A stretch of 64,000 bases of DNA from Sphingomonas rosea. GTDB taxonomy: Bacteria > Pseudomonadota > Alphaproteobacteria > Sphingomonadales > Sphingomonadaceae. Under the pieces are notes generated by a model. The model saw only the letters and a list, made by a program, of their open reading frames with translations. It searched no databases and had not been told where the DNA came from. Both the position numbers and the translations under genes were made by a program. The DNA is taken from the NCBI RefSeq assembly GCF_039538065.1, contig NZ_BAABBR010000001.1, positions 1,836,501-1,900,500 of the forward strand, read 5' to 3'. This document shows, one piece after another, positions 1 through 64,000 of the stretch; position 1 is the first letter of the stretch, and the number at the start of each line of letters is the position of its first letter.

Positions 1-1
1 T

Positions 2-502
2 TCGACCGCGCTTCGGGCGAGCTGGAACCCGACCGCCGACCTCGCGCTGCAGGTCAGCTGGGCGGACTTGAAGGAACCCGAACAGCTCGAGCCGGGGGTG
101 AACCAGAAGCGCTGGTCGGCGAGTGCGCTTTACGGCCATACGCTCGGCGACGGGTCGCGGGTGGCGGGGACGCTCGCCTGGGGCCGCCGCACCGCGGAGG
201 GGCACAGCTATGACGCGTTTGCCGCCGAAGGATCGTGGAAGAAGGGGCTGTGGACCGTCTTCGGCCGCGGCGAGCTGACCGAGAACAACGAACTGCTCGA
301 GGTCGCCGACCATCATGGTGAGGCGTTCCGGGTCGGCAAGGTGTCGGCGGGCGCGGTGCGTGACTTCCGGATCGCGGATCGGGTGAAGCTCGGGGTCGGC
401 GGCCTGCTGTCCGTGAACTTCGTGCCGGCGGGGCTGGCGCCCGAATATGGCGGGCGCAATCCGCTCGGCGCGATGGCGTTCGTGCGGCTGAAGGTAGGCT
501 GA
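2..502 (+). CDS. Outer-membrane beta-barrel-like protein (3' part)
   Basis: The reading frame is open from the left edge, so the true start lies outside the window; about 166 residues are visible. The visible part has the alternating polar/aromatic pattern of amphipathic beta-strands (for example LYGHTLGDGSRVAGTLAWG and VKLGVGGLLSVNF) and ends in a strand, FVRLKVG, as outer-membrane barrels do. I do not recognise the family. It is followed after 64 nt by a small Cys/His-rich exported protein on the same strand, so a role in metal resistance or export is possible, but this is inference from the neighbour only. Confidence 0.55.
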   Translation, partial: STALRASWNPTADLALQVSWADLKEPEQLEPGVNQKRWSASALYGHTLGDGSRVAGTLAWGRRTAEGHSYDAFAAEGSWKKGLWTVFGRGELTENNELLEVADHHGEAFRVGKVSAGAVRDFRIADRVKLGVGGLLSVNFVPAGLAPEYGGRNPLGAMAFVRLKVG

Positions 503-505
503 TGA

Positions 506-1780
<1,275 letters not shown>

Positions 1781-1783
1781 GGC

Positions 1784-2905
1784 TCAGCCCTTCTTGCGGC
1801 CGAAAATCGCGCGGCCGAAGCCCGGGCGCGGGGCGGGGGCCGGGGGGATCGGGGCGGTGCCGCGGGCGCGGACCTCGAAACCGGCGCCGGCGCTTTCCGC
1901 CAGCCGGCGCTTCTCACGCCATTCATTGGCGAGTTCTTCCTTCACCTCGTCGTCGTCGGGCATCAGCCCAGGGGGCGGCGAGCGGTCGTCGATCACGCGG
2001 TCGCGCGGCACATAGTCGGGGCTGACGAAACCGTGCTCGCGGAACATGAGCGGCACCAGTTTCAGCACCGGCACACCACCCTCGTCGGCTGGCTCGTGCA
2101 GGATGCGGTAGGAGAAGCGGCCGTCGTCGGGACCGAAGCTGTCGCCGTGGGGCACGATATAGCCCTTGTCAGAGATGGCGAGGCGGATGAGGCCAAGGAT
2201 CACCTCGAGGTTGTCGGCCCAGGGCAGGGTGGTGGGATCGAGCTGGAATTCGTAGCCGATGAAGTGGCGCGCGCCGAAGGTGCGGATGCCGAGCGCCACT
2301 TCGTCGCCGGTCTGTCCGGCGGGGCCGTAGAGCCAGGGGTGGACGTGAAGGAGCGAGGGGGCGTCGAGCGACGCGAAGCCCTCGAATTTCTCGCCGGGAA
2401 GGAGCAGGTTGCTCTGCACCCAGTGGACGAGGCTCGGCCCGAGCTGGTCGGTCGCGAAATGCGCGAGGATGGCGAGCACCTTCAGCCGCTGGAGAAATTG
2501 CGGGAGATTGCCGCCCTCGCGGGGCATGCCGATCTGTTCGAACAGCGCTCCGAATTGCTGGTGGATCGAGTCGCCGAAGACCCCGTGGCTGAGATTGATC
2601 AGCACCATGTCCTGTGCACGGGCGACGCGCTGACGGGCGTCCGGGCACAGGATGCCGGTGACGAACGAGCCGAGCGCCTTGTCGAAGACGGCCGGGTTCG
2701 GAGGGCGGCCGACGCGCTCGATCGTCACCATCAGTTCGCCCGGGCCGAACAGGCGGGCGTAGGCGCCGGGCTTGAACTCGGGTCGGTTGAAGGGCGCGCC
2801 GGCGATGGTCGCGAGGAGCTTGGCGAGCGCGTCGACGAGGCCGTCGAAGTCGCGGGCCGGGTGATCGAGCAGCAGGGCCGCCTGCAGGTCGTTCGGAAAC
2901 TTCAC
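1784..2905 (-). CDS. Uncharacterised protein, possibly DUF4261-like
   Basis: A 373-residue soluble protein with no signal peptide or membrane segment. The central part (residues about 195-280) contains GIRTFGARHFIGYEF followed by a glycine/aspartate-rich strand (VPHGDSFGPDDG), which recalls DUF4261-type domains; this is a weak resemblance from memory. The last 40 residues are Pro/Ala-rich and basic and probably disordered. It starts upstream of the acyl carrier protein gene on the same strand in reverse order (ACP stop at 2970, this start at 2905), so the two may be co-transcribed. Function unknown. Confidence 0.6.
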   Translation of the reverse strand: MKFPNDLQAALLLDHPARDFDGLVDALAKLLATIAGAPFNRPEFKPGAYARLFGPGELMVTIERVGRPPNPAVFDKALGSFVTGILCPDARQRVARAQDMVLINLSHGVFGDSIHQQFGALFEQIGMPREGGNLPQFLQRLKVLAILAHFATDQLGPSLVHWVQSNLLLPGEKFEGFASLDAPSLLHVHPWLYGPAGQTGDEVALGIRTFGARHFIGYEFQLDPTTLPWADNLEVILGLIRLAISDKGYIVPHGDSFGPDDGRFSYRILHEPADEGGVPVLKLVPLMFREHGFVSPDYVPRDRVIDDRSPPPGLMPDDDEVKEELANEWREKRRLAESAGAGFEVRARGTAPIPPAPAPRPGFGRAIFGRKKG

Positions 2906-2969
2906 GCCATCAGTCCTCTTCCGTGGGCGCGGGAGAGACTATTGGCGCAGGCTTGAGAAAGCGTGAAGG

Positions 2970-3251
2970 CTAGGCGGTCAGCCGCTCGACGAAGGCCGTG
3001 AGGCTGCCGAAGGTCGCGAAGTCCTCGGCTTCGACGTCGCCGTCCTCGATCAGCAGGTCGAAGCGCTCCTCAAGGCCGGTGAGGAGGTTGGCGACCGCCA
3101 TCGAATCGAACTCGGGCAGCGCACCGAACAATTCGGTGTCGGCATCGAAGGCGGCGACGCGCGCCTCGGACAGGCCGAGGGTCTCGGCGAGGAGGGCGCG
3201 GAGAGTCGCGTCCGTCGCGGCCGCGTCGTCGGTCAGGGGCTGGGCGGCCAT
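2970..3251 (-). CDS. Acyl carrier protein (exosortase A-associated type)
   Basis: A 93-residue acyl carrier protein. The phosphopantetheine attachment serine is S50 in the motif EFDSMAVANLL, where housekeeping AcpP has DSL; the flanking helices fit the four-helix fold. It is divergent from an AMP-forming acyl-CoA ligase gene 61 nt away, and a PLP-dependent decarboxylase follows that ligase. The same three families occur together beside exosortase A (EpsH) loci in many Gram-negatives, where they are thought to make a modified acyl or amino group for exopolysaccharide. The housekeeping acpP is normally near fabF, so this is a dedicated carrier. Confidence 0.85.
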   Translation of the reverse strand: MAAQPLTDDAAATDATLRALLAETLGLSEARVAAFDADTELFGALPEFDSMAVANLLTGLEERFDLLIEDGDVEAEDFATFGSLTAFVERLTA

Positions 3252-3312
3252 GGTGGGCGCGCCCTAGGCGAAAAGCTGGCCAAGGCGCAAGTTAGGCGGC
3301 ATTCGGGCGGGC

Positions 3313-4782
3313 GTGCCCATGACGCCGCCCGATCCCGCGCCCCGTCCACTCGATCACCTCGCGCTTTGCGGCGCGGCGGATGCGCCTGCGTTGCGGGTGG
3401 GGGAGCGGCGGTGGACCTATGCCGAGCTCGATGCGGCGGTCGGGCGCACCGCGCACCGGCTGCGGGCGCTGGGCCTCGAGCCGGGCGACCGCGTGGCGAG
3501 CTGGATGGGCAAGACCTGGTTCGCCTGCATGGTGCCGCTTGCCGCGGCGCGCGCCGGGCTGGTGCACGTGCCGATCAACCCCGTGCTTCGCCGCGCGCAG
3601 GCCGAGCACATCCTCGCCGACAGTGGGGCGCGGCTGCTGGTCGCCAATCGCGCGCGGTTGGAGACGCTGGAGGTTCGGCCGGATTTGGCTGTCGCGCTCG
3701 AGGAGTGGGACGAGGGGGAGGAGGCGCTGCCGCCGTCGGCGGCCGCGCCCGACGATCTCGCGGCGCTGCTCTACACCAGCGGTTCGACCGGGCGGCCCAA
3801 GGGGGTGATGCTGAGCCATGCCAACCTTTGGCTCGGCGCGGTGAGCGTGGCGCATTATCTGCAGCTTTCGGCCGACGACCGGACGTTGTGCGTGCTGCCG
3901 CTGGCGTTCGATTACGGGCAGAACCAATTGCTCTCGACCTGGAAGGCGGGAGGCGAGGCGATCGCCTTCGACTATCTCCTGCCGCGCGACGTCGTGCGGG
4001 CGGTCGAGCGAACCGGCGCGACCGTGCTCGCCGGCGTGCCGCCCTTGTGGGTGCAACTGGCCGAGCAGGAATGGGGCGGGGCGGGCGCGAATCTCAGGAC
4101 GCTGACGAACAGCGGCGGGCACATGCCCGAAGCGCTGGTGCGGCGGCTGCGGGCGCTGTTCCCAACGGCGAAGCTGCACCTCATGTACGGGCTGACCGAG
4201 GCGTTTCGCTCGGCGAGCCTCGATCCCGCGCTGGTTGACGATCATCCCGATGCGGTGGGGACCGCGATCCCCTTTGCCGAGCTATCGGTGCGGCGGGCGG
4301 ACGGGACCGAGGCGGAACGACAAGAGGAGGGCGAGCTGGTGCATGCGGGGCCGCTGGTGGCGCAGGGCTATTGGAACGATCCCGAGCGGACGGCGCAGCG
4401 CTTCAAGGACGGCGCAGTATGGTCGGGGGACCGGGCGGTGGTCGGGGCCGATGGGCTGCTCCGGATCCGCGGGCGCGACGATGCGATGATCAAGGTGAGC
4501 GGACACCGGGTGAGCCCGAGCGAGATCGAGGAAGCGGCGGCGGCGAGCGGGGCGGTCGAGGATGTTGCGGCCTTCGGCGTGAAGGACGCGCGGCTGGGGC
4601 AGCGGATCGTGCTCGTCGCGGTGGCGAAAGGGTCGGATGCCGAGGCACGGCTGGCGGCGTGGTTTGCGGCCGAGCTTCCCGCGCATTTGCGGCCGAGCGA
4701 GGTGCGCTGGGTCGAGGCGCTGCCGCTCTCGCCCAACGGGAAGATCGACCGGGCGGCGCTGGCGGCGGGATTCAACTCATGA
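3313..4782 (+). CDS. AMP-forming acyl-CoA/ACP ligase, exosortase A-associated
   Basis: A 489-residue member of the ANL superfamily that adenylates a carboxylic acid and passes it to CoA or a carrier protein. The P-loop YTSGSTGRPKGV is at about residues 153-164, followed by the A5-type motif LMYGLTEAFRS, the hinge region GRDDAMIKVSGHRVSP, and the catalytic lysine in SPNGKIDR near the C-terminus. The start is GTG, with an ATG two codons later as alternative. Its stop overlaps the next start (ATGA). With the divergent ACP and the downstream decarboxylase it matches the ligase_PEP_1 grouping. The substrate cannot be read from the sequence. Confidence 0.85.
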   Translation: MPMTPPDPAPRPLDHLALCGAADAPALRVGERRWTYAELDAAVGRTAHRLRALGLEPGDRVASWMGKTWFACMVPLAAARAGLVHVPINPVLRRAQAEHILADSGARLLVANRARLETLEVRPDLAVALEEWDEGEEALPPSAAAPDDLAALLYTSGSTGRPKGVMLSHANLWLGAVSVAHYLQLSADDRTLCVLPLAFDYGQNQLLSTWKAGGEAIAFDYLLPRDVVRAVERTGATVLAGVPPLWVQLAEQEWGGAGANLRTLTNSGGHMPEALVRRLRALFPTAKLHLMYGLTEAFRSASLDPALVDDHPDAVGTAIPFAELSVRRADGTEAERQEEGELVHAGPLVAQGYWNDPERTAQRFKDGAVWSGDRAVVGADGLLRIRGRDDAMIKVSGHRVSPSEIEEAAAASGAVEDVAAFGVKDARLGQRIVLVAVAKGSDAEARLAAWFAAELPAHLRPSEVRWVEALPLSPNGKIDRAALAAGFNS

Positions 4783-6008
4783 AGGCGATGGGACCCATTC
4801 CCGCGGGGTTCGCGGCGAACGCCGACGGCGTGCTCGCGATCGGCGGGCGCAGCGCGTTCGAACTGCTCGAGTCCGAGGGAACGCCGCTGTTCGTTTACGA
4901 CCGGGCTGGCGTCGAGCGGCAGGTCGCGCGCTTCCGCCGCGCATTCGGCGAGGTCGGCCTCCATTATGCGGTCAAGGCTAATCCCTATCCGCCGCTGCTC
5001 CAGCACATGGCCGGGCTGGTCGATGGTTTCGACCTCGCTTCGGCGGGCGAGCTGGGGATTCTCGACGAAGCCGGACTGGTCGGCGACGACTTGCCGCTGA
5101 GCTTCGCGGGGCCGGGGAAGAACGACAGCGATCTCGCCGAAGCGGTGCTTCGCGGCGTCTGCGTCCATGTCGAGAGCGAGGGCGAGCTCGACCGCCTCCT
5201 CGGCATCGCATCGGTGATGGAACGGCGGGCGCGGATCGGGGTGCGGGTCAATCCGCCGTTCGGGCTCAAGGGCAGCGGCATGAAGATGGGCGGGCTGGCG
5301 AGCCAGTTCGGGATCGACCACGAGCGCGTGGCCGCGGCGGTGAGGCGGATCATCGCGGCGGGGGCCGAGTGGCGGGGGCTTCATGTCTATGCCGGCTCGC
5401 AGTCGCTGTCGGCTGACGCGCTGATCGAGAGCCAGCGCGAGACGGTGGCGCTTGCAGGCCAGATCGCGGCCGAGGTCGGAGCGAGCCCACCCGAGGTCAA
5501 TCTGGGCGGCGGCTTCGGGATTCCCTATTTTGCGGGTGATGCGCCGGTCGACGTCGATGCGGTTGGCGCGACGCTGGCGATGACCTTGCGCAGCTTGCCG
5601 CCGCTGCTGGGCGACACGCGGTTCGTGATCGAACTCGGCCGCTGGCTGGTCGGCGAATGCGGGGTCTATCTGACGCGCGTCATCGACCGGAAGGTGAGCC
5701 GGGGGAAGACCTTCCTGGTGGTCGATGGCGGGCTTCACCACATGCTCGCGGCGAGCGGGAATTTCGGACAGCTCCTCCGGCGCAACTATCCGGTGGCGGT
5801 CGCGAACCGGTTCGGGGCCGAGCCCGAGGAAGAGGTGACGGTGGTCGGTTGCCTGTGCACGCCGCTCGACCTGCTGGCGGACGAGGTGATGCTGCCGCGC
5901 GCAGAAGTCGGCGACGTGATCGCCATCTTCTGCGCCGGTGCCTACGGCCTCACCGCGAGCCCCCAGGCTTTCCTGAGCCAGGGGGCTGCGCGGGAGGTTC
6001 TGGTCTAG
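4779..6008 (+). CDS. PLP-dependent decarboxylase, exosortase A-associated
   Basis: A 409-residue fold-III PLP enzyme of the diaminopimelate/ornithine decarboxylase family. The PLP lysine is K66 in HYAVKANPYP; GGGFGIPYF near residue 245 binds the cofactor phosphate; the C-terminal domain carries GCLCTPLDL and the AGAYG motif. The frame is open further upstream, but the start chosen is the ATG that overlaps the ligase stop (ATGA), which gives normal family length. It is translationally coupled to the ligase and probably acts with the ACP on the same product. Its stop codon shares the CTAG at 6005-6008 with the convergent hydrolase gene. Confidence 0.87.
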   Translation: MKAMGPIPAGFAANADGVLAIGGRSAFELLESEGTPLFVYDRAGVERQVARFRRAFGEVGLHYAVKANPYPPLLQHMAGLVDGFDLASAGELGILDEAGLVGDDLPLSFAGPGKNDSDLAEAVLRGVCVHVESEGELDRLLGIASVMERRARIGVRVNPPFGLKGSGMKMGGLASQFGIDHERVAAAVRRIIAAGAEWRGLHVYAGSQSLSADALIESQRETVALAGQIAAEVGASPPEVNLGGGFGIPYFAGDAPVDVDAVGATLAMTLRSLPPLLGDTRFVIELGRWLVGECGVYLTRVIDRKVSRGKTFLVVDGGLHHMLAASGNFGQLLRRNYPVAVANRFGAEPEEEVTVVGCLCTPLDLLADEVMLPRAEVGDVIAIFCAGAYGLTASPQAFLSQGAAREVLV

Positions 6009-6886
6009 TTCGTCAGCGGGATCGCGCTGGCGCTCCGGTCGGCGGTGGTGCCTCGGCTGTCCTGCGTCAGGAAGCCGACCACGTCCTTGCAGAAGCGCTC
6101 CTTGTCGGTCTCGAAGATGCCGTGCGGGCTGCCGTCATATTCGATGAAGGTTGCGTGCGGCAGCGCCTCGGCGACCTTGCGGCCGGTGCCCTCGATGGGG
6201 ACATTCTTGTCGCTGGTTCCGTGCAGGATCAGCGTGGGCACGCCCTCGAAGGCGGGGAGGTCGGGGCGGAAGTCGGTGCCGGCCCAGGCCGCGGCGGCGG
6301 CATAGAAAGGACGCGCGCCGCTCATCATGCCCTGCTGGAAGCCCGAATCGAGCACGCCCTGGCTGACCGGACGTTCAAGGAAGCCGACACCGTAGAACTG
6401 CTTGATGAACGTCTGAAGGAAGCCCGCGCGGTCTTCCTTCATCTGCTTGGTGATGTCGTCGAGCGTCGACTGCGGAACGCCGTCCGGGTAGTCGTCGCTC
6501 TGCGCGACCTTGGGGACGACCGAGCTGGCGAGCACCGCGGCGCTGACCCGGCCCTTGCCCTGCTTGGACAGGAAGCGGGCGACTTCGCCGCCACCCATCG
6601 AGAAGCCGACAAGCGCGATCGGCTCGCTGATCTTGGCATCCTCGAGGATCGCCGCGACGTCGTCGGCATAGGTGTCATAGTCGTGGCCGTTCCACGGCTG
6701 GTCCGACCGGCCGAACCCGCGGCGATCGGGAATGATGCAGCGCTTGCCGCCCTCGACCAGCTTGATCGCGAGGTCGTCAAACGTGTCGCCCGTCAGCGGC
6801 CAGCCATGCATGAGGACAACCGGCTCGCCGCGGCCCCAGTCCTTGTAATAGAGCATGGTGCCATCCTTGGCCTTCGCATAGGGCAT
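6005..6886 (-). CDS. Alpha/beta hydrolase, non-heme chloroperoxidase-like
   Basis: A 293-residue single-domain alpha/beta hydrolase. The nucleophile is S96 in GFSMGG, the oxyanion region is LMHGWP (residues 25-30), the acid is in LHGTSDKNVP, and the histidine is in GSPHGIFETD. It resembles arylesterases and cofactor-free haloperoxidases. The open frame extends upstream through radA, but the ATG at 6886 has a good AAGGAG site just before it and starts the fold correctly. The last 20 residues after the fold are Ser/Thr-rich. The gene is alone and convergent with the decarboxylase. Confidence 0.88.
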   Translation of the reverse strand: MPYAKAKDGTMLYYKDWGRGEPVVLMHGWPLTGDTFDDLAIKLVEGGKRCIIPDRRGFGRSDQPWNGHDYDTYADDVAAILEDAKISEPIALVGFSMGGGEVARFLSKQGKGRVSAAVLASSVVPKVAQSDDYPDGVPQSTLDDITKQMKEDRAGFLQTFIKQFYGVGFLERPVSQGVLDSGFQQGMMSGARPFYAAAAAWAGTDFRPDLPAFEGVPTLILHGTSDKNVPIEGTGRKVAEALPHATFIEYDGSPHGIFETDKERFCKDVVGFLTQDSRGTTADRSASAIPLTN

Positions 6887-6973
6887 GTGTTTCTCCTTGG
6901 GGGTAAGTTGCTGATCAACACCCAAGCAGCAGGAACGTTGCTTTGTGTTCCGCTTCTGTTCTAGGTTTTCACC

Positions 6974-8335
6974 ATGGCCAAGACCAAAGCCCGTTACGTT
7001 TGCCAGGCCTGCGGATCGGTATCCCCGCGCTGGCAGGGGCAGTGCGCCGACTGCGCCGAGTGGAACACGCTGGTGCAGGAAAGCGCGGCGCCGACCGTGT
7101 TCAGCCAGAAGCACGACCTGTCGGCCGGCGGGCGCGCGTTCGAGCTGGTCGGGCTCGATGCCGAAGTCGCGCTTCCGACCAGGATCGAGACCGGGGTGGC
7201 CGAATTCGACCTGGCGGTGGGCGGCGGGCTGGTGCCGGGTTCGGCGATGCTGCTGGCGGGCGATCCGGGGATCGGCAAGTCGACGCTGCTGCTGCAGGTG
7301 GCCGCCGCCATCGCGCGGACCGGCAAGGGCGCGGTCTATGTCTCGGGCGAGGAAGCGGTCGACCAGGTCCGGCTGCGCGCGCTTCGGCTCGGGCTCGGCA
7401 CCGCGCCGGTGCGGCTGGCGAGCGTCACATCCGTGCGCGACATCCTGACGACGCTGGGGAGCGAGGCCCCGCCCGCGCTGCTGGTGATCGACAGCGTCCA
7501 GACGATGCACTCCGATCTCATCGAGGGCGCGCCGGGAACGGTCAGCCAGGTCCGCGCCAGCGCGCAGGAGCTGATCCGCTTCGCCAAGGAGCGGGGGACG
7601 GCGCTGATCCTCGTCGGGCACGTCACCAAGGACGGCAGCATCGCGGGTCCGCGCGTGCTCGAGCACATGGTCGACGCGGTGCTCGGCTTCGAGGGCGAGC
7701 GAAGCCACCAGTATCGCATCCTGCGCGCAGTCAAAAACCGCTTCGGCGGGACCGACGAGATCGGCGTCTTCGCCATGGAAGGGGCGGGGCTGGCCGAGGT
7801 GCCGAACCCGAGCGCGCTGTTCCTGACCCGGCGCGACGATCCGGTCAGCGGAACGGCGATCTTTCCTGCGCTCGAAGGCACGCGGCCGGTGCTGGTCGAG
7901 ATCCAGGCGCTGACGGTGCGGCTGGCGAGCGGGGCGACTCCGCGGCGCTCGGCGGTGGGCTGGGACAGCTCGCGCCTCGCGATGCTGCTCGCGGTGCTCG
8001 AGGCGCGCTGCGGGGTGAGCTTCGCGACGGCCGAGGTCTATCTCAACGTCGCGGGCGGCTACAAGTTGAGCGATCCGGCGGCGGACCTGGCGGTGGCGGC
8101 GGCCCTGGTCTCGGCGCTGTGCGAGCGGCCGGTGCCTGCCGAGGCGGTGGTCATGGGCGAGGTCGCCTTGTCCGGCGAGGTCCGGCCGGCGGCGCATACG
8201 CAATTGCGATTGAAGGAAGCGGCCAAGCTGGGGTTTGAACAGGCCTGGGTGCCGGGCGGGGTCGAGGCCAAGGGCATCGGGATCGCGCGCTTCGGGCAAT
8301 TGCGGGGATTGGTCGAGAAGGTGATGGGGCGGTAA
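6974..8335 (+). CDS. radA: DNA repair protein RadA
   Basis: A 453-residue RecA-like ATPase that helps process recombination intermediates. The N-terminal zinc finger is C10-C13 and C24-C27; the Walker A motif GDPGIGKST is near residue 96; the RadA-specific KNRFG motif follows in VKNRFGGTDEIGVF; the C-terminal Lon-like domain is present (AVGWDSSRLAMLLAVLEAR onward). Length and order are as in the family. It is followed 127 nt later by cvpA, a common order in alphaproteobacteria. Confidence 0.97.
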   Translation: MAKTKARYVCQACGSVSPRWQGQCADCAEWNTLVQESAAPTVFSQKHDLSAGGRAFELVGLDAEVALPTRIETGVAEFDLAVGGGLVPGSAMLLAGDPGIGKSTLLLQVAAAIARTGKGAVYVSGEEAVDQVRLRALRLGLGTAPVRLASVTSVRDILTTLGSEAPPALLVIDSVQTMHSDLIEGAPGTVSQVRASAQELIRFAKERGTALILVGHVTKDGSIAGPRVLEHMVDAVLGFEGERSHQYRILRAVKNRFGGTDEIGVFAMEGAGLAEVPNPSALFLTRRDDPVSGTAIFPALEGTRPVLVEIQALTVRLASGATPRRSAVGWDSSRLAMLLAVLEARCGVSFATAEVYLNVAGGYKLSDPAADLAVAAALVSALCERPVPAEAVVMGEVALSGEVRPAAHTQLRLKEAAKLGFEQAWVPGGVEAKGIGIARFGQLRGLVEKVMGR

Positions 8336-8347
8336 CGCCCCGGCGTC

Positions 8348-8406
8348 CTTCGACTGCGCTCAGGACAATCGAGTGTGAAGAGCGGTCGTCCCGAGCGACG
8401 TCGAAG
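8348..8406. repeat. Intergenic imperfect palindrome (REP-like)
   Basis: Two 19-nt arms, CTTCGACTGCGCTCAGGAC (8348-8366) and the reverse complement of CTTCGACGTCGCTCGGGAC (8388-8406), match at 16 of 19 positions around a 21-nt loop, between radA and cvpA. Short elements built on CTTCGAC..CGCTCAGGAC are familiar as dispersed repeats in sphingomonad genomes (from memory). It could also end the radA transcript. Confidence 0.55.
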
Positions 8407-8462
8407 CACGTTTCGCTGCCCCTAGTCACTCCGCGAGCACTCCACTAACGCTGCCGCTACCC

Positions 8463-8972
8463 ATGACCACGCTCGACATCTTCGTTCTGCTACTCCTCGG
8501 CGGCGGCGCGCTGGTGGGGTTCGTGCGCGGGTTCGTGCAGGAGGCCCTCGTGCTGACCGCCTGGGCCGCGGGCGTGGTGGCGCTGGTGCTGTTCCACGCC
8601 CCGGTCGCGGTGGCGGTGCAGGACTATGCCAAGGGACCGACGGGCGCGGCGGCGCTGGCCTTCGTGATCCTGTTTCTCCCGGCCTATCTCCTCATGCGCT
8701 TCCTCGCCTACCGGCTGGGGGCGCGGGCGCGCTCGTCGGCGCTGGGGCCGCTCGACCGGCTGCTCGGCGGCGGGTTCGGGATGCTCAAGGGGCTGATCGG
8801 CGCGACATTGTTCTTCCTGCTGGCGAACCTTGGCACCGACATGGTCTATGGGGCGAAGGCAGAACGACCCGACTGGATGCGCGACAGCCGCACCTATCCT
8901 TTGCTCGATGCCAGCGGACGGGCGATGCTCGCGACTTGGAACGAGACACGATTGAAGCGAAACCAACTGTGA
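8463..8972 (+). CDS. cvpA: CvpA family inner-membrane protein
   Basis: A 169-residue membrane protein of the colicin V production family, with four hydrophobic segments (about residues 4-24, 28-50, 60-80 and 98-120) and the family's N-terminal pattern [15 protein letters not shown]. In alphaproteobacteria it is usually linked to radA and purF; here it follows radA and its stop overlaps the cysS start (GTGA). The exact role is poorly known; it is linked to envelope stress and bile or antibiotic tolerance in other bacteria. Confidence 0.9.
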
Positions 8973-10288
8973 TCAGACTGTACGACACCGCGACGCGCGA
9001 AAAGCGCGAGTTCAGGCCCCGCGAGGGGGAGCCGATCGCCATCTACGTGTGCGGTCCCACGGTCTATGGCCGCGCGCACATCGGCAATGCGCGGCCGCCG
9101 GTGGTGTTCGACGTGCTGCGACGGCTGCTCGAGCATCGCTATCCCGAGCATGGCGTGACGTTCGCGCGCAACATTACCGACGTCGACGACAAGATCATCG
9201 CGGCGGCGGGGGAGGAAGGCGTCGAGCCGTCGGTCATCACCGAGCGGTTCGAGAACTTCTATCTCGACGACATGCGGGCGCTGGGTGTGCGCGACCCCGA
9301 TATCGCGCCCCACGCGACCGCCGAGATCGGGCCGATGGTGGCGATGATCGCGGACCTCGTCGCCAAGGGCCATGCCTATGCGGCCGAGGGGCATGTCCTG
9401 TTCGATGTGGCTTCCGATCCCGAATACGGTGCGCTGTCGCGGCGGGACCGCGAGGCGATGCTCGCGGGTGCCCGGGTCGAGGTCGCGCCCTACAAGCGCA
9501 GCCCAGGCGACTTCGTGCTGTGGAAGCCGAGCCCCGAGGGCATGATCGGCTGGGATTCGCCCTGGGGCCGAGGGCGGCCGGGCTGGCATATCGAATGCTC
9601 GGCAATGATCCGCGCGCACCTGGGCGAGACCATCGACATCCATGGCGGGGGCATCGACCTCGTCTTCCCGCACCACGAGAATGAGGCGGCGCAGAGCCGC
9701 TGCGCGCATGGCGGCAAGCCGCTCGCCCGCTACTGGATGCACAACGGCTTCGTCGACTTCGGCGCCGAGAAGATGAGCAAGAGCCTCGGCAACGTCGTGA
9801 CGCCGGGCGAATTACTCAGCGCGGGGCACAAGGGCGAGGTGCTTCGGCTGGCGCTGCTGTCGGCCCACTATCGCTCGCCACTGCCGTGGACCGAGGCGCT
9901 GCTGGCGCAGAGCAAGGCGGTCCTCGATGGCCTTTACCGCCGGGTGGGCGAGGCCGACGCGGGCGCGGTCGACGCCGGCGTGGTCGAGGCGCTGGGCGAC
10001 GATCTCAACACCGCGCTCGCGATCGCGCGGCTCGGCAAGATCGAGGATCCATCGACGCTGAAGGCGAGCGCCGGGCTGCTCGGCCTGCTTGGCGACAGCG
10101 CCGATCGCTGGTTCCGCGGCGGTGGCGGCGAGGTAGGCGACGGCCGGATCGACGCACTGGTCGAGGCGCGGACCGCGGCAAAGAAGGCGCGCGATTTCGC
10201 GACCGCCGACCGGATCCGCGACGAGCTGGCGGCCGAGGGCATCCTCCTGGAGGACGGGCCGCAAGGGACCAGCTGGCGGCGGGCATGA
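8969..10288 (+). CDS. cysS: Cysteinyl-tRNA synthetase
   Basis: A 439-residue class I aminoacyl-tRNA synthetase. The zinc ligand C28 and the HIGH-type motif HIGN (residues 37-40) lie in [15 protein letters not shown]; the KMSKS loop is K268-S272. The open frame begins earlier at a TTG, but the GTG at 8969 overlaps the cvpA stop (GTGA) and gives the usual N-terminus (IRLYDT). The stop overlaps the next gene's ATG. Length is slightly below the E. coli enzyme but complete. Confidence 0.96.
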
Positions 10289-10698
10289 ACCGCGAGCCGC
10301 CCTACACGCTCGACATCCTGCGGCTCGCGGCATCCTTGCCGGTGGACAGCCGGCTCGAAGCGGCGGACGGGGTGGCCGAAGCGCGCTCGCCGACCTGCGG
10401 CTCGACGATCCGCACCGAGGTTCGCATGGCTGACGGGCGGATCGGGGCGGTGGCGCAAAAGGTCACGGCCTGCGCCTACGGCCAGGCGAGCGCGGCCCTG
10501 TTGCAAGGCTGGGCGCCGGGACGATTGAAGGCCGAGGCGATCGTGATGCGGGCCGCGGTCAAGGCGTGGCTCGACGGGCGCGGCGCGGTGCCGGAAGAAT
10601 ATGCCGTGCTTTCGCCGGTGCAGGCGCGGACCGGGCGGCATGGCGCGGTGCTGCTGCCATTCGATGCATTGCTGAAAGCGATGGAAGGGGCGGCGTGA
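10285..10698 (+). CDS. Iron-sulfur cluster scaffold-like protein (NifU_N/IscU fold)
   Basis: A 137-residue protein matching the IscU/NifU N-terminal fold in outline: the first loop cysteine is in SPTCGST (about residue 37) and the second in [10 protein letters not shown] (about residue 66). The third conserved cysteine of IscU is not seen near the C-terminus, so the cluster site may be incomplete and its role may differ from true IscU. It overlaps cysS upstream (ATGA) and the antiporter downstream (GTGA), so the three are translationally coupled. Such a short scaffold-like gene next to cysS recurs in alphaproteobacteria. Confidence 0.75.
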
Positions 10699-12461
10699 CC
10701 AATTTCCTGACCTGGATGACGATACTGCTCGGCCTCGCGCTGTTCTTCGTCATGCTGTTCCGGCGGCTCGGGCTCGGTGCGACGCTCGGCTACATCGTCG
10801 GCGGGATCGTCGCGGGGCCTTACGTCCTCAACGTCTCGGGTGATGCCGAGGCGATCAACCGGGTCAGCGAGATCGGGATCGCGCTGCTGCTGTTCCTGGT
10901 CGGCCTCGAGCTCCAGCCTTCGCGGCTGTGGCGGCTGAAGCGCGAGATCTTCGGGCTCGGGCTCGGCCAATTGCTCGCGGCCGGTGCGGCGCTGGCGGTG
11001 CTGGTGCACCTCGTGCTCGGCATCGGCTGGGGGCCGGCGGCGGCGATCGGGCTGGCACTTGGCCTGTCGTCCACCGCGCAGGTTCTGCCGATGTTGCGCT
11101 CGACCGGCGAGTTGAACAGCCCCTATGGCGAGCGCGCCTTCTCGATCCTGTTGCTGCAGGATCTCGCCCTCATTCCGCTGATCACGCTGACCGCCGCCCT
11201 GAGCGTCGGCGGAGATCCGGATGCCCCGTCGGGGCTCGAGATGACCGGGCTGACGCTGGCGGCGATCGTCGGGCTGGTGCTCGCCGGGCGGTTCGTGGTG
11301 GCGCCGCTCTACCGGCTGATCGGGCGGCTGGGCGAGCGTGAGCTGTTCATCGTCGCGGGGCTGACCACGGTGATCGGCGCTGCCGCGTTGATGCACGCGC
11401 TCCACCTGTCGGTCGCGCTGGGCGCGTTCGTCGCGGGCGTGATGCTCGCCGAGAGCCCCTACCGGCACGAGCTCGAAAGCGACGTCGAGCCATTCCGCTC
11501 GATCCTTCTCGGGCTGTTCTTCATGTCGGTCGGGATGCTCCTCGACCTGAGCGTGATCGCGAGCGAGCCGCTGACGGTGATCGGGCTGGCGGCGGCGGTG
11601 ATCGCGCTCAAGACCGCCGTGCTTTATCCGATCGCACGCGGCTTCGGGAGCAAGCCCGGGCGCGCGATCACGCTTGCCATGCTGCTCTCCCAGGCGGGCG
11701 AGTTCGGCTTCGTCCTCTTCGCCAGCGCGGCGGCGGGGCGGATGATCAGCCAGGACCAGGCGAGCCTGCTCGGCGCGGTCGTCACCTGCTCGATGGCGAC
11801 GACGCCGTTCCTCATGCGCGCGATCGGGGCGCTGCAGCGGCGCCAGCCAGACAAGCATGTCGATCTCGACGGGCCCGAGTTCAGTCCCGAAACCAATGCG
11901 ATCATCGTCGGCTACGGCCGCTTCGGCCAGACCGTCGCGCAGATGCTGATGGGCAAGCGTGTTCCGGTGACGTTGATCGATCTCAAGGCAAGCCAGATCG
12001 AGCTGGCGGGGGAGTTCGGGGTCAAGGTCTATTATGGCGACGGGACGCGGATCGATCTGCTGCGCACCGCCGGCGCCGGAGAGGCCGAGGCGATCCTCTT
12101 CTGCCATGACGATCCCGATTTCGGGCCCGAGCAGCTGGCGCCTTTGCTCGAGGCCTTCCCGCAGGCCTCGGTGATGGTCCGGGTGTTCGACCGCCGGCAG
12201 GCGATGGCGCTCGACGGCCTCGACGTTCGGCTGCTCCAGCGCGAGGTGTTCGAGAGCGCGGTGGCGATGGGGCGGGCGGCACTCGATTCGCTCGGCATCG
12301 CAGACCGCGAGATCGTGCGGGTCGAACAGGCCTATCGCCGGCTCGACGACGAGCGGCTGCGGGCGCAGTCCGCCACCGGCAATCTGCACGAGGGGATGGA
12401 GAAGAGCTTCGCGCACCAGCCGCTCGACGACGAGGGCGTGGCGGCGGCGAAGGACCGTTAG
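10695..12461 (+). CDS. Kef-type CPA2 cation:proton antiporter
   Basis: A 588-residue membrane protein with an N-terminal transporter domain of about 12 hydrophobic segments (residues 5-385) and a C-terminal RCK/TrkA-N domain beginning near residue 402 with the Rossmann motif VGYGRFGQ. This is the architecture of KefB/KefC glutathione-gated potassium efflux systems. The start chosen is the GTG overlapping the scaffold gene's stop, followed directly by a hydrophobic stretch. A downstream glutathione-sensing partner (KefF/KefG) is not present. The C-terminal tail of about 60 residues is charged. The stop overlaps the convergent aroB stop at 12458-12461. Confidence 0.92.
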   Translation: MTNFLTWMTILLGLALFFVMLFRRLGLGATLGYIVGGIVAGPYVLNVSGDAEAINRVSEIGIALLLFLVGLELQPSRLWRLKREIFGLGLGQLLAAGAALAVLVHLVLGIGWGPAAAIGLALGLSSTAQVLPMLRSTGELNSPYGERAFSILLLQDLALIPLITLTAALSVGGDPDAPSGLEMTGLTLAAIVGLVLAGRFVVAPLYRLIGRLGERELFIVAGLTTVIGAAALMHALHLSVALGAFVAGVMLAESPYRHELESDVEPFRSILLGLFFMSVGMLLDLSVIASEPLTVIGLAAAVIALKTAVLYPIARGFGSKPGRAITLAMLLSQAGEFGFVLFASAAAGRMISQDQASLLGAVVTCSMATTPFLMRAIGALQRRQPDKHVDLDGPEFSPETNAIIVGYGRFGQTVAQMLMGKRVPVTLIDLKASQIELAGEFGVKVYYGDGTRIDLLRTAGAGEAEAILFCHDDPDFGPEQLAPLLEAFPQASVMVRVFDRRQAMALDGLDVRLLQREVFESAVAMGRAALDSLGIADREIVRVEQAYRRLDDERLRAQSATGNLHEGMEKSFAHQPLDDEGVAAAKDR

Positions 12462-13528
12462 GCGGCGCGATCGAGGAAGGCGGCGACCTTCGCTTCCTCG
12501 ACTCCTTCGCTCAGGAACGCATCACCGATCCCGCGGGTGAGGACGAAGCGGATCGCGCCGGCATCGTTCTTCTTGTCCCCGCGCATCAGCGGCAGCAGCG
12601 CGGCGCGGTCGACCCCGGTCTCGGCGATGGTCGTGGGCAGCCCAAGGCCGGCGAGATGATCGCGCACGCGGGCGCTGTCGCCGTGCGGGCACAGGCCAAG
12701 TTCGGCCGAGAGCGCGAAGGCGAGCACCATGCCTACCGCGACCGCTTCGCCGTGGAGAAGAGTACCGAGTCCCGCGGCGCTTTCGAGGGCATGGGCGAAG
12801 GTGTGCCCGAAGTTGAGCAGCGCGCGGGCGCCGTTGCGGTCGGTGATGTCGGCTTCGACCGTGCGGGCCTTGGCGGCGACGCTCTGCCACACGGCTTCCT
12901 CGCGATATTCGCGGTGGCCGGCGAGTAGCTTCTCGCCATGGTCCTCGAGCCATTCAAACAGGGCCTCGTGGCGGATCAGGCCATATTTCACGACCTCGGC
13001 ATAGCCGGCGCGCAGTTGGCGCGGGTCCAGCGTGTCGAGGAGCGAGACGTCGGCAACCACGAGGTTCGGCTGGTGGAACATGCCGACGAGGTTCTTCTGG
13101 CCGAGCGCGTCGATCGCGGTCTTGCCACCGACCGCGCTGTCGGCCTGGGCGAGGAGGGTGGTCGGCAGGTGGATGAGCGGGAGGCCGCGCTTGAACAGGC
13201 CTGCGGCAAGGCCCGTCAGGTCCCCGACCGAACCGCCGCCGAAGGCCGCGACGGTGGTCTGGCGGTCGAGATTGCGCTCCGCGAAGGCCTCGATGAGGTC
13301 GCGCAGGTGCGGCCAGTCCTTGGCCGGCTCGCCCTCGGGAACGAGGATGGGATCGCAGGGGAGGAGCGCCTCGAGCTTCGCGCCGTGCAGGCCCCAGACC
13401 TTCGGCTCGGACACCACGACGAGGGGCCGGCCGCGGGCCAGCGCGACGAGACGGCTTCGGCAATCCTCCAGGCGGCCGACGAGCACGTCATAGCGCTCGT
13501 CCCCCGCATCGACGGTCAGGCTCTTCAC
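12458..13528 (-). CDS. aroB: 3-dehydroquinate synthase
   Basis: A 356-residue shikimate-pathway enzyme that makes 3-dehydroquinate from DAHP using NAD and a metal ion. The NAD-binding GGGSVGDLTG and the following HLPTTLLAQADSAVGGKTAID stretch are intact; metal ligands fit EVVKYGLI, FGHTFAHALE and LLHGEAVAVG. Its start overlaps the aroK stop by 4 nt (ATGA), the usual aroK-aroB operon. Confidence 0.97.
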   Translation of the reverse strand: MKSLTVDAGDERYDVLVGRLEDCRSRLVALARGRPLVVVSEPKVWGLHGAKLEALLPCDPILVPEGEPAKDWPHLRDLIEAFAERNLDRQTTVAAFGGGSVGDLTGLAAGLFKRGLPLIHLPTTLLAQADSAVGGKTAIDALGQKNLVGMFHQPNLVVADVSLLDTLDPRQLRAGYAEVVKYGLIRHEALFEWLEDHGEKLLAGHREYREEAVWQSVAAKARTVEADITDRNGARALLNFGHTFAHALESAAGLGTLLHGEAVAVGMVLAFALSAELGLCPHGDSARVRDHLAGLGLPTTIAETGVDRAALLPLMRGDKKNDAGAIRFVLTRGIGDAFLSEGVEEAKVAAFLDRAA

Positions 13529-14085
13529 TTTGGCTCCTTGAGATGGCGGTCGAGCGCGGCGACGATCCTCTCGACCACCTCATGGTGGGCGCCGCCTTCG
13601 CTCGCAATCCGGATGTGGGCCTCGGCATAGGCCGGGCGGCGTTCGTCGATCAGCCGCGAGAGGGTCTCGGCGCGATCCCCGTTGTTGAGCATTGGCCGGG
13701 TCGCGGGACGGCGCGCGGTGCGTTCGGCCAGGAGCCCGACCGGCGCGTCGAGCCAGACCGTGATGCATTTGTCGTTGAGGAGTGCGCGGGTGGTCTCGTT
13801 GACGAAGGCGCCGCCTCCGGTCGCGATCACCCGGACGGGGCCGGTGACAAGGCGCGCGACCACCCGCCGCTCGCCATCGCGAAAGTCGCGCTCGCCGAAG
13901 CGCTGGAAAACTTCGCCGGCGGACAGGCCCGCGGCGTCCTCGATCTCGGCGTCGCTGTCGACGAAGGGGAGGCCGAGGCGGCGCGCGAGGCGGCGGCCGA
14001 CGGTCGACTTGCCCGCCCCCATGAGGCCCACGAGCACCACCGAGCGATCCAATCGACCATCAAAGGGAAGTGCACGCCGCGCCAT
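13525..14085 (-). CDS. aroK: Shikimate kinase
   Basis: A 186-residue kinase that phosphorylates shikimate at the 3-OH. The P-loop GLMGAGKSTVGR is near residues 20-31; DSD (in FVDSDAEIE) and the GGGAFV loop bind shikimate; the arginine-rich lid follows (ERTARRPATRPML). It is the first gene of the aroK-aroB operon and is transcribed away from a small membrane-protein gene 49 nt from its start. Confidence 0.96.
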   Translation of the reverse strand: MARRALPFDGRLDRSVVLVGLMGAGKSTVGRRLARRLGLPFVDSDAEIEDAAGLSAGEVFQRFGERDFRDGERRVVARLVTGPVRVIATGGGAFVNETTRALLNDKCITVWLDAPVGLLAERTARRPATRPMLNNGDRAETLSRLIDERRPAYAEAHIRIASEGGAHHEVVERIVAALDRHLKEPK

Positions 14086-14134
14086 GTCCGCCGGGGCTAT
14101 ACAGCGTGGCCGTCAGTCGGCAAAAGCCCGCCTC

Positions 14135-14290
14135 ATGGCGATACGACGCAAGCCTCCGCACCCCGCGCGCGGGCTCATCATCTGGCTCATCATCCTGGCG
14201 ATCCTGGTCGCCGGCGCCTTCTGGCTCGCGAACGGGGTCAAGGAAGTGCCGACCCGGCCGATCGAGGTGGACGTTGCCAAGCCGGCCTGA
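14135..14290 (+). CDS. Small single-pass membrane protein (51 aa)
   Basis: A 51-residue protein: a basic N-terminus (MAIRRKPPHPARG), one strongly hydrophobic segment (residues 14-33, LIIWLIILAILVAGAFWLAN) and a short acidic C-terminus. Orientation is probably C-terminus outside by the positive-inside rule. It is divergent from aroK and overlaps the next gene by 17 nt in another frame, which supports a real operon leader gene. Family unknown. Confidence 0.6.
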   Translation: MAIRRKPPHPARGLIIWLIILAILVAGAFWLANGVKEVPTRPIEVDVAKPA

Positions 14291-16082
14291 CCGCCGCTGG
14301 CGCTGGTGGCTCGGAGCGGGCGTCGCGGCGCTTTCGCTGCCGGCCCTCGCGCTGGCCCAGGAGAGCCTGCTTCCGCCGAGCTTCAACCAGGCCGCCCCGC
14401 CGCCCGAGCAGTCGCCCCAGAACGGGCAGGCGCCCGACACCGGCGCCGCCGAGGTGCGCCGGGCGCAGACATCGCGCGGCAGCGAAGGCGGCGCGGTGCA
14501 GGAGACCGACAGCCTCAGCGTCGCCGACCTCGCGCAGGTCCCGGTCTATGTCCCGCCGGTCGAGATCCCCGAATCCTCGCGGCGCGATCCGCGGCTGGTC
14601 GGGGCGATCGATCCGGTCGCCTGGGGCTATGGCGCCGCGCCCTGGGGGCAGGCGAACGGGAGCTTCCTGTCGGGACTGATGCGCCGGCTCGACACGCCGC
14701 TGCCGAGCCGCTGGCTGCACATCGCGCTGAGGAATGCGCTGCTCGCCCGGAGCGACGCGCCGCCGGCGGTCAATCCGGTCGACTGGGCGGCCGAGCGCGC
14801 CTGGCTGCTTCTGCGCATGGGCGAGGCCGATGCCGCGTCGATGATCGTCGCCGGTGTCGACGTCGCCGACTTCACGCCCAAGATGACGCAGGTCGCGGTG
14901 CAGAGCGCGCTGGCGAGCGCCGATCCGGGCGCGCTGTGCCCGCTGCGCGAAAAGATGGCCAAGGTCGAGAGCCGCGTGCTCCCGCTGACCGAGGCGATGT
15001 GCGCCGCCTTGTCTGGTCAGGCGGCCAATGCCGCGACCCGCATCGAGCAAGCGCGGCGGCGCGGGCCGATCACCGGCATCGACCATGTGCTCGCCGACAA
15101 GGTCGTCGGGGCAGGGGCCGACACCGGTCGCGCCGCGACGGTCGAGTGGGAGGGCGTGCAGGGGCTGACCGCGTGGCGCTTCGGGCTCGCCAGCGCGACC
15201 GGGGTCGCACCGCCTAATAACATCATCGACCGCGCGCCGGCGCGGATCCGGGCATGGCAGGCGCGGGCGCCCCTGCTCAGCGCCGAGCAGCGGCTGCCCT
15301 CGGCCCGGATCGCGGCGGGGCTGGGGGTCTTCTCCTCCTCCTCGCTGGTCGATCTTTATTCCCAGATTTACGACGCGACCGACCCTTCCGACCTCAGCGG
15401 CACCGACGCCTGGCAGCTCCGGCTCGCCTTCGCGGCGCGTGATCCGGCCGAGAAGATCGACGCGATGCGCAAACTGTGGGGCGACACCACCGACCCCGTC
15501 CAGCGGCTGGCGAACGAGGCACTGGTTTCGCTCGCTGCCTCGCGCGTCCGGCCCGATGCGGCGCTCGGCAAGGACGTGCCCAAGCTCGTCGCCTCGATGC
15601 TGGCGGGCGGCTACGACACCGCCGCGGCGCGCTGGGCGGGTACGCTCGGCGACCTCGAGGACGCGGACGCCGACAAGGCGTGGGCGCTGCTCGCGCTCGG
15701 CACCAATGCGCCGCTCGATGTCAGCGAAAGCCGGATCGAGGATTTCATCGACCGCGACACCAGCCCCGAACAGGCGCGCACCAAACTCCTCGTCGCGGGC
15801 CTTGCGGGTGTCGGCCGGATCGACAGCGAACTCGCGACCAAGCTGAACGACCGTTACAAGCTCGGGCTCGGGCGCGACAATGCCTGGGTCCGGATCGTCA
15901 ATGACGCGGGCCGGCGGCGGCAGGCGGGAAGCGCGGTGCTGCTGGCGGCGATCGGGATGCAGGCGAGCGATTCGGCGCAAATCCCCGCGGCCCACCTGTT
16001 CCGCTCGCTGACCGCGATGCGCAGTGCCGGGCTCGAATTCCAGGCGCGGATGATCGCTGCCGAGCTGCTCGCCCGGACGTGA
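14274..16082 (+). CDS. Exported protein of unknown function
   Basis: A 602-residue protein if translation starts at the TTG at 14274, which is directly followed by a basic, hydrophobic signal peptide ending ALALAQ. Upstream codons in this frame are low-complexity and lie over the small membrane gene, so the late start is preferred. The mature part is mostly helical and Ala-rich with regular pairs of helices, resembling a repeat solenoid; no catalytic motif was recognised. It overlaps xerD (GTGA at 16079). It probably sits in the periplasm. The position between aroK and xerD is common in related genomes, from memory. Confidence 0.7.
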   Translation: MPSRPDRRWRWWLGAGVAALSLPALALAQESLLPPSFNQAAPPPEQSPQNGQAPDTGAAEVRRAQTSRGSEGGAVQETDSLSVADLAQVPVYVPPVEIPESSRRDPRLVGAIDPVAWGYGAAPWGQANGSFLSGLMRRLDTPLPSRWLHIALRNALLARSDAPPAVNPVDWAAERAWLLLRMGEADAASMIVAGVDVADFTPKMTQVAVQSALASADPGALCPLREKMAKVESRVLPLTEAMCAALSGQAANAATRIEQARRRGPITGIDHVLADKVVGAGADTGRAATVEWEGVQGLTAWRFGLASATGVAPPNNIIDRAPARIRAWQARAPLLSAEQRLPSARIAAGLGVFSSSSLVDLYSQIYDATDPSDLSGTDAWQLRLAFAARDPAEKIDAMRKLWGDTTDPVQRLANEALVSLAASRVRPDAALGKDVPKLVASMLAGGYDTAAARWAGTLGDLEDADADKAWALLALGTNAPLDVSESRIEDFIDRDTSPEQARTKLLVAGLAGVGRIDSELATKLNDRYKLGLGRDNAWVRIVNDAGRRRQAGSAVLLAAIGMQASDSAQIPAAHLFRSLTAMRSAGLEFQARMIAAELLART

Positions 16083-16984
16083 GCCCCGACACCCGCGCGC
16101 TGATCGACCGCTTCGCCGATGCGCTGGCGGCCGAACGGGGCGCGGCGCGCAATACCTTGCTCGCCTATCGCAGCGACCTCGCCGCCGCCGCCGACGTGGT
16201 GGGGGAGTTGGGTAGGGCGGGCACCGCCGAGCTCGGCAGGCTCGCAGGGGCGTGGGAGGAACTGAGCCCGGCGACGCTCGCCCGGCGCTCGGCCGCGCTC
16301 CGGCGCTTCTACGGCTTCCTTGTCGACGAGGGGTTGCGGGCGGATGACCCTTCCGCCGCCCTGCCGCGACCGCGCACCGTCCGGCCGCTGCCGCGCGTGC
16401 TCGACGCGGGCGAGGTCGATGCGATGTTCCGCGAGGCCGAGGATCGGGCGGCGAGCGGCGAGCCGCTGCGGCTGCGCAACCTCGCTCTGCTCGAGCTGCT
16501 CTACGGCTCGGGCCTGCGCGCGACCGAGCTCGTCAGCCTGCCCGCGCGGGCCTTGGCGCGGCCCGAGCCGTTCCTCATCCTCGCGGGCAAGGGCGGCAAG
16601 GAGCGGCTCGTCCCTATTTCCGACCGGGCGCGGGCGGCAGTGGCGAAGTGGCGCGAGGCGCTGCCCAAGGGCGCGGCCTGGCTCTTTCCCGGTGGCACCA
16701 AGCACATCAGCCGCGTGCGCCTGTTCCAGCTCGTCCGGGCCATGGCCGCCGAGGCGGGAATCGCGCCCGAGCGGGTCAGCCCGCACGTCCTGCGCCACGC
16801 CTTTGCGACGCACCTGCTCGGTAATGGCGCGGACCTGCGCGTGCTTCAGGCGCTGCTCGGCCACGCCGACATCGCCACCACGCAAATCTACACCCATGTC
16901 GATGCCGGCCGGCTGGTCGAGCTCGTCAACCGGGTCCACCCGCTCGCGCGCGGCCCGCTTGCCAAGGGCCGATCATCGGCCTAG
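16079..16984 (+). CDS. xerD: Site-specific tyrosine recombinase XerD
   Basis: A 301-residue tyrosine recombinase that, with XerC, resolves chromosome dimers at dif. The catalytic residues are visible: R147 (GLRATEL), H236 and R239 (HVLRH), H262 (LLGHAD) and the nucleophile Y271 (TQIYTHV). The N-terminal SAM-like DNA-binding domain covers residues 1-105. The GTG start overlaps the previous stop. It is followed by accA after 11 nt; the xerD-accA pair is conserved in alphaproteobacteria, which favours XerD over XerC or a mobile-element integrase. Confidence 0.93.
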   Translation: MSPDTRALIDRFADALAAERGAARNTLLAYRSDLAAAADVVGELGRAGTAELGRLAGAWEELSPATLARRSAALRRFYGFLVDEGLRADDPSAALPRPRTVRPLPRVLDAGEVDAMFREAEDRAASGEPLRLRNLALLELLYGSGLRATELVSLPARALARPEPFLILAGKGGKERLVPISDRARAAVAKWREALPKGAAWLFPGGTKHISRVRLFQLVRAMAAEAGIAPERVSPHVLRHAFATHLLGNGADLRVLQALLGHADIATTQIYTHVDAGRLVELVNRVHPLARGPLAKGRSSA

Positions 16985-16995
16985 CCCGCCCGCCG

Positions 16996-17937
16996 ATGTT
17001 GACCTTCCTCGATTTCGAAAAGCCCATCGCCGAGCTCGAAACGCGTGTCGCCGAGCTCAAGGACACCGCCCGTGGGGGCGACCTCGATCTCGCGCCCGAG
17101 ATCGAGAAGCTGGAGGCGAAGAGCAGCAGGCTCCTCAAGGAGACCTATTCGCGGCTGACCCCGTGGCAGAAGACGCAGGTCGCGCGCCATCCCGAGCGGC
17201 CGCACTTCCGCGATTATGTCGCGGGCCTCACCGACGAATTCATTCCGCTCGCCGGCGACCGCGCCTTTGCCGACGACCAGGCGATCATCGGCGGGCTGGC
17301 CATGATCGACGGCCGCAAGGTCGTGATCCTCGGCCACGAGAAAGGCGCGGACACGCAGACCCGCCTCAAGCACAATTTCGGCATGGCCAAGCCCGAGGGC
17401 TATCGCAAGGCGATCCGCCTGATGGATCTCGCCGACCGCTTCGGGCTTCCGCTGGTCAGCCTGGTCGATACGCCCGGCGCCTTTCCGGGCGTCCAGGCCG
17501 AGGAGCGCGGGCAGGCCGAGGCGATCGCCCGCTCGACCGAGCGCGGGCTTGCGCTCAAGGTCCCGAGCGTCGCCGCGATCGTCGGCGAGGGCGGCTCGGG
17601 CGGCGCGGTGGCGATTGCCGCCGCCAACCGGGTCCTGATGTTCGAGCATGCGGTCTATTCGGTGATCAGCCCCGAGGGCTGCGCCTCGATCCTGTGGCGC
17701 ACCGCCGACAAGGCCGCCGACGCCGCCGAAGCGATGAAGGTGACTGCCGCGGACCTCCTCGGGCTCCACGTCATCGACCGGATCGTGCCCGAACCGCTCG
17801 GCGGCGCCCACCGCGACAGCGCCGGTGCGATCGCCAGCCTCAAGGCGGCGATCGTCGAGGAGCTCGACGAATTGGCGGAAAAGGGCCCCGAAGAGCTCCG
17901 CCAGATGCGCCGCGAAAAGTTTCTCGCCATCAGCTGA
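16996..17937 (+). CDS. accA: Acetyl-CoA carboxylase carboxyltransferase alpha subunit
   Basis: A 313-residue carboxyltransferase alpha subunit, which with AccD makes malonyl-CoA, the first step of fatty acid synthesis. Full family length, with FLDFEKPIAELE at the N-terminus, the oxyanion-forming GEGGSGGAVAI (residues about 196-206) and the conserved FEHAVYSVISPEGCASILW. A tRNA gene follows 52 nt after the stop. Confidence 0.97.
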   Translation: MLTFLDFEKPIAELETRVAELKDTARGGDLDLAPEIEKLEAKSSRLLKETYSRLTPWQKTQVARHPERPHFRDYVAGLTDEFIPLAGDRAFADDQAIIGGLAMIDGRKVVILGHEKGADTQTRLKHNFGMAKPEGYRKAIRLMDLADRFGLPLVSLVDTPGAFPGVQAEERGQAEAIARSTERGLALKVPSVAAIVGEGGSGGAVAIAAANRVLMFEHAVYSVISPEGCASILWRTADKAADAAEAMKVTAADLLGLHVIDRIVPEPLGGAHRDSAGAIASLKAAIVEELDELAEKGPEELRQMRREKFLAIS

Positions 17938-17989
17938 GCCTTTCGCCTTGCGCGGGTGAAAGACCCCCGCTAGAGGCCCGTTCCAGCGT

Positions 17990-18064
17990 GGGCGTGTAGC
18001 TCAGTGGTAGAGCACTGTGTTGACATCGCAGGGGTCGCAAGTTCAATCCTTGCCACGCCCACCA
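17990..18064 (+). tRNA. tRNA-Val (anticodon GAC)
   Basis: A full cloverleaf: acceptor arms GGGCGTG and CACGCCC pair perfectly, the D arm is TAGCTCAGTGGTAGAGCA, the anticodon loop TTGACAT shows GAC between CTGTG and CGCAG, and the T arm has GTTCAATC in its loop. The 3' ACCA is encoded. Confidence 0.95.
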
Positions 18065-18615
18065 TTTCCTCCCCATGATGTCAGCAAGTAAGTGCGCGCG
18101 GGTCGCCAGGGTCGTCGCGCTGCTTGCTCCGATCAGTCCGGTGCGGCTCCACCTCGAGCCTCAATTTTCGCGTTACTGAAGAACCGAAACCGGACCGCGC
18201 GCCGAGGTGGCTGTGGGTCGCAATTCCGCGCGGGTCGTCGTCTGCGGCCCCGGCGACGAGACGGATTCCCAGCCGGGACATGATCCCGCGTGTGCTTCCT
18301 TCATGTCTTCGCTGAGCGAACGGTTTCCGGTCGGCACCTCATTCCGTCCGCTGGTGAAATCACGGGTTCTTTTCCCCGACCTGCGATCCTTCTCCGGTTG
18401 ATGAACATTTACGTACCTTCAATGCTGAGACTTTCGTCAACGAGGCTAAATCGTAAGGTTCGCTGCGAAGTCGCTGTAGACCAGCTCACTGCAAACTGAA
18501 GGCAGCGCTGTCCGCCTTCGAAAGGTCGAGTAACCATCTTCTCCTATTGATTGCGCACCAGTTCTTGCGAAGATGAACGGGTAACGAGCTCGGGTTGCGT
18601 CAAGGGGGACTAGAC
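18065..18615 (+). other. 551-nt gene-free leader of the adhesin gene
   Basis: No convincing gene was found on either strand; the short open frames lack start sites and protein-like composition. Base composition is visibly lower in GC than the flanks, especially 18390-18600. The last bases (AAGGGGGA before 18616) give a good ribosome-binding site for the adhesin gene, so the promoter and any regulatory sites for it should lie here. Confidence 0.5.
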
Positions 18616-21600
18616 ATGCCTTTGAAGATCGTGGCCGGTGCGGCCAGCGCGGACGACGTTTTTCGGATCAGCGAGGACGCTGCCGGTTCGACTCTCGTCT
18701 TCGATGTCAGGGCAAATGACGGGAAGAATGCTTCCCGGCCGCTCTATTCGCTCGACGACGGCCAACCAGCCGACCTTGCGACGGGGGACCCGGTCGGCGG
18801 CGCCATTCCCGACAGAAGCGCGCTCGGCGCTGCCATCGGGATCAATTCGAACGGCACCGTCAGCTACTCGGCCGGCGCGCTGCAGGCGCGGATCGATGCG
18901 CTCGCGCCTGGTGAGACGCTCGAGGACAGCTTCGTCTACGCGGTGCTCAGCGCATCGAACCAGCTCACCTGGCAGACGGTGAAGGTGCGCATCATCGGAA
19001 CCAACGATGCGCCGGTGGCGGTCGCGGATCGGGCGGCGGTGAACGAAGGCAGCCTGGTCAGCGGCAACGTCGGACTGAACGACCGCGACGTCGACAATGG
19101 CGCGGTGCTGAGCTTCGTGCCGACCGGCCAGCTCGTCCCCGGTTTCCAGATGGGCAGCAACGGGGCCTGGACCTTCGACGCGAGCAACGCTGCCTATGAC
19201 AGCCTGGCGGCCGGCGAGACCAAGCTCGTCACGGTCGATTACCGGGTGACCGACCAATATGGCGCGAGCGCGGTCTCGACCCTGCAGATCGTGGTGACAG
19301 GGACCAACGACGCGCCGAAGGCGGGCATCGCGACCAGCCCGTGGCCCGTCGATGAGGGGCAGGTCATCACCGGCAACCTCTACGGCGTCGATCCCGACCG
19401 CAGTGACACCCTCACCTTCAGCGCTGCGGGCGAGCTGCCTGCGGGCTTCACCCTCGGCGCCGACGGCAATTGCCGGTTCGACGCGGGCGATCCCGCCTAC
19501 GACCATCTCGCTGCTGGCGACACACAGAGCGTGACCATCGCTTATCTGGTGCGCGATCCAAGCGGGGCGACGGCGTTCGGAAGCATGCTCTTCACGGTCC
19601 GCGGTACGAACGACGCGCCTGTGCTCGAGGCGGGCTCGGCGAGCTTCGCCGAGGACAGCCAGGCGAGCGGCCGGCTGGTCGCGCGCGATGCCGACCAAGG
19701 CGCGGTGCTGACCTATGCGCTGGTCGGTGAGGCCCCGGCGGGGTTCGCGCTGGCGGCAGACGGGAGCTGGACCTTCGACGCGTCGCATCCCGCTTATCAG
19801 GGACTGGCCGAGGGCGAGACGCGAACCCTGCTCGCCGCGACACGGGTGACCGACGAGCAGGGGGCGTCGAGCGATTCGACCCTTGCCCTCACGGTCACGG
19901 GGACAAATGACGCACCCGTGCTCGACGCGCAGGCGGCGAGCCTGTTCGAGGACAGCCAGGCAAGCGGGCGGCTGATCGCAAGCGACCCGGATGGGGGCGC
20001 ATTGCTTTCCTTTGCGCTGACAGGCGAGGCGCCCGCAGGCTTTGCGCTGGCGGCGGACGGGAGCTGGACTTTCGATGGCGGCAACGCTGCTTACCAGGGC
20101 CTCGGCTATTTCGAGAGCATGACCCTGACGGTTCCGACGCGGGTCACCGATGAGCGTGGTGCGTCGAGCGATTCCGTGCTCACCATCACCCTTTTCGGGG
20201 CAAATGATGCGCCGGTGCTCGGCGCGGTCACGGTCACGGTCGGCGAAGATCAGTTCAGTTCGGGCCAGCTGATCGCGACCGATTCCGACACAAACGCGCA
20301 GCTCTTCTATTCGGTCGTCGGCGAAGCGCCGGAGGGGCTTACCCTGTACGGCGACGGGAGCTGGTATTTCACACCCACGGCCACCCTCCAAGGGCTGGGC
20401 GATGGCGAGAGCGTGGCTTTCTCCGTCCGCACGCTGGTGCGCGACGACGTCGGTGCGAGCAGTGAGGCGACGTTCGATCTCACCGTGGTCGGGAGCAACG
20501 ACGCGCCGACGCTTCGCGTGGGATCATCGAGCCTGCTCGAGGACCAGGTCGCGACCGGCAAGCTCGCGGGCAGCGATCCCGACACGGGCGCGGTGCTTAC
20601 CTATTCGGTGGTGGGGCCGCCGATCACTGGCTTCACTCTAGCCCAAGACGGGACGTGGACCTTCGACACGCGGGGGCAGGATTTCCAGTTCCTCACCGAG
20701 GGGCAGCGCGAGAGCATCACCGTCACCACCCGCGTGACCGACGAACATGGCGCGTCGAGCGACTCCCACTTCGTCCTTGCGGTGACCGGCATCAATGACG
20801 CGCCGGCGCCCCAATCCTATCCCTTCACCCAGTCGGTGAGCGAGGACGGGCGGGTCTCGGGACAGCTTCCGAGCTTCGACCCCGACGAGCGGGTCGGCGT
20901 GGTCTTCTCGGTGGTGGGTGCGGTGCCCGACGGCTTCGCCCTGTCGACGGGCGGGGAATGGAGTTTTGCGCCCGGCGCCAGCTTCCAGTCGCTGCACAAT
21001 GGGCAGAGCCAGTCGGTGCAGGTCACCTACAAGGTGACCGACAGCCTTGGCGCGAGCGGGACCGCGACCATCGACTTCCTCGTCCAGGGCGCCAATGACG
21101 CGCCGGTGACGGCACCACTGTCGGCGATCGTGTCGGAAGACGAGGTCAGGACCGGCCAGATTACCGCGACCGATGCCGATGCTGGCGACAGTCTCACCTA
21201 CAGCCTCGCAGGCACCGCCCCGCAAGGCATTGCGCTGACCTCGAGCGGCCAGTTGAGCTTCAACGGAGCGGACCCCTACTGGCAGGCGCTCGGAGCCGGC
21301 GAGACGGTCAGGCTCGACATCGGATATGCCGTGCGCGACCTTGGCGGAGCGAGCACCAACGGGATCGTCTCGCTCACGATCGTCGGCAGCAATGACGCGG
21401 CGATCATCACCGGCACCACGAGCGGCACCGTGGTCGAACGGAGCGTTCATGGCGGCGGCACTCCGCTCGCGAGCGGCCAGCTCCAGGCCAATGACATCGA
21501 CAACGCCGGCGGATTCGCCTTCCAGAACGCGGCAATAAGCCAATATGGATACGGCCGTTTCTCCATCACGTCGGCGGGCAGCTGGGAGTATTCGCTCGAC

Positions 21601-22464
21601 GACGCCAATCCGGCTGTGAACGGCCTCAACTACGGACAGACGCTGACGGACTATTTCACGGTCAGGAGCATCGACGGAACGAGCCAGCTCATCAGCATCA
21701 CGATCAAGGGCGCTGTAGACAGCTTCCGTGGGCCCGACTGGTACGTCCTCGGCGGCGATCCCAACGATTTCGACGCTCCCGTCCCCGGCGGCAGCAGCGC
21801 AGCCACAATATACGGGACCGATGGCTCGGAGACGCTGATCGGGGACGCCTCGAGTCAGTCGATCTACAGTTTCAAGGGAGACGACATCGTCTGGGGCGGC
21901 GCCGGCAACGACAAGCTGTACGGCATGGGCGGCAATGACGTCATGTACGGTCAGGCCGGCGACGACTGGGTATTCGCTGACGGATGGGGCGTGAACCGCG
22001 TCTATGGCGGCAGCGGTGCAGACGAGGTACGCGGCGGCGGCGGGAACGACTTTCTCTTCGGAGGCAGCAGCGGATACGCGACGGATTCGCTCAATGGCTT
22101 TGAAGGCGATGACGTCCTCGTCGGCGGATATGGCATCGACAACCTGATCGGCGGGGCAGGGCGCGACACGTTCCGTTTCCTCGATGTGCGAGACACCGGG
22201 GACGTGATCCTCGACTACCAGGAAGGCGAGGACATCCTCGACTTCGTGGCAATCGACGCGAATAGAAATCAGGCCGGTGATCAGGCATTCGGCTGGGCCG
22301 GCAACACGCCGACTGCCTATTCGCTCTGGGCCTATACCGTGAACGGCAAGACGGTCATCTACGGCGACACCGACGGCAATCCGGCGACGGGCGAGTTCGA
22401 GGTCAGCCTGCAGAACATCGTCTGGGCTTCCAGTCCGACCCAGCCGGCGGGCTGGCTGATGTGA
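18616..22464 (+). CDS. Large VCBS-repeat / RTX adhesin, probable type I secretion substrate
   Basis: A 1282-residue acidic protein. Residues about 126-925 are roughly nine tandem domains of about 100 residues, each joined by a motif such as TGTNDAPV and containing WTFD and VTDxxGASS patterns, as in VCBS/cadherin-like repeats of BapA-type adhesins. Residues about 1069-1190 carry calcium-binding RTX nonapeptides (GGAGNDKLYGMGGNDVMYG and similar), followed by a C-terminal region with DVILDYQEGEDILDF, typical of type I secretion substrates. There is no Sec signal peptide. The ATG at 18616 has a good AAGGGGGA site; an upstream in-frame TTG does not. No dedicated ABC transporter/HlyD pair lies in the window. 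Confidence 0.88.
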   Translation: MPLKIVAGAASADDVFRISEDAAGSTLVFDVRANDGKNASRPLYSLDDGQPADLATGDPVGGAIPDRSALGAAIGINSNGTVSYSAGALQARIDALAPGETLEDSFVYAVLSASNQLTWQTVKVRIIGTNDAPVAVADRAAVNEGSLVSGNVGLNDRDVDNGAVLSFVPTGQLVPGFQMGSNGAWTFDASNAAYDSLAAGETKLVTVDYRVTDQYGASAVSTLQIVVTGTNDAPKAGIATSPWPVDEGQVITGNLYGVDPDRSDTLTFSAAGELPAGFTLGADGNCRFDAGDPAYDHLAAGDTQSVTIAYLVRDPSGATAFGSMLFTVRGTNDAPVLEAGSASFAEDSQASGRLVARDADQGAVLTYALVGEAPAGFALAADGSWTFDASHPAYQGLAEGETRTLLAATRVTDEQGASSDSTLALTVTGTNDAPVLDAQAASLFEDSQASGRLIASDPDGGALLSFALTGEAPAGFALAADGSWTFDGGNAAYQGLGYFESMTLTVPTRVTDERGASSDSVLTITLFGANDAPVLGAVTVTVGEDQFSSGQLIATDSDTNAQLFYSVVGEAPEGLTLYGDGSWYFTPTATLQGLGDGESVAFSVRTLVRDDVGASSEATFDLTVVGSNDAPTLRVGSSSLLEDQVATGKLAGSDPDTGAVLTYSVVGPPITGFTLAQDGTWTFDTRGQDFQFLTEGQRESITVTTRVTDEHGASSDSHFVLAVTGINDAPAPQSYPFTQSVSEDGRVSGQLPSFDPDERVGVVFSVVGAVPDGFALSTGGEWSFAPGASFQSLHNGQSQSVQVTYKVTDSLGASGTATIDFLVQGANDAPVTAPLSAIVSEDEVRTGQITATDADAGDSLTYSLAGTAPQGIALTSSGQLSFNGADPYWQALGAGETVRLDIGYAVRDLGGASTNGIVSLTIVGSNDAAIITGTTSGTVVERSVHGGGTPLASGQLQANDIDNAGGFAFQNAAISQYGYGRFSITSAGSWEYSLDDANPAVNGLNYGQTLTDYFTVRSIDGTSQLISITIKGAVDSFRGPDWYVLGGDPNDFDAPVPGGSSAATIYGTDGSETLIGDASSQSIYSFKGDDIVWGGAGNDKLYGMGGNDVMYGQAGDDWVFADGWGVNRVYGGSGADEVRGGGGNDFLFGGSSGYATDSLNGFEGDDVLVGGYGIDNLIGGAGRDTFRFLDVRDTGDVILDYQEGEDILDFVAIDANRNQAGDQAFGWAGNTPTAYSLWAYTVNGKTVIYGDTDGNPATGEFEVSLQNIVWASSPTQPAGWLM
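18990..21400 (+). repeat. VCBS repeat array within the adhesin
   Basis: About nine in-frame units of roughly 280-300 nt, bounded by codons for [TRFVQ]G[TASI]NDAP. Units three and four (about 19630-19915 and 19930-20215) are close copies even at DNA level: both encode EDSQASGRL, GEAPAGFALAADGSWTFD and RVTDExGASSDS, which suggests a recent internal duplication. Confidence 0.8.
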
Positions 22465-22469
22465 GGTTC

Positions 22470-22502
22470 AAGAGGCGCCTCGTCCTGTGCGAGGCGCCTC
22501 TT
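22470..22502. terminator. Strong hairpin after the adhesin gene
   Basis: A perfect 13-bp inverted repeat, AAGAGGCGCCTCG / CGAGGCGCCTCTT, around a 7-nt loop, 5 nt after the adhesin stop codon. It ends in TT only, without a long T-run, and is symmetrical enough to work for the convergent DUF11 operon as well. Confidence 0.8.
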
Positions 22503-22667
22503 GCACGTGGAGTGTCGGGGATCCTCTCGTGAGCCGCATGAAGTTGTGCGGACCTCGCACGCCACGTCTCGGCATGCTGGGCAGCTAACCAGCTACTTTC
22601 GGGCGAGAAATGCAGGATGACGACATTCGTTTCTCGCGCCTGGGCGCGGGAGCGACCTTGAATCCTG

Positions 22668-25016
22668 TCATTGCACCTTTGCCCGGAAGCGGATGCTGAA
22701 GGTGCCGTTGGTGTTGAGCCGGTTCTTGAGCTTGACGCGGAAGAAGGTGACGGCCGGATCGATGCCGTCCGTATTGGCGGTCGGGACATAATTCCAGTCG
22801 GCGGCGCCCGGGGCGGCCGCGGTGGTGAACTCGAGGTCGTCGGCCGTGCTCGAGAGCGCCAGGTAGCTGTAGGTGAGTCCGCTCGCCGTGGCGCCGTCGA
22901 CGAAGGCCACGGGGCCACTGCCGGCGGTGCCGAAGTCGCCGACGATCATCCTGGTGTTGGCGGGAATGGCGTCGCTCAGGACGATGCTGTCCTTGTCGGT
23001 CGCCTGGCCGCTCGGGTTGGCGACGGTGATCGTATAGGTGACGATCGCGCCCGGGATGTTCTTGGGATTGGTGAAGAGATTGACCGGATCCCAATAGACT
23101 TCGCCTGCCTTGCTGGCGGTGAGCGGCGCAAGGACTTTGAGTGTGGCCGACGCGGCGCCGATCGAGGAAACGGTCTGGGTGCCGTAGGCGACGGTGAGCC
23201 CGCCTGCGGGGATGGTGTTGATTGCATCGCCCGCGACCTTGCCGACGACATCGGCGGCGACAGTGCAGGTCGAGGCCGCGGCCAGGCTACCGCCGCTCAG
23301 CGCCAAGGACGGTCCGTTCGCTGCCGCAGTCACGCTTCCGCCGCATGCGGTTGCGGGATTGGGGACTGCGGCATTGGCGATGCTGGCGGGATAGGTGTCA
23401 GTGAAGGCAACCGCGGTCATGGCGAGCGTGGGATTGCGGTTCTGGAACGTGACGGTCAGCCGCGAGACCTGGCCGATCCCGACTGGCGAGACCGAAAAGG
23501 CTTTGCTGATCACCGGCGTGCATTCGGCGCCCGAGGACATGCCGGGAATGGCGGAGGTGACGATGGTCGCGCCCGCGCCGCCGTTGCCGCCGAGCGCGCC
23601 ATAGGAACTGCCGAACGAGCCGCCATTGACCGTCGTGCCGGCGCTTCCGCCCGCAACATTGGCACTCAGCGCGAAGCTGCTCGCGACGAAGCCGCCGCCA
23701 CCGCCGCCACCGGGACCGTGCGCCGCGCCGCCGCCGGTGTTGGAGCCGCCGTTGCCGCCGCTGGCGTCGATCGTGACGCTCGCACCCGTTGCATCGAGCG
23801 CACTGAAGAGGACGCTTCCGCCCGCGCCGCCGCCGCCGCTCGAATCGTTGAGGACGCTATTATTGGCGCTCGCGCCCGACGCGTTGATCGTACCCGCGCC
23901 GCGCAGCTTGTCGGCGCGGACGATGACGATGCCGCCGCCGTCGGCCCCGCTCGAGGCGAAGCCATTGGCGGGCGTCCCGGTGGCGTTGTTGGTGGTGCCC
24001 GCGCCGCCGCCGCCACCCATGATGAGGCGATTGACCGCGAGGCTGGTCACGCCACGGCCGCCGAGCCCGCCGGTCTGGGGGCAGCCGACCGGCTGGGTGC
24101 TGCACCAGGCGTAGCCACCGAGGCCGCCACCGCCATAGCCCGCGCCGCCGCCGCCGCCGGTGTTCTGGTCGTTGGCGGCGGGATTGCCGTCGGTGCCGCC
24201 GCCGCCACCCGTCGCCGGCGCGCCGCGCCCGTAGCTGCCATTGGCGTAGCCTTCGACCCCGGTGTCGAGCAGCGCGCCATTGTCGTTCAGGAAGCGCGGG
24301 GTCCCGGCGATGCCCTCGCCCTTGCTTGCGTTGAGCGTGGCCGAGGCGAGGGTGCGATAGTCGGTGTTGGTCCCGGTGCCGCCGGCAAGCGCGCGCCCGG
24401 CGCCGCCGCGAAAGCCGAGGCCGCTGACCGAGATCGTCCCGCCGTTGAGGTTGAGCGTGCCCGCGACATCGAGCGCGACGACTCCGCCGCTGGTTCCGTT
24501 CCACTCGGTCGCGGTCACCGTCCCGCCTAATGTCAGGTCGGCATATTGCGGCACCCTGACGACCTGGAAGCGACGCTGCCCGGCGGTCGCGAAGGCGGCG
24601 TTGGTATAGGCATAAGCTAGGCCTGCGCCCGTTCCGCCCGCGATCGTCAGCGTCCCACCGGTGAGCGGGACGGCCGAGGCGGCGCGGACGAATTCGAAGC
24701 GGCCGCTATTGTTGAGTGTGGTCGTGCCGTAGGTCGTCGTATTGGTGGTATCGATGGCCGCGTCCTGCATCTGGATCACGAGCAAGAGGTCACCGACCGC
24801 GATCGGCGTCGCCGCTCCGGTCGCGGCGCCGAGCGACAGGCTGGTGGCGCCGGCAGCGGCCGAGGCGGTGCCGGGATAATAAGTGTTCACGATCCCCGAC
24901 AGGCCCGTCACCGAACCCGCCCGCGACGGCGTCGCGCAATTGTTGGCGGTCGCCGCCTGCGCCAGGAACAGCCCGAGGATTGCCACGAGCCAATGCAGGG
25001 GATGAAGGCGGATCAC
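22668..25016 (-). CDS. Secreted glycine-rich DUF11-like protein
   Basis: A 782-residue exported protein: GTG start one base after the preceding gene's stop, good GAGGAG site, and a signal peptide (HWLVAILGLFLAQAATA, cleaved before NNCAT). Residues about 240-450 are extremely glycine-rich with Asn/Ser/Thr (runs such as GGGGGAGYGGGGLGG), likely a beta-helical or extended region. The C-terminal third has Ig-like DUF11-type segments (VTYTITVANPSG, IVLSDAIPANTRM). The last residues, IRFRAKVQ, form a terminal beta-strand shared with the other small proteins of this operon. Last gene of the operon. Function unknown; likely surface structure or matrix. Confidence 0.75.
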   Translation of the reverse strand: MIRLHPLHWLVAILGLFLAQAATANNCATPSRAGSVTGLSGIVNTYYPGTASAAAGATSLSLGAATGAATPIAVGDLLLVIQMQDAAIDTTNTTTYGTTTLNNSGRFEFVRAASAVPLTGGTLTIAGGTGAGLAYAYTNAAFATAGQRRFQVVRVPQYADLTLGGTVTATEWNGTSGGVVALDVAGTLNLNGGTISVSGLGFRGGAGRALAGGTGTNTDYRTLASATLNASKGEGIAGTPRFLNDNGALLDTGVEGYANGSYGRGAPATGGGGGTDGNPAANDQNTGGGGGAGYGGGGLGGYAWCSTQPVGCPQTGGLGGRGVTSLAVNRLIMGGGGGAGTTNNATGTPANGFASSGADGGGIVIVRADKLRGAGTINASGASANNSVLNDSSGGGGAGGSVLFSALDATGASVTIDASGGNGGSNTGGGAAHGPGGGGGGGFVASSFALSANVAGGSAGTTVNGGSFGSSYGALGGNGGAGATIVTSAIPGMSSGAECTPVISKAFSVSPVGIGQVSRLTVTFQNRNPTLAMTAVAFTDTYPASIANAAVPNPATACGGSVTAAANGPSLALSGGSLAAASTCTVAADVVGKVAGDAINTIPAGGLTVAYGTQTVSSIGAASATLKVLAPLTASKAGEVYWDPVNLFTNPKNIPGAIVTYTITVANPSGQATDKDSIVLSDAIPANTRMIVGDFGTAGSGPVAFVDGATASGLTYSYLALSSTADDLEFTTAAAPGAADWNYVPTANTDGIDPAVTFFRVKLKNRLNTNGTFSIRFRAKVQ

Positions 25017-25017
25017 G

Positions 25018-28000
25018 TCACTGGCTCCTCGCCCGGCCGAACAAGGCGGCGGGCGTATCCTGGTCGAACTTGAAGCGCAGCGTCACGTAAGGACCGGCGC
25101 GGGTGTAGCGGGCGTCCGAGAAGTCGCGGTCACGGAAACCCTTGATGTTGTAGCCGAGGCTGATCCAGCTGTTGCGGATCGGGGAGATCCCCACCGACGG
25201 CCCGAGCAGATAATCGATCGTGCCGGTCGAAGAGACGTGGCGGACCGCGGCGTTGAGGCTGAGGTCGAGGCGGTCGCTGAGGTCATGGCGCGCCTCGAGG
25301 CCGAGCATGTTGCTGAAGCCGGCGTAATCGTCCGCCCCGAAGGTATCGAAGACGTATTTCGCGCCCCAGTAGAAGGAAAGTTGATCGCGCTCATAAGCCT
25401 TTTCGGCAGTGTCGCGGTCGTCGATCCCGGCGGCGCCGACGAGATTGACCGCGAGATTGTTGACGATCCGGCGGGTGCGGGCGTTGCCGACCACCGCGAT
25501 CCCGTCGAAGCCGAGCAAACCGTCGGTCGTGCCGCGACCGTTGGCGACCTCGTCCCAGCGCAGCTCGAGCTTGTCGAGGACGGCCCAGCGCGACCACAGC
25601 GGACGCCAGGCGAAGGCGCCATTGGCGATGCCGAGCGTGGCGACGCTGCCATCGGCGTTGCCGATGCGGCTGAAGCGGGCGGCGGCGGCCATGCTGATCC
25701 CGTCGCGGGTCTGGCGGAGGAGCGCGGTCGACACGGCGATGCGATCGTCGAGGTCGCCGCGGCGATATTCAGCGCGGCCGGTCCAGCTCAGAACGGACGA
25801 GCGATAGGTCGCGCCCGTGCTGACCGCCCAGAAGTCGTCGCTGATCGTCTTGCTCGAATCGAGGTAGCCGCCGGCCGCCACCGGATGGTTGATGTTGACG
25901 ATCTGCGCCGGGTCGATCTGGCCCTTGAGCGTGCGGCTGCCGTCGACCGAGAGGTCCACGCTCCAGCGGGGGCTGAGCGTCAGCGACTGGCTGATCCCAT
26001 AAAGTGCGTAGGTGCGGCCCCCGAACTCGGCCATCGCCTGCTGGTTGACCGTGGTCGCGAGGCGCAGGCCGCGCCAGGGGGCGGCCTCGATACCGAGGCT
26101 GGTGGTTGCGGTGTCCACCTTTGCGCCATCGGTGATCTCATGGCTCGCGAGCAGCCGGACGTCGGGGCGCAGGGCCCAGGACAGGCCGACCCGGTAGCGA
26201 TTGGGAAAATCGAGGCTTTCACCCTTGCCGCCAATGCCGATCGCCGCGTCGGCATCGAGCTGGAGTCGGTTGTCGAACAGTTGCTGCGAGCCGCCGACGG
26301 TGGCCTGCTGGCTGATCAGCGTTTCGCCCGAGGGCACGTGGTCGCGGGCAAACTGATAGCCGGCGCGGAGCGAAGTGCGCGGTCCGCGATAGTCGACCTG
26401 CGTGCGGAGCGCATCGCGGCTCGCGCCGGTCGCGAGCATGTCCTCGTGCCAGCCGCCGACCGTCAACGAGAGGCCTTGCGAGCGACCGAGGCGAACGTCG
26501 GCACCATATTTACGGGTGCCGCTTTCGGCACGGTTGAGCTGGCCGACGCCGAAACCCAAGTCCTGCTGGCGGAAGTAGGCGAGCGCATCGACGGTCTCGC
26601 CGCGATGCTCGACCTCGAGGAGATAGGCCTGGCCCTGGCTCTTCTCGCCACCAGTGTCGGTGCGGCTTGCGGCGATTTCGCCGCGCACTTCGGTGGCCTC
26701 GCCGATCCGCACCCGCGCATCGAGGGCCGCAAGGTCGCTCTTCTGCGCTGGATCGGCATCGCGGATGAGGGTCGCGCCGATCTGGGCGCGGCCGCCGGCG
26801 AGGCGGGTCACGGCGCGAAGGCCGCCGTTCCAGCGCCGCGTGCCGTCGCCGCGGGTTTCATATTCCGCCACGATGAAGACGGGATTGCCCTGGGGATCGC
26901 GGCTGGTGACCGGCTGGCGGAAGTCGATGCTGCCGGCTTCGTAGCTGATGTCGTAGTCGGCGTGACGCGTGAGCTCACGGGCCGACAAGATGATGTTCGA
27001 GCGCAGGCGGTCGCGCACCTCGATCCGCACCTTGTCCGAATTGATCACGATGTCGGTCCGGCTCAGCCGGTACAGCGAGGCGAGACCCGACCCCTGGATT
27101 TCGTCGCGGGCGAAGCGGAAGCCGGTGTCGGCGGCGAAGGCCTGCACCGCGACCTTGTCCGAGCGATACTCGCTCTTGAGGCCGGTCAGGCTGCGGCTGT
27201 AGCGGCCGAGCTGGGTGTCGTTGAAGCCCGTCTCTAGGTCACCGAACAGCGCGTAGAATTGCGGGCGCTCGAGACGGAGATAGACCTTGCGGGCGCTGGC
27301 GGCGTCATAGGCCTGCTCGGTGCCGTCGGCATAAAGGTCGTAGTAGCGCTGCGGATCGATCACGCCGCCAAGAGGACGGCGAGCGTCGCGGCCGGTCTTC
27401 TTGTCACTGTCATAGGCCATGGTCAGCAGCCACTTGCCGAGGATTCGGCCCTTGGCGAAGAAGGCGATCTGGCCGTCGGTGAAGCGCTTGGCCGAATCCT
27501 TGCCGCCGAGCCGCTCCTGGTGATCGTCGAGGACGTTGAAGCCGGCAGTGCCGGCCGCGAACCCGACCACCACCCACGGCTGATCGCCGGGCGCCATCCA
27601 GCCGCGGACGATCTCGCGCACCTGGCGCCGCTCGACCTGGTGGGTGAAGGCAAGTTCGATCGACCCGGCCTGGGTCGTCGGCGCGAGTTCCACGAGCGCG
27701 ATGCCGTCCTCGGTGGAGACCTGCCAGGTGGGCGGTGCGCGATCGGCGCCCGACAGCTGACGGGCCTGCTGGAGGTCGAGGTCGCTCGCCACGCGGTAGG
27801 GCGCGGTCAGCTGGAAGGTGCCGGTGACGCCCTGGCGGACGGGCTTGCCGGCGCGGTCGGTAAGGCGGATCGCGACGACCGGGCGGGTTCGGCCATCCGC
27901 CACCAGCCGCGAGCGGGCGGGAACCAGTTCGGCATGCGCCACGGCATTGGCATAATGAAGCGTGCGCACGAACTTCTCGAGCAGCGCCCCGCCTGCGCCG

Positions 28001-30102
28001 CGGACCTCGACCTCGAGGCGGTTGTCGCCCTCGCCCAAGGGGAGGCCCTGATATTGCGTGACGAGGAAGCTCTTATCCGCGCTCGCCTGGCTGGTGTCGA
28101 GGTTGATGTCCGGCACCGCGGCGCCGTTGAGGCGGAGACGGAGGCTGGTGTCGGCGAGATGCTTCACGACGACGCGCACGGCCGGCGAGGAGGGATTGAA
28201 GCCGTCACCCGGGAAGAGGAGGGCATTGCCCGCCTGCTGGCCTGCGAACCAGTCGGTGGCAGGGGCGGCCGGCTTGTCCGCGGCGAGCACGGGCGCGGCC
28301 TTGGCGGCGAGTGGCTTGGCCGTGCCGGTGCGGCGCAGGTGGAAGTTGGTGCGCCAGAGCGTCCCGCCGCGAACCTCGACGAATTGCGAGATCGCGCTCC
28401 CGCCGTGACGGGTGTCGCGGAGGCACTGCACGGCTTCGAAGCCCTCGGGCAGGCTGGCGACGTCGAGCTGGACGACGTGGGTGCCCGGACGGACACCTTC
28501 GAAATGGAACAGGCCTTCGCGGTCGGACAGGACGTAGGAGCCGTCCTCCATGAGGATGCGAACGCCGGGCACGCCGGCCATCCTGGTCTCCGGCGCATCG
28601 CAGCCGCCGTCGAACACACGCCCGATCAGCGTCGCGGCGTCGCTCATCAGGAAGGGACGGATGGCGACAAGCGCGCGTGCTTCGTTGCTCGCGGCGACAC
28701 CGTTGGCGTTGGCGACGACCTTGTTGACCGCGTCGCCGGTGCGGGCCGCGCTGGTCACCTGGACGACGTAGGTCACCGTCAGGCTGGAGCGCGCCGTGAC
28801 CTTGCCGATCCCGAGGCGGAAGCCGCTGCCCGAGGGATCGACGACGGGATCGGACACCGTACGCCCATCGATACGCATCGAGCCTGCCTTGTAGCGTAGC
28901 CCCTCGCTCATGCTGTCGAGGAGCACGGTGGCGTTCATCGCCGCCAGCGCGTTGTTGTTCTCGACCGTCACACGATATTCGATGAAGTCACCGGCGCTCG
29001 CCTCGCTTACCGACGCGCTCTTGCGGACCAGCAGGGGGAGCTGGCGCGGGTCGAGCGGCACGTCGATGCGGAGCAGCGCGGCGCCATTGACGAGGAAGGG
29101 GAGGAGGAAGCTGCCCTGCGGGTCGATCTGGAACGCGCCCGCGGGCCCGCTGAGCTGGCGCAATTGGTCGGCCGGCACCTGGCTCGCGCCCGAGTAGCCG
29201 GCCGGGGGCACGACGTTCAGCCGGTAATTGCCGGGCGCGACGACCGGAAAGCGGAAGCCACCGCTCGGCAGGGCATAGCTGCGGCCGGCCGAATCGGTGA
29301 CGGTTGCGCCGCTCACGACGGTGGCCGGGAAACGGCTCTTGCCGTCATCGCCGAAAACGAGGGCAGGCTGGCCGGTCGCAAGGTCGATCAGCGTGATCTC
29401 GGCCCCGTCGATCAGCGCGCCCGTCTGGCTGTCGAACACGAACTGGATCGGGTCGGCGATGATCGAGGTCGTCGACCGGTCGGACGGATAGGCTGTGTCG
29501 GTGTAGGAGGCCTGCAGCGCGGCGCCGATCCCGACCGAGAGGATGCAATTATATGCGACGGCCGAAGGCGGGACGCCGGCGGTCTCGATCTCGGCGGCGA
29601 AGAGGCCGGTGTTCGGTCCGGTCTCGATCAGGCGGAGGAGTTCCTCGTCGCCGCTGCTGCTGGTGACGGCGACTTCGACCAGCTCCCGGACGGCCGGGTC
29701 GGTGTTGCGATTGGCATCGCTGACGGTGACGATGATCGCCTCGCCGGCGTGGACAGCGCTGGTTTCGATCGCGTTGGCGCGTTGCTCGCCAGCGCCTGCG
29801 GCGCGCGCCGGCGCGCTGGCGGCAAAGGAGCCGTTGGCGCCGCGGCACTGCCCGCCGTCGGTCGCGATCGGGATTCCGCCGGTGGTGGTCGAGCGCATGA
29901 AGGTGACCGTCGAGGGCGACGGCGGAAGCAGGCGGTCGGCGACGACGATGTTCGAATAATAGGTCTGACGGGTCCCGCCGAGCTGCAGCGACAGGCTGGC
30001 GCGGTTCTCGATCGGGCCGGCCTCGGCGCGCCCGGCCACGCCGAACTGAACCGCCACAAGGGCGATCAGGGTAGCGAGGAAAAGGCGGGCGAAGCGGGTC
30101 AT
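25018..30102 (-). CDS. Giant outer-membrane protein: DUF11 and SdrD-B-like domains plus C-terminal barrel
   Basis: A 1694-residue protein with signal peptide MTRFARLFLATLIALVAVQF..AEA. In order: N-terminal beta-rich region; a DUF11-like domain around residues 370-490 (FIEYRVTVENNNALAAMNATV); an SdrD B-like carboxypeptidase-regulatory fold about 500-580 (GVPGVRILMEDGSYVLSDREG); invasin/Ig-like segments about 660-860; then some 800 residues of amphipathic strands with ERPQFYALFGDLETGF and DTQLGRYSRSLTGLKSEYR, ending near YVTLRFKFDQ, as expected of an outer-membrane barrel. The start was placed at the ATG that begins the signal peptide; an upstream in-frame ATG lacks one. Overlapping order with the next gene (1-nt gap) suggests coupling. 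Possible anchor or export pore for its operon partners (inference). Confidence 0.75.
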   Translation of the reverse strand: MTRFARLFLATLIALVAVQFGVAGRAEAGPIENRASLSLQLGGTRQTYYSNIVVADRLLPPSPSTVTFMRSTTTGGIPIATDGGQCRGANGSFAASAPARAAGAGEQRANAIETSAVHAGEAIIVTVSDANRNTDPAVRELVEVAVTSSSGDEELLRLIETGPNTGLFAAEIETAGVPPSAVAYNCILSVGIGAALQASYTDTAYPSDRSTTSIIADPIQFVFDSQTGALIDGAEITLIDLATGQPALVFGDDGKSRFPATVVSGATVTDSAGRSYALPSGGFRFPVVAPGNYRLNVVPPAGYSGASQVPADQLRQLSGPAGAFQIDPQGSFLLPFLVNGAALLRIDVPLDPRQLPLLVRKSASVSEASAGDFIEYRVTVENNNALAAMNATVLLDSMSEGLRYKAGSMRIDGRTVSDPVVDPSGSGFRLGIGKVTARSSLTVTYVVQVTSAARTGDAVNKVVANANGVAASNEARALVAIRPFLMSDAATLIGRVFDGGCDAPETRMAGVPGVRILMEDGSYVLSDREGLFHFEGVRPGTHVVQLDVASLPEGFEAVQCLRDTRHGGSAISQFVEVRGGTLWRTNFHLRRTGTAKPLAAKAAPVLAADKPAAPATDWFAGQQAGNALLFPGDGFNPSSPAVRVVVKHLADTSLRLRLNGAAVPDINLDTSQASADKSFLVTQYQGLPLGEGDNRLEVEVRGAGGALLEKFVRTLHYANAVAHAELVPARSRLVADGRTRPVVAIRLTDRAGKPVRQGVTGTFQLTAPYRVASDLDLQQARQLSGADRAPPTWQVSTEDGIALVELAPTTQAGSIELAFTHQVERRQVREIVRGWMAPGDQPWVVVGFAAGTAGFNVLDDHQERLGGKDSAKRFTDGQIAFFAKGRILGKWLLTMAYDSDKKTGRDARRPLGGVIDPQRYYDLYADGTEQAYDAASARKVYLRLERPQFYALFGDLETGFNDTQLGRYSRSLTGLKSEYRSDKVAVQAFAADTGFRFARDEIQGSGLASLYRLSRTDIVINSDKVRIEVRDRLRSNIILSARELTRHADYDISYEAGSIDFRQPVTSRDPQGNPVFIVAEYETRGDGTRRWNGGLRAVTRLAGGRAQIGATLIRDADPAQKSDLAALDARVRIGEATEVRGEIAASRTDTGGEKSQGQAYLLEVEHRGETVDALAYFRQQDLGFGVGQLNRAESGTRKYGADVRLGRSQGLSLTVGGWHEDMLATGASRDALRTQVDYRGPRTSLRAGYQFARDHVPSGETLISQQATVGGSQQLFDNRLQLDADAAIGIGGKGESLDFPNRYRVGLSWALRPDVRLLASHEITDGAKVDTATTSLGIEAAPWRGLRLATTVNQQAMAEFGGRTYALYGISQSLTLSPRWSVDLSVDGSRTLKGQIDPAQIVNINHPVAAGGYLDSSKTISDDFWAVSTGATYRSSVLSWTGRAEYRRGDLDDRIAVSTALLRQTRDGISMAAAARFSRIGNADGSVATLGIANGAFAWRPLWSRWAVLDKLELRWDEVANGRGTTDGLLGFDGIAVVGNARTRRIVNNLAVNLVGAAGIDDRDTAEKAYERDQLSFYWGAKYVFDTFGADDYAGFSNMLGLEARHDLSDRLDLSLNAAVRHVSSTGTIDYLLGPSVGISPIRNSWISLGYNIKGFRDRDFSDARYTRAGPYVTLRFKFDQDTPAALFGRARSQ

Positions 30103-30132
30103 CGGGTTCCGGTCGGGGGAGGAAGGGAAGGA

Positions 30133-30198
30133 CCGCCGGATGCCGGTCAGGAGCGGCATCCGGCGGCTTTCGCCCCGCCTGCGGGCGGCGGGGCGAAA
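30133..30198 (-). terminator. Two tandem strong hairpins between operon genes
   Basis: Just after the stop of the 359-residue gene, read on the - strand, come TTTCGCCCCGCC / GGCGGGGCGAAA (12-bp perfect stem, 7-nt loop; 30168-30198) and CCGCCGGATGCCG / CGGCATCCGGCGG (13-bp perfect stem, 8-nt loop; 30133-30166), followed by a pyrimidine-rich stretch. They probably act as partial terminator or 3'-end stabiliser, raising the upstream genes over the giant barrel gene. Confidence 0.75.
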
Positions 30199-30202
30199 CG
30201 GC

Positions 30203-31282
30203 TTAGTTGATGGTCACGCGGAAGCGGATCGCCGACGAGGCGCCGCCGCTGATCGTGCCGAGGTTCGAGGTGACGGTGTTGGAGCCGAAGTTGCTCTGGT
30301 CGCCGTCGACCGCGTCGGTCTGGAGCGTGCCGTCGGCATTGCAGGTCCCGCTCGACACCGTAACGCCGGTGTAGATCGAGTTGGGCTGGTAGGTGACGCC
30401 GGTCACGCTTGCGAGGCTGTCGCTGATGATCGCGTTGTTGGCCGCGCCGGCACCGGTGTTGGTGGCGACAATGCAATATTCGACGGTCGCACCCGGGATC
30501 CGCTTCGGGTTGGTGGTGCCGTTGAACGGATCCGAGATGATCTTGCTGCTCTTCACCAGTGCGAGTGTCGGCGCGATCACCTTGTAGGTGTCGTCGGCCG
30601 AGAACTTGCCGTCGCGCAGCGCATCGGTCTTGCCGGCGGTGTCGGCGAAGACGATGTCGATCGCCGCCGGATTGTCGGCGCCGACGGTCTGGACCAGCGC
30701 GCTGCCCTGGGTTCCGGTGGTGCCGCCCGCGGCCGCCGTGGCGGTGAGGACGACGCCGGCGAGGCTTGCGTCGGCCTGGCCGGCAGGCGTGTCGGAGACA
30801 ATGAACACGGTGCGGGTCGCGTCGGCGGCGAGCTCGTCGATGTAGGTCGCGACGTCGACGCCGGCGTCGTAGATACCGTTGTTGTTGCTGTCGACGAAGA
30901 TGCGGACATTGGTCTGGTCGAAGCTGTCAGTCCCGCCGAAGGCGACCGTCTGGCCGCTGGTCAGCTGCGCCGCGCTCAGCGCGAAGTCGAGCGTCGCGTT
31001 CGAGGTGTTAGTGACGGTGAAGGTCGTCACGAAATTGCTTCCGCCCGGCGAGGTCGGCGTGACGAGGCCGCCGACTTCGGCGACGGTCAGGTTGACCTTC
31101 TGGTCGACCTTGAAGGTCGCGGTGTTCGAGAGGACGTTCGCCTGGGTGACGCCGCCGGTGGCGTAGCCGATGGTGGCGGTGTTGTTGACGTCGGTGCCGG
31201 CCGGCGTCGGCGCCGCCACGGCCGAGGTCGCGATCGACAGGGCCGAAGCCGTGCCGAGCGCGAAGTACAATGCCTTCTTCAT
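30203..31282 (-). CDS. Secreted DUF11-like protein (359 aa)
   Basis: A 359-residue exported protein with a clear signal peptide (MKKALYFALGTASALSIATSAVAA). The mature protein begins TPAGTDVNNTATIGY, nearly the same opening as the 333-residue operon partner (TPAGTDIVNVAQLRW), so the two are paralogues. An N-terminal beta domain carries a calcium-site-like DSNNNGIYDAGVD segment; the C-terminal domain is DUF11-like (PGATVEYCIVATNTGAGAANN) and contains two cysteines. It ends in the strand IRFRVTIN. Strong hairpins follow its stop, so it may be an abundant product. Role unknown; possible surface-layer or filament subunit. Confidence 0.75.
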   Translation of the reverse strand: MKKALYFALGTASALSIATSAVAAPTPAGTDVNNTATIGYATGGVTQANVLSNTATFKVDQKVNLTVAEVGGLVTPTSPGGSNFVTTFTVTNTSNATLDFALSAAQLTSGQTVAFGGTDSFDQTNVRIFVDSNNNGIYDAGVDVATYIDELAADATRTVFIVSDTPAGQADASLAGVVLTATAAAGGTTGTQGSALVQTVGADNPAAIDIVFADTAGKTDALRDGKFSADDTYKVIAPTLALVKSSKIISDPFNGTTNPKRIPGATVEYCIVATNTGAGAANNAIISDSLASVTGVTYQPNSIYTGVTVSSGTCNADGTLQTDAVDGDQSNFGSNTVTSNLGTISGGASSAIRFRVTIN

Positions 31283-31342
31283 GATGATCTTACCCTGCTA
31301 GTAGTTGGTGAGGTTGAGGATTTGGCCGGAAGGGGATGGGGG

Positions 31343-31363
31343 AGCCGGTCCGGCGAACCGGCT
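31343..31363 (-). terminator. Hairpin at the end of the 151-aa gene
   Basis: A 7-bp inverted repeat, AGCCGGT / ACCGGCT, with a 7-nt loop starts within the stop codon of the 151-residue gene on the - strand. It is weaker than the pair after the next gene and is probably an mRNA processing or attenuation element. Confidence 0.4.
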
Positions 31364-31817
31364 ATTTGAGGCGCGCCTTGAAGCGGACGTGCCCGCCCGA
31401 TCCCGGAGCGATCGCGGCGAGGTTCCAGCGCAGGTGGGTGACGTCCTTCGGCTCGGCCGCGCGCTGCGTGCCGTCGGCCGCGGTGACCTTGAGGGCACCG
31501 AGCGCGGCGAAGGTCTTGCCGCCGTCGACCGAGACGAGCGCGTTCTCGCCCGAGACATATTCGAGCGTCGCCGGCACGGGATTGGTGAGGACCACCTGCT
31601 CGGCGGGCTTGGCGCCCTTGTTGGCGAAGGCGAGGTCGTAAACGACTTCCTGGCCGGGAACGATCGTACCGGCCGGGACCAGCGCGACGTGCTTCACGCC
31701 GGCTTCCTCGACGACCTTCTCCTGCATGACGGCGGCCGTGAGCGTGACGCCCTGGGCGAGGGCCGAGCCTGCGAGAAGGCTACTGGCGGCGATGGAAAAA
31801 AGTAGCTTATTCAACAT
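31362..31817 (-). CDS. Small secreted DUF11-like protein (151 aa)
   Basis: A 151-residue exported protein: signal peptide MLNKLLFSIAASSLLAGSALA, then a single Ig-like domain (PGQEVVYDLAFANKGAKPAEQ, NPVPATLEYVSG) equivalent to the C-terminal half of its larger operon partners. No cysteine. It ends in HVRFKARLK, the shared terminal strand. It is 18 nt after the 333-residue gene and 79 nt before the 359-residue gene. Family-level similarity is to DUF11-type repeats; the function is unknown. Confidence 0.75.
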   Translation of the reverse strand: MLNKLLFSIAASSLLAGSALAQGVTLTAAVMQEKVVEEAGVKHVALVPAGTIVPGQEVVYDLAFANKGAKPAEQVVLTNPVPATLEYVSGENALVSVDGGKTFAALGALKVTAADGTQRAAEPKDVTHLRWNLAAIAPGSGGHVRFKARLK

Positions 31818-31835
31818 GGTACAACTCTCCTGAGC

Positions 31836-32837
31836 TTAGTTGTTCACACGCACTTGGAAGGACACGACGGCGTTTGCGCCGCGCGAGAGGGCGCCGATCG
31901 CGACGCGAACGCCCGCGGCCCCCGCCTGTCCGGCATCGCCATCGGCGGCGTCGGTCATGGTGGTGCCGTTGAGTTTGAGGGAGCCGGGGACGTAGCTCGT
32001 CCCGGCGGGGATCGGATCCTCGATCAGCCCGCCGCTGGTCGCGACCGCGCCTTCGTAGGAGGCGGTCAGCGTGTAGGTGATGACGGCGCCGGGAAGCGCC
32101 GAAGCGCCGCCGTTGGCGTCGACGATCTTCTGCGTCTTGGCGAGCTGCGGAACGGCGAGGCTGGCGACGAAACTGCCCTGGCTGACCGCGGTCGCGGTGG
32201 TCGCGCCGACGACCGCATCGGTGCCTTGTTCGCCGCGCCCGACGAAGACAGTGCCGGGCGCGCCGTTTCCGGTGACCGCGCTCGCGCGCAGGGAGGCGAG
32301 GCCGATGGCAGCATCCGGCAGGCCCGCAGGCGCGTTGCCTAGCACAAAGACCGTGACGCTTCCGTCAGCCTGGAGGAGGGGGTCGTCGGTGCCGGCCCGG
32401 TAGGTGCGGTCGAGGTCGGGGTCGAACAGGCCATTGCCGTTACTGTCGATCGCGATTCCGGCGATGGCCGGGTCCCACTGGTCGCCGCCGATCGTGCCGA
32501 GCGCGGTGAGGGCGAAGGCTTCGGGTGCATTGCCGGCATTGACGACACGGAAGGTCAGCACGCGATTGCTATCGCCGGGCGCGACCGGAACGCTGCCGCT
32601 GTCGAGCCACGAGATGGCGACGTCGATCCGCTCGTCGACCTTGAGCGAGGCCGCATTCGACTGGATGGTGCGCTCTTGGCTTCCGTCGAGCCAGCGCAGT
32701 TGCGCGACGTTGACGATGTCGGTGCCGGCGGGCGTTCCGTGGGCATGGGCGGACGAGAGCGGCGCGCAGAGGGCGAGCGACAGCGCTGCCGCCGCCTGCC
32801 TTCCGGTCCGTCCCGTCACCTGCCCGATCATGCCCAC
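31836..32837 (-). CDS. Secreted DUF11-like protein (333 aa), first gene of the operon
   Basis: A 333-residue exported protein with an unusual, long basic N-terminus and signal peptide (AAAALSLALCAPLSSAHA). The start could also be the ATG two codons in. Mature domains parallel the 359-residue paralogue: opening TPAGTDIVN, a DSNGNGLFDPDLD segment like a calcium loop, then a DUF11-like domain (PGAVITYTLTASYEG, EDPIPAGTSYVPGSL) and the terminal strand VSFQVRVNN. It leads the five-gene - strand operon. Probably exported by Sec to periplasm or surface; function unknown. Confidence 0.75.
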   Translation of the reverse strand: MGMIGQVTGRTGRQAAAALSLALCAPLSSAHAHGTPAGTDIVNVAQLRWLDGSQERTIQSNAASLKVDERIDVAISWLDSGSVPVAPGDSNRVLTFRVVNAGNAPEAFALTALGTIGGDQWDPAIAGIAIDSNGNGLFDPDLDRTYRAGTDDPLLQADGSVTVFVLGNAPAGLPDAAIGLASLRASAVTGNGAPGTVFVGRGEQGTDAVVGATTATAVSQGSFVASLAVPQLAKTQKIVDANGGASALPGAVITYTLTASYEGAVATSGGLIEDPIPAGTSYVPGSLKLNGTTMTDAADGDAGQAGAAGVRVAIGALSRGANAVVSFQVRVNN

Positions 32838-33135
32838 ACGCTCCGTCGAAAGAGGTGCGCAGGACTGGCTGTAGGGCCGCCGGCTCGAGGCCGCGGACAG
32901 CGTGCGAAAAAGGGGAACTCGCCAGGTGCCGCGGCGCTCGTGGACCGGTTGTCCCCTTGCGGAAACAGTCGGCCCTGCGCGACCTCCCCATTAACTGGGC
33001 GTTGCCGTTAACGGGCATCAACAGTTGTAAAATGACCGGCGCGGCGCCGTTGCGTTACAAGAGTTTACATCCCGCGCCCGCTTTACATCTGTTTACGCGG
33101 GGACGGCGCGTGGGCGTGCTACCGCGCCGCCCATC
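32838..33135. promoter_or_regulatory. Intergenic region with repeated TTTACA motifs
   Basis: No gene seen in these 298 nt between the divergent DUF11 operon and the small DUF1508 gene. TTTACAT occurs at 33064 and 33082 and TTTACG at 33092, with the inverted form TGTAAA near 33026. Two TTAAC boxes at 32991 and 33008 also occur. It should contain the promoter of the surface operon; the motifs are only candidates for regulator sites. Confidence 0.4.
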
Positions 33136-33312
33136 ATGGTTTTCGAAATCTATCTGGACACCGACGAGCGCTATCGCTGGCACCTGCGCAATCGCAAGGG
33201 CCAAGTGATCGCCGTGGCAGCCGAAGGGTATGTCGAACTGGATGAGGCGATGCGGTCGCTGGTCGAGGTGCGCGACAGCGACCGGGCCGAGATCCGTCAT
33301 CCGGCGCGCTAG
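33136..33312 (+). CDS. Small DUF1508 (YegP-like) protein
   Basis: A 58-residue protein starting ATG GTT TTC GAA. The pattern FEIYLDTDERYRWHLRNRKG followed by VIAVAAEGY matches a single DUF1508 unit as in YegP, where the motif is F-E-I-Y-x-D-x(2)-x-[FY]-R-W-x-L-x(2)-x-N-G and an EGY. Function of the family is not established. Its TAG stop shares CTAG (33309-33312) with the convergent receiver gene. Confidence 0.75.
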   Translation: MVFEIYLDTDERYRWHLRNRKGQVIAVAAEGYVELDEAMRSLVEVRDSDRAEIRHPAR

Positions 33313-33689
33313 GCGCGGTCCAGCAGCTTTCGGACCTGGTCGGCGAGCGTCAACGGATCGAAGGGTTTGGCGATGACGTCGAGCGCGCCCACGTCCTTCA
33401 GCGCCTTGATGCGGTCGGGCATCAGGCTGGCGGTCATGAAGATCGCGGGAATGGCGGCCGTTCGCGGGTCGGCGCGAAGCTTTCCGAGCAATTCCTCGCC
33501 GGTCATGTCCGGCAGTCGATAATCGAGGAGGTAAAGGTCGGGCAGCGGGCCGTCCCGGTCGGTCAGGAGCTCCGGGCCTGAGCCAAAGTGGCGCACCGCG
33601 AAGCCGCCCATCTCCACGAGGGCGATCTGGGCAAGGGTCGCGATGTCGGGATCGTCTTCGACGAGTGCGATGGAAACAGGCGTCGTCAT
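33309..33689 (-). CDS. Single-domain response regulator (CheY-like)
   Basis: A 126-residue receiver domain with no output domain. The acidic pocket is E11-D12-D13, the phospho-acceptor is D56 (LLDYRLPD), the conserved threonine is T86 and the lysine is K108 (AKPFD). It overlaps the upstream histidine kinase by 4 nt (ATGA), so the kinase is its likely phosphodonor. In a phosphorelay it would pass the phosphate to the Hpt protein encoded two genes upstream. Confidence 0.93.
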   Translation of the reverse strand: MTTPVSIALVEDDPDIATLAQIALVEMGGFAVRHFGSGPELLTDRDGPLPDLYLLDYRLPDMTGEELLGKLRADPRTAAIPAIFMTASLMPDRIKALKDVGALDVIAKPFDPLTLADQVRKLLDRA

Positions 33690-35245
33690 GATTCAGGCAG
33701 TTCGATCCAGAAACACGAGCCGCCGCCATCGCGCGGCTCGTAGCCAATCCGTCCCCCATGCTGCTCGACGATCGCGCGGCTGATCGCAAGCCCGAGCCCG
33801 GTACCCCCATGGCCGCGCCGATCGGCATCGACGGCTTGCGAGAAGCGCTCGAAGAGCCGGTTGACGAACCCCGACGGAACGCCCGACCCCCGATCGCGCA
33901 CCTCGACCCTCACGAACTGCCCCTTGCGCAGCCCGACGACCTCGACTTCCGATCCGGCCGGGCTGTGGCGGGCGGCGTTGGAGATGAGGTTGGTCAGCAC
34001 CTGGAGCAGGCGGCCAGGATCACCGCGGAGTGAAGGCGTCCCTTCGACCCGGCCTACAAGCGTGACGTCGAGACCTTCGGCGAAGGGTTCGTTCTGCTGC
34101 ACCGCATCGGCAATGACCTCGTCGAGCCGCAGCGGCACGAGCAGGTAGCCAGTCTGGCCGCGGGTCAGCCGTTCGACGTCGAGGATGTCATCGATAAGGC
34201 TGTTGAGCCGGGCCGAATTCTTCTGTGCCATGGCAAGCATCTGCTTGCTGCGATTGTCGAGGTCGCTCGGCAACGTCGCGCCGAGCAGCGCAATCGACCC
34301 TCGGATCGCAGTCAGCGGCGTGCGCAATTCGTGGCTAACCGTGGAGATGAACTCGTCCTTCGCGCGGCTGGCGGCCCGCTCGGCGGTGAGGTCGCGAACC
34401 GCGACGATGAAGCCCTGCTCTTCGTCGAGCTTCAGGCGGATCGAGTGCAGCGTCCGGCCCTCGCGCGTTTCCACGATCTGTTCGGTGCGCGGCGTGGTGC
34501 GGATGATCTCGAGCATCTTCGGCACCGCGCGTTCGGTGACGTCGGGCCCGAACATTCCCCAACGGGCGGCCGTCCGGAGCATGTCGCCGGCGTCGAGCCC
34601 CTTGCGCTTCAGCTCGTCACCGAAGCCATGCAGCTCGAAGAAGCGATCGTTCCACTTGGTCAGCTTCAGGTCGCGGTCGAAATAGGCGATCCCCTGGTCG
34701 ACACTGTCGAGCATGACCCCGAATAGCCGTGTCTGGCGCTCAAGCTCGAGCTCGCGTTGCTCGGCGACAAAGGTCGCCAGGCGCGTTTCGATGAGGTTGG
34801 CCGCGGTGGTCGAGAGCTGCTCGAGGAGGCGCCGATCGGTCTCGGTGAACGAGCGAGGTTCGTGGTCGATGACGCAGAGCGATCCCACGGCCACTCCACC
34901 AATGGTGATCGGCGCGCCGGCATAGAAGCGAATGAAGGGCGGGCCGGTAACCAGCTCGTTGTCGACGAACCGCGGATCGAGGCGTGTGTCCTCGACGACC
35001 ATGACATCTGGCTGCCGGACCGTATGGCCGCAAAAGGCGCTTTCGCGGCTCGAGCCATCGCTGTCGAGCCCGCAGGCACCCTGGAAGATCTGCCGGTCAC
35101 GACGGAGGATGGTCAGCAATGCGATCGGCACGCCGAAGATGGTGGCAACCGTCTGGCTGAGCTGGTTGAAGGCTTCTTCGTCACTCTCACCCAGCCGGTA
35201 GCGTGCGATCACTCGCTGGCGGAGTGCTTCCTCGGCATCGCTCAT
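33686..35245 (-). CDS. GAF-PAS sensor histidine kinase
   Basis: A 519-residue soluble sensor kinase without membrane segments. Residues about 20-165 are a GAF domain (FGVPIALLTILRRDRQ, SAFCGHTV), about 175-290 a PAS domain (YFDRDLKLTKWNDRFFELHG), then HisKA with H305 in STVSHELRTP and a HATPase domain ending in GTGLGLAISRAIVEQHGG. The longer open frame starts upstream, but the ATG at 35245 overlaps the Hpt gene stop (ATGA) and has an AGAGG site. The ligand of the GAF domain is unknown; it lacks an obvious phytochrome cysteine. Confidence 0.92.
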   Translation of the reverse strand: MSDAEEALRQRVIARYRLGESDEEAFNQLSQTVATIFGVPIALLTILRRDRQIFQGACGLDSDGSSRESAFCGHTVRQPDVMVVEDTRLDPRFVDNELVTGPPFIRFYAGAPITIGGVAVGSLCVIDHEPRSFTETDRRLLEQLSTTAANLIETRLATFVAEQRELELERQTRLFGVMLDSVDQGIAYFDRDLKLTKWNDRFFELHGFGDELKRKGLDAGDMLRTAARWGMFGPDVTERAVPKMLEIIRTTPRTEQIVETREGRTLHSIRLKLDEEQGFIVAVRDLTAERAASRAKDEFISTVSHELRTPLTAIRGSIALLGATLPSDLDNRSKQMLAMAQKNSARLNSLIDDILDVERLTRGQTGYLLVPLRLDEVIADAVQQNEPFAEGLDVTLVGRVEGTPSLRGDPGRLLQVLTNLISNAARHSPAGSEVEVVGLRKGQFVRVEVRDRGSGVPSGFVNRLFERFSQAVDADRRGHGGTGLGLAISRAIVEQHGGRIGYEPRDGGGSCFWIELPES

Positions 35246-35526
35246 ACCTCTAGAATTCGGAGCGCGTTCGCGAGTTTGTGGGTCGCCTGCCCGATACGGC
35301 CGGCGGGCGTTTCGCACGCCTGCTCGAGCTCCCGTGCCAGCGCGGCCGCTTCGTGGAAGCCGAAGCTGCCGAGCGTTCCGGCAAGGCGATGGCCGCAGAG
35401 CCGAAGCGCGTCATGATCGCTGGCCGGCGCGCACATCAGCCAGTCGGCGGTCTCCTGCATCCGCGCGATGCAGTCGTGCTTCGCTTTCGCCAAGCGGAAC
35501 TGGAGGGTGGGGCTCGCATCCATCAC
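35242..35526 (-). CDS. Histidine phosphotransfer (Hpt) domain protein
   Basis: A 94-residue all-helical protein. The phospho-accepting histidine is H46 in LCGHRLAGTLGSFGF, matching the Hpt pattern H-[RK]-L-K-G-x(2)-x-x-[FLA]-G. It is the first gene of an Hpt-kinase-receiver operon, each pair overlapping by 4 nt. It probably moves phosphate from the small receiver to the divergent OmpR-type regulator. A second ATG one codon later is an equal start candidate. Confidence 0.88.
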   Translation of the reverse strand: MMDASPTLQFRLAKAKHDCIARMQETADWLMCAPASDHDALRLCGHRLAGTLGSFGFHEAAALARELEQACETPAGRIGQATHKLANALRILEV

Positions 35527-35686
35527 CGCGCTCTAGCGTGGTGAATCCTTCGTAAAAGTTATCGTCGAAATGGATTATTCGATGTGTTCGCCAGGCCACA
35601 CCTCGCTATGTCACGCGCCTTGGCGCGTCGACCGACATGAAAAGTCCTTCCGCCGCCGTTATGGAGCAAACAGGGAGGACGCTCGG

Positions 35687-36382
35687 TTGCGTATCGCGTT
35701 GATTGAGGACGACTTCTCGTTGGCCGAGCTGATGGCGGCCACGATCGAGGGTGACGGACACAACTGCCACCACTTTGCCGACTGTCGCTCGGCAAAGGTC
35801 GCCCTCCGCCGGGACAGTTTCGACTGCCTGCTGATGGACTGGCACCTGCCCGACGGCGAGGGGGTCGACGTCCTTCGCTGGGCCCACGAAAATCTTGAGC
35901 CGTGCCCGCCGGTCATCATGGTGACGAGCCGCGCCGAAGACGAGGCGATCGTCGCGGCGCTCGGCGCGGGCGCCGACGACTATGTGGTCAAGCCGATCGT
36001 TCCAGCCGTCCTCCTTGCCCGTCTCCAGGCGCTGCTCCGCCGCGCTTATCCGGCACCCGAAACCGTCGGGGGCATCGAGACGCATTTCGGAGTCGACTTC
36101 GACCATGGCCAGTGCACGGTGACCGTGGCGGACCGGGTCGTGTCGCTGACGCACAAGGAATTCGGGCTGGCGCTGCTCCTGTTCCAGAACATGCACCGGC
36201 CGCTCAGCCGGACGTATCTCCTCGAGGCGGTCTGGGGGCGTAATCCCGACCTCGCGACGCGGACGCTCGACGTGCACATCTCGCGGATTCGGTCGCGGCT
36301 CGATCTCGCCGCGGCCGGGTTCAAGCTGAGCTCGATCCAGAGCTTCGGCTACCGACTGGAAATGCTGACTTCCCAGCTTTGA
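35687..36382 (+). CDS. OmpR-family response regulator
   Basis: A 231-residue regulator: receiver domain (acidic E7-D8-D9, phospho-acceptor D51, K102) and a C-terminal winged-helix DNA-binding domain (LTHKEFGLALLLFQNMHRPLSR, TLDVHISRIRSRL). The frame is open to an ATG at 35570, but those 39 residues are unlike a receiver, and the TTG at 35687 follows a GGGAGGA site and begins MRIALIEDD exactly where receivers start. It is divergent from the Hpt-kinase-receiver operon, so it is the likely output of that relay. Confidence 0.9.
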   Translation: MRIALIEDDFSLAELMAATIEGDGHNCHHFADCRSAKVALRRDSFDCLLMDWHLPDGEGVDVLRWAHENLEPCPPVIMVTSRAEDEAIVAALGAGADDYVVKPIVPAVLLARLQALLRRAYPAPETVGGIETHFGVDFDHGQCTVTVADRVVSLTHKEFGLALLLFQNMHRPLSRTYLLEAVWGRNPDLATRTLDVHISRIRSRLDLAAAGFKLSSIQSFGYRLEMLTSQL

Positions 36383-36544
36383 TCGGCCGAGAGCCGGGTC
36401 TGGAGTTCCGAGTCAGAGCCCGCCTTTTCGGCGTAGCTTGTTCTTCCCTACGTGCAATTCATGTCGCGAAAGTCACCGCGTATGCGGGTACAATCGCGCG
36501 GCTGTCGCGTGACGCCAGGGCCGAACCGGCAACCCTGCCTGCCA

Positions 36545-37855
36545 TCACGAAATCTGAACGCGCGCCAGCTTCGGACTGAGAAGGTGGATGATCGCCAGTG
36601 CCACGACATAGGCGCTCGCCGCGATCGCGAAGAGCGGGGCGTAGCTGTGCGTGACGTCGAGGAGATAGCCGGTGAACTTGGCCATCGCCATGCCGCCGAT
36701 TGCCCCGACCGTGCCGCCGAAGCCGATCACCGTCCCGACCGCGCTCGACGGGAAAATGTCCGAGGGAAGCGTGTAGAGATTGGCGGAGAAGGCCTGGTGG
36801 CCGGCGGTCGCGACCCCGATCAGGAGTACCGCGCCCCACACGGTCGAGACGTCCTGTGCAAACCAGATCGGCAGGATGCAGAGCGCGCAGAGCAGCATGG
36901 TCGCCTTTCGCGCGAAATTCACCGAGCGTCCGGCCGCGATGAGGCGCGAGGACAGCCAGCCGCCGCCGATGCTGCCTGCGTCGGAGATGAGGTAGATCGC
37001 CGCGACCGGAAGAGCGAAGCTCTTGAGGTCGAGGTTGTAGCGGTCGTGGAGGTAGCCAGGCAGCCAGAAGAGGAAGAACCACCAGATCGGGTCGATGCAG
37101 AACTTGGCGAGCGCGTAGGCCCAGGTTTCGCGGCGGCCGAGCAGGGTGCGGAGCGGGACCTTGGCGGTCGGGACTTCGCCGTCCTGCTCGATCCAGGCGC
37201 GCTCTTCGGGGGTGAGATGCTCGGCTTCGGCGGGGCGGCGGTAGATCATCCACCAGGCGATCACCCACACGATCCCGAACACGCCAGTCATAAGGAAGGC
37301 GCTTCTCCAGCTGAAGCCCAGGGTGTCGATGATGAGGAACAGCAGGAGCGGCGTCAGGATGGCGCCGAGGTTGGCTCCGGCGTTGAAGAGGCCGGTCGCG
37401 AACGATCGCTCGCGTTGCGGAAACCACTCGGTGACGGCCTTGATGCCGCCGGGGAAGTTGCCCGCTTCGCCGATGCCGAGGCCGGCGCGGGCAAGCGAGA
37501 ACTGGACCACGGTCGAGGCGAAGCCATGGGCCATGTGGCCGACGGTCCAGATGACCACCGCGATCGCATAGCCGACCCGTGCGCCGAGCGCGTCGACCAC
37601 CTTGCCGAAGGCGAGATAGGCGACCGCATAGGCGAGCTGAAAGTAGAAGACGATGTCGCCATAGTCGCGCTCGGACCAGCCGAGCTCCTTGGTCAGGGTC
37701 GGCTTGAGGACCCCGATCATCTGGCGGTCGATGTAGTTGATCGTGCAGGCCGCGAAGAGCAGCGCGATGATCACCCAGCGGCGGCGCCCGCTCGGCTTGG
37801 CAAGCGCGGGGCGGGCGGGGGTGGCGAAGCGGTCGGCGGGGACGCTGTCTGGCAT
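36545..37855 (-). CDS. MFS transporter, hexuronate (ExuT-like) type
   Basis: A 436-residue inner-membrane transporter with 12 hydrophobic segments and the motif INYIDRQMIGVL in the first helix, as in hexuronate/anion:cation symporters of the ExuT/GudP group. GIGEAGNFPGGIKAVTEWFP is also typical. Likely substrate: galacturonate or an unsaturated/keto-deoxy uronate. The ATG at 37855 is chosen; a GTG at 37867 that overlaps the upstream hydratase stop (GTGA) would add four residues. It forms an operon with the hydratase, behind an operator at 38704. Confidence 0.88.
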   Translation of the reverse strand: MPDSVPADRFATPARPALAKPSGRRRWVIIALLFAACTINYIDRQMIGVLKPTLTKELGWSERDYGDIVFYFQLAYAVAYLAFGKVVDALGARVGYAIAVVIWTVGHMAHGFASTVVQFSLARAGLGIGEAGNFPGGIKAVTEWFPQRERSFATGLFNAGANLGAILTPLLLFLIIDTLGFSWRSAFLMTGVFGIVWVIAWWMIYRRPAEAEHLTPEERAWIEQDGEVPTAKVPLRTLLGRRETWAYALAKFCIDPIWWFFLFWLPGYLHDRYNLDLKSFALPVAAIYLISDAGSIGGGWLSSRLIAAGRSVNFARKATMLLCALCILPIWFAQDVSTVWGAVLLIGVATAGHQAFSANLYTLPSDIFPSSAVGTVIGFGGTVGAIGGMAMAKFTGYLLDVTHSYAPLFAIAASAYVVALAIIHLLSPKLARVQIS

Positions 37856-37863
37856 GACTGTAC

Positions 37864-38658
37864 TCACGATGCGCTCGCCGCGACGATCCGGCAGCAGGTG
37901 TCCCCGAGGCCTTCGAAGGAGGCGCGGAAGTGGTCCCCGGGCTCGACGGGATGGACCCCGGTCACCGCGCCGGTCGAGACCCACAGGCTTGCCGGCGCCG
38001 CGATGCCGCGATCGCGAAGATGGGCGAGAAGGAAGCGGACCGCGCCATAGGGGCCGTCGAGCATGGTCGCGACCGAGCCGCGGCCGACTTCCCGGTCGTT
38101 GACGAGCGAGACCGCGGTGATGGCGTTGAGATCGCGCTCGCTCCAGCCGGCCAGAGGCTGGCCGATGACGAGGCCGGCATTGTTGCCGAAGTCCGAAGCG
38201 GTGACGGGCGGGCCGTCGGCATTGATCCGGGGGTAGGGCGAGCTGGCGATCTCGATCCCGAGACAGACTTCCTCGACGATGGTGCGCACGCCCGCATCGT
38301 CGTGCGGCACATGGCCGTCGCGGCTCGGCCCGACCCGCACGAGGATTTCGGCCTCGGCTGCCGCGAAGCCGCCCGCGAAGACCGGCATGGCAGGTTCTTC
38401 GCCCGGCGCGACGCGGAAGATCTGGTCGGCGAAAATGGGGCCCACCAGCCGCTCGGCGCCGAGCCGCTCGGAATCGGGCGGGAAAATCCGGCCGACCTTC
38501 CATCCGGCGACCGGACGGCCGTCGATCGCGATCGCATGGTCCTGAATGTCATAGGCGGACGGGAGGTCGACCGGGGGCGACCCGGGGTAGCGGTCGAGCG
38601 CTGTTGCGTTTCGCCGGGCGACGACGAACGCCTGCGCCACTTGCTCGTTAGTGCCCAT
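37864..38658 (-). CDS. 2-keto-4-pentenoate hydratase / FAH-family protein
   Basis: A 264-residue enzyme of the fumarylacetoacetate hydrolase superfamily (MhpD/hydratase branch). Visible features include AGWKVGRIFPPDSERLG, the acidic metal-site stretch AAAEAEILVRVG, EVCLGIEIASS and GPYGAVRFLLAHL. The family hydrates or cleaves 2-keto acids with a divalent metal. It lies in the pectin locus, shares an operon with the uronate-type MFS gene and has its own operator copy 46 nt upstream, so it may act on a keto-deoxy uronate; the substrate is inference. Confidence 0.82.
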   Translation of the reverse strand: MGTNEQVAQAFVVARRNATALDRYPGSPPVDLPSAYDIQDHAIAIDGRPVAGWKVGRIFPPDSERLGAERLVGPIFADQIFRVAPGEEPAMPVFAGGFAAAEAEILVRVGPSRDGHVPHDDAGVRTIVEEVCLGIEIASSPYPRINADGPPVTASDFGNNAGLVIGQPLAGWSERDLNAITAVSLVNDREVGRGSVATMLDGPYGAVRFLLAHLRDRGIAAPASLWVSTGAVTGVHPVEPGDHFRASFEGLGDTCCRIVAASAS

Positions 38659-38703
38659 CCATCCCCCTCACAGGTTTGCCTCGACAAACACGAATCGGAT
38701 AAG

Positions 38704-38717
38704 GGAAACCGGTGTCA
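38704..38717 (-). promoter_or_regulatory. LacI-type operator upstream of hydratase-MFS operon
   Basis: The - strand reads TGACACCGGTTTCC. The core TGACACCGGTT is shared exactly with sites at 39952, 43991 and 44092. It is 46 nt upstream of the hydratase start and 157 nt from the lacI-family start, so it could also control the regulator itself. Confidence 0.8.
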
Positions 38718-38874
38718 TAAGCAATTGGCCTTTGCGATTTGAGGATCGTGCGGGGCGGAAAGCCGGTCCGGGAAGGGAGCCAATTGCGGCTGATTCTGCG
38801 CTCGGCCAGTCTTGCGTCGGAGGCGGAGCGCGTTACGCGATGGTGCTGCAGATGGTCGGCGGAGCGAGGGGCGG

Positions 38875-39909
38875 ATGAACGACAGGGGAGCGCGCGGCGC
38901 CAGTCCGACGATCAACGACGTCGCGCGCCTTGCTGGCGTATCCAAGAAGACGGTGAGCCGGGTAATCAATCGCTCGCCGCTTTTAAACGATGCGACGCGA
39001 GAGCGGATCGAGGCAGTGATCGCCGAGCTTGGCTATGTTCCCAACCGGCAGGCACGCAGCCTCGCGCTGCGGCGCAACTTCGTGCTCGGGCTGATCTACG
39101 ACAATCCCAATGCGCAGATGGTGCTGAACTTCCAGCAGGGCGTGCTCGACACGATCAAGGACACCGAGTTCGCGCTCGTCATCCACCCGGTCGATCGCCG
39201 TAGCCCGACGCTGTTCGAGGACATTCGCCGGTTCGTCGAGCAGCAGCGGCATTATGGCGTGATGATCCTTCCGCCGCTCTCCGAGGACGACCAGTTCGCC
39301 GATCTTTTCCGGGAGCTCGGCTGCAATTATGTCCGGATGGGCTCGGCCGAGCTCGATGAGCCGGCGCACCTCGTCCAGTCGAACGACCGCCAGGCGGTGC
39401 GCGAGGCGATCGATTATCTGGTGGCGCAGGGACACCGGAGGATCGGGCTGATCGCCGGGCCGAGCGGCTTCCGTTCGGCGCATGAGCGGCGCCAGGGCTG
39501 GATCGATTCGCTCGTGGCGCACGGGTTGCCGCATGACGAGACGATGGTGGCCGAGGGCAATTATACGTTCGAGACTGGCCAGAGCGCAGGCGAGGCGTTG
39601 CTCGGCCGCGGCGAACCCTTCACGGCCATCTTCGCCAGCAACGACGTGATGGCTGCGGGCGCAATCCATGCGGCGCATCATCGCGGGCTCGACGTGCCCA
39701 AGGACATTTCCATCGTCGGCTTCGACGATACGGTGATCGCCGCGACCATCTGGCCGCCGCTGACCACTGTCCGATGGCCGATCCGGACCATGGCGCAATC
39801 GGCCGCGCGCAAGCTCATCCATCCCGAGACCGCCGGCAAGGAACAGGCGCTGTTCCCGGCCGAACTCATCCTGCGCGCGTCGACCGAGCCTCCCGAAACC
39901 GAACGCTGA
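38875..39909 (+). CDS. LacI-family transcriptional regulator of the pectin locus
   Basis: A 344-residue regulator with an N-terminal LacI helix-turn-helix (TINDVARLAGVSKKTVSRVI, residues 11-30, and hinge helix NRQARSLA) and a periplasmic-binding-protein-like sensor domain to the C-terminus (FASNDVMAAGAIHAAHHRG, SIVGFDDT). The ATG at 38875 is preferred to upstream in-frame starts, which add a low-complexity basic stretch. It lies between two operators and next to kduI. It most likely represses the locus until a uronate intermediate such as KDG binds (inference from family and context). Confidence 0.92.
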   Translation: MNDRGARGASPTINDVARLAGVSKKTVSRVINRSPLLNDATRERIEAVIAELGYVPNRQARSLALRRNFVLGLIYDNPNAQMVLNFQQGVLDTIKDTEFALVIHPVDRRSPTLFEDIRRFVEQQRHYGVMILPPLSEDDQFADLFRELGCNYVRMGSAELDEPAHLVQSNDRQAVREAIDYLVAQGHRRIGLIAGPSGFRSAHERRQGWIDSLVAHGLPHDETMVAEGNYTFETGQSAGEALLGRGEPFTAIFASNDVMAAGAIHAAHHRGLDVPKDISIVGFDDTVIAATIWPPLTTVRWPIRTMAQSAARKLIHPETAGKEQALFPAELILRASTEPPETER

Positions 39910-39951
39910 GGAACGTTCCAGAGTATATCCTCGCACGCTTGAAAGCTTTTC

Positions 39952-39965
39952 TGACACCGGTTACC
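39952..39965 (+). promoter_or_regulatory. LacI-type operator upstream of kduI
   Basis: TGACACCGGTTACC, sharing the 11-base core TGACACCGGTT with three other sites in the locus; centre ACCGGT is palindromic, as in LacI-family operators. It lies 25 nt before the kduI GTG. Confidence 0.85.
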
Positions 39966-39990
39966 AAGGTCATCAGAAGGGAATTCGATC

Positions 39991-40827
39991 GTGTTCTGCA
40001 AAACCTATCACGCCACCCACCCGGACATGATGGAGGGGGCCAGCAACACCGAACTCCGCGACCGCTATCTCGTCCCCGGCCTGTTTCGTGATGGCGAGGT
40101 GACCTTGTCCTATTCGCATAACGAGCGCTTCGTGATCGGCGGCGCGGTGCCCGGCGCCTCGGCGCTTCGCCTGCCCGACCAGACCGAACCCAAGAGCGCG
40201 GCGGGGCATCCGTTCCTCGAGCGGCGCGAGGCGGGCATCGTCAATATCGGTACGACCGGCACGGTGACGGTCGACGGCCAGGCCTTCACCCTCGAGAACC
40301 GCGAATGCCTCTACGTCCCCATGGGATCTCGCGAGGTGCTGTTCGAAGGGCAGGGCGCGCGCTTCTATCTGGCGTCGGTGCCGGCGCACAAGGCGTGCCC
40401 AATCAAGCATATCACGCTCGCCGAGGCGAACCCGCTCCAGCGCGGTGATCTCGCCAATTCGAACCAGCGGACCATCTATCAGCTGGTGATTCCGGGGGTC
40501 TGCGAAAGCGCGCAGCTGCTGCTCGGGCTGACGGTGCTCGAGGAGGGCTCGGTGTGGAACACCATGCCGCCGCATCTCCATGACCGCCGCAGCGAGATCT
40601 ACCTCTACTTCGATCTCGCCGAGCCGTCGGACCGCGTGTTCCACTACATGGGCGAGCCCGATGGGCTGCGGCACCTGGTAATCGCCAACGAGGAAGCGGT
40701 GATCAGCCCGCCGTGGTCGGTCCACATGGGGTCGGGGACGAAGCGCTACGCCTTCATCTGGGCGATGGGCGGCGAGAATCTCGACTATACCGACATGAAC
40801 GTCCTCGACATCTGCCAGCTCGCCTGA
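39991..40827 (+). CDS. kduI: 5-dehydro-4-deoxy-D-glucuronate isomerase
   Basis: A 278-residue cupin-type isomerase converting 5-keto-4-deoxyuronate to 2,5-diketo-3-deoxygluconate in pectin breakdown. The length equals the family standard. It begins with a GTG; the typical N-terminal motif [19 protein letters not shown] and the zinc-site region [20 protein letters not shown] are present, as is the C-terminal [19 protein letters not shown]. It is the first gene of kduI-kduD-kdgK, with TGATG overlap to kduD. Confidence 0.96.
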
Positions 40828-41582
40828 TGGGCGGGCCGTTCGACCTCGCTGGCCGCGTCGCGCTGGTGACCGGGGCCAATACCGGGATCGGCCAGGCGAT
40901 CGCGGTGGCGCTGGCCGGGGTAGGGGCGCGCGTCGCGCTTGCCGGGCGGACACCGGCGACCGAGACCGCGGCGGCGATCGACGCGCTTGGTTCGGAGGCG
41001 CGGATCGTCGATGCCGACCTCTCTACGATCGAGCCGGTCGGGCGGGTGGTCGAGGAGACAGTGGCGGCATTCGGGCGGCTCGACATCCTCGTCAACAATG
41101 CCGGGATCATCCGCCGCGCCGACTTCGACCGGTTCAGCGAGGAAGACTGGGACGCGGTGATCGACACCAACCTCAAAAGCCTGTTCTTCCTCAGCCAGGC
41201 TGCGGCCCGGCCGATGGTCGCGCAGGGCGGCGGCAAGATCATCAACATCGCCTCGCTGCTGAGCTTCCAGGGCGGGATCCGCGTGCCGAGCTACGCCGCC
41301 GCCAAGTCGGGCGTCGCCGGGGTCACGCGCGCGATGGCGAACGAGCTCGCGCCGCGCGGCATTCAGGTGAATGCGGTGGCGCCGGGCTATATCGAGACCA
41401 ACAACACTGCCGCGCTCCAGGCCGACGAGACGCGCAACCGGCAGATCCTCGAGCGCATTCCGGCAGGGCGCTGGGGGCGGGCCGAGGACATTGGCGGGGC
41501 GGTCGTGTTCCTCGCATCGAGCGCGTCCGACTACGTCACCGGGCAGATCCTCGCCGTCGATGGTGGCTGGCTTGCCCGCTAG
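40827..41582 (+). CDS. kduD: 2-dehydro-3-deoxy-D-gluconate 5-dehydrogenase
   Basis: A 251-residue short-chain dehydrogenase that reduces 2,5-diketo-3-deoxygluconate to KDG with NADH. The coenzyme motif GANTGIGQ is near residues 17-24, NNAG follows (LVNNAGIIRR), and the catalytic S-Y-K are in IASLLSFQGG and SYAAAKSGV. The start ATG overlaps the kduI stop by 1 nt (TGATG), so translation is coupled. Closest to KduD by context and by the RRADFDRFSEEDWD pattern. Confidence 0.94.
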   Translation: MGGPFDLAGRVALVTGANTGIGQAIAVALAGVGARVALAGRTPATETAAAIDALGSEARIVDADLSTIEPVGRVVEETVAAFGRLDILVNNAGIIRRADFDRFSEEDWDAVIDTNLKSLFFLSQAAARPMVAQGGGKIINIASLLSFQGGIRVPSYAAAKSGVAGVTRAMANELAPRGIQVNAVAPGYIETNNTAALQADETRNRQILERIPAGRWGRAEDIGGAVVFLASSASDYVTGQILAVDGGWLAR

Positions 41583-41594
41583 GTCGACGCCGCG

Positions 41595-42593
41595 ATGATC
41601 GCCTGCTTCGGCGAATTGCTGATCCGGCTGTCGCCCCCGGACAGGAAGATGCTGGTCCAGGCCGACACGCTCGACGTGTCGGTCGGTGGGGCGGAGGCCA
41701 ATGTCGCCGCGGGGCTCGCCTCGCTCGGGCACGAGGTGCGCTTCGTCGGCAAGGTCAGTGGCAATCCGCTCGGCGACCGCGCGGTAGCGGCATTGCGCGC
41801 GGCGGGCGTCGACACGCGCTTCCTGCAGCGCTCGACCGACCGGATGGGGCTCTATTTCCTCGAACAGGGTGCGGGGGCGCGGCCGTCGTCGATCGTCTAT
41901 GATCGGACCGGCAGCGGCCATGCCGATGGCACAGCAGGGGACATCGATTTCGCCGGTGCGCTGGCGGGTGCGCGGCTGCTGCATTCGGGCGGCATCATCC
42001 CCGCGCTCGGTCCCGGCGGCGCCGCGATCGCGCGGGCGTCCCATGCGGCGGCGAAAGCCCATGACGCGCCGATCTGCTTCGACGTCAATTATCGCGAGCA
42101 TTTGTGGGGCAGCTGGGAGAGCGACCCGCGTGCCGTCCTGACCGAGTTGGTCGGCGATGCGACGATCCTTATCGGAGGCCCGCGCGACATCGCGATGCTC
42201 CTGGAGCGCCCCTTCTTCAACGCCCAGCCGGACGAGCGGCGTGCGGCAGCCGAAGCGGCGTTCGCGGCCTTCCCGCGCCTGCAACTCATCGCCTCGACCC
42301 ACCGCTCGGTGAGCAGCGACCACCACCACCTCTCGGCCCGGGTCGACAGCCGAACGGGCGCGAGCCAGACCGAGGCGATCCGGCTTTCGGCGATCGTCGA
42401 CCGGATCGGGACGGGCGATGCCTTTGCCGCCGGCGTGCTCGACCAGTGGCTGGCGGGCGGCGACGAGGCGGCGATGGCGAACAGCGGCCTCGCGCTCGCC
42501 GCGCTGAAGCATTCGCTGCCCGGCGACCTCTGCCTCATCCGCCGCGAGATGCTCGAGGCGTTCCGGCCCGACGGCGGCGACGTCCGCCGCTAG
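41595..42593 (+). CDS. kdgK: 2-keto-3-deoxygluconate kinase
   Basis: A 332-residue PfkB-family sugar kinase that phosphorylates KDG to KDPG. The N-terminal GGAEANVAAGLASLG and the PfkB signature DRIGTGDAFAAGVL with the catalytic Asp are intact. It begins 12 nt after kduD and is the last gene of the operon, convergent with the pectate lyase gene 7 nt away. The next enzyme, KDPG aldolase, is not in the window. Confidence 0.93.
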   Translation: MIACFGELLIRLSPPDRKMLVQADTLDVSVGGAEANVAAGLASLGHEVRFVGKVSGNPLGDRAVAALRAAGVDTRFLQRSTDRMGLYFLEQGAGARPSSIVYDRTGSGHADGTAGDIDFAGALAGARLLHSGGIIPALGPGGAAIARASHAAAKAHDAPICFDVNYREHLWGSWESDPRAVLTELVGDATILIGGPRDIAMLLERPFFNAQPDERRAAAEAAFAAFPRLQLIASTHRSVSSDHHHLSARVDSRTGASQTEAIRLSAIVDRIGTGDAFAAGVLDQWLAGGDEAAMANSGLALAALKHSLPGDLCLIRREMLEAFRPDGGDVRR

Positions 42594-42600
42594 GCCGTTA

Positions 42601-43929
42601 CTATTTCCGCATCGCCCGATCGCGCGCCGACAGGCTTTCCTGCGCTTCGGCCTTCTGCCCGGGATAGATGCCATTGCGCGGCGTCATGGTGACGAGGTCC
42701 CATTTGGCGGGATCGAACGGTGCGCGGCTCGGCGCGAGCCTCGGATAGCCGGTACCGACTTCATGCTCGTCGTCGATGATCTCACCGCGCCCTTCGGCGA
42801 CGAAGAACAGCACCCGGATGTCGTCGGCGGCGCGGTCCCAGGGGCGGGCGCCGACAGAACGCAGCAGGCTCGTCTCGAGTTCGCCCGACGGCAGGATGGC
42901 GAAGCCGGCGGTGCTGGCGAGCGGAGCGTCGGAAGGCAGGATCCGGGCCGCGGTCTCACCATAGCGGCCGGTCTGCGGCAACGGCTTGCCGAAGCGGTCG
43001 ACCGCGCGATTGTCGCGCCCGTAATAGGCAAGATCTCCCGCCCCGCCGATGGTCAGGAACGGCAGGCCCGGCGCAGTGCTGTTGCCGCCGCGCATGACGT
43101 TGCCGATGGCGGTCAGCTGACCGGTGACGAAGGGATGACCGGTCCATTCGAGGTCCATCAGATTGTAGTGCACCGCGCGCTTGCCGGGATCGTAGATCAG
43201 GTTGTTGATCATCAGCGCCTGCGCCCCGCCCTTGAGCAGGGGCGAGCGCTCTTCGTTATGCGCGAAGAGATTGCGGTAGAAAGTGATGCCGGTCGCATTG
43301 TCGTGGATCAGCGAACCCTTCGAATGCTCGCCCTTGGGATGGCTGGCGAAGGCGAGGCCCTCGGCGGCAAGGTTCTCGCGAAACAGGATGTCGTGGCTGG
43401 TGTTGGCGCGCCACTCGGCGAGGTCCTTGCCGCCGAAGCGCGGGCCCGAGGCCGACATGTTCTCGTCGAGCGCCCACATGAAGGTGCAATGGTCGACCAG
43501 CACATGGTGCGCGCCGACGGTTGAGAAGGCATCGGCCTCCCAGCCCGAAAAATGCGGCTGCCCGTCGGCGCCGGTCATCACCCGCAAGTGGCTGAGAATC
43601 ACGTCATGGCCTTGGACGTCGATCCCGCCGCGGATGATCGTGATGCCCGGCGATGGTGCGGTCTGGCCGGCGATCGTGAGATTGGGTTCGGTGATCGTCA
43701 GGACACTGCGGCCAAGGTCGATGACGCCGCCGACCTCGAACACCACGATTCGCGGACCCTTCTCGGCGATGGCGGCGGCGAGCGATCCGGGGCCATCCTT
43801 GGCGAGGGTTGTGACCCGGATGATTCGCCCGCCCTGGCCGCCGACAGTCGGCTCCACGCCGCGCGCCGCGGCGAGGGAGGGGAGGGCCAATGCCAGCATC
43901 ACGAGAAGCAGACAGACGAGCTTTTTCAA
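42601..43929 (-). CDS. Secreted pectate lyase (parallel beta-helix)
   Basis: A 442-residue exported polysaccharide lyase of the right-handed beta-helix type, probably PL1-related. The TTG start at 43929 has a very strong GGTGGAGGT site and begins the signal peptide (KKLVCLLLVMLALALPSLAAA). Upstream in-frame codons lie over the operator region and are rejected. Helix-coil motifs include NLTIAGQTAPSPGITIIRGG, VDHCTFMWALDENMSA and NNLIYDPGKRAVHYN. It would cleave polygalacturonan by beta-elimination; catalytic residues were not individually assigned. An operator lies 61 nt upstream. Confidence 0.85.
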   Translation of the reverse strand: MKKLVCLLLVMLALALPSLAAARGVEPTVGGQGGRIIRVTTLAKDGPGSLAAAIAEKGPRIVVFEVGGVIDLGRSVLTITEPNLTIAGQTAPSPGITIIRGGIDVQGHDVILSHLRVMTGADGQPHFSGWEADAFSTVGAHHVLVDHCTFMWALDENMSASGPRFGGKDLAEWRANTSHDILFRENLAAEGLAFASHPKGEHSKGSLIHDNATGITFYRNLFAHNEERSPLLKGGAQALMINNLIYDPGKRAVHYNLMDLEWTGHPFVTGQLTAIGNVMRGGNSTAPGLPFLTIGGAGDLAYYGRDNRAVDRFGKPLPQTGRYGETAARILPSDAPLASTAGFAILPSGELETSLLRSVGARPWDRAADDIRVLFFVAEGRGEIIDDEHEVGTGYPRLAPSRAPFDPAKWDLVTMTPRNGIYPGQKAEAQESLSARDRAMRK

Positions 43930-43990
43930 CGTCGGACCTCCACCGATTTGGCCCCTTCTTGACAGCCACGAGGCGAAGCTGCAATTAAAT

Positions 43991-44004
43991 TGACACCGGT
44001 TACC
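43991..44004 (-). promoter_or_regulatory. LacI-type operator upstream of pectate lyase
   Basis: TGACACCGGTTACC (+ strand reading), the same 14 bases as the kduI site, 61 nt from the pectate lyase start codon and 88 nt from the second operator in the same divergent region. Confidence 0.83.
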
Positions 44005-44091
44005 GTTTTGGGTCGTCGGGTGCGTTGAGGGGCTGAACGCGGCTGCACCGGCCCGCTCAGAATCCAAGCCGCCCTAGTTGACATCCCCGAA

Positions 44092-44105
44092 TGACACCGG
44101 TTGCA
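44092..44105 (+). promoter_or_regulatory. LacI-type operator upstream of the TonB receptor
   Basis: TGACACCGGTTGCA, with the shared TGACACCGGTT core, 26 nt before the receptor ATG. Spacing to the start is nearly the same as at kduI. Confidence 0.83.
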
Positions 44106-44131
44106 ATGACCACAATCGGAGGGGTGTGGAG

Positions 44132-46945
44132 ATGGAACTTCAGTCAAACTGGAATGCACGTTGTCGGCTCCTGCTTGCCGGCAGCACGATCCTTCTCTCA
44201 CCCGCCGCCGCGTTGGCCCAGACTGCGGCCCCAACGCCGGCCGTGACCACGCTTGCCGCCGCCGAGGCGACGCAGCCGACCACGCCGGCCACCACCGAGG
44301 CCGAGCAGGCGACGGCCGCCGCGGCCGCGTCTCCGCAGTCGCCCGCCGACACCGGCGAGATCGTCGTCACCGGCTTCCGCAACAGCCTGCGCAAGGCGCT
44401 CGATCTCAAGCGCGCCGCGCCCAACCTCATCGAGTCGGTCCTCGCCGAGGACATGGCGAAGATGCCCGACCTCAACCTGTCGGAATCGATCCAGCGCGTG
44501 CCGGGCGTCGCCATCAGCCGTGAGGGCGGGGAGGGCCGCAACATCACGCTGCGCGGCTTCGCGCCCGACTTCACCCGCACGACGCTCAACGGCATGGAAG
44601 TGCCGGCGAGCACCGACGGCCTCGATTCGGGCGGGTTCACGGTCAATTCGAGCCGCGGCTTCGACTTCAACGTCTTCGCCTCCGAACTCTTCAACCGGAT
44701 CGACGTCCAGAAGACGCAGCGCGCCTCGATCGAGGAAGGCGGCATCGCAGGCACAGTGGACCTCTATTCGGGCCGCCCGTTCGATCGCATGGGAATGCAC
44801 TTCGTGACCTCGGCCGAAGGCAGCTACAATACGGTTACGCGCAAGGTCGATCCGCGGGTTGCGGCGGTGTTCAGCGACACCTTCGCCGACAACCGGATCG
44901 GCATCCTCCTCTCGGCGGCCTATTCGAAGCGCACGGTCTGGCAGGAAGGCCGCTCAAGCGTGCTGTGGACCAGCCCCTACATCAACGGCGACAGCTGGGC
45001 CGACACCAATCCGACCGTGACCGGAACACCCAAGCCGTGCGGCGCCGCCGATCCGCTCGACTGCCTGTGGGCGCCGCGCCTGCCGCGTGCCGACTTCTTC
45101 GGCAACGACCAGAAGCGCCTGGGCCTGTCGGGCGCGCTCCAGCTCCGCCCGGTCGATCGCCTGACGGTGAGCCTCAGCGCGCTTTATTCGCGGCTCAAGA
45201 ACGACCGCTACAGCTACAATTCGATGGAATGGCTGCTGACTCACGGCCCGGCAGGCGGTTTCGTCGGCCAGACCCCGCGCAAGTTCGTCGTGGGGCCGAA
45301 TGGCAAGGACCTCATCGCCGCGACTTTCGACGACGTGACCTCGTGGTACGAAAGCCGCCACCAGGAATCGAAGTCGTCGTTCCAACAATATCTCGCCAAT
45401 GTCGATTACAGCATCAACGACCGCCTGACCTTCGAAGGGCTGCTCGGCAAGGCGCGCGATTCGGCGGATCGGACCGAGCTTCGCTTCTATGCGCGCTCGA
45501 TCCCGCACCCCTATTCCTACGACTACAGCAAGAGCGCGGATGCGCCGACGGTGAGCTTCGGCAATTACGACCCGAACAATCCCGCGAATTACGACAATGC
45601 GCTGACTGCGGCCAATCGCCTGAACAAGGTGACCAAGGACAATGTCACCGCCAAGGGCGACCTTACCTATCGCAACGGCGGGCTGGTGCTGAAGGGCGGG
45701 CTCGCCTTCAACCGGCGCTATGTCCGCTATGGCGAGGCGTCGGGCAATGGGCCGTACATCACTCCGGTCTCGCAATATCTGAAAGCCTTCCCGATCCCGC
45801 ACTTCGGCTCGGGCGTCATCAGCGGCGGCCTGCCGACCTTCGCGGTCATCGACTTCGACAAGATCGGAAGCTCGGGGCTCATCGACACCAACTATGTCGA
45901 CAATGTCGGTGCGGGCTGGAAGGTCACCGAGAAGACCAAGGGCGGCTATCTCGAGATCAACGACCGGATCGACCTCGGCGAAATGGTGCTGCGGTTGAAC
46001 GCCGGTGCCCGCTACGTCCGCACGACGGTGGAATCGGACGCGGTGCTCGCCGGTTCGCCGGTCGAGGTGAAGCACAGCTACAACAACTTCCTGCCCTCGG
46101 CGAACCTCGGCCTCGAGGTGACGCCCGACGTCATCGCCCGCCTGTCCTATGCGCGGTCGATGACCCGGCCGGGGCTGAGCTCGCTCAACATCGCGGGACC
46201 GGTGTTCGGCTATGACACGCGCACGGTCAGCAACTTCGGCAACCCGAGGCTCAAGCCCTACCTTTCGAACGACTATGACTTCGCGCTCGAATGGTACTTC
46301 ACCAAGGGCGGGCTGCTTAGCGCGGGCGTCTTCTACAAGGACATCATCTCGTCGCTGACGACCGCGATCGTCACCCAGCGGATCCCGCAGCAATATTGGG
46401 CCGCGATCTACGCCGACCCGCGCTACAGCCCGGCCTACAACGCCGATCCGGCAACCACGAACTACACCTTCTCGATCCCCGTCAACACGCCCAACGGCAA
46501 CCGGGTGAAAGGCCTAGAGCTGACCGCCAACGTGCCCTTCTCGTTCGTCGGTCCGGAATGGCTCTCGCCGCTCGGAGTCGCGTCCAACTACACCTATGTC
46601 GACGCACGGGACTCGGCCGGGCTGTCGAAGAACAGCTATAACTTCACTGTCTATTACGACACGGGGACGCGCGGCATCCGGGCCTCGCTCAATCATCGTG
46701 ATAGCTATCTGATCAGCGCGCCGGGCGGGAATGGCAATGCGCAGGCCCGCAAGTCCGGCTCGTCGCAGATCGACATGTCGGCCTACTGGAACCTGTCGAA
46801 GCGGCTGACGCTCAACCTGCAGGGAATTAACGTCAACAATCAGCACGAGCGCTATTACGATACGGGTGATGGATCGCAGTTCCTCGTCCGCGAATATACC
46901 GGAACCGGCCGCACTTTCCTTGCAGGGGTGCGGTATCAGTTCTGA
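44132..46945 (+). CDS. TonB-dependent receptor, probable oligogalacturonide uptake
   Basis: A 937-residue outer-membrane transporter. A signal peptide ends at AAALA, then an Ala/Thr/Pro-rich linker and the TonB box region (GEIVVTGFRNSLRKALDLKR), the plug domain (LSESIQRVPGVAISREGGEGRNITLRG pattern) and a long barrel ending in GVRYQF with the terminal aromatic. It belongs to the long TonB-receptor type used for carbohydrates in sphingomonads and Caulobacter. The ATG at 44132 has a GGAGGGG site; upstream codons lie over the operator. Neighbouring lyase, esterases and kdu genes point to pectin fragments as cargo. Confidence 0.92.
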   Translation: MELQSNWNARCRLLLAGSTILLSPAAALAQTAAPTPAVTTLAAAEATQPTTPATTEAEQATAAAAASPQSPADTGEIVVTGFRNSLRKALDLKRAAPNLIESVLAEDMAKMPDLNLSESIQRVPGVAISREGGEGRNITLRGFAPDFTRTTLNGMEVPASTDGLDSGGFTVNSSRGFDFNVFASELFNRIDVQKTQRASIEEGGIAGTVDLYSGRPFDRMGMHFVTSAEGSYNTVTRKVDPRVAAVFSDTFADNRIGILLSAAYSKRTVWQEGRSSVLWTSPYINGDSWADTNPTVTGTPKPCGAADPLDCLWAPRLPRADFFGNDQKRLGLSGALQLRPVDRLTVSLSALYSRLKNDRYSYNSMEWLLTHGPAGGFVGQTPRKFVVGPNGKDLIAATFDDVTSWYESRHQESKSSFQQYLANVDYSINDRLTFEGLLGKARDSADRTELRFYARSIPHPYSYDYSKSADAPTVSFGNYDPNNPANYDNALTAANRLNKVTKDNVTAKGDLTYRNGGLVLKGGLAFNRRYVRYGEASGNGPYITPVSQYLKAFPIPHFGSGVISGGLPTFAVIDFDKIGSSGLIDTNYVDNVGAGWKVTEKTKGGYLEINDRIDLGEMVLRLNAGARYVRTTVESDAVLAGSPVEVKHSYNNFLPSANLGLEVTPDVIARLSYARSMTRPGLSSLNIAGPVFGYDTRTVSNFGNPRLKPYLSNDYDFALEWYFTKGGLLSAGVFYKDIISSLTTAIVTQRIPQQYWAAIYADPRYSPAYNADPATTNYTFSIPVNTPNGNRVKGLELTANVPFSFVGPEWLSPLGVASNYTYVDARDSAGLSKNSYNFTVYYDTGTRGIRASLNHRDSYLISAPGGNGNAQARKSGSSQIDMSAYWNLSKRLTLNLQGINVNNQHERYYDTGDGSQFLVREYTGTGRTFLAGVRYQF

Positions 46946-47957
46946 TCGATCGCCCGCGACGCGAGGACGCCAGGTTTCTCTTCGGAGACGCCTGGCGTCA
47001 TTCGCAACGCTGGCGCTGCTGGTTGGTGGCGCCAGTGGCGCACTGGCGGACACGCACCCTGTCGACGACAGCTACACGATCGCCCGCCGCTTCGCGCAAT
47101 ATCGGGACGAGTATCCGGGCATTGCCCTGCCGGTGTTCGCGCCAAATAGTGGGCAGCGGATCGACTTCGACCTCGCCTACAAGACCGCCGGCGAACGCGA
47201 TCTCCACCTCGACATCTTCCGGCCCGCTCCGGCGCTGAACCGGGGGCAGGGACTGTTGCTGGTCCATGGCGGAGCGTGGCGGTCGGGGTCGAAGGCGCAT
47301 TTCTATGCGCTGGCGAACCGGCTCGCGCGGCGCGGCTACACCGTATTTCTCCCCGAATACCGGCTCGCGCCAGAGGCACCTTATCCTGCCGGCATGCGCG
47401 ACGTCGCCGATGCCCTGGCCTGGGCGCAGGGCAATGCGAAGCATTATGGCCTCAAGCCATCGCGCATCGCGATCGGCGGTGCCTCGTCGGGGGGGCAGAT
47501 GGCGGCGCTCCTCGCCTATCGCGGAACCGATGCGTACGGTGCCGGCAAGGCGGTGCCGAACGCGCTGGTTGACCTCGACGGCGTGCTCGACATGACCACG
47601 CCGTTCGCGCTCGGCTTCGAGAATGCCGCCGGTCCCGCGTCACCCTTCGCCCAGTGGCTCGGCGGTTCGTTTGAGCAGGTCCCGCAGCGCTGGCGCGAGG
47701 CGAGCGCCGCCACCTATGTCGGGGCTGCCTCCCCGCCGACCCTCGTCATCGCCAGCAGCGCCCCGCGCTTCACCGCCGGCCGCGAGGCTGTGCTCGCGGC
47801 GCTCAAGGCCAAGGGCATCCGAACCGACAGCTACACTTTCGCCCGCTCGCCGCACGACCTGTGGCTGTTCGAACCCTATCTCGGCGTCGCGGTGGAGCGG
47901 ATCGACCGCTTCCTGCGCGCCGTCGCCGCCGACGAAGCCCGGAAAGGCAGGAAGTGA
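46920..47957 (+). CDS. Exported alpha/beta hydrolase, probable pectin-related esterase
   Basis: An esterase of the acetyl-esterase/BD-FAE type: oxyanion motif VHGGAWRSGSK, nucleophile serine in GGASSGGQMAAL, and histidine in SPHDLWLF. A signal peptide is visible (LASFATLALLVGGASGALA). The start is uncertain: the TTG at 46920 gives 345 residues, and an ATG at 46869 or GTG at 46866 would add up to 18; all lie within the end of the receptor gene, and no ATG, GTG or TTG in frame follows the hairpin at 46966. It overlaps the pectinesterase start (TGATG). It likely removes acetyl or methyl groups from pectin. Confidence 0.8.
   Translation: MQGCGISSDRSPATRGRQVSLRRRLASFATLALLVGGASGALADTHPVDDSYTIARRFAQYRDEYPGIALPVFAPNSGQRIDFDLAYKTAGERDLHLDIFRPAPALNRGQGLLLVHGGAWRSGSKAHFYALANRLARRGYTVFLPEYRLAPEAPYPAGMRDVADALAWAQGNAKHYGLKPSRIAIGGASSGGQMAALLAYRGTDAYGAGKAVPNALVDLDGVLDMTTPFALGFENAAGPASPFAQWLGGSFEQVPQRWREASAATYVGAASPPTLVIASSAPRFTAGREAVLAALKAKGIRTDSYTFARSPHDLWLFEPYLGVAVERIDRFLRAVAADEARKGRK
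46966..46999 (+). terminator. UUCG-loop hairpin after the receptor stop codon
   Basis: Outer stem GACGCCAGG / CCTGGCGTC (46966-46974, 46991-46999) encloses an inner stem TCTC / GAGA around a TTCG tetraloop. It begins 20 nt after the TonB receptor stop and lies inside the start region of the esterase frame. No T-run follows, so it may trap ribosomes or stabilise the receptor mRNA rather than terminate. Confidence 0.6.
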
Positions 47958-49063
47958 TGCCGCGTTCGCTCTGGTTGCTGCTGGCCTGTGCCGTTGGGCT
48001 CGTGAGCGAGGCGCCCGCCGCTGCGCAGTCGCTGACGGTGCGCCCCGACTGCCGCGATGGCGGACGCTGCTTCCGCACCGTCGGCGCCGCGCTCGACGCC
48101 GCCGCTCGCGACACGAGCGGAAGCTGGCTGACGGTCAGGGTGGCTCCGGGCGACTATCGCGAAAAGGTGACGATCCGCCGGGCACGGCTTCGCCTCGTCG
48201 GCAGCGGACAGGCGCGGACCCGGATCCGCTTCGACGCGGTCGCGCAAACATCCAAGGCCTTTCACCGGGATGGCTGGGGAACGCCTGGTTCGGCGACCCT
48301 CACGATCGACGCGCCGGATGTGATCGTTTCGGAACTGACGGTCGAGAATGACTGGAATTATCTCGCCAACGATCGCCTTGCGAACGGCGACCCGGCCAAG
48401 GTCGGCAATCCGCAGGCGGTCGCGCTGCTGCTCGACATCCACAGCGATCGGGTGTCGATCCGGCGTAGCGCCCTCTTGGGCTACCAGGACACGCTGTTCG
48501 CCAACGGCAAGCGCGCGCACATCACCGACAGCCTCATCGCGGGCAACGTCGACTTCATCTTCGGCAACGGCCAGTTGCTGATCGAGCGTTCGGAGATCCG
48601 TTCGCGGGTCCGTTCGGCGCCCTCGGACGGCTCGACCTTCCAGTCCTTCATCGCGGCGCCCTCGACGCTGCTCGACGATCCGGTCGGGATCATCATCAGC
48701 CGTTCACGCCTGACTCGCGAAGCCGGCGTCCCCGACGGTGTCGTCGGCCTCGCCCGGCCTTGGCACCCGACGACCCGCTTTGCCGACGGTCGCTACGCCA
48801 ACCCGCGCGCCGTGGGCCAGGTCTCGTTCCTCGACTGCTACATGGACGCGCACATCGCGCGCGATGGCTGGGCCACGATGAACGGCACGGCGCGCGACGG
48901 CACGATGACCGACGTCTTCCGCCCCCAGGATTCCCGCTTTTTCGAGCGCGGCTCCTACGGTCCCGGCGCCCGCCGCAACGACATCGGCATGCCACGCTCT
49001 GGCGTCAGCGATGTGCGCTGGGTCCGGCGTTTGCTCCTCAAGGATTTCGACGGGTCGCGATAA
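47957..49063 (+). CDS. Pectinesterase (CE8)
   Basis: A 368-residue exported pectin methylesterase with signal peptide PRSLWLLLACAVGLVSEAPAAA. The catalytic residues are visible: D178 in GYQDTLF, D199 in NVDFIFGNG, and R267 in LARPWHP (usually LGRPW). The beta-helix architecture fits. It frees methanol from esterified galacturonan so that pectate lyase can act. The start ATG overlaps the esterase stop (TGATG). Last gene of the receptor-esterase-pectinesterase unit. Confidence 0.94.
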   Translation: MPRSLWLLLACAVGLVSEAPAAAQSLTVRPDCRDGGRCFRTVGAALDAAARDTSGSWLTVRVAPGDYREKVTIRRARLRLVGSGQARTRIRFDAVAQTSKAFHRDGWGTPGSATLTIDAPDVIVSELTVENDWNYLANDRLANGDPAKVGNPQAVALLLDIHSDRVSIRRSALLGYQDTLFANGKRAHITDSLIAGNVDFIFGNGQLLIERSEIRSRVRSAPSDGSTFQSFIAAPSTLLDDPVGIIISRSRLTREAGVPDGVVGLARPWHPTTRFADGRYANPRAVGQVSFLDCYMDAHIARDGWATMNGTARDGTMTDVFRPQDSRFFERGSYGPGARRNDIGMPRSGVSDVRWVRRLLLKDFDGSR

Positions 49064-49141
49064 TCTCCGGCGATCCGGCGCGCAGTTGGCGCAGGCCCGT
49101 GGCATTGACCGGTTTGCCCGATTCGAGCCTGCCGTCGACGG

Positions 49142-49993
49142 TCAGGCCGGGCGGTTGCCCATCATCTCGCCAAGGCGGACGGAGCGCTCGGGTGCCCAGT
49201 CGGGATTGAAGGCGATGGCCCCTTTTCGGAACAGCATGACGATCGTCGACCCGAGGAGGAAGCGGCCCATTTCCTCGCCCTGGCGAAGGACAATGTCGCG
49301 GTCGGCATAGTCCCATTCGGCGACCTTGCCGGTGCGCCTGGGATTGACGACGCCGTGCCAGACGGTGGCCATGCTGCCGACGATCGTCGCGCCGACGAGG
49401 ACCATGACGAAGCGGCCGTGCTCGGGGGAATCGAAGACGCAGACGACGCGTTCGTTGCGCGCGAACAGGCCGGGCACGCCGCGAGCGGTCACGGGATTGA
49501 CCGAGAAGAGGGTGCCGGGGACGTAGATCATCCGCACGAGGCGGCCGTCGCACGGCATGTGCAGGCGATGATAGTCCTTCGGCGACAGATAGAGGTTGGC
49601 GAAGTGGCCGTGGCGGAAGTCGGCCGCCAGCCCTGCGTCGCCGCCGACCAGCGCGGTGGTCGTAAAGCGATGCCCCTTGGCCTGGACGATGTGGTGGTCG
49701 TCGATCGCTCCGAACTGGCTGATGGCGCCGTCGACCGGGCAGGTGAAGTCGGCCACAGCGAGCGGGCGTGCGCCGGCTTTCAGCGGCCGGGTGAAGAAGT
49801 CGTTGAAGCTGCGATAGCTGGCGATGTCGGGATTTTCGGCCTCGCTCATGTCGACCTGATATTTGCCGACGAACCATCGGATCAGGCGGGTGGTGGCAGC
49901 GCCGTGCTGCCCGCCGGCGACGTGCCCCGCGAAGGTGGTGAGCCGTTGCTTGGGCAGCAGGTGCTGGAGCATTACCTTCAGGCGGTCAGACAA
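49142..49993 (-). CDS. psd: Phosphatidylserine decarboxylase proenzyme
   Basis: A 283-residue inner-membrane enzyme that makes phosphatidylethanolamine. The self-cleavage motif LGST (in FLLGSTIVML) is near residue 247 and would give the pyruvoyl prosthetic group on the alpha chain. The HRLHMPCDG segment holds conserved histidines of the active site, and VNPVTARGVPGLFARNERV is typical. Length matches proteobacterial Psd. It is a single gene; pssA is not next to it. Confidence 0.95.
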   Translation of the reverse strand: MSDRLKVMLQHLLPKQRLTTFAGHVAGGQHGAATTRLIRWFVGKYQVDMSEAENPDIASYRSFNDFFTRPLKAGARPLAVADFTCPVDGAISQFGAIDDHHIVQAKGHRFTTTALVGGDAGLAADFRHGHFANLYLSPKDYHRLHMPCDGRLVRMIYVPGTLFSVNPVTARGVPGLFARNERVVCVFDSPEHGRFVMVLVGATIVGSMATVWHGVVNPRRTGKVAEWDYADRDIVLRQGEEMGRFLLGSTIVMLFRKGAIAFNPDWAPERSVRLGEMMGNRPA

Positions 49994-50068
49994 GGCAGGT
50001 CTCTTTCACTCGGCAAGGCAGGGATAAGCGCGAAGCGCTTGGACAGGCGCGCGCGTTCCGGCGCGCGC

Positions 50069-51403
50069 TCAGTCCTCGGCGATCGCACTGCTGTCGCGCG
50101 TGTCTTTCATCCGCAGATAGACGACGAGCGAGGCGGCGATCACCGCGGTCACGTACCAGTAGAAGCCGCGCTCCCAGCCCGCATCCTTAAAGCGCAGCGC
50201 AACATATTCGGCGGTGCCGCCGAACAGCGTGTTGGCGAGCGCATAGGGCAGTGCCACGCCGAGTGCGCGGATATGCGCGGGGAAGAGCTCGGCCTTCACG
50301 ACGGCGTTGATTGCTGTGTAGCCGGTGACGATCACGAGCCCGACCATGACCAGCGCGAAGGCCATCCACGGGTCGCGCGTCGTCTCGAGCGTCGCGAACA
50401 GGGGATAGGTGCCGACGACCCCCGCCACGCCAAAACCGATGAGCAGGGGCTTGCGGCCGACCCGGTCGGACAGCGCGCCGGCCAGTGGTTGCAACAGCAT
50501 GAAGAGGAACAGGCTTGCGCCGTTGATGCGCGAGGCGGTCTCGCGGTCGAACCCCGAGGTGTTGACGAGGAATTTCTGCATGTAAATCGAGTAAGCGTAG
50601 AAGGCGAGCGTGCCCCCGGCGGTGAGCAGCATCACCGTGACCGCCTCGCGCGGGTGGTGCCGGAAGAGGGCGAGGGCGCTCGAGGCGGGGGCATCGGTCG
50701 CGCGGGCTTTGGTGAAGCTCTGGGTCTCGGCGAGGCCGCGGCGGATCCAGAACACCACGATCGCCAGCACTGCGCCGATCGCGAACGGGATGCGCCAGCC
50801 CCAGTCTTCGAGTGCGGCTTCCGACATGGTCGCCTGAAGCACGAGAAGCACGCCGATCGCGGTGAGCTGGCCGCCGATCAGCGTGACATATTGGAAGGAA
50901 GAGAAGAAGCCGCGCCGCTTGCGGCCCGCCATCTCCGACAGATAGGTCGCGCTCGCGCCATATTCGCCGCCGACCGACAGGCCCTGCAGCAGCCGGGCGA
51001 CCAGCAGTACGGCGGGCGCGACCAGCCCGGCCTGCTGGTAGGTGGGTGAGACCGCGATCATCAGCGAGCCCGCGCACATCAAGGTCACCGACAGCGCGAG
51101 CCCGCTCTTTCGCCCGCGGCGATCGGCATAGATTCCCATGATCCATGCGCCGAGCGGCCGCATGAAGAAGCCGACCGCGAACACCGCCGCGGCGCCGAGC
51201 AATTGCGCGGTCGGATCGGCCGAGGGGAAGAAGTGCGGCGCGAAATAGAGCGTGAAAGCCGCATAGGCGTACCAGTCATACCATTCGACGAGATTGCCGG
51301 TGGCGCCGCCGACGATTGCCTTGAGGCGCATTCGCGTGGAGACCGCACTCGCATTGCCCGGGGAAGCGATGGCGGAAGGTTTGGCGGTGGAGGGATGCGA
51401 CAT
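50069..51403 (-). CDS. MFS transporter, metabolite:H+ symporter (MHS) family
   Basis: A 444-residue transporter with 12 membrane segments. GATGNLVEWYDWYAYAAFTLYF-type first helix and GIYADRRGRKSGL with ARLLQGLSVGGEYGASATYL are characteristic of the MHS family, which includes KgtP and ProP-like carriers. Substrate cannot be read; organic acids such as 2-oxoglutarate are the common choice. The ATG at 51403 is preferred to an upstream frame of poor composition. Confidence 0.87.
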   Translation of the reverse strand: MSHPSTAKPSAIASPGNASAVSTRMRLKAIVGGATGNLVEWYDWYAYAAFTLYFAPHFFPSADPTAQLLGAAAVFAVGFFMRPLGAWIMGIYADRRGRKSGLALSVTLMCAGSLMIAVSPTYQQAGLVAPAVLLVARLLQGLSVGGEYGASATYLSEMAGRKRRGFFSSFQYVTLIGGQLTAIGVLLVLQATMSEAALEDWGWRIPFAIGAVLAIVVFWIRRGLAETQSFTKARATDAPASSALALFRHHPREAVTVMLLTAGGTLAFYAYSIYMQKFLVNTSGFDRETASRINGASLFLFMLLQPLAGALSDRVGRKPLLIGFGVAGVVGTYPLFATLETTRDPWMAFALVMVGLVIVTGYTAINAVVKAELFPAHIRALGVALPYALANTLFGGTAEYVALRFKDAGWERGFYWYVTAVIAASLVVYLRMKDTRDSSAIAED

Positions 51404-51467
51404 GGCGCCTTCCTTAGGGTGAAGTCCGGGCGCGGAACAGGATGGCCGGTCGATCAGTGCCGCGCCA

Positions 51468-51827
51468 TCACTGGTAGCGCAGCATCTTCTCGAAGCCTTC
51501 ATTTGCCTTGGTCATCTTGGCGACCTTTCGCAGATAGGTACGGACGTGCCGCTCGAAGCGCTCATCGTCGTTGATGCCGGTCGCGGGATAGTCGTCGCGC
51601 GCGATCAGTTCTTTGAGGCGCTTGGCGAGGCTTGCCTGTTCGTTCGTGTCGTCACCGACCAGCAGGGTGCGGCAAACCCAGTCCTCGGCGGCGGCCTTGT
51701 CATAATCGTCGCGGGCCTCGTAACCGCGCCGGTCCGCGGCGGCCTGGTCGAGCTTGGCAGACTCGCGCCGCTTCTCGAGCCACTTGCGCACCTGCGCCGC
51801 GTCCCATGCCTTGGCAGGCTCGGTCAT
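51468..51827 (-). CDS. Conserved hypothetical protein (119 aa)
   Basis: A 119-residue, highly charged, helical cytosolic protein with the composition of a small adaptor (KRRESAKLDQAAADRRGYEARDD; DWVCRTLLVGDDTNEQASLAKRL). No signal peptide or known motif. It lies between the MHS transporter and the rRNA methyltransferase gene on the same strand, with 64 nt and 27 nt spacing. Function unknown. Confidence 0.7.
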   Translation of the reverse strand: MTEPAKAWDAAQVRKWLEKRRESAKLDQAAADRRGYEARDDYDKAAAEDWVCRTLLVGDDTNEQASLAKRLKELIARDDYPATGINDDERFERHVRTYLRKVAKMTKANEGFEKMLRYQ

Positions 51828-51854
51828 CCTCGTCTCCGTTTCGGTAGTGCGATG

Positions 51855-52652
51855 TCACACCCGATAGGCGGAGAGATGATGAAGCACGATCCCCGACGTG
51901 GTCGCGACGTTCAGGGAATCGAAGCCGTTGGCCATGGCGATCCGCAGGCTTCGGGTGCGTGCAAGGAGGGCCGGGGACAGGCCGGGGCCTTCGGCACCCA
52001 GCAGCAGGGCATTGCGCGCCGCCGGGCGCCAGCCATGGAGCAGGGTGTCGCCGGCGGGGCTCAGCGCCACGCTCGCGACCTCGTGGCGTTCGAAAAGCGC
52101 CAGCGCGTCCTCGCCGCGGTCGAGGCGCGCGAAAGGCACCAGGAGGGTCGCCCCGACCGAAACGCGGATCGCCTTGCGGTAGAGCGGGTCACAGCAGTCG
52201 GGATCGAGCAGCACTGCCCCGATGCCGAAGGCGGCGGCGTTGCGGAAGATGCCGCCCATGTTGTCGTGATTGGCGATCGCCGACAGGAACAGCACGTCTT
52301 CGGCGCTTTCGAGCAAGGCGTCGGGCGTGGGCTTGTCGACTTGTCGGGCGATGGCGAGGATGCCGCGGTGGACCGGAAAGCCCGCGATCCGGTCGAACAC
52401 CGCTTGCTCGCAGGCAAAGACCGGCACGTCGTCGGGAAGCTCGGCGAGGAGGCCGTCGAGCGACGCAAGCCGCTTGGCGGCGATCAGCAGGGACACGGGC
52501 CGGAAGCGGGTCGAGCCGACCAGCTTTTCGAGGACCACGCGGCCCTCGGCGATGAACAAGCCCGCGCGACCGACGAGGTCACGCTCGCGAATGTCGCGAT
52601 AGGCGTCGATACGCGGGTCGTCGGGATCGTCGATGGGGATGATGCTGGGCAT
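51855..52652 (-). CDS. SpoU/TrmH-family RNA 2'-O-methyltransferase
   Basis: A 265-residue SPOUT methyltransferase using S-adenosylmethionine on tRNA or rRNA ribose. The C-terminal trefoil-knot motifs are present: ANHDNMGGIFRNAAAFG, LLLGAEGPGLSPALL and NGFDSLNVATTSGIVLHH. An N-terminal substrate-binding domain covers residues 1-110. The start is the ATG at 52652; upstream codons are low-complexity and overlap the dctA end. The exact target base is unknown. Confidence 0.9.
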   Translation of the reverse strand: MPSIIPIDDPDDPRIDAYRDIRERDLVGRAGLFIAEGRVVLEKLVGSTRFRPVSLLIAAKRLASLDGLLAELPDDVPVFACEQAVFDRIAGFPVHRGILAIARQVDKPTPDALLESAEDVLFLSAIANHDNMGGIFRNAAAFGIGAVLLDPDCCDPLYRKAIRVSVGATLLVPFARLDRGEDALALFERHEVASVALSPAGDTLLHGWRPAARNALLLGAEGPGLSPALLARTRSLRIAMANGFDSLNVATTSGIVLHHLSAYRV

Positions 52653-52668
52653 GAGAGCGAAGGGCCGC

Positions 52669-54009
52669 TTACGGTGCGATCGCGCCCTCGGGAAGTTCCT
52701 CGACGCTTGGGAGCTCGCCCGCGATCGCGGCGTCGAAGTGGGCGCGGTCGAAGCCGCCCTCCCAGCGCGCGATGACGATCGTCGCCACCGCATTGCCGAT
52801 GAAGTTGGTGAGGCTCCGGCACTCGGACATGAAGCGGTCGACGCCGAGGATCAGCGCCATGCCCGCGATCGGGACCGACGGCACGATCGAAAGGGTCGCG
52901 GCTAGCGTGATGAAGCCCGCGCCAGTCACCCCGGCGGCGCCCTTCGACGATAGCATCGCGACGCCGAGCAGCAGCAACTGGTCGCCGAGGCTGAGGTCGA
53001 CCCCGGTCGCTTGCGCGATGAACAGGGCGGCCAGCGTCATGTAGATGTTGGTGCCGTCGAGATTGAACGAATAGCCGGTCGGGACGACCAGCCCGACCAC
53101 CGACTTGGGACAGCCCGCGCGTTCGAGCTTCTCCATGAGGGCAGGAAGCGCGCTTTCGGACGAGGAGGTGCCGAGCACCAGCAGCAGCTCGCCCTTCAGG
53201 TAACCGATAAGCTTGAGAATCGAGAAACCGGCCAGCCGCGCGACGGCGCCGAGCACCAGCAGAACGAAGAGCAGGGAGGTGAGGTAGAATGTCGCGACGA
53301 GGCCGACGAGGTTGGCGAGGGTGCCAATCCCGTAGGCGCCGATGGTGAACGCCATGGCGCCGAACGCACCGACCGGGGCCGCCTTCATCAGGATCGCGAC
53401 GAGCTTGAAGAAGGCGAGCGACAGGTCCTCGAGCGCGCTCAGCAGGCGATCGCCGCGCGGGCCGACCAGCGCCAGCGCGATGCCGAACAGCACCGCGACG
53501 AACAAGGTCTGGAGGATGTTCCCCGAGGTCAGTGCCGAGACGACGGTGTCGGGAATGATGCCGAGCAGGAAGCCGGTGACCGTGCTCTCGTGCGCCTGTT
53601 TGGCATAGGTGCCGATCTGCGCGCTATCGAGGGTGGCGGGATCGATGTTGAGCCCGGCGCCGGGCTGGATCACGTTGCCGACGATGAGGCCGAGGATCAG
53701 CGCCAGCGTCGAGAAGAACAGGAAATAGGCGAAGGCCTTGCCGACCACGCGCCCGACCCGCCCGAGGTCACGCATCCCCGCGATCCCCGTGACGATGGTC
53801 AGAAAGATAACCGGAGCGATGATCATCTTCACCAGCTTGATGAAGCCGTCGCCGAGCGGCTTCAGCGCCTTGCCGGTGTCGGGGAAGAAATAGCCGACCA
53901 GCACGCCCGCAACGATCGCAACGAGAACCTGCAGGTAGAGATGCCGGTACCAGGGCAGCGCGCGCGGCGGCACGGCTTCGTGATGGGGATGAACGATATG
54001 CCCTGCCAT
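52669..54009 (-). CDS. dctA: C4-dicarboxylate:cation symporter DctA
   Basis: A 446-residue inner-membrane transporter of the DAACS family, importing succinate, fumarate and malate with protons or sodium. The family motifs are clear: [14 protein letters not shown], the serine-rich reentrant loop [33 protein letters not shown] and [14 protein letters not shown]. The start at 54009 gives a normal length; an upstream in-frame ATG adds a low-complexity tail. It lies between the RNA methyltransferase and the sigma factor genes as a single unit. Confidence 0.95.
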
Positions 54010-54081
54010 GATGCCCTGTTTTCGCCCTTCTGCCGGATACAAACCTTGTTGTGGTCGGGCCCCGGTCAAAAGGCAAAGGCG

Positions 54082-54780
54082 TCAGTTCTTCCAACCGCCC
54101 TCGACGAGCCTGGCTTCACCGGCGGGGTCGAGCGGATCGCCGGCGATGCGAGCATCGATCAGCGCGCCGAGCGCGGGGTCGGGGCCCGCCGCCATGCGAT
54201 AATCGCCGCGGCCACTCTGCCCCGCGACCAGCCCTTCGATCGCCCAGTCGCCGCCCTTGCGGCAGGCAAGGCCGCTCTGCGCCCCGCTGGAGAAGGATCG
54301 GCAATAGCGGCCGCTTTCGTCCTTGAAGGTGAGCCCGATGCGGACGCCGGATTGCTCGCCCGCGCTGGCGAGCTGGGTGTCGAGCGCGTGGTCGAGCGTC
54401 CCGGCGGCGGCGAGGCGGCCGTCCCGGGTCTCGAAGCTCCCGCTCCCGCCGCGCGGCATGGCGACACCCAGCGTGAGGCCGAGCGCGAGGCTGGCCGCCA
54501 TGGCGAGGCCGGTGACGGTCCAGCGCCGCGTCTTGCGCGCACGGGCGGCGGCGAAGTCGATGACGTCGGCCGAGGGTGTCGCGGCTGCGCGAAGCGCGTC
54601 GGGAACGGGCGCGTCAACGATGGGCGCGAAGGCGGCGCTAAGGCGCTGCCCGAGCGCGCGATGCTCGGCGGCGAAGGCCGACAGGTCGGGATCGGCGGCG
54701 ACCTTGGCGGCCATCGCGCTTGCCTGCGGTTCGGCCAGCTCACCATCGAGCCAGGCATAGAAATCGGGGTCGTCGGTCAT
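54082..54780 (-). CDS. Putative anti-sigma factor
   Basis: A 232-residue inner-membrane protein with a cytosolic N-terminal anti-sigma-like domain (DDPDFYAWLDGELAEPQA), one membrane segment (about residues 87-108, WTVTGLAMAASLALGLTLGVA) and a periplasmic C-terminus with two cysteines. No HxxxCxxC zinc motif is seen, so it is a zinc-free type. Its start overlaps the upstream sigma factor stop by 4 nt (ATGA), the standard sigma/anti-sigma coupling. The signal it senses is unknown; a divergent secreted protease is nearby. Confidence 0.83.
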   Translation of the reverse strand: MTDDPDFYAWLDGELAEPQASAMAAKVAADPDLSAFAAEHRALGQRLSAAFAPIVDAPVPDALRAAATPSADVIDFAAARARKTRRWTVTGLAMAASLALGLTLGVAMPRGGSGSFETRDGRLAAAGTLDHALDTQLASAGEQSGVRIGLTFKDESGRYCRSFSSGAQSGLACRKGGDWAIEGLVAGQSGRGDYRMAAGPDPALGALIDARIAGDPLDPAGEARLVEGGWKN

Positions 54781-55283
54781 TGGTCAGCTCCTCCGCCAAG
54801 CGAGGCGAGCAAGGCAGTGCGGCCGCGTACGAGGCGGCTCGAAACGGTTCCGATCGGCAGGCCGAGCAATTCGGCCGTCTCGCGATAGCCGAGACCCTCG
54901 ATCATGATCAGCGAGACCACTTCGCGCTGTTCGTCGGGAAGCGCGCTCATGGCGCTCATGACGGTGGCGAGTTCGGCCGAACGCTCGATCGCCGCCGCTC
55001 CGTCGAAGCCGACCTGTTCGCCAGCTTCGGGCGGCGCTTCCCAGGCGGCCTTGCGCTGACGACTGCGGCCCTCGTCGATCCACAGGTTGCGGGTGATCCG
55101 GAACAGCCAGGAATCGAGCCGCGTCCCCGGCGTGAACTGGTCGCGGCTTCTGAGCGCACGCTCGACCGCCTGCGCGGCAAGGTCGTCCGCGTCCGCCGGA
55201 TTGCGCGAGAGGGAAAAGGCGAAGCGCCGCAGCCGCGGCAGCATCGAACCCAGCGCGTCGGCAAATTCGTCCCGTTTTGTCAT
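54777..55283 (-). CDS. ECF RNA polymerase sigma factor
   Basis: A 168-residue ECF sigma factor. Region 2 (NPADADDLAAQAVERALRSR, then TRLDSWLFRITRNLWIDEGR) and region 4 (ALPDEQREVVSLIMIEGLGY, GLPIGTVSSRLVRGR) are complete, with no extra domains. The ATG at 55283 has a GGAG site; upstream in-frame codons overlap the divergent protease start. Overlaps the anti-sigma gene. It probably drives its own operon and the divergent gene. Confidence 0.95.
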   Translation of the reverse strand: MTKRDEFADALGSMLPRLRRFAFSLSRNPADADDLAAQAVERALRSRDQFTPGTRLDSWLFRITRNLWIDEGRSRQRKAAWEAPPEAGEQVGFDGAAAIERSAELATVMSAMSALPDEQREVVSLIMIEGLGYRETAELLGLPIGTVSSRLVRGRTALLASLGGGADQ

Positions 55284-55298
55284 TCTGCTCCATCGGGG

Positions 55299-55328
55299 GA
55301 TGAAACGACGCTGGCCTGCCGTTTCATC
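55299..55328. promoter_or_regulatory. 9-bp inverted repeat between sigma factor and protease genes
   Basis: GATGAAACG (55299-55307) and CGTTTCATC (55320-55328) form a perfect palindrome with a 12-nt spacer in the divergent intergenic region. TGAAAC is the -35 element of several ECF groups (known from B. subtilis sigma W/X/M), and reading either way it is followed by CGTT. The spacing is short for a promoter, so a dimeric regulator site is as likely. Confidence 0.5.
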
Positions 55329-55359
55329 CGCGACGCCGAACTGATTAAGGTAGCCTCGA

Positions 55360-56703
55360 ATGTCCAGACGCTCATCCGCCCTTGCCGCCCTGCTCATGGC
55401 CGGCGCCGCGCTTGCCGCGGGCACCGCCGCGCGGGCGCAATTGCTGCCCTCGCTTCCGGTGGGTGTACCGTCGCTGCCGCTGCCGGGCGCGACGCGCGGG
55501 CTGCCGGTGGTGGGCGACCTCCTGTCGGGGATCAGCCAAAGCGAGCAGCAGGCGGCGATCGCGCCCAGCCTCGACCGGCTTGGTGTCGCCCCGGCGATCG
55601 GCGGGCTGGCCGAAAGCTCGCTCGCCGAATTGCGGCGGCTTCGACTGGGCGAGCTGGTCCGCACCAACCGCGAGACCCTCGAGATGGGGCAGGGCGGGGC
55701 GCCCGTCCGCCGCGGGGTGCTGATTGCGATCGATCCCGACGCCGAGGACCTCGCCCGTGCGGCGCGGCTCGGATACCGGGTCGAGGCGCGCGAGGATCTC
55801 GGTGGGCTGACGAGCGTCACCCTGCGCCTGCCGCGCGGGATTTCGGTGAAGGAAGGCGTCAAGCAATTGGCCAAGGCCGCACCGGGAATGACCCTCGACG
55901 CCGACCCGATCTACGAGCCTGCCGGCGGCGCGCTGCTGCCGATCGCGGGCGCGGTCTTGGCCGGTGCCTCGCCGCCACCGGTGCCCGCAGGCAAGGTCAT
56001 CGTGATGATCGATGGCGGGGTGGCGGCGCACCCCAGTCTCGCCCGCGCCCGCCTCGTGCAGCAGGGCTTTGCCGGCGCGGCCAAGCCGACCGGGCACGGC
56101 ACGGCGGTGGCCTCGCTGCTCGTCGGGCAGGACGGGCAGTTCCGCGGCGCGGCGGGCGGCGCGACGCTCTATGTCGCCGACGTCTATGGCGGCAGCCCTG
56201 CGGCGGGCAGCGCGAGCGCGATCGTCCGGGCGCTTGCATGGGCGGCGTCCAAGAACCCCGATGCGATAAGCATCAGCCTGGTCGGGCCGAGCAGCATCCT
56301 CCTCCAGCGCGCGGTCGCGATCCTGGCCGCCCGCGGCATCCGGATGGTTGCGGCGGTCGGCAACGACGGCCCCGCCGCTCCGATCCAGTATCCGGCGGCC
56401 TATCCCGCCGTGACGGCGGTCACGGCCGTCGACGCGCGCGACCGGGCCTTGCCCGAAGCCGGCCGGGCGGCGCGGCTGGATTTTGCGGCGCCGGGTGCGG
56501 ACATGGCGGCGGCGCTCCCCGGCCGGGGCTATGCCAAGGTGCGGGGCACGAGCTTCGCGACACCGCTGGTCGCCGCGCGGCTGGCCGCGACCGGCTCGGC
56601 GCAGGCGTTGGAGCGCGAGGTCGCGCAGGGGCGCGGCAAGGTCGGGCGCGGGATCGTCTGCCGGACCTGCCGCACCGACCCGAAAGTTGTCGGAGCGAAA
56701 TAA
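55360..56703 (+). CDS. Exported S8 (subtilisin-like) serine protease
   Basis: A 447-residue secreted protease. Signal peptide MSRRSSALAALLMAGAALAA..ARA, a propeptide-like region to about residue 200, then the S8 domain with catalytic D218 (VMIDGGV), H246 (TGHGTAVA), N335 (AVGNDGPA) and S398 (GTSFATPL). The C-terminal CRTCR is a small Cys-rich end. It is divergent from an ECF sigma/anti-sigma operon with a palindrome between them, so it may be part of that regulon or process the anti-sigma factor (inference). Confidence 0.9.
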   Translation: MSRRSSALAALLMAGAALAAGTAARAQLLPSLPVGVPSLPLPGATRGLPVVGDLLSGISQSEQQAAIAPSLDRLGVAPAIGGLAESSLAELRRLRLGELVRTNRETLEMGQGGAPVRRGVLIAIDPDAEDLARAARLGYRVEAREDLGGLTSVTLRLPRGISVKEGVKQLAKAAPGMTLDADPIYEPAGGALLPIAGAVLAGASPPPVPAGKVIVMIDGGVAAHPSLARARLVQQGFAGAAKPTGHGTAVASLLVGQDGQFRGAAGGATLYVADVYGGSPAAGSASAIVRALAWAASKNPDAISISLVGPSSILLQRAVAILAARGIRMVAAVGNDGPAAPIQYPAAYPAVTAVTAVDARDRALPEAGRAARLDFAAPGADMAAALPGRGYAKVRGTSFATPLVAARLAATGSAQALEREVAQGRGKVGRGIVCRTCRTDPKVVGAK

Positions 56704-56803
56704 AATCGCCGCGCCGGGATGAAGCTTGGAAGCGGTGTCGTTCTCCTGATGCAAGCTCCCCGTGGCTGCACGAAATTCGCAAACGACACGAAAGGTTTGT
56801 CAC

Positions 56804-57472
56804 ATGGTTCGCTTCACGCTCGCACTCGCCCTCCTCGCCGGTACCGCGGCGGCGCCCGCTTCGGCCCAGCTGCTCGGCAATCTCGGCGGCTCGGTCGGCG
56901 GCGTCGTCAACGGCACGCTCAACGGCAGCAATTCGCTCGGCGGCAGCCTGGGCGGCGCGCTTGGCGGTACCGGCTCGCTGAACGGGACGCTGAGCGGCGT
57001 CACCGGGTCGATCACCAACAGCGTCACCAGCAGCGTTAGCGGCGCGGGCTCGGTGACCTCGAGCCGCTCGATCGACACGCGCAGCGGCTCGGCCAGCGGT
57101 GACGTCGGTCTCGCGGGCTCGCTCGCGGGTGCCGCCGAAGGCGCGCTTAATGCCGCGGGCGGTGGCCAGTCGGGCGGTCTCGCCGGCTCGCTCGCCGGTA
57201 GCGCCTCGGGCGAGAAGAGCGCCGGCTTCGGCGTCCAGGCGCTTGGCACCGATGCGGTCCGCTCGGTCGCGGGGAGCGCGGCCGGGACGGCGCGCGGCCA
57301 GGTCGACGCGATGCGCGGCCAAGTCGCCGAAGCGCGAGGGCAGGCGCAAGGCCAGGCCTCGGGCGCGCTCGGCGGAGCGCTTGGCGCGGCCCGCAACGCC
57401 GGCAGCCTGTCGGCCTCGGGCAACGCCAGCGGCTCGGCCGAAGGAAGCGCTCGCGCTTCGAGGAACCACTAA
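56804..57472 (+). CDS. Secreted Gly/Ser/Ala-rich protein
   Basis: A 222-residue exported protein with signal peptide MVRFTLALALLAGTAAAPASA, cleaved before QLLGN. The mature part is low-complexity: Gly, Ser, Ala and Asn in patterns such as GGSLGGALGG and TNSVTSSVSGAG, with a more helical charged stretch near residue 170-200 (RGQVDAMRGQVAEARGQ). No domain recognised. It lies 100 nt after the protease, possibly in the same regulon. May be a matrix or structural protein. Confidence 0.65.
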   Translation: MVRFTLALALLAGTAAAPASAQLLGNLGGSVGGVVNGTLNGSNSLGGSLGGALGGTGSLNGTLSGVTGSITNSVTSSVSGAGSVTSSRSIDTRSGSASGDVGLAGSLAGAAEGALNAAGGGQSGGLAGSLAGSASGEKSAGFGVQALGTDAVRSVAGSAAGTARGQVDAMRGQVAEARGQAQGQASGALGGALGAARNAGSLSASGNASGSAEGSARASRNH

Positions 57473-57493
57473 GCTCGCACTCCCCCCGTGAGC

Positions 57494-57522
57494 TTGCCGG
57501 CCCTTCCCCCGGGGGCAGGCAA
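57494..57522 (+). terminator. Terminator-like hairpin
   Basis: TTGCCGGCCC (57494-57503) and GGGCAGGCAA (57513-57522) pair at 9 of 10 positions, 22 nt after the Gly-rich gene stop. No T-run follows. Confidence 0.4.
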
Positions 57523-57618
57523 ACAGCAGCGGTCCGCCGATTCCTCCCGGCGGGCCGCTCGCTCGTCTTGCGTCGTGGCGCGCTCTGGGCTTGGCTGCCC
57601 GCAAAGGAGAGCCTCGCC

Positions 57619-58872
57619 GTGCCGATCAGCTTTATCGCCCTTGCCGCCATTGCGGCCGCGCAGCCGCAGGCCGCCACTGCCGATGCCCTGCTGCTGAAGC
57701 CCGCCCGCGTGTTCGATGGCGCCGGCGCCCCGCACGCCGGCTGGCAGGTGCTGATACGCGGCGGCCGGATCGAGGCGGTCGGGCCGGCCCTGTCCGCACC
57801 TGCCGGAAGCCGCGTGATCGAGCTTCCCGGAACGACCCTGATGCCCGGCATGATCGAGGGGCACGGGCATCTGTTCCTGCACCCCTACAACGAAGCCAAA
57901 TGGGACTCGCAGGTGCTGAACGAGCCTCTGGCGCTGCGCACCGCCCGCGCGGTGGTCCATGCCCGGCAGACGCTCGAGGCGGGCTTCACCACCGAGCGCG
58001 ACCTTGGCACCGAAGGCGCGGGCTATGCCGACGTCGGGCTCCGCCAGGCGATCGACGCGGGGATCGTGCCCGGCCCGCATCTCGTCGTCGCGACCAAGGC
58101 GATCGTCGCGCGCGGCGCTTATGGCCCCAAGGGTTTCGAGCCGGGCGTCGAGGTGCCGCAGGGCGCGGAGGAAGCAAGCGGGGTCGACGAAGTGGTCACG
58201 GCCGTGCGCTCGCAGATTGCGGCCGGCGCGGACGTGGTGAAACTCTACGGCGACTATCGCTGGCGCGCGGGCGAGGACAGCCGCCCGACCTTCTCGCTGG
58301 CCGAGCTCAAGGCGGCGGTGGACGCCGCGCATGACGCGGGGCGGCAGGTCGCGATCCACACCTCGACCCCCGAGGGCATGCGCCGGGCGATCGCGGCGGG
58401 AGCGGACACGATCGAGCATGGCTATGGCGGGACCACCGAAATCTTCGCCGCGATGAAGGCGCGCGGCATGACGCTTTGCCCGACGCTGGCGGCGTCCGAC
58501 GCGGTCGCGCGCTACGGGGGCTGGACCGGGACTGAGCCGGCGCCGGCCTCGGTCGCGCTCAGCCGGAAGGCTTTCGCGCTGGCGCTCAAGTCAGGCGTGT
58601 CGATCTGCATGGGCGGCGACGTCGGCGTCTACGCCCATGGCGACAATGCCCGCGAGATGGCGCTGATGGTGGCGAATGGCATGCGCCCGCTCGACGTGCT
58701 CGCCGCCGCGACCTCGGGCAATGCCAAGGCGTTCGGGCTTGCCGATCGCGGCTCGATCAGGCCCGGCCTCCGCGCCGACCTCGTCGCGGTCGAGGGCGAT
58801 CCGAGCACCGACATCGGGGCGATACGGCGTGTCCGGATGGTGATCAAGGACGGCCGGATCGTCCGCGAATAG
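57619..58872 (+). CDS. Exported amidohydrolase-family metal-dependent hydrolase
   Basis: A 417-residue amidohydrolase. GTG start with a good AAAGGAG site and a short signal peptide (PISFIALAAIAAAQPQAATA). Metal ligands visible include HGH in IEGHGHLFLHP, K in VVKLYGDYRW, and the later histidines in VAIHTSTPEG and IEHGYGG; GGDVGVYAHGDN carries the conserved Asp. Similar to imidazolonepropionase/prolidase-type exported enzymes of sphingomonads. Substrate unknown. The stop is one base from the convergent acylase stop. Confidence 0.88.
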   Translation: MPISFIALAAIAAAQPQAATADALLLKPARVFDGAGAPHAGWQVLIRGGRIEAVGPALSAPAGSRVIELPGTTLMPGMIEGHGHLFLHPYNEAKWDSQVLNEPLALRTARAVVHARQTLEAGFTTERDLGTEGAGYADVGLRQAIDAGIVPGPHLVVATKAIVARGAYGPKGFEPGVEVPQGAEEASGVDEVVTAVRSQIAAGADVVKLYGDYRWRAGEDSRPTFSLAELKAAVDAAHDAGRQVAIHTSTPEGMRRAIAAGADTIEHGYGGTTEIFAAMKARGMTLCPTLAASDAVARYGGWTGTEPAPASVALSRKAFALALKSGVSICMGGDVGVYAHGDNAREMALMVANGMRPLDVLAAATSGNAKAFGLADRGSIRPGLRADLVAVEGDPSTDIGAIRRVRMVIKDGRIVRE

Positions 58873-58873
58873 C

Positions 58874-61027
58874 TCAATCCCCCGGGCGGTAGCGCCGCTC
58901 GGTGTGACGGGCGAGGTCGTCGGGGTAGAAGTAGACTGGCCGCAGGTTCCCCGACGCATAGCGCTGCGCCTGGTCGGTGAAGTGCGGCGAGGCGGGATTG
59001 CCGCTTTCTCCGCCCGCGGTGACCGCGACGGCGCGGACGCGTGGCCCGAACTCGACCGCCGCGACGAAGCTGTTGCCGCTCGTCCCGTACCAGCGTTTGG
59101 TGCCGGGCTTGGGGCCCGAACCGACGGAAGCGAGCGACCCCCAGATTCCCGAAGCGAAGGGCAGGGGGATGCTGGGCGATGCATCGCTGAACGGATGGTC
59201 GATCGCGGGCGAGATGCGCTGGAAGCGGTTGATCTCGCCCCACGGCACCTGCCAGCGTCCGAAGTCGCGGGTCAGGCGCGCGGTCGCTTCGGCCAGCGCG
59301 TCGAGCTTCTGCGCGTCGGTGGTGCCGGAGCCTAACCGTGCGAAGAAGCGATTACGCGATTCGTTCGCGAGCGGCGTCATTTTCTTCTGAATCGCCTCGC
59401 CCCAGAACATCGCCAGCGACTGCGCGACGCTGTCCGCGCTCCAGCGATGGTCCCAGCCGCGAAGCAGCGCGATCTGCGCCGCGAGATCGCGTCGGCGAGC
59501 GGCGTCGCGGGGAAGCGCGTCATAGGCTCGGACGAGTTGGGGCATCAGCTCGGCAAAGCCCGGCTGGTTGCGGTCAAAGGCGGCGGCGCGCAGGCCCTCG
59601 AGTGTCCAGCCTCTGGAGCCGGTCAGCAGCTGCTGCGCGTGGATCCCGCGATAATTTTCGCCGTAGAGATCCATGTAACGCGGAAAGCGCCGCGCATCGG
59701 GGCTGGCGCTGCCGGCCGCACGATAGGGCCAGGCATTGGTGTTCTGGACCCAGCCAGTCGCCGGATTGGGCGTGCTCGGGAGCTCGGCGAGCGCATGCGT
59801 TCCGCGCCAGTCGGTGCGCGGATCGCTGCCATCGACCACGCCTGAATAATTGAAGCGGTCGTCGCGGCGGGGGACGAATTGCGGAAGGAGGAACGCGATC
59901 TCGCCCTTGGCTGTGGCCAGCAGCGTGTTGTTCGAGCTGTTGGCCTTGCGCTCCGCGACCGCGAGGAAGGAGGGCAAGTCACTGGCCTTGGTGCGCAGGA
60001 AGCTCTGTTCGAGCGCGGCGACGGGCCGGTCCATCATCGCGAAGGTGATCCAGCGGCCGTTGTCGGCGCGCACGACCGGACCGCGGTGCGTGTGCCAAAT
60101 TCGGAAGGTGCGGCTGGCCAGCGTGCCGTCGGCACTTCGGTAGCGAAGCGTCACATTGCGCTGCTCGAGCGGTCGCCATTCCTTGCCGAAGCGGTAACTG
60201 GGACGCGGCCCCTGCCGGACGTCGAAGGCAAACTCGTCGACGCTGTCGACCCCGCTCGTGGTGTGCATCCAGCCGAATTTCGGGTTGAAACCCTGGTAGA
60301 TGAAGAACTGGCCCCAGGTCGCGGCGCCATAGGCGTTGAGCCCTTCGTCGCTCGTCACCTGCTGCTCGGAGCGAAAGAAGAAGCTGGTGTGCGGGTTGAT
60401 GAGGAGCAGCGCCTTGCCGTCGGCGGTGAGTCTGGGTGCGATGGCGATGCCGTTCGATCCGCGCGGTTCGCCGTCATGCGCCTCAGCCATCGCGGGGGTA
60501 TCGCCCGCGCTGCCATAGAACTGCTCGAGCTTGCTCGGATCGATCCGCTCGATGTCGCCGCCGATGCTGCCTTCGGTGAAGCTCAAGGCCATCCACGGCT
60601 CGAAGCGCGTCAAGACGCGCGGCCTGACCTCGGGATGCCGGGCGAGGTAGAAGTTGAGACCGTCCGCCCAGGCTACCATCAGGCGCCGTAGCCATGGCGG
60701 GCTTTCGGCATAACGCGCCTTGAGGCTGTCCTCGCTGACGTAGAGTCGGGCGCGGAGGTCGCGCCAGATCGCCTTCTCGCCCTCGGCCTCGGCGGTGCGG
60801 CCGAGCGCGGTCAGATAATTGGCCTCGATCCGCGGAAAGTCATCCTCGGCCTGCGCATAGATCATGCCGAACACCGCGTCGGCGTCGGTCCGCCCCCGGA
60901 CATGGGCAATGCCCCAGTCGTCGCGGACGATCGACACGCGCGATGCCTGCGATCGCCAGTTCGCTTCCTCCGGTGCGGCGGCGCTACTGAGGAGGAGAAG
61001 GAGCGGGGCGGCGAGGAGGCGCGTCAT
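58874..61027 (-). CDS. Penicillin acylase family protein
   Basis: A 717-residue exported Ntn-hydrolase with signal peptide MTRLLAAPLLLLLSSAAA. The autoproteolytic site and catalytic nucleophile are S191 in PRGSNGIAIAP, giving an alpha chain of about 170 residues and a beta chain of about 527; SFFFRSEQQVTSDEGLNAYG and FNPKFGWMHTTSGVD-type regions follow as in the family. Enzymes of this kind cleave beta-lactam side chains, acyl-homoserine lactones or other acyl-amides; the substrate here is unknown. The ATG at 61027 is chosen because it begins the signal peptide. Confidence 0.9.
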   Translation of the reverse strand: MTRLLAAPLLLLLSSAAAPEEANWRSQASRVSIVRDDWGIAHVRGRTDADAVFGMIYAQAEDDFPRIEANYLTALGRTAEAEGEKAIWRDLRARLYVSEDSLKARYAESPPWLRRLMVAWADGLNFYLARHPEVRPRVLTRFEPWMALSFTEGSIGGDIERIDPSKLEQFYGSAGDTPAMAEAHDGEPRGSNGIAIAPRLTADGKALLLINPHTSFFFRSEQQVTSDEGLNAYGAATWGQFFIYQGFNPKFGWMHTTSGVDSVDEFAFDVRQGPRPSYRFGKEWRPLEQRNVTLRYRSADGTLASRTFRIWHTHRGPVVRADNGRWITFAMMDRPVAALEQSFLRTKASDLPSFLAVAERKANSSNNTLLATAKGEIAFLLPQFVPRRDDRFNYSGVVDGSDPRTDWRGTHALAELPSTPNPATGWVQNTNAWPYRAAGSASPDARRFPRYMDLYGENYRGIHAQQLLTGSRGWTLEGLRAAAFDRNQPGFAELMPQLVRAYDALPRDAARRRDLAAQIALLRGWDHRWSADSVAQSLAMFWGEAIQKKMTPLANESRNRFFARLGSGTTDAQKLDALAEATARLTRDFGRWQVPWGEINRFQRISPAIDHPFSDASPSIPLPFASGIWGSLASVGSGPKPGTKRWYGTSGNSFVAAVEFGPRVRAVAVTAGGESGNPASPHFTDQAQRYASGNLRPVYFYPDDLARHTERRYRPGD

Positions 61028-61108
61028 GCGCGGATGCTGGCGGTGAAGCCGCGCGACTGCAAGCGTGCCGCCTACGCAACGATCCGATCGAAGCGGGGTT
61101 GTGGCGGG

Positions 61109-62035
61109 GTGGCCGAGCATAGTTCCAGAACAGCGATCATCGCGGCCCTGATCGGGAACCTCGCCATCGCGGTCGTGAAAGGCATCGCCGCGGCAATGAC
61201 CGGCAGTAGCTCGATGCTGAGCGAGGCGGTCCATTCGCTGGTCGACACCGGCAACGAGGTGCTCCTGCTTTACGGCCAACATCGCGCGGCCAAGCCGCCC
61301 GACGACCTTCATCCCTTCGGCCATGGGCGCGAGCTATATTTCTGGTCGTTCGTGGTCGCGCTGCTGATCTTCGCACTCGGCGCAGGCGTGTCGATTTACG
61401 AAGGCATGCTCCACATCGCCAGTCCCGAGCCGATCGAACGGGCGTGGATCAACTTCACCGTGCTCGGCCTCGCCTTCGTCTTCGAAAGCATTTCGTGGTG
61501 GTTCGGCTGGAAGGCGTTCAACGTCGACCGCAAGGGCCGCGGCATCTGGAGCACCTTCAAGGCGAGCAAGGACCCGACCACCTTCATGGTGCTGTTCGAG
61601 GATAGCGCGGCCCTGGTCGGGATCGTTGTCGCGGCGCTCGCGACGGGCCTGTCGCTGTGGCTCGAGACACCATGGCTCGATGGCGCCGGGTCGATCCTCA
61701 TCGGGATATTGCTGGCGGTGGTCGCGGTGCTGCTCGCGCGTGAGAGCAAGGCGCTGCTCATCGGCGAGCGCGCTTCGCCCGAGATCGGCGCGTCGATCCG
61801 CCGCATCGCCGCCGAGGAGGAATGCGTCGCCAAGGTGATCGACGTCACCACTTCGCAATTGTCGCCCGACCAGGTGATCGCCAGCGTCGCCATCGACATC
61901 GAGGACTCGCTTCGCGTTCCCGAGGTCGAGGGGCTGATTGGCCGCCTCGAAGCGCGGATCAAGGCCGAGCATCCCGAGCTGTTCCGGATATTCATCCGGC
62001 CCGAGCCCGCGCCAGACGGAGCGGTCGGACCCTAG
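61109..62035 (+). CDS. Cation diffusion facilitator (CDF) transporter
   Basis: A 308-residue inner-membrane cation:proton antiporter. Six membrane segments with the metal-site helices SEAVHSLVDTGNEVLLLYG and the later VLFEDSAALVGIVVAALATG, HPFGHGRELYFW in the loop, and a cytosolic C-terminal regulatory domain. The GTG at 61109 (VAEHSSRTAIIAAL) is chosen; upstream frame lies over the acylase gene. Likely zinc, iron or manganese export. The final TAG shares CTAG with the convergent efflux gene stop. Confidence 0.9.
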   Translation: MAEHSSRTAIIAALIGNLAIAVVKGIAAAMTGSSSMLSEAVHSLVDTGNEVLLLYGQHRAAKPPDDLHPFGHGRELYFWSFVVALLIFALGAGVSIYEGMLHIASPEPIERAWINFTVLGLAFVFESISWWFGWKAFNVDRKGRGIWSTFKASKDPTTFMVLFEDSAALVGIVVAALATGLSLWLETPWLDGAGSILIGILLAVVAVLLARESKALLIGERASPEIGASIRRIAAEEECVAKVIDVTTSQLSPDQVIASVAIDIEDSLRVPEVEGLIGRLEARIKAEHPELFRIFIRPEPAPDGAVGP

Positions 62036-63420
62036 CGGCCGTCTCCGCCGAGCACCCGGTAAAGCGTGACCGCGTTACGCGCCTGCGCAAGCCGGACGGC
62101 GGTGAGATTGCGCTCGGCGGCATAGGCCGAGCGCTGCGCGTCGAGGGTCGAGAGGAAAGGATCGATCCCCTCGCGGTAGCGGGCCTGGACAAGCGTCAGG
62201 TTCTGGAGCGTCGCCGCGACGTTGCGCTGGTTGGCCGCGACCCGCTCGCCCACGGTGCCCTTGTCGGCGAGTGCGTCGGCGACCTCGCGGAAGGCGGTCT
62301 GGATCGACTGCTCGTAGCTCGCCACCGCCGCGTCGCGCTGGGCTTCGCGCAGCCGCACGGTCGCGCGCCGGATGCCACCCGAGAAGATCGACTGGCGCGC
62401 GTCGGCGGCGGCGGAGAAGGTGAAGGCGCCGCCGCTGAACAGGCCGGTCAGCGTGCTGCTGGCAAGGCCAAGGAGCCCGGTCAGCGAAATGCTCGGGAAC
62501 AGTGCGGCGCGGGCCGCGCCGATCTCGGCATTGGCGGCGCGAAGCTCGAATTCGGACTGGATGATGTCGGGGCGGCGCAGCAGGACCCGGCTGTCGAGCC
62601 CGACCGGGAGCGCCGCGACGCTTGCGGCAGCCTGTTCGAGATTGGCGGGGAGCAGCGAGGGGTCGATCGGTGCGCCGACCAGCAATTGCAGGAGATTGAC
62701 GTCCTGCGCCCGGAGCGCCTTCTGTTGCGCGAGGTCGGCGCGCGCGGTCTCGAGGATCTGCTGCGCCTGGAGGAGATCAGTGCGCGGCGCGATGCCGCCC
62801 TTCAGCCGCGCTTCGGTCAGCGCGCGGGTCCGCTCGGCCGACCGGACGGTGTTCTCGGCGATGAGGAGGAGGCTCGTGTCGGCGGCATAGGTCAGCCAGG
62901 CGTCCGCAATGTCGCCGATGAGCGCGATCCGGACGCCGCGCTCGGCCGCCGTGGTGGCGAGGAGGCGGTTCTGGTCGGCGCGGGTCAGCGACGCGAGGCG
63001 GCCGAACAGGTCGAGCTCGAAGGAGGGAAGCAGGCTCGCCGATCCGCCGACGCGCACCCCGTTGATGTTGCCCTGCGCGTTGCGGCGGGGCGTGACGTCC
63101 ACCCCTGCGGCTGCGTCGAGCTGCGGGAGCTGCGCCCCGCGCGTGATGCCGACTTGCGCCCGCGCGGCGGCGATGTTGGCGGCGGCAATCCGCAGGTCGC
63201 GATTGTTCTGCAGCGCCTGCCCGATCAGCGTCTGCAGCCGCACGTCGCGGAACACGTCGCGGTGGGTGAAGTCGGAGAGAGCCGGAGCCTCGGCACGATA
63301 GGGATCGCCGATCGGGAAGCTGGCGGGGACGGGGGCGGCCGGCCGATTGAGCTGCGGATCGAGCGAGGTGCAGCCGGCGAGGAGCGCGACCATCGTCAGC
63401 GCGGAAATGCTCTTCTTCAC
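62032..63420 (-). CDS. RND efflux outer-membrane lipoprotein (NodT/OprM-like)
   Basis: A 462-residue outer-membrane channel with a lipoprotein signal peptide: lipobox LLAGC with acyl cysteine C17. It has two OEP repeats ([21 protein letters not shown] and [20 protein letters not shown]), typical of TolC-like NodT proteins. It pairs with the RND pump gene upstream on the - strand, overlapping by 4 nt (ATGA). The tripartite pump would expel drugs or metals from the periplasm; a membrane fusion protein presumably lies beyond the window. Confidence 0.92.
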
Positions 63421-64000
63421 GCGGTCGCCTCCCCGGTCGGTGCCGCGGGCCGGCGGCGGAAGCGCCCGCGGATGAAGGTCACGCCCTCCTTCGCGCCGCG
63501 GCGGACAAGGACGAAGAACAGCGGAATGTAGAAGAGCGCGAGCAAGGTCGCGGTGATCATCCCGCCGATGACCGCGGTGCCGATCGCGATGCGGCTGTTG
63601 GCGCCGGCACCGGTCGAGATGGCGAGCGGCAGCACGCCGAAGATGAAGGCGAAGCTCGTCATCAGGATCGGGCGGAGGCGGATGCGCGCGGCTTCGAGAG
63701 CGGCTTCCATCACTGGCTTGCCGGCGCGTTCGGCCTGTTCGGCGAATTCGATCATCAAGATGGCGTTCTTGGCGGCGAGGCCCATGGTCGTAAGCAGGCC
63801 GATCTGGAGATAGACGTCGTTTTCGAGCCCGCGCAGCGTCACCGCGAAAACCGCGCCGACAAGCCCGAGCGGGATCACTAGCAGCACCGCGACGGGGATC
63901 GACCAGCTCTCGTAGAGCGCGGCGAGGCAGAGGAAGACGACCAGCAGCGACAGCCCGTAGAGGAGGGGTGCCTGGCCCGAGGACAGGCGCTCCTGGAACG
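63417..64000 (-). CDS. RND efflux pump inner-membrane subunit (3' part)
   Basis: The C-terminal 193 residues of an AcrB/MexB-type HAE-1 pump; the gene continues past the right edge. Conserved features: [52 protein letters not shown] (with the family's [14 protein letters not shown]) and [20 protein letters not shown]. The short C-terminal tail is basic. The stop overlaps the start of the channel gene. Confidence 0.95.

Follow-up and report, generated by a model that had tools for sequence, protein, structure and literature searches.

What might five adjoining genes for exported, DUF11-like proteins, one of them far larger than the rest, build together at the envelope of Sphingomonas rosea? 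The genes lie in a 64,000-nucleotide stretch of DNA (the window; bases 1836501-1900500 of a 2.68 Mb single-contig genome) as five consecutive - strand ORFs, termed A to E in their order of transcription (32837-22668). A first-pass annotation had described this gene set and proposed that the small proteins are subunits docking through their last strand onto the barrel protein or onto each other. Our analysis retains the notion of docking subunits and points to a different element as the one that moves.

A conserved gene cassette with a predicted barrel protein

The ORFs were found at the places and with the lengths already described (Table 1), although D would have 1713 codons, rather than 1694, if an upstream ATG were taken as its start. 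Inspection by eye likewise bore out the signal peptides reported for all five proteins, which are of the Sec type. The closest named relatives of A come from Sphingomonas glaciei (77% identical) and S. humi (75% identical).

Table 1. Window coordinates of genes A to E and of the segments discussed in the text
Feature	Position	Strand	Content or evidence
Gene A	31836..32837	-	333 aa: signal peptide, N-terminal hairpin, Ig-like domain with D-x-N-G loop, truncated C-terminal DUF11
A N-terminal hairpin motif, residues 33-72	32622..32741	-	HMM of C and D families, E 2.2e-7; hhalign 98% with D and C motifs
A C-terminal DUF11, last strand VSFQVRVNN	31839..32156	-	Pfam DUF11 positions 12-85 of 114; end pattern in 45/45 relatives
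Gene B	31362..31817	-	151 aa: one DUF11 domain, without N-terminal hairpin
Gene C	30203..31282	-	359 aa, layout as in A
C N-terminal hairpin motif, residues 25-66	31085..31210	-	HMM match, E 7.2e-7, in the window's C
C C-terminal DUF11-like domain, end IRFRVTIN	30206..30580	-	TIGR01451/Pfam and end pattern; fold modelled for relative L078
Gene D	25018..30102	-	1694 aa: N-terminal hairpin, Ig/DUF11/SdrD-like domains, predicted large C-terminal beta-barrel
D N-terminal hairpin, residues 28-60, degenerate in this genome	29923..30021	-	Alignment to relatives
D internal complete DUF11 module with its own tail	28633..29034	-	Internal reference
D predicted beta-barrel region, model residues about 344-1200	25021..27591	-	
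Gene E	22668..25016	-	782 aa: AgmC-like N-terminal half; C-terminal DUF7933 and truncated DUF11; without hairpin

Upstream of the cassette lie genes for a response regulator, a GAF/PAS histidine kinase, an Hpt protein and an OmpR-type regulator. The downstream neighbour, on the opposite strand, encodes a 1289-aa cadherin-like protein with RTX repeats. By eye, the composition around the cassette reveals no sharp island border.

Conservation of the cassette was examined in 46 loci fetched around D (six named records and 40 stretches, of which L060 repeats L011), all chosen for the presence of D. A and C adjoin D in all 46 loci and B does so in 43, and every one of the 43 loci holding all four genes has them in the order A-B-C-D on one strand. 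An E homologue is present in 11 of the 46 loci; a large neighbour with the same type of end was flagged in 21 of 45, two of these neighbours being judged unrelated. The group described by the first-pass annotation has five genes here, but the conserved core is A-C-D, nearly always with B, and E is an optional large partner.

Of 196 genomes that represent the order, 43 have a near full-length D, and four more have partial matches only (our own count). Four of these 43 genomes (G127, G161, G194 and G208) and a second copy in G177 are not represented among the fetched loci. Within the genus itself, the D barrel occurs in 3 of the 37 genomes searched. By our own count over the same 196 genomes, B is present in 43/43 of those with near full-length D versus 16/153 of the others. 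Nine B loci away from D were inspected, seven of them in genomes that lack D and two in genomes where D lies elsewhere; in all nine, a stretch of about 9 kb around B is free of matches to A, C and D.

Versions of the cassette also occur in other Pseudomonadota, on plasmids in some. In a phylum-wide sample of 398 genomes, the barrel profile has matches in 58, a count that includes the members of the order and short relatives. Outside the order, the co-occurrence that the annotation had proposed as a check holds as well: 10 of the 12 long-D loci fetched have adjoining B-like and A/C-like genes, and in the two remaining loci a contig end interrupts the stretch. B and D occur together with a single A/C-like gene in another alphaproteobacterium (L165). 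One plasmid, from Acinetobacter haemolyticus, has several DUF11 genes besides a D-like gene and a gene for a 978-aa protein with a similar end, and a Novosphingobium plasmid carries D and C. In the public records inspected, relatives of these proteins are named 'DUF11 domain-containing', 'hypothetical', 'beta strand repeat-containing', 'uncharacterized', 'conserved repeat' and, once, 'trimeric autotransporter adhesin'.

DUF11 ends and an N-terminal hairpin

All five proteins exceed the cut-off of 24 bits for TIGR01451, a DUF11-type repeat (A, 38.4; B, 34.6; C, 26.4; D, 37.3; E, 28.0). Their earlier description as uniformly DUF11-like is therefore correct for this model, weakest for C, but only B and D pass the Pfam DUF11 cut-off as whole proteins, with E passing for the related DUF7933. 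Similarly, the calcium-loop motifs assigned to A and C hold best for A, in which a D-x-N-G motif is conserved; this motif is weaker in C. Residues 36-445 of E match the AgmC gliding protein model NF047640 at 147.6 bits, short of its equivalog cut-off of 275. A PADLOC search gave no match and sequence searches of the PDB returned nothing useful.

The common terminal strand noted for the four non-barrel proteins is a family-wide feature. A single regular expression for this strand followed by one to three residues, composed after the ends had been viewed, fits A in 45/45, B in 43/43, C in 45/45 and E in 11/11 cases and D in 0/45 (duplicate locus L060 excluded), compared with 38 of 510 other ORFs of at least 250 aa in loci L043-L082, a control set in which many ORFs are spurious. 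Of the 114 positions of Pfam DUF11, the match reaches 85 in A, 74 in B and 67 in C. By sequence, the C-terminal DUF11 domains of A, B, C and E stop early, at the last core strand. Solitary B genes, with A, C and D absent nearby, indicate that a bare DUF11 end of this kind need not imply a chain partner.

A second shared element is located at the other end of the proteins. Directly after the signal peptide, A, C and D share a homologous motif, AGt-x-I-x-N-t-A-x-a-x-y ... SN-t-v ... V, here called the hairpin. The TPAGTD opening previously noticed in A and C is indeed present, but it is part of this longer motif, which the family of D has too. Hairpin profiles of the three families match one another at 95-98% hhalign probability. 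When HMMs built from two families were used to find the third, they recovered 46/46 A, 18/46 C and 33/46 D proteins, missing 28 C and 13 D proteins including the D of the window. A joint hairpin HMM finds the motif in none of 44 B and none of 12 E proteins.

The hairpin was also sought in further relatives. Twelve of 19 A/C-like proteins outside the order score above 3 bits and the other seven look alike by eye, while D-like proteins outside the order have the hairpin at the N-terminus in 4 of 10 cases and internally in one. N-terminal hairpins were found in none of ten B-like proteins outside the order (one internal match of 3.1 bits) and in none of 24 E-like proteins (partly the same ones as above), one of which is cut at its N-terminus and one of which has an uncertain start. 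The set holds only one clear natural fusion in which a hairpin follows directly behind a DUF11 end (residue 349 of the barrel protein of L124). A record with two hairpins (P0155) looks broken or misassembled and was excluded.

The hairpin as a candidate DUF11 tail

By eye, many independent DUF11 domains continue beyond their last core strand with a tail, G-x-x-x-N-T-a-x ... a-x-l-x-V. This tail is missing from the C-termini of A, B, C and E, and the hairpin at the N-terminus of A, C and D resembles it. Each open end might be completed by a hairpin, either from a neighbouring protein or from the same chain.

Appending hairpins to these ends extends their DUF11 matches. The Pfam DUF11 score of B rises from 31.4 to 38.9 bits with a hairpin, versus 35.9 with one shuffle. 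For A, the score rises from 25.2 to 31.9 bits with its own hairpin and by 2.9 bits (to 28.1) with that of C, the one shuffle of the latter giving 2.1; C was used as acceptor without a shuffle control. Overall, the gains range from 2.9 to 7.5 bits versus 2.1 and 4.5 for shuffles. Alignments reach positions 111-112 of the Pfam model with an appended A or C hairpin and position 97 with the D hairpin on C, the two shuffles reaching 97 and 104.

Scores against a tail model are less uniform. Family means exceed all 100 shuffles (A, 6.3 versus at most 2.9; C, 5.9 versus 3.6; D, 1.75 versus 1.52), with the sequences in each family being related and not independent. The ranks of single sequences against 13 independent DUF11 tails, anchored by hand on their Asn, are weak (medians 0.065, 0.125 and 0.225). 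In profile-profile comparisons, the hairpin profiles do not rise above shuffled controls against either the internal DUF11 tail of D or 118 internal DUF11 tails of the Variovorax type. The case for the hairpin as a tail thus draws on the motif, the Pfam extension and the structure model described below, and the statistics are mixed.

For the structure model we used a read-through chain of relative L078, consisting of the terminal domain of C (119 residues), a linker and the hairpin of D, and fixed the acceptance criterion before the model result. In the best of five models (the others average 4-7 pLDDT points lower), block means of pLDDT are 81-97 for the C domain and 41-58 for the linker. The D hairpin (residues 161-200) forms strands at block values of 59, 84, 87 and 69, both ends being below 70. 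In VIA-align, 45 of the 50 rows listed align more than 119 residues, the share contributed by C, and all 50 ranges end at position 196 or beyond. This result indicates that the D hairpin could pack with the terminal domain of C as part of one fold, as seen in a single model that has no negative control and in which the hairpin had no alternative packing partner.

In the same model, C's own domain includes its last strand, residues 109-118, with high confidence (pLDDT block means 97 and 95), which speaks against docking through that strand as first proposed. The hairpin at the N-terminus of A, C and D is the stronger candidate for a mobile element.

Hairpins may nevertheless serve the chain that carries them. 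In A or C, the hairpin could fold back within the chain, onto the first Ig domain or the C-terminal DUF11, which would make these proteins independent secreted or periplasmic factors that share an operon. We regard this as rather unlikely. The higher Pfam score of A with its own hairpin than with that of C (31.9 versus 28.1 bits) agrees with such self-completion, and the modelling covered the C-D pair only, not full A or C. However, self-completion does not predict a hairpin on D, which lacks a C-terminal DUF11, or open ends on B and E, which lack a hairpin, and it sits poorly with the strict gene order and co-occurrence of the cassette.

A proposed strand-complemented fibre

Two proteins with a hairpin and an open end (A and C), two with an open end only (B and E) and one with a hairpin only (D) form the set of components expected of a linear chain that has a tip and is rooted in a membrane. 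This set fits the earlier idea of subunits docking on each other and on the barrel, although not via the last strand. We therefore propose, with about an even chance of being right, that A to D, joined in some genomes by E, specify an envelope fibre or short stalk held together by strand complementation. The N-terminal hairpin of each subunit would complete the C-terminal DUF11 of the preceding one. A and C would be chain links, and E, with its large N-terminal domain and open end, is a candidate tip. D, onto which the last small subunit would clip, would form the base in the outer membrane. B, which also occurs alone, might be an adaptor, cap or helper. Usher-like export through the barrel of D is conjecture, as is a function in adhesion or envelope structure.

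The proposed base agrees with the giant barrel with DUF11 and SdrD-B-like domains that the first-pass annotation had recognized in D. An AlphaFold2 model of D residues 495-1694 (44 rows; mean pLDDT 78, pTM 0.76) predicts a large beta-barrel in the C-terminal part. By our own count, 31 strands of at least eight residues lie between model residue 580 and the end, with more before. Usher barrels have 24 strands. The barrel comparison does not single ushers out, generic barrels coming close.

The first Foldseek match of D is the outer-membrane protein SlpA (8ae1; E 2.4e-10, TM 0.19-0.23), an S-layer protein of Deinococcus, and an S-layer complex (7zgx) ranks third. These matches would suit a two-dimensional surface layer or sheath anchored by D in place of a linear fibre. 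We consider such a layer very improbable, since the TM-scores are low, generic barrels score nearly as high, and two complementary ends per subunit together with separate end pieces suit a chain better.

Structures of SprA are also among the Foldseek matches of D, and in type 9 secretion, too, the gene for a large barrel accompanies those of proteins with a common C-terminal beta-sandwich. By analogy, D might be a pore for export and A, B, C and E might carry their C-terminal DUF11 as a secretion signal, as type 9 cargo does, with the proteins released or attached singly. This reading is distinctly unlikely in our estimate. TIGR04183 (Por-secretion C-terminal domain) has no match in the genome, in a search that found its control, and the five proteins match neither this nor any other T9SS family. 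Furthermore, an export signal leaves the family-wide hairpin unexplained, and B also occurs without D. A search with PF14349 (SprA_N) was uninformative because its controls were also without a match.

The proposed fibre is most readily compared with chaperone-usher pili (FimD/PapC and donor-strand pilins), in which incomplete Ig subunits are each completed by a strand from the next one. Here a two-strand hairpin would act as donor and a DUF11 domain as acceptor, with the barrel protein carrying a donor of its own; the argument for completion comes from the split parts list and one C-D model. D has no match to Pfam Usher (PF00577) at E <= 1. The only PF00577 match in the genome is another ORF (G000:C1:282950-284419) about 1.6 Mb away, with a PapD-like protein adjoining. 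None of the five proteins has a PapD-like match, and the PapD-like matches of the genome (C1:285265-285618 and C1:1323905-1324228, the latter about 0.5 Mb away) are both outside the window.

Two other systems offer partial parallels. The archaeal thread filament of Saci_0406 joins subunits head-to-tail via an N-terminal donor, and its cluster is described with no chaperone or usher assigned (PMC9715654). By description, the thread resembles the proposed fibre in its head-to-tail donor; it differs in being without an outer membrane or barrel. TasA/TapA fibres of Bacillus subtilis are likewise reported to form through strand complementation (PMC10151520) and are likened to our proposal by description. 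A preprint that combines DUF11 and donor strand treats spore appendages (PMC11952670), and a T11SS cargo paper has DUF1194 as its subject and mentions DUF11 only in passing. A search of the open-access literature, covering titles and abstract openings among the matches listed and leaving subscription papers and bioRxiv outside its scope, gave no paper on this gene set, and an open-access search for TIGR01451 gave none.

A bolder claim, possible though on balance doubtful, is that the cassette represents an undescribed class of Gram-negative surface fibre. Such a fibre would have split DUF11 domains, hairpin-less tips and a barrel that acts as anchor, last donor and perhaps export pore; it would need no dedicated chaperone of a known family, and would be spread over several Pseudomonadota groups, on plasmids in some. 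If this is true, many 'DUF11 domain-containing' and 'TIGR01451 repeat' proteins would gain a common function, following the rule that a hairpin plus an open end marks a link, an open end alone a tip and a hairpin on a barrel the base. It would also constitute another Gram-negative route to strand-complemented fibres, apparently without classical chaperone or usher families, and raise the question of what keeps the subunits separate in the periplasm.

Shorter barrel relatives of D, with ORFs mostly of about 1100-1480 aa, share the conserved barrel segment at approximately D residues 840-1190 and differ from the cassette in being without separate small A, B and C genes, none of which adjoins them in the five loci fetched. 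In two of these five loci, larger ORFs nearby match B or C weakly. On public plasmids, these shorter relatives are often annotated as TonB-dependent receptors.

Spacing of the cassette genes and B-like genes elsewhere

Among the loci fetched around the barrel gene D (L043-L082), A and B often overlap by 4 bases, and in many of these loci a gap of approximately 56-90 bp separates B from C. The B gene also seems to lead an existence of its own; no A, C or D match adjoined the solitary B-like genes in the nine loci inspected (L156-L164).

Flanking genes and relatives of D and E

A compact phosphorelay set is the immediate upstream neighbour of the cassette, and the gene for a cadherin-like surface protein reads toward it. 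For the N-terminal half of the optional gene product E, the match to the N-terminal model of the gliding-motility protein AgmC has an E-value of 5e-43 but does not reach the cut-off of this model. The most conserved segment of D is common to a wider family of shorter barrels (L125-L129), and several shorter D-related barrels carry the public plasmid annotation of TonB-dependent receptor.

Coordinates of the features discussed (window, window-internal; C1, genome-wide on the contig of source genome G000)
Feature	Coordinates	Strand	Content
Phosphorelay set	window:33309-36382		receiver, GAF-PAS histidine kinase, Hpt, OmpR-type regulator
Surface protein gene	window:18595-22464	opposite to cassette	cadherin-like, RTX repeats, 1289 aa
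E	window:22668-25016	minus	782 aa
Second DUF11 protein	G000:C1:2674788-2675501		509-codon frame, two matches
Chaperone-usher locus	G000:C1:282950-285618		824-codon usher frame, PapD-like protein
Second PapD-like match	C1:1323905

Related genes elsewhere in the genome

Another DUF11 protein is encoded at the extreme end of the contig, distant from the cassette. The true chaperone-usher locus of the genome is also found elsewhere on this contig, as is a second PapD-like match.
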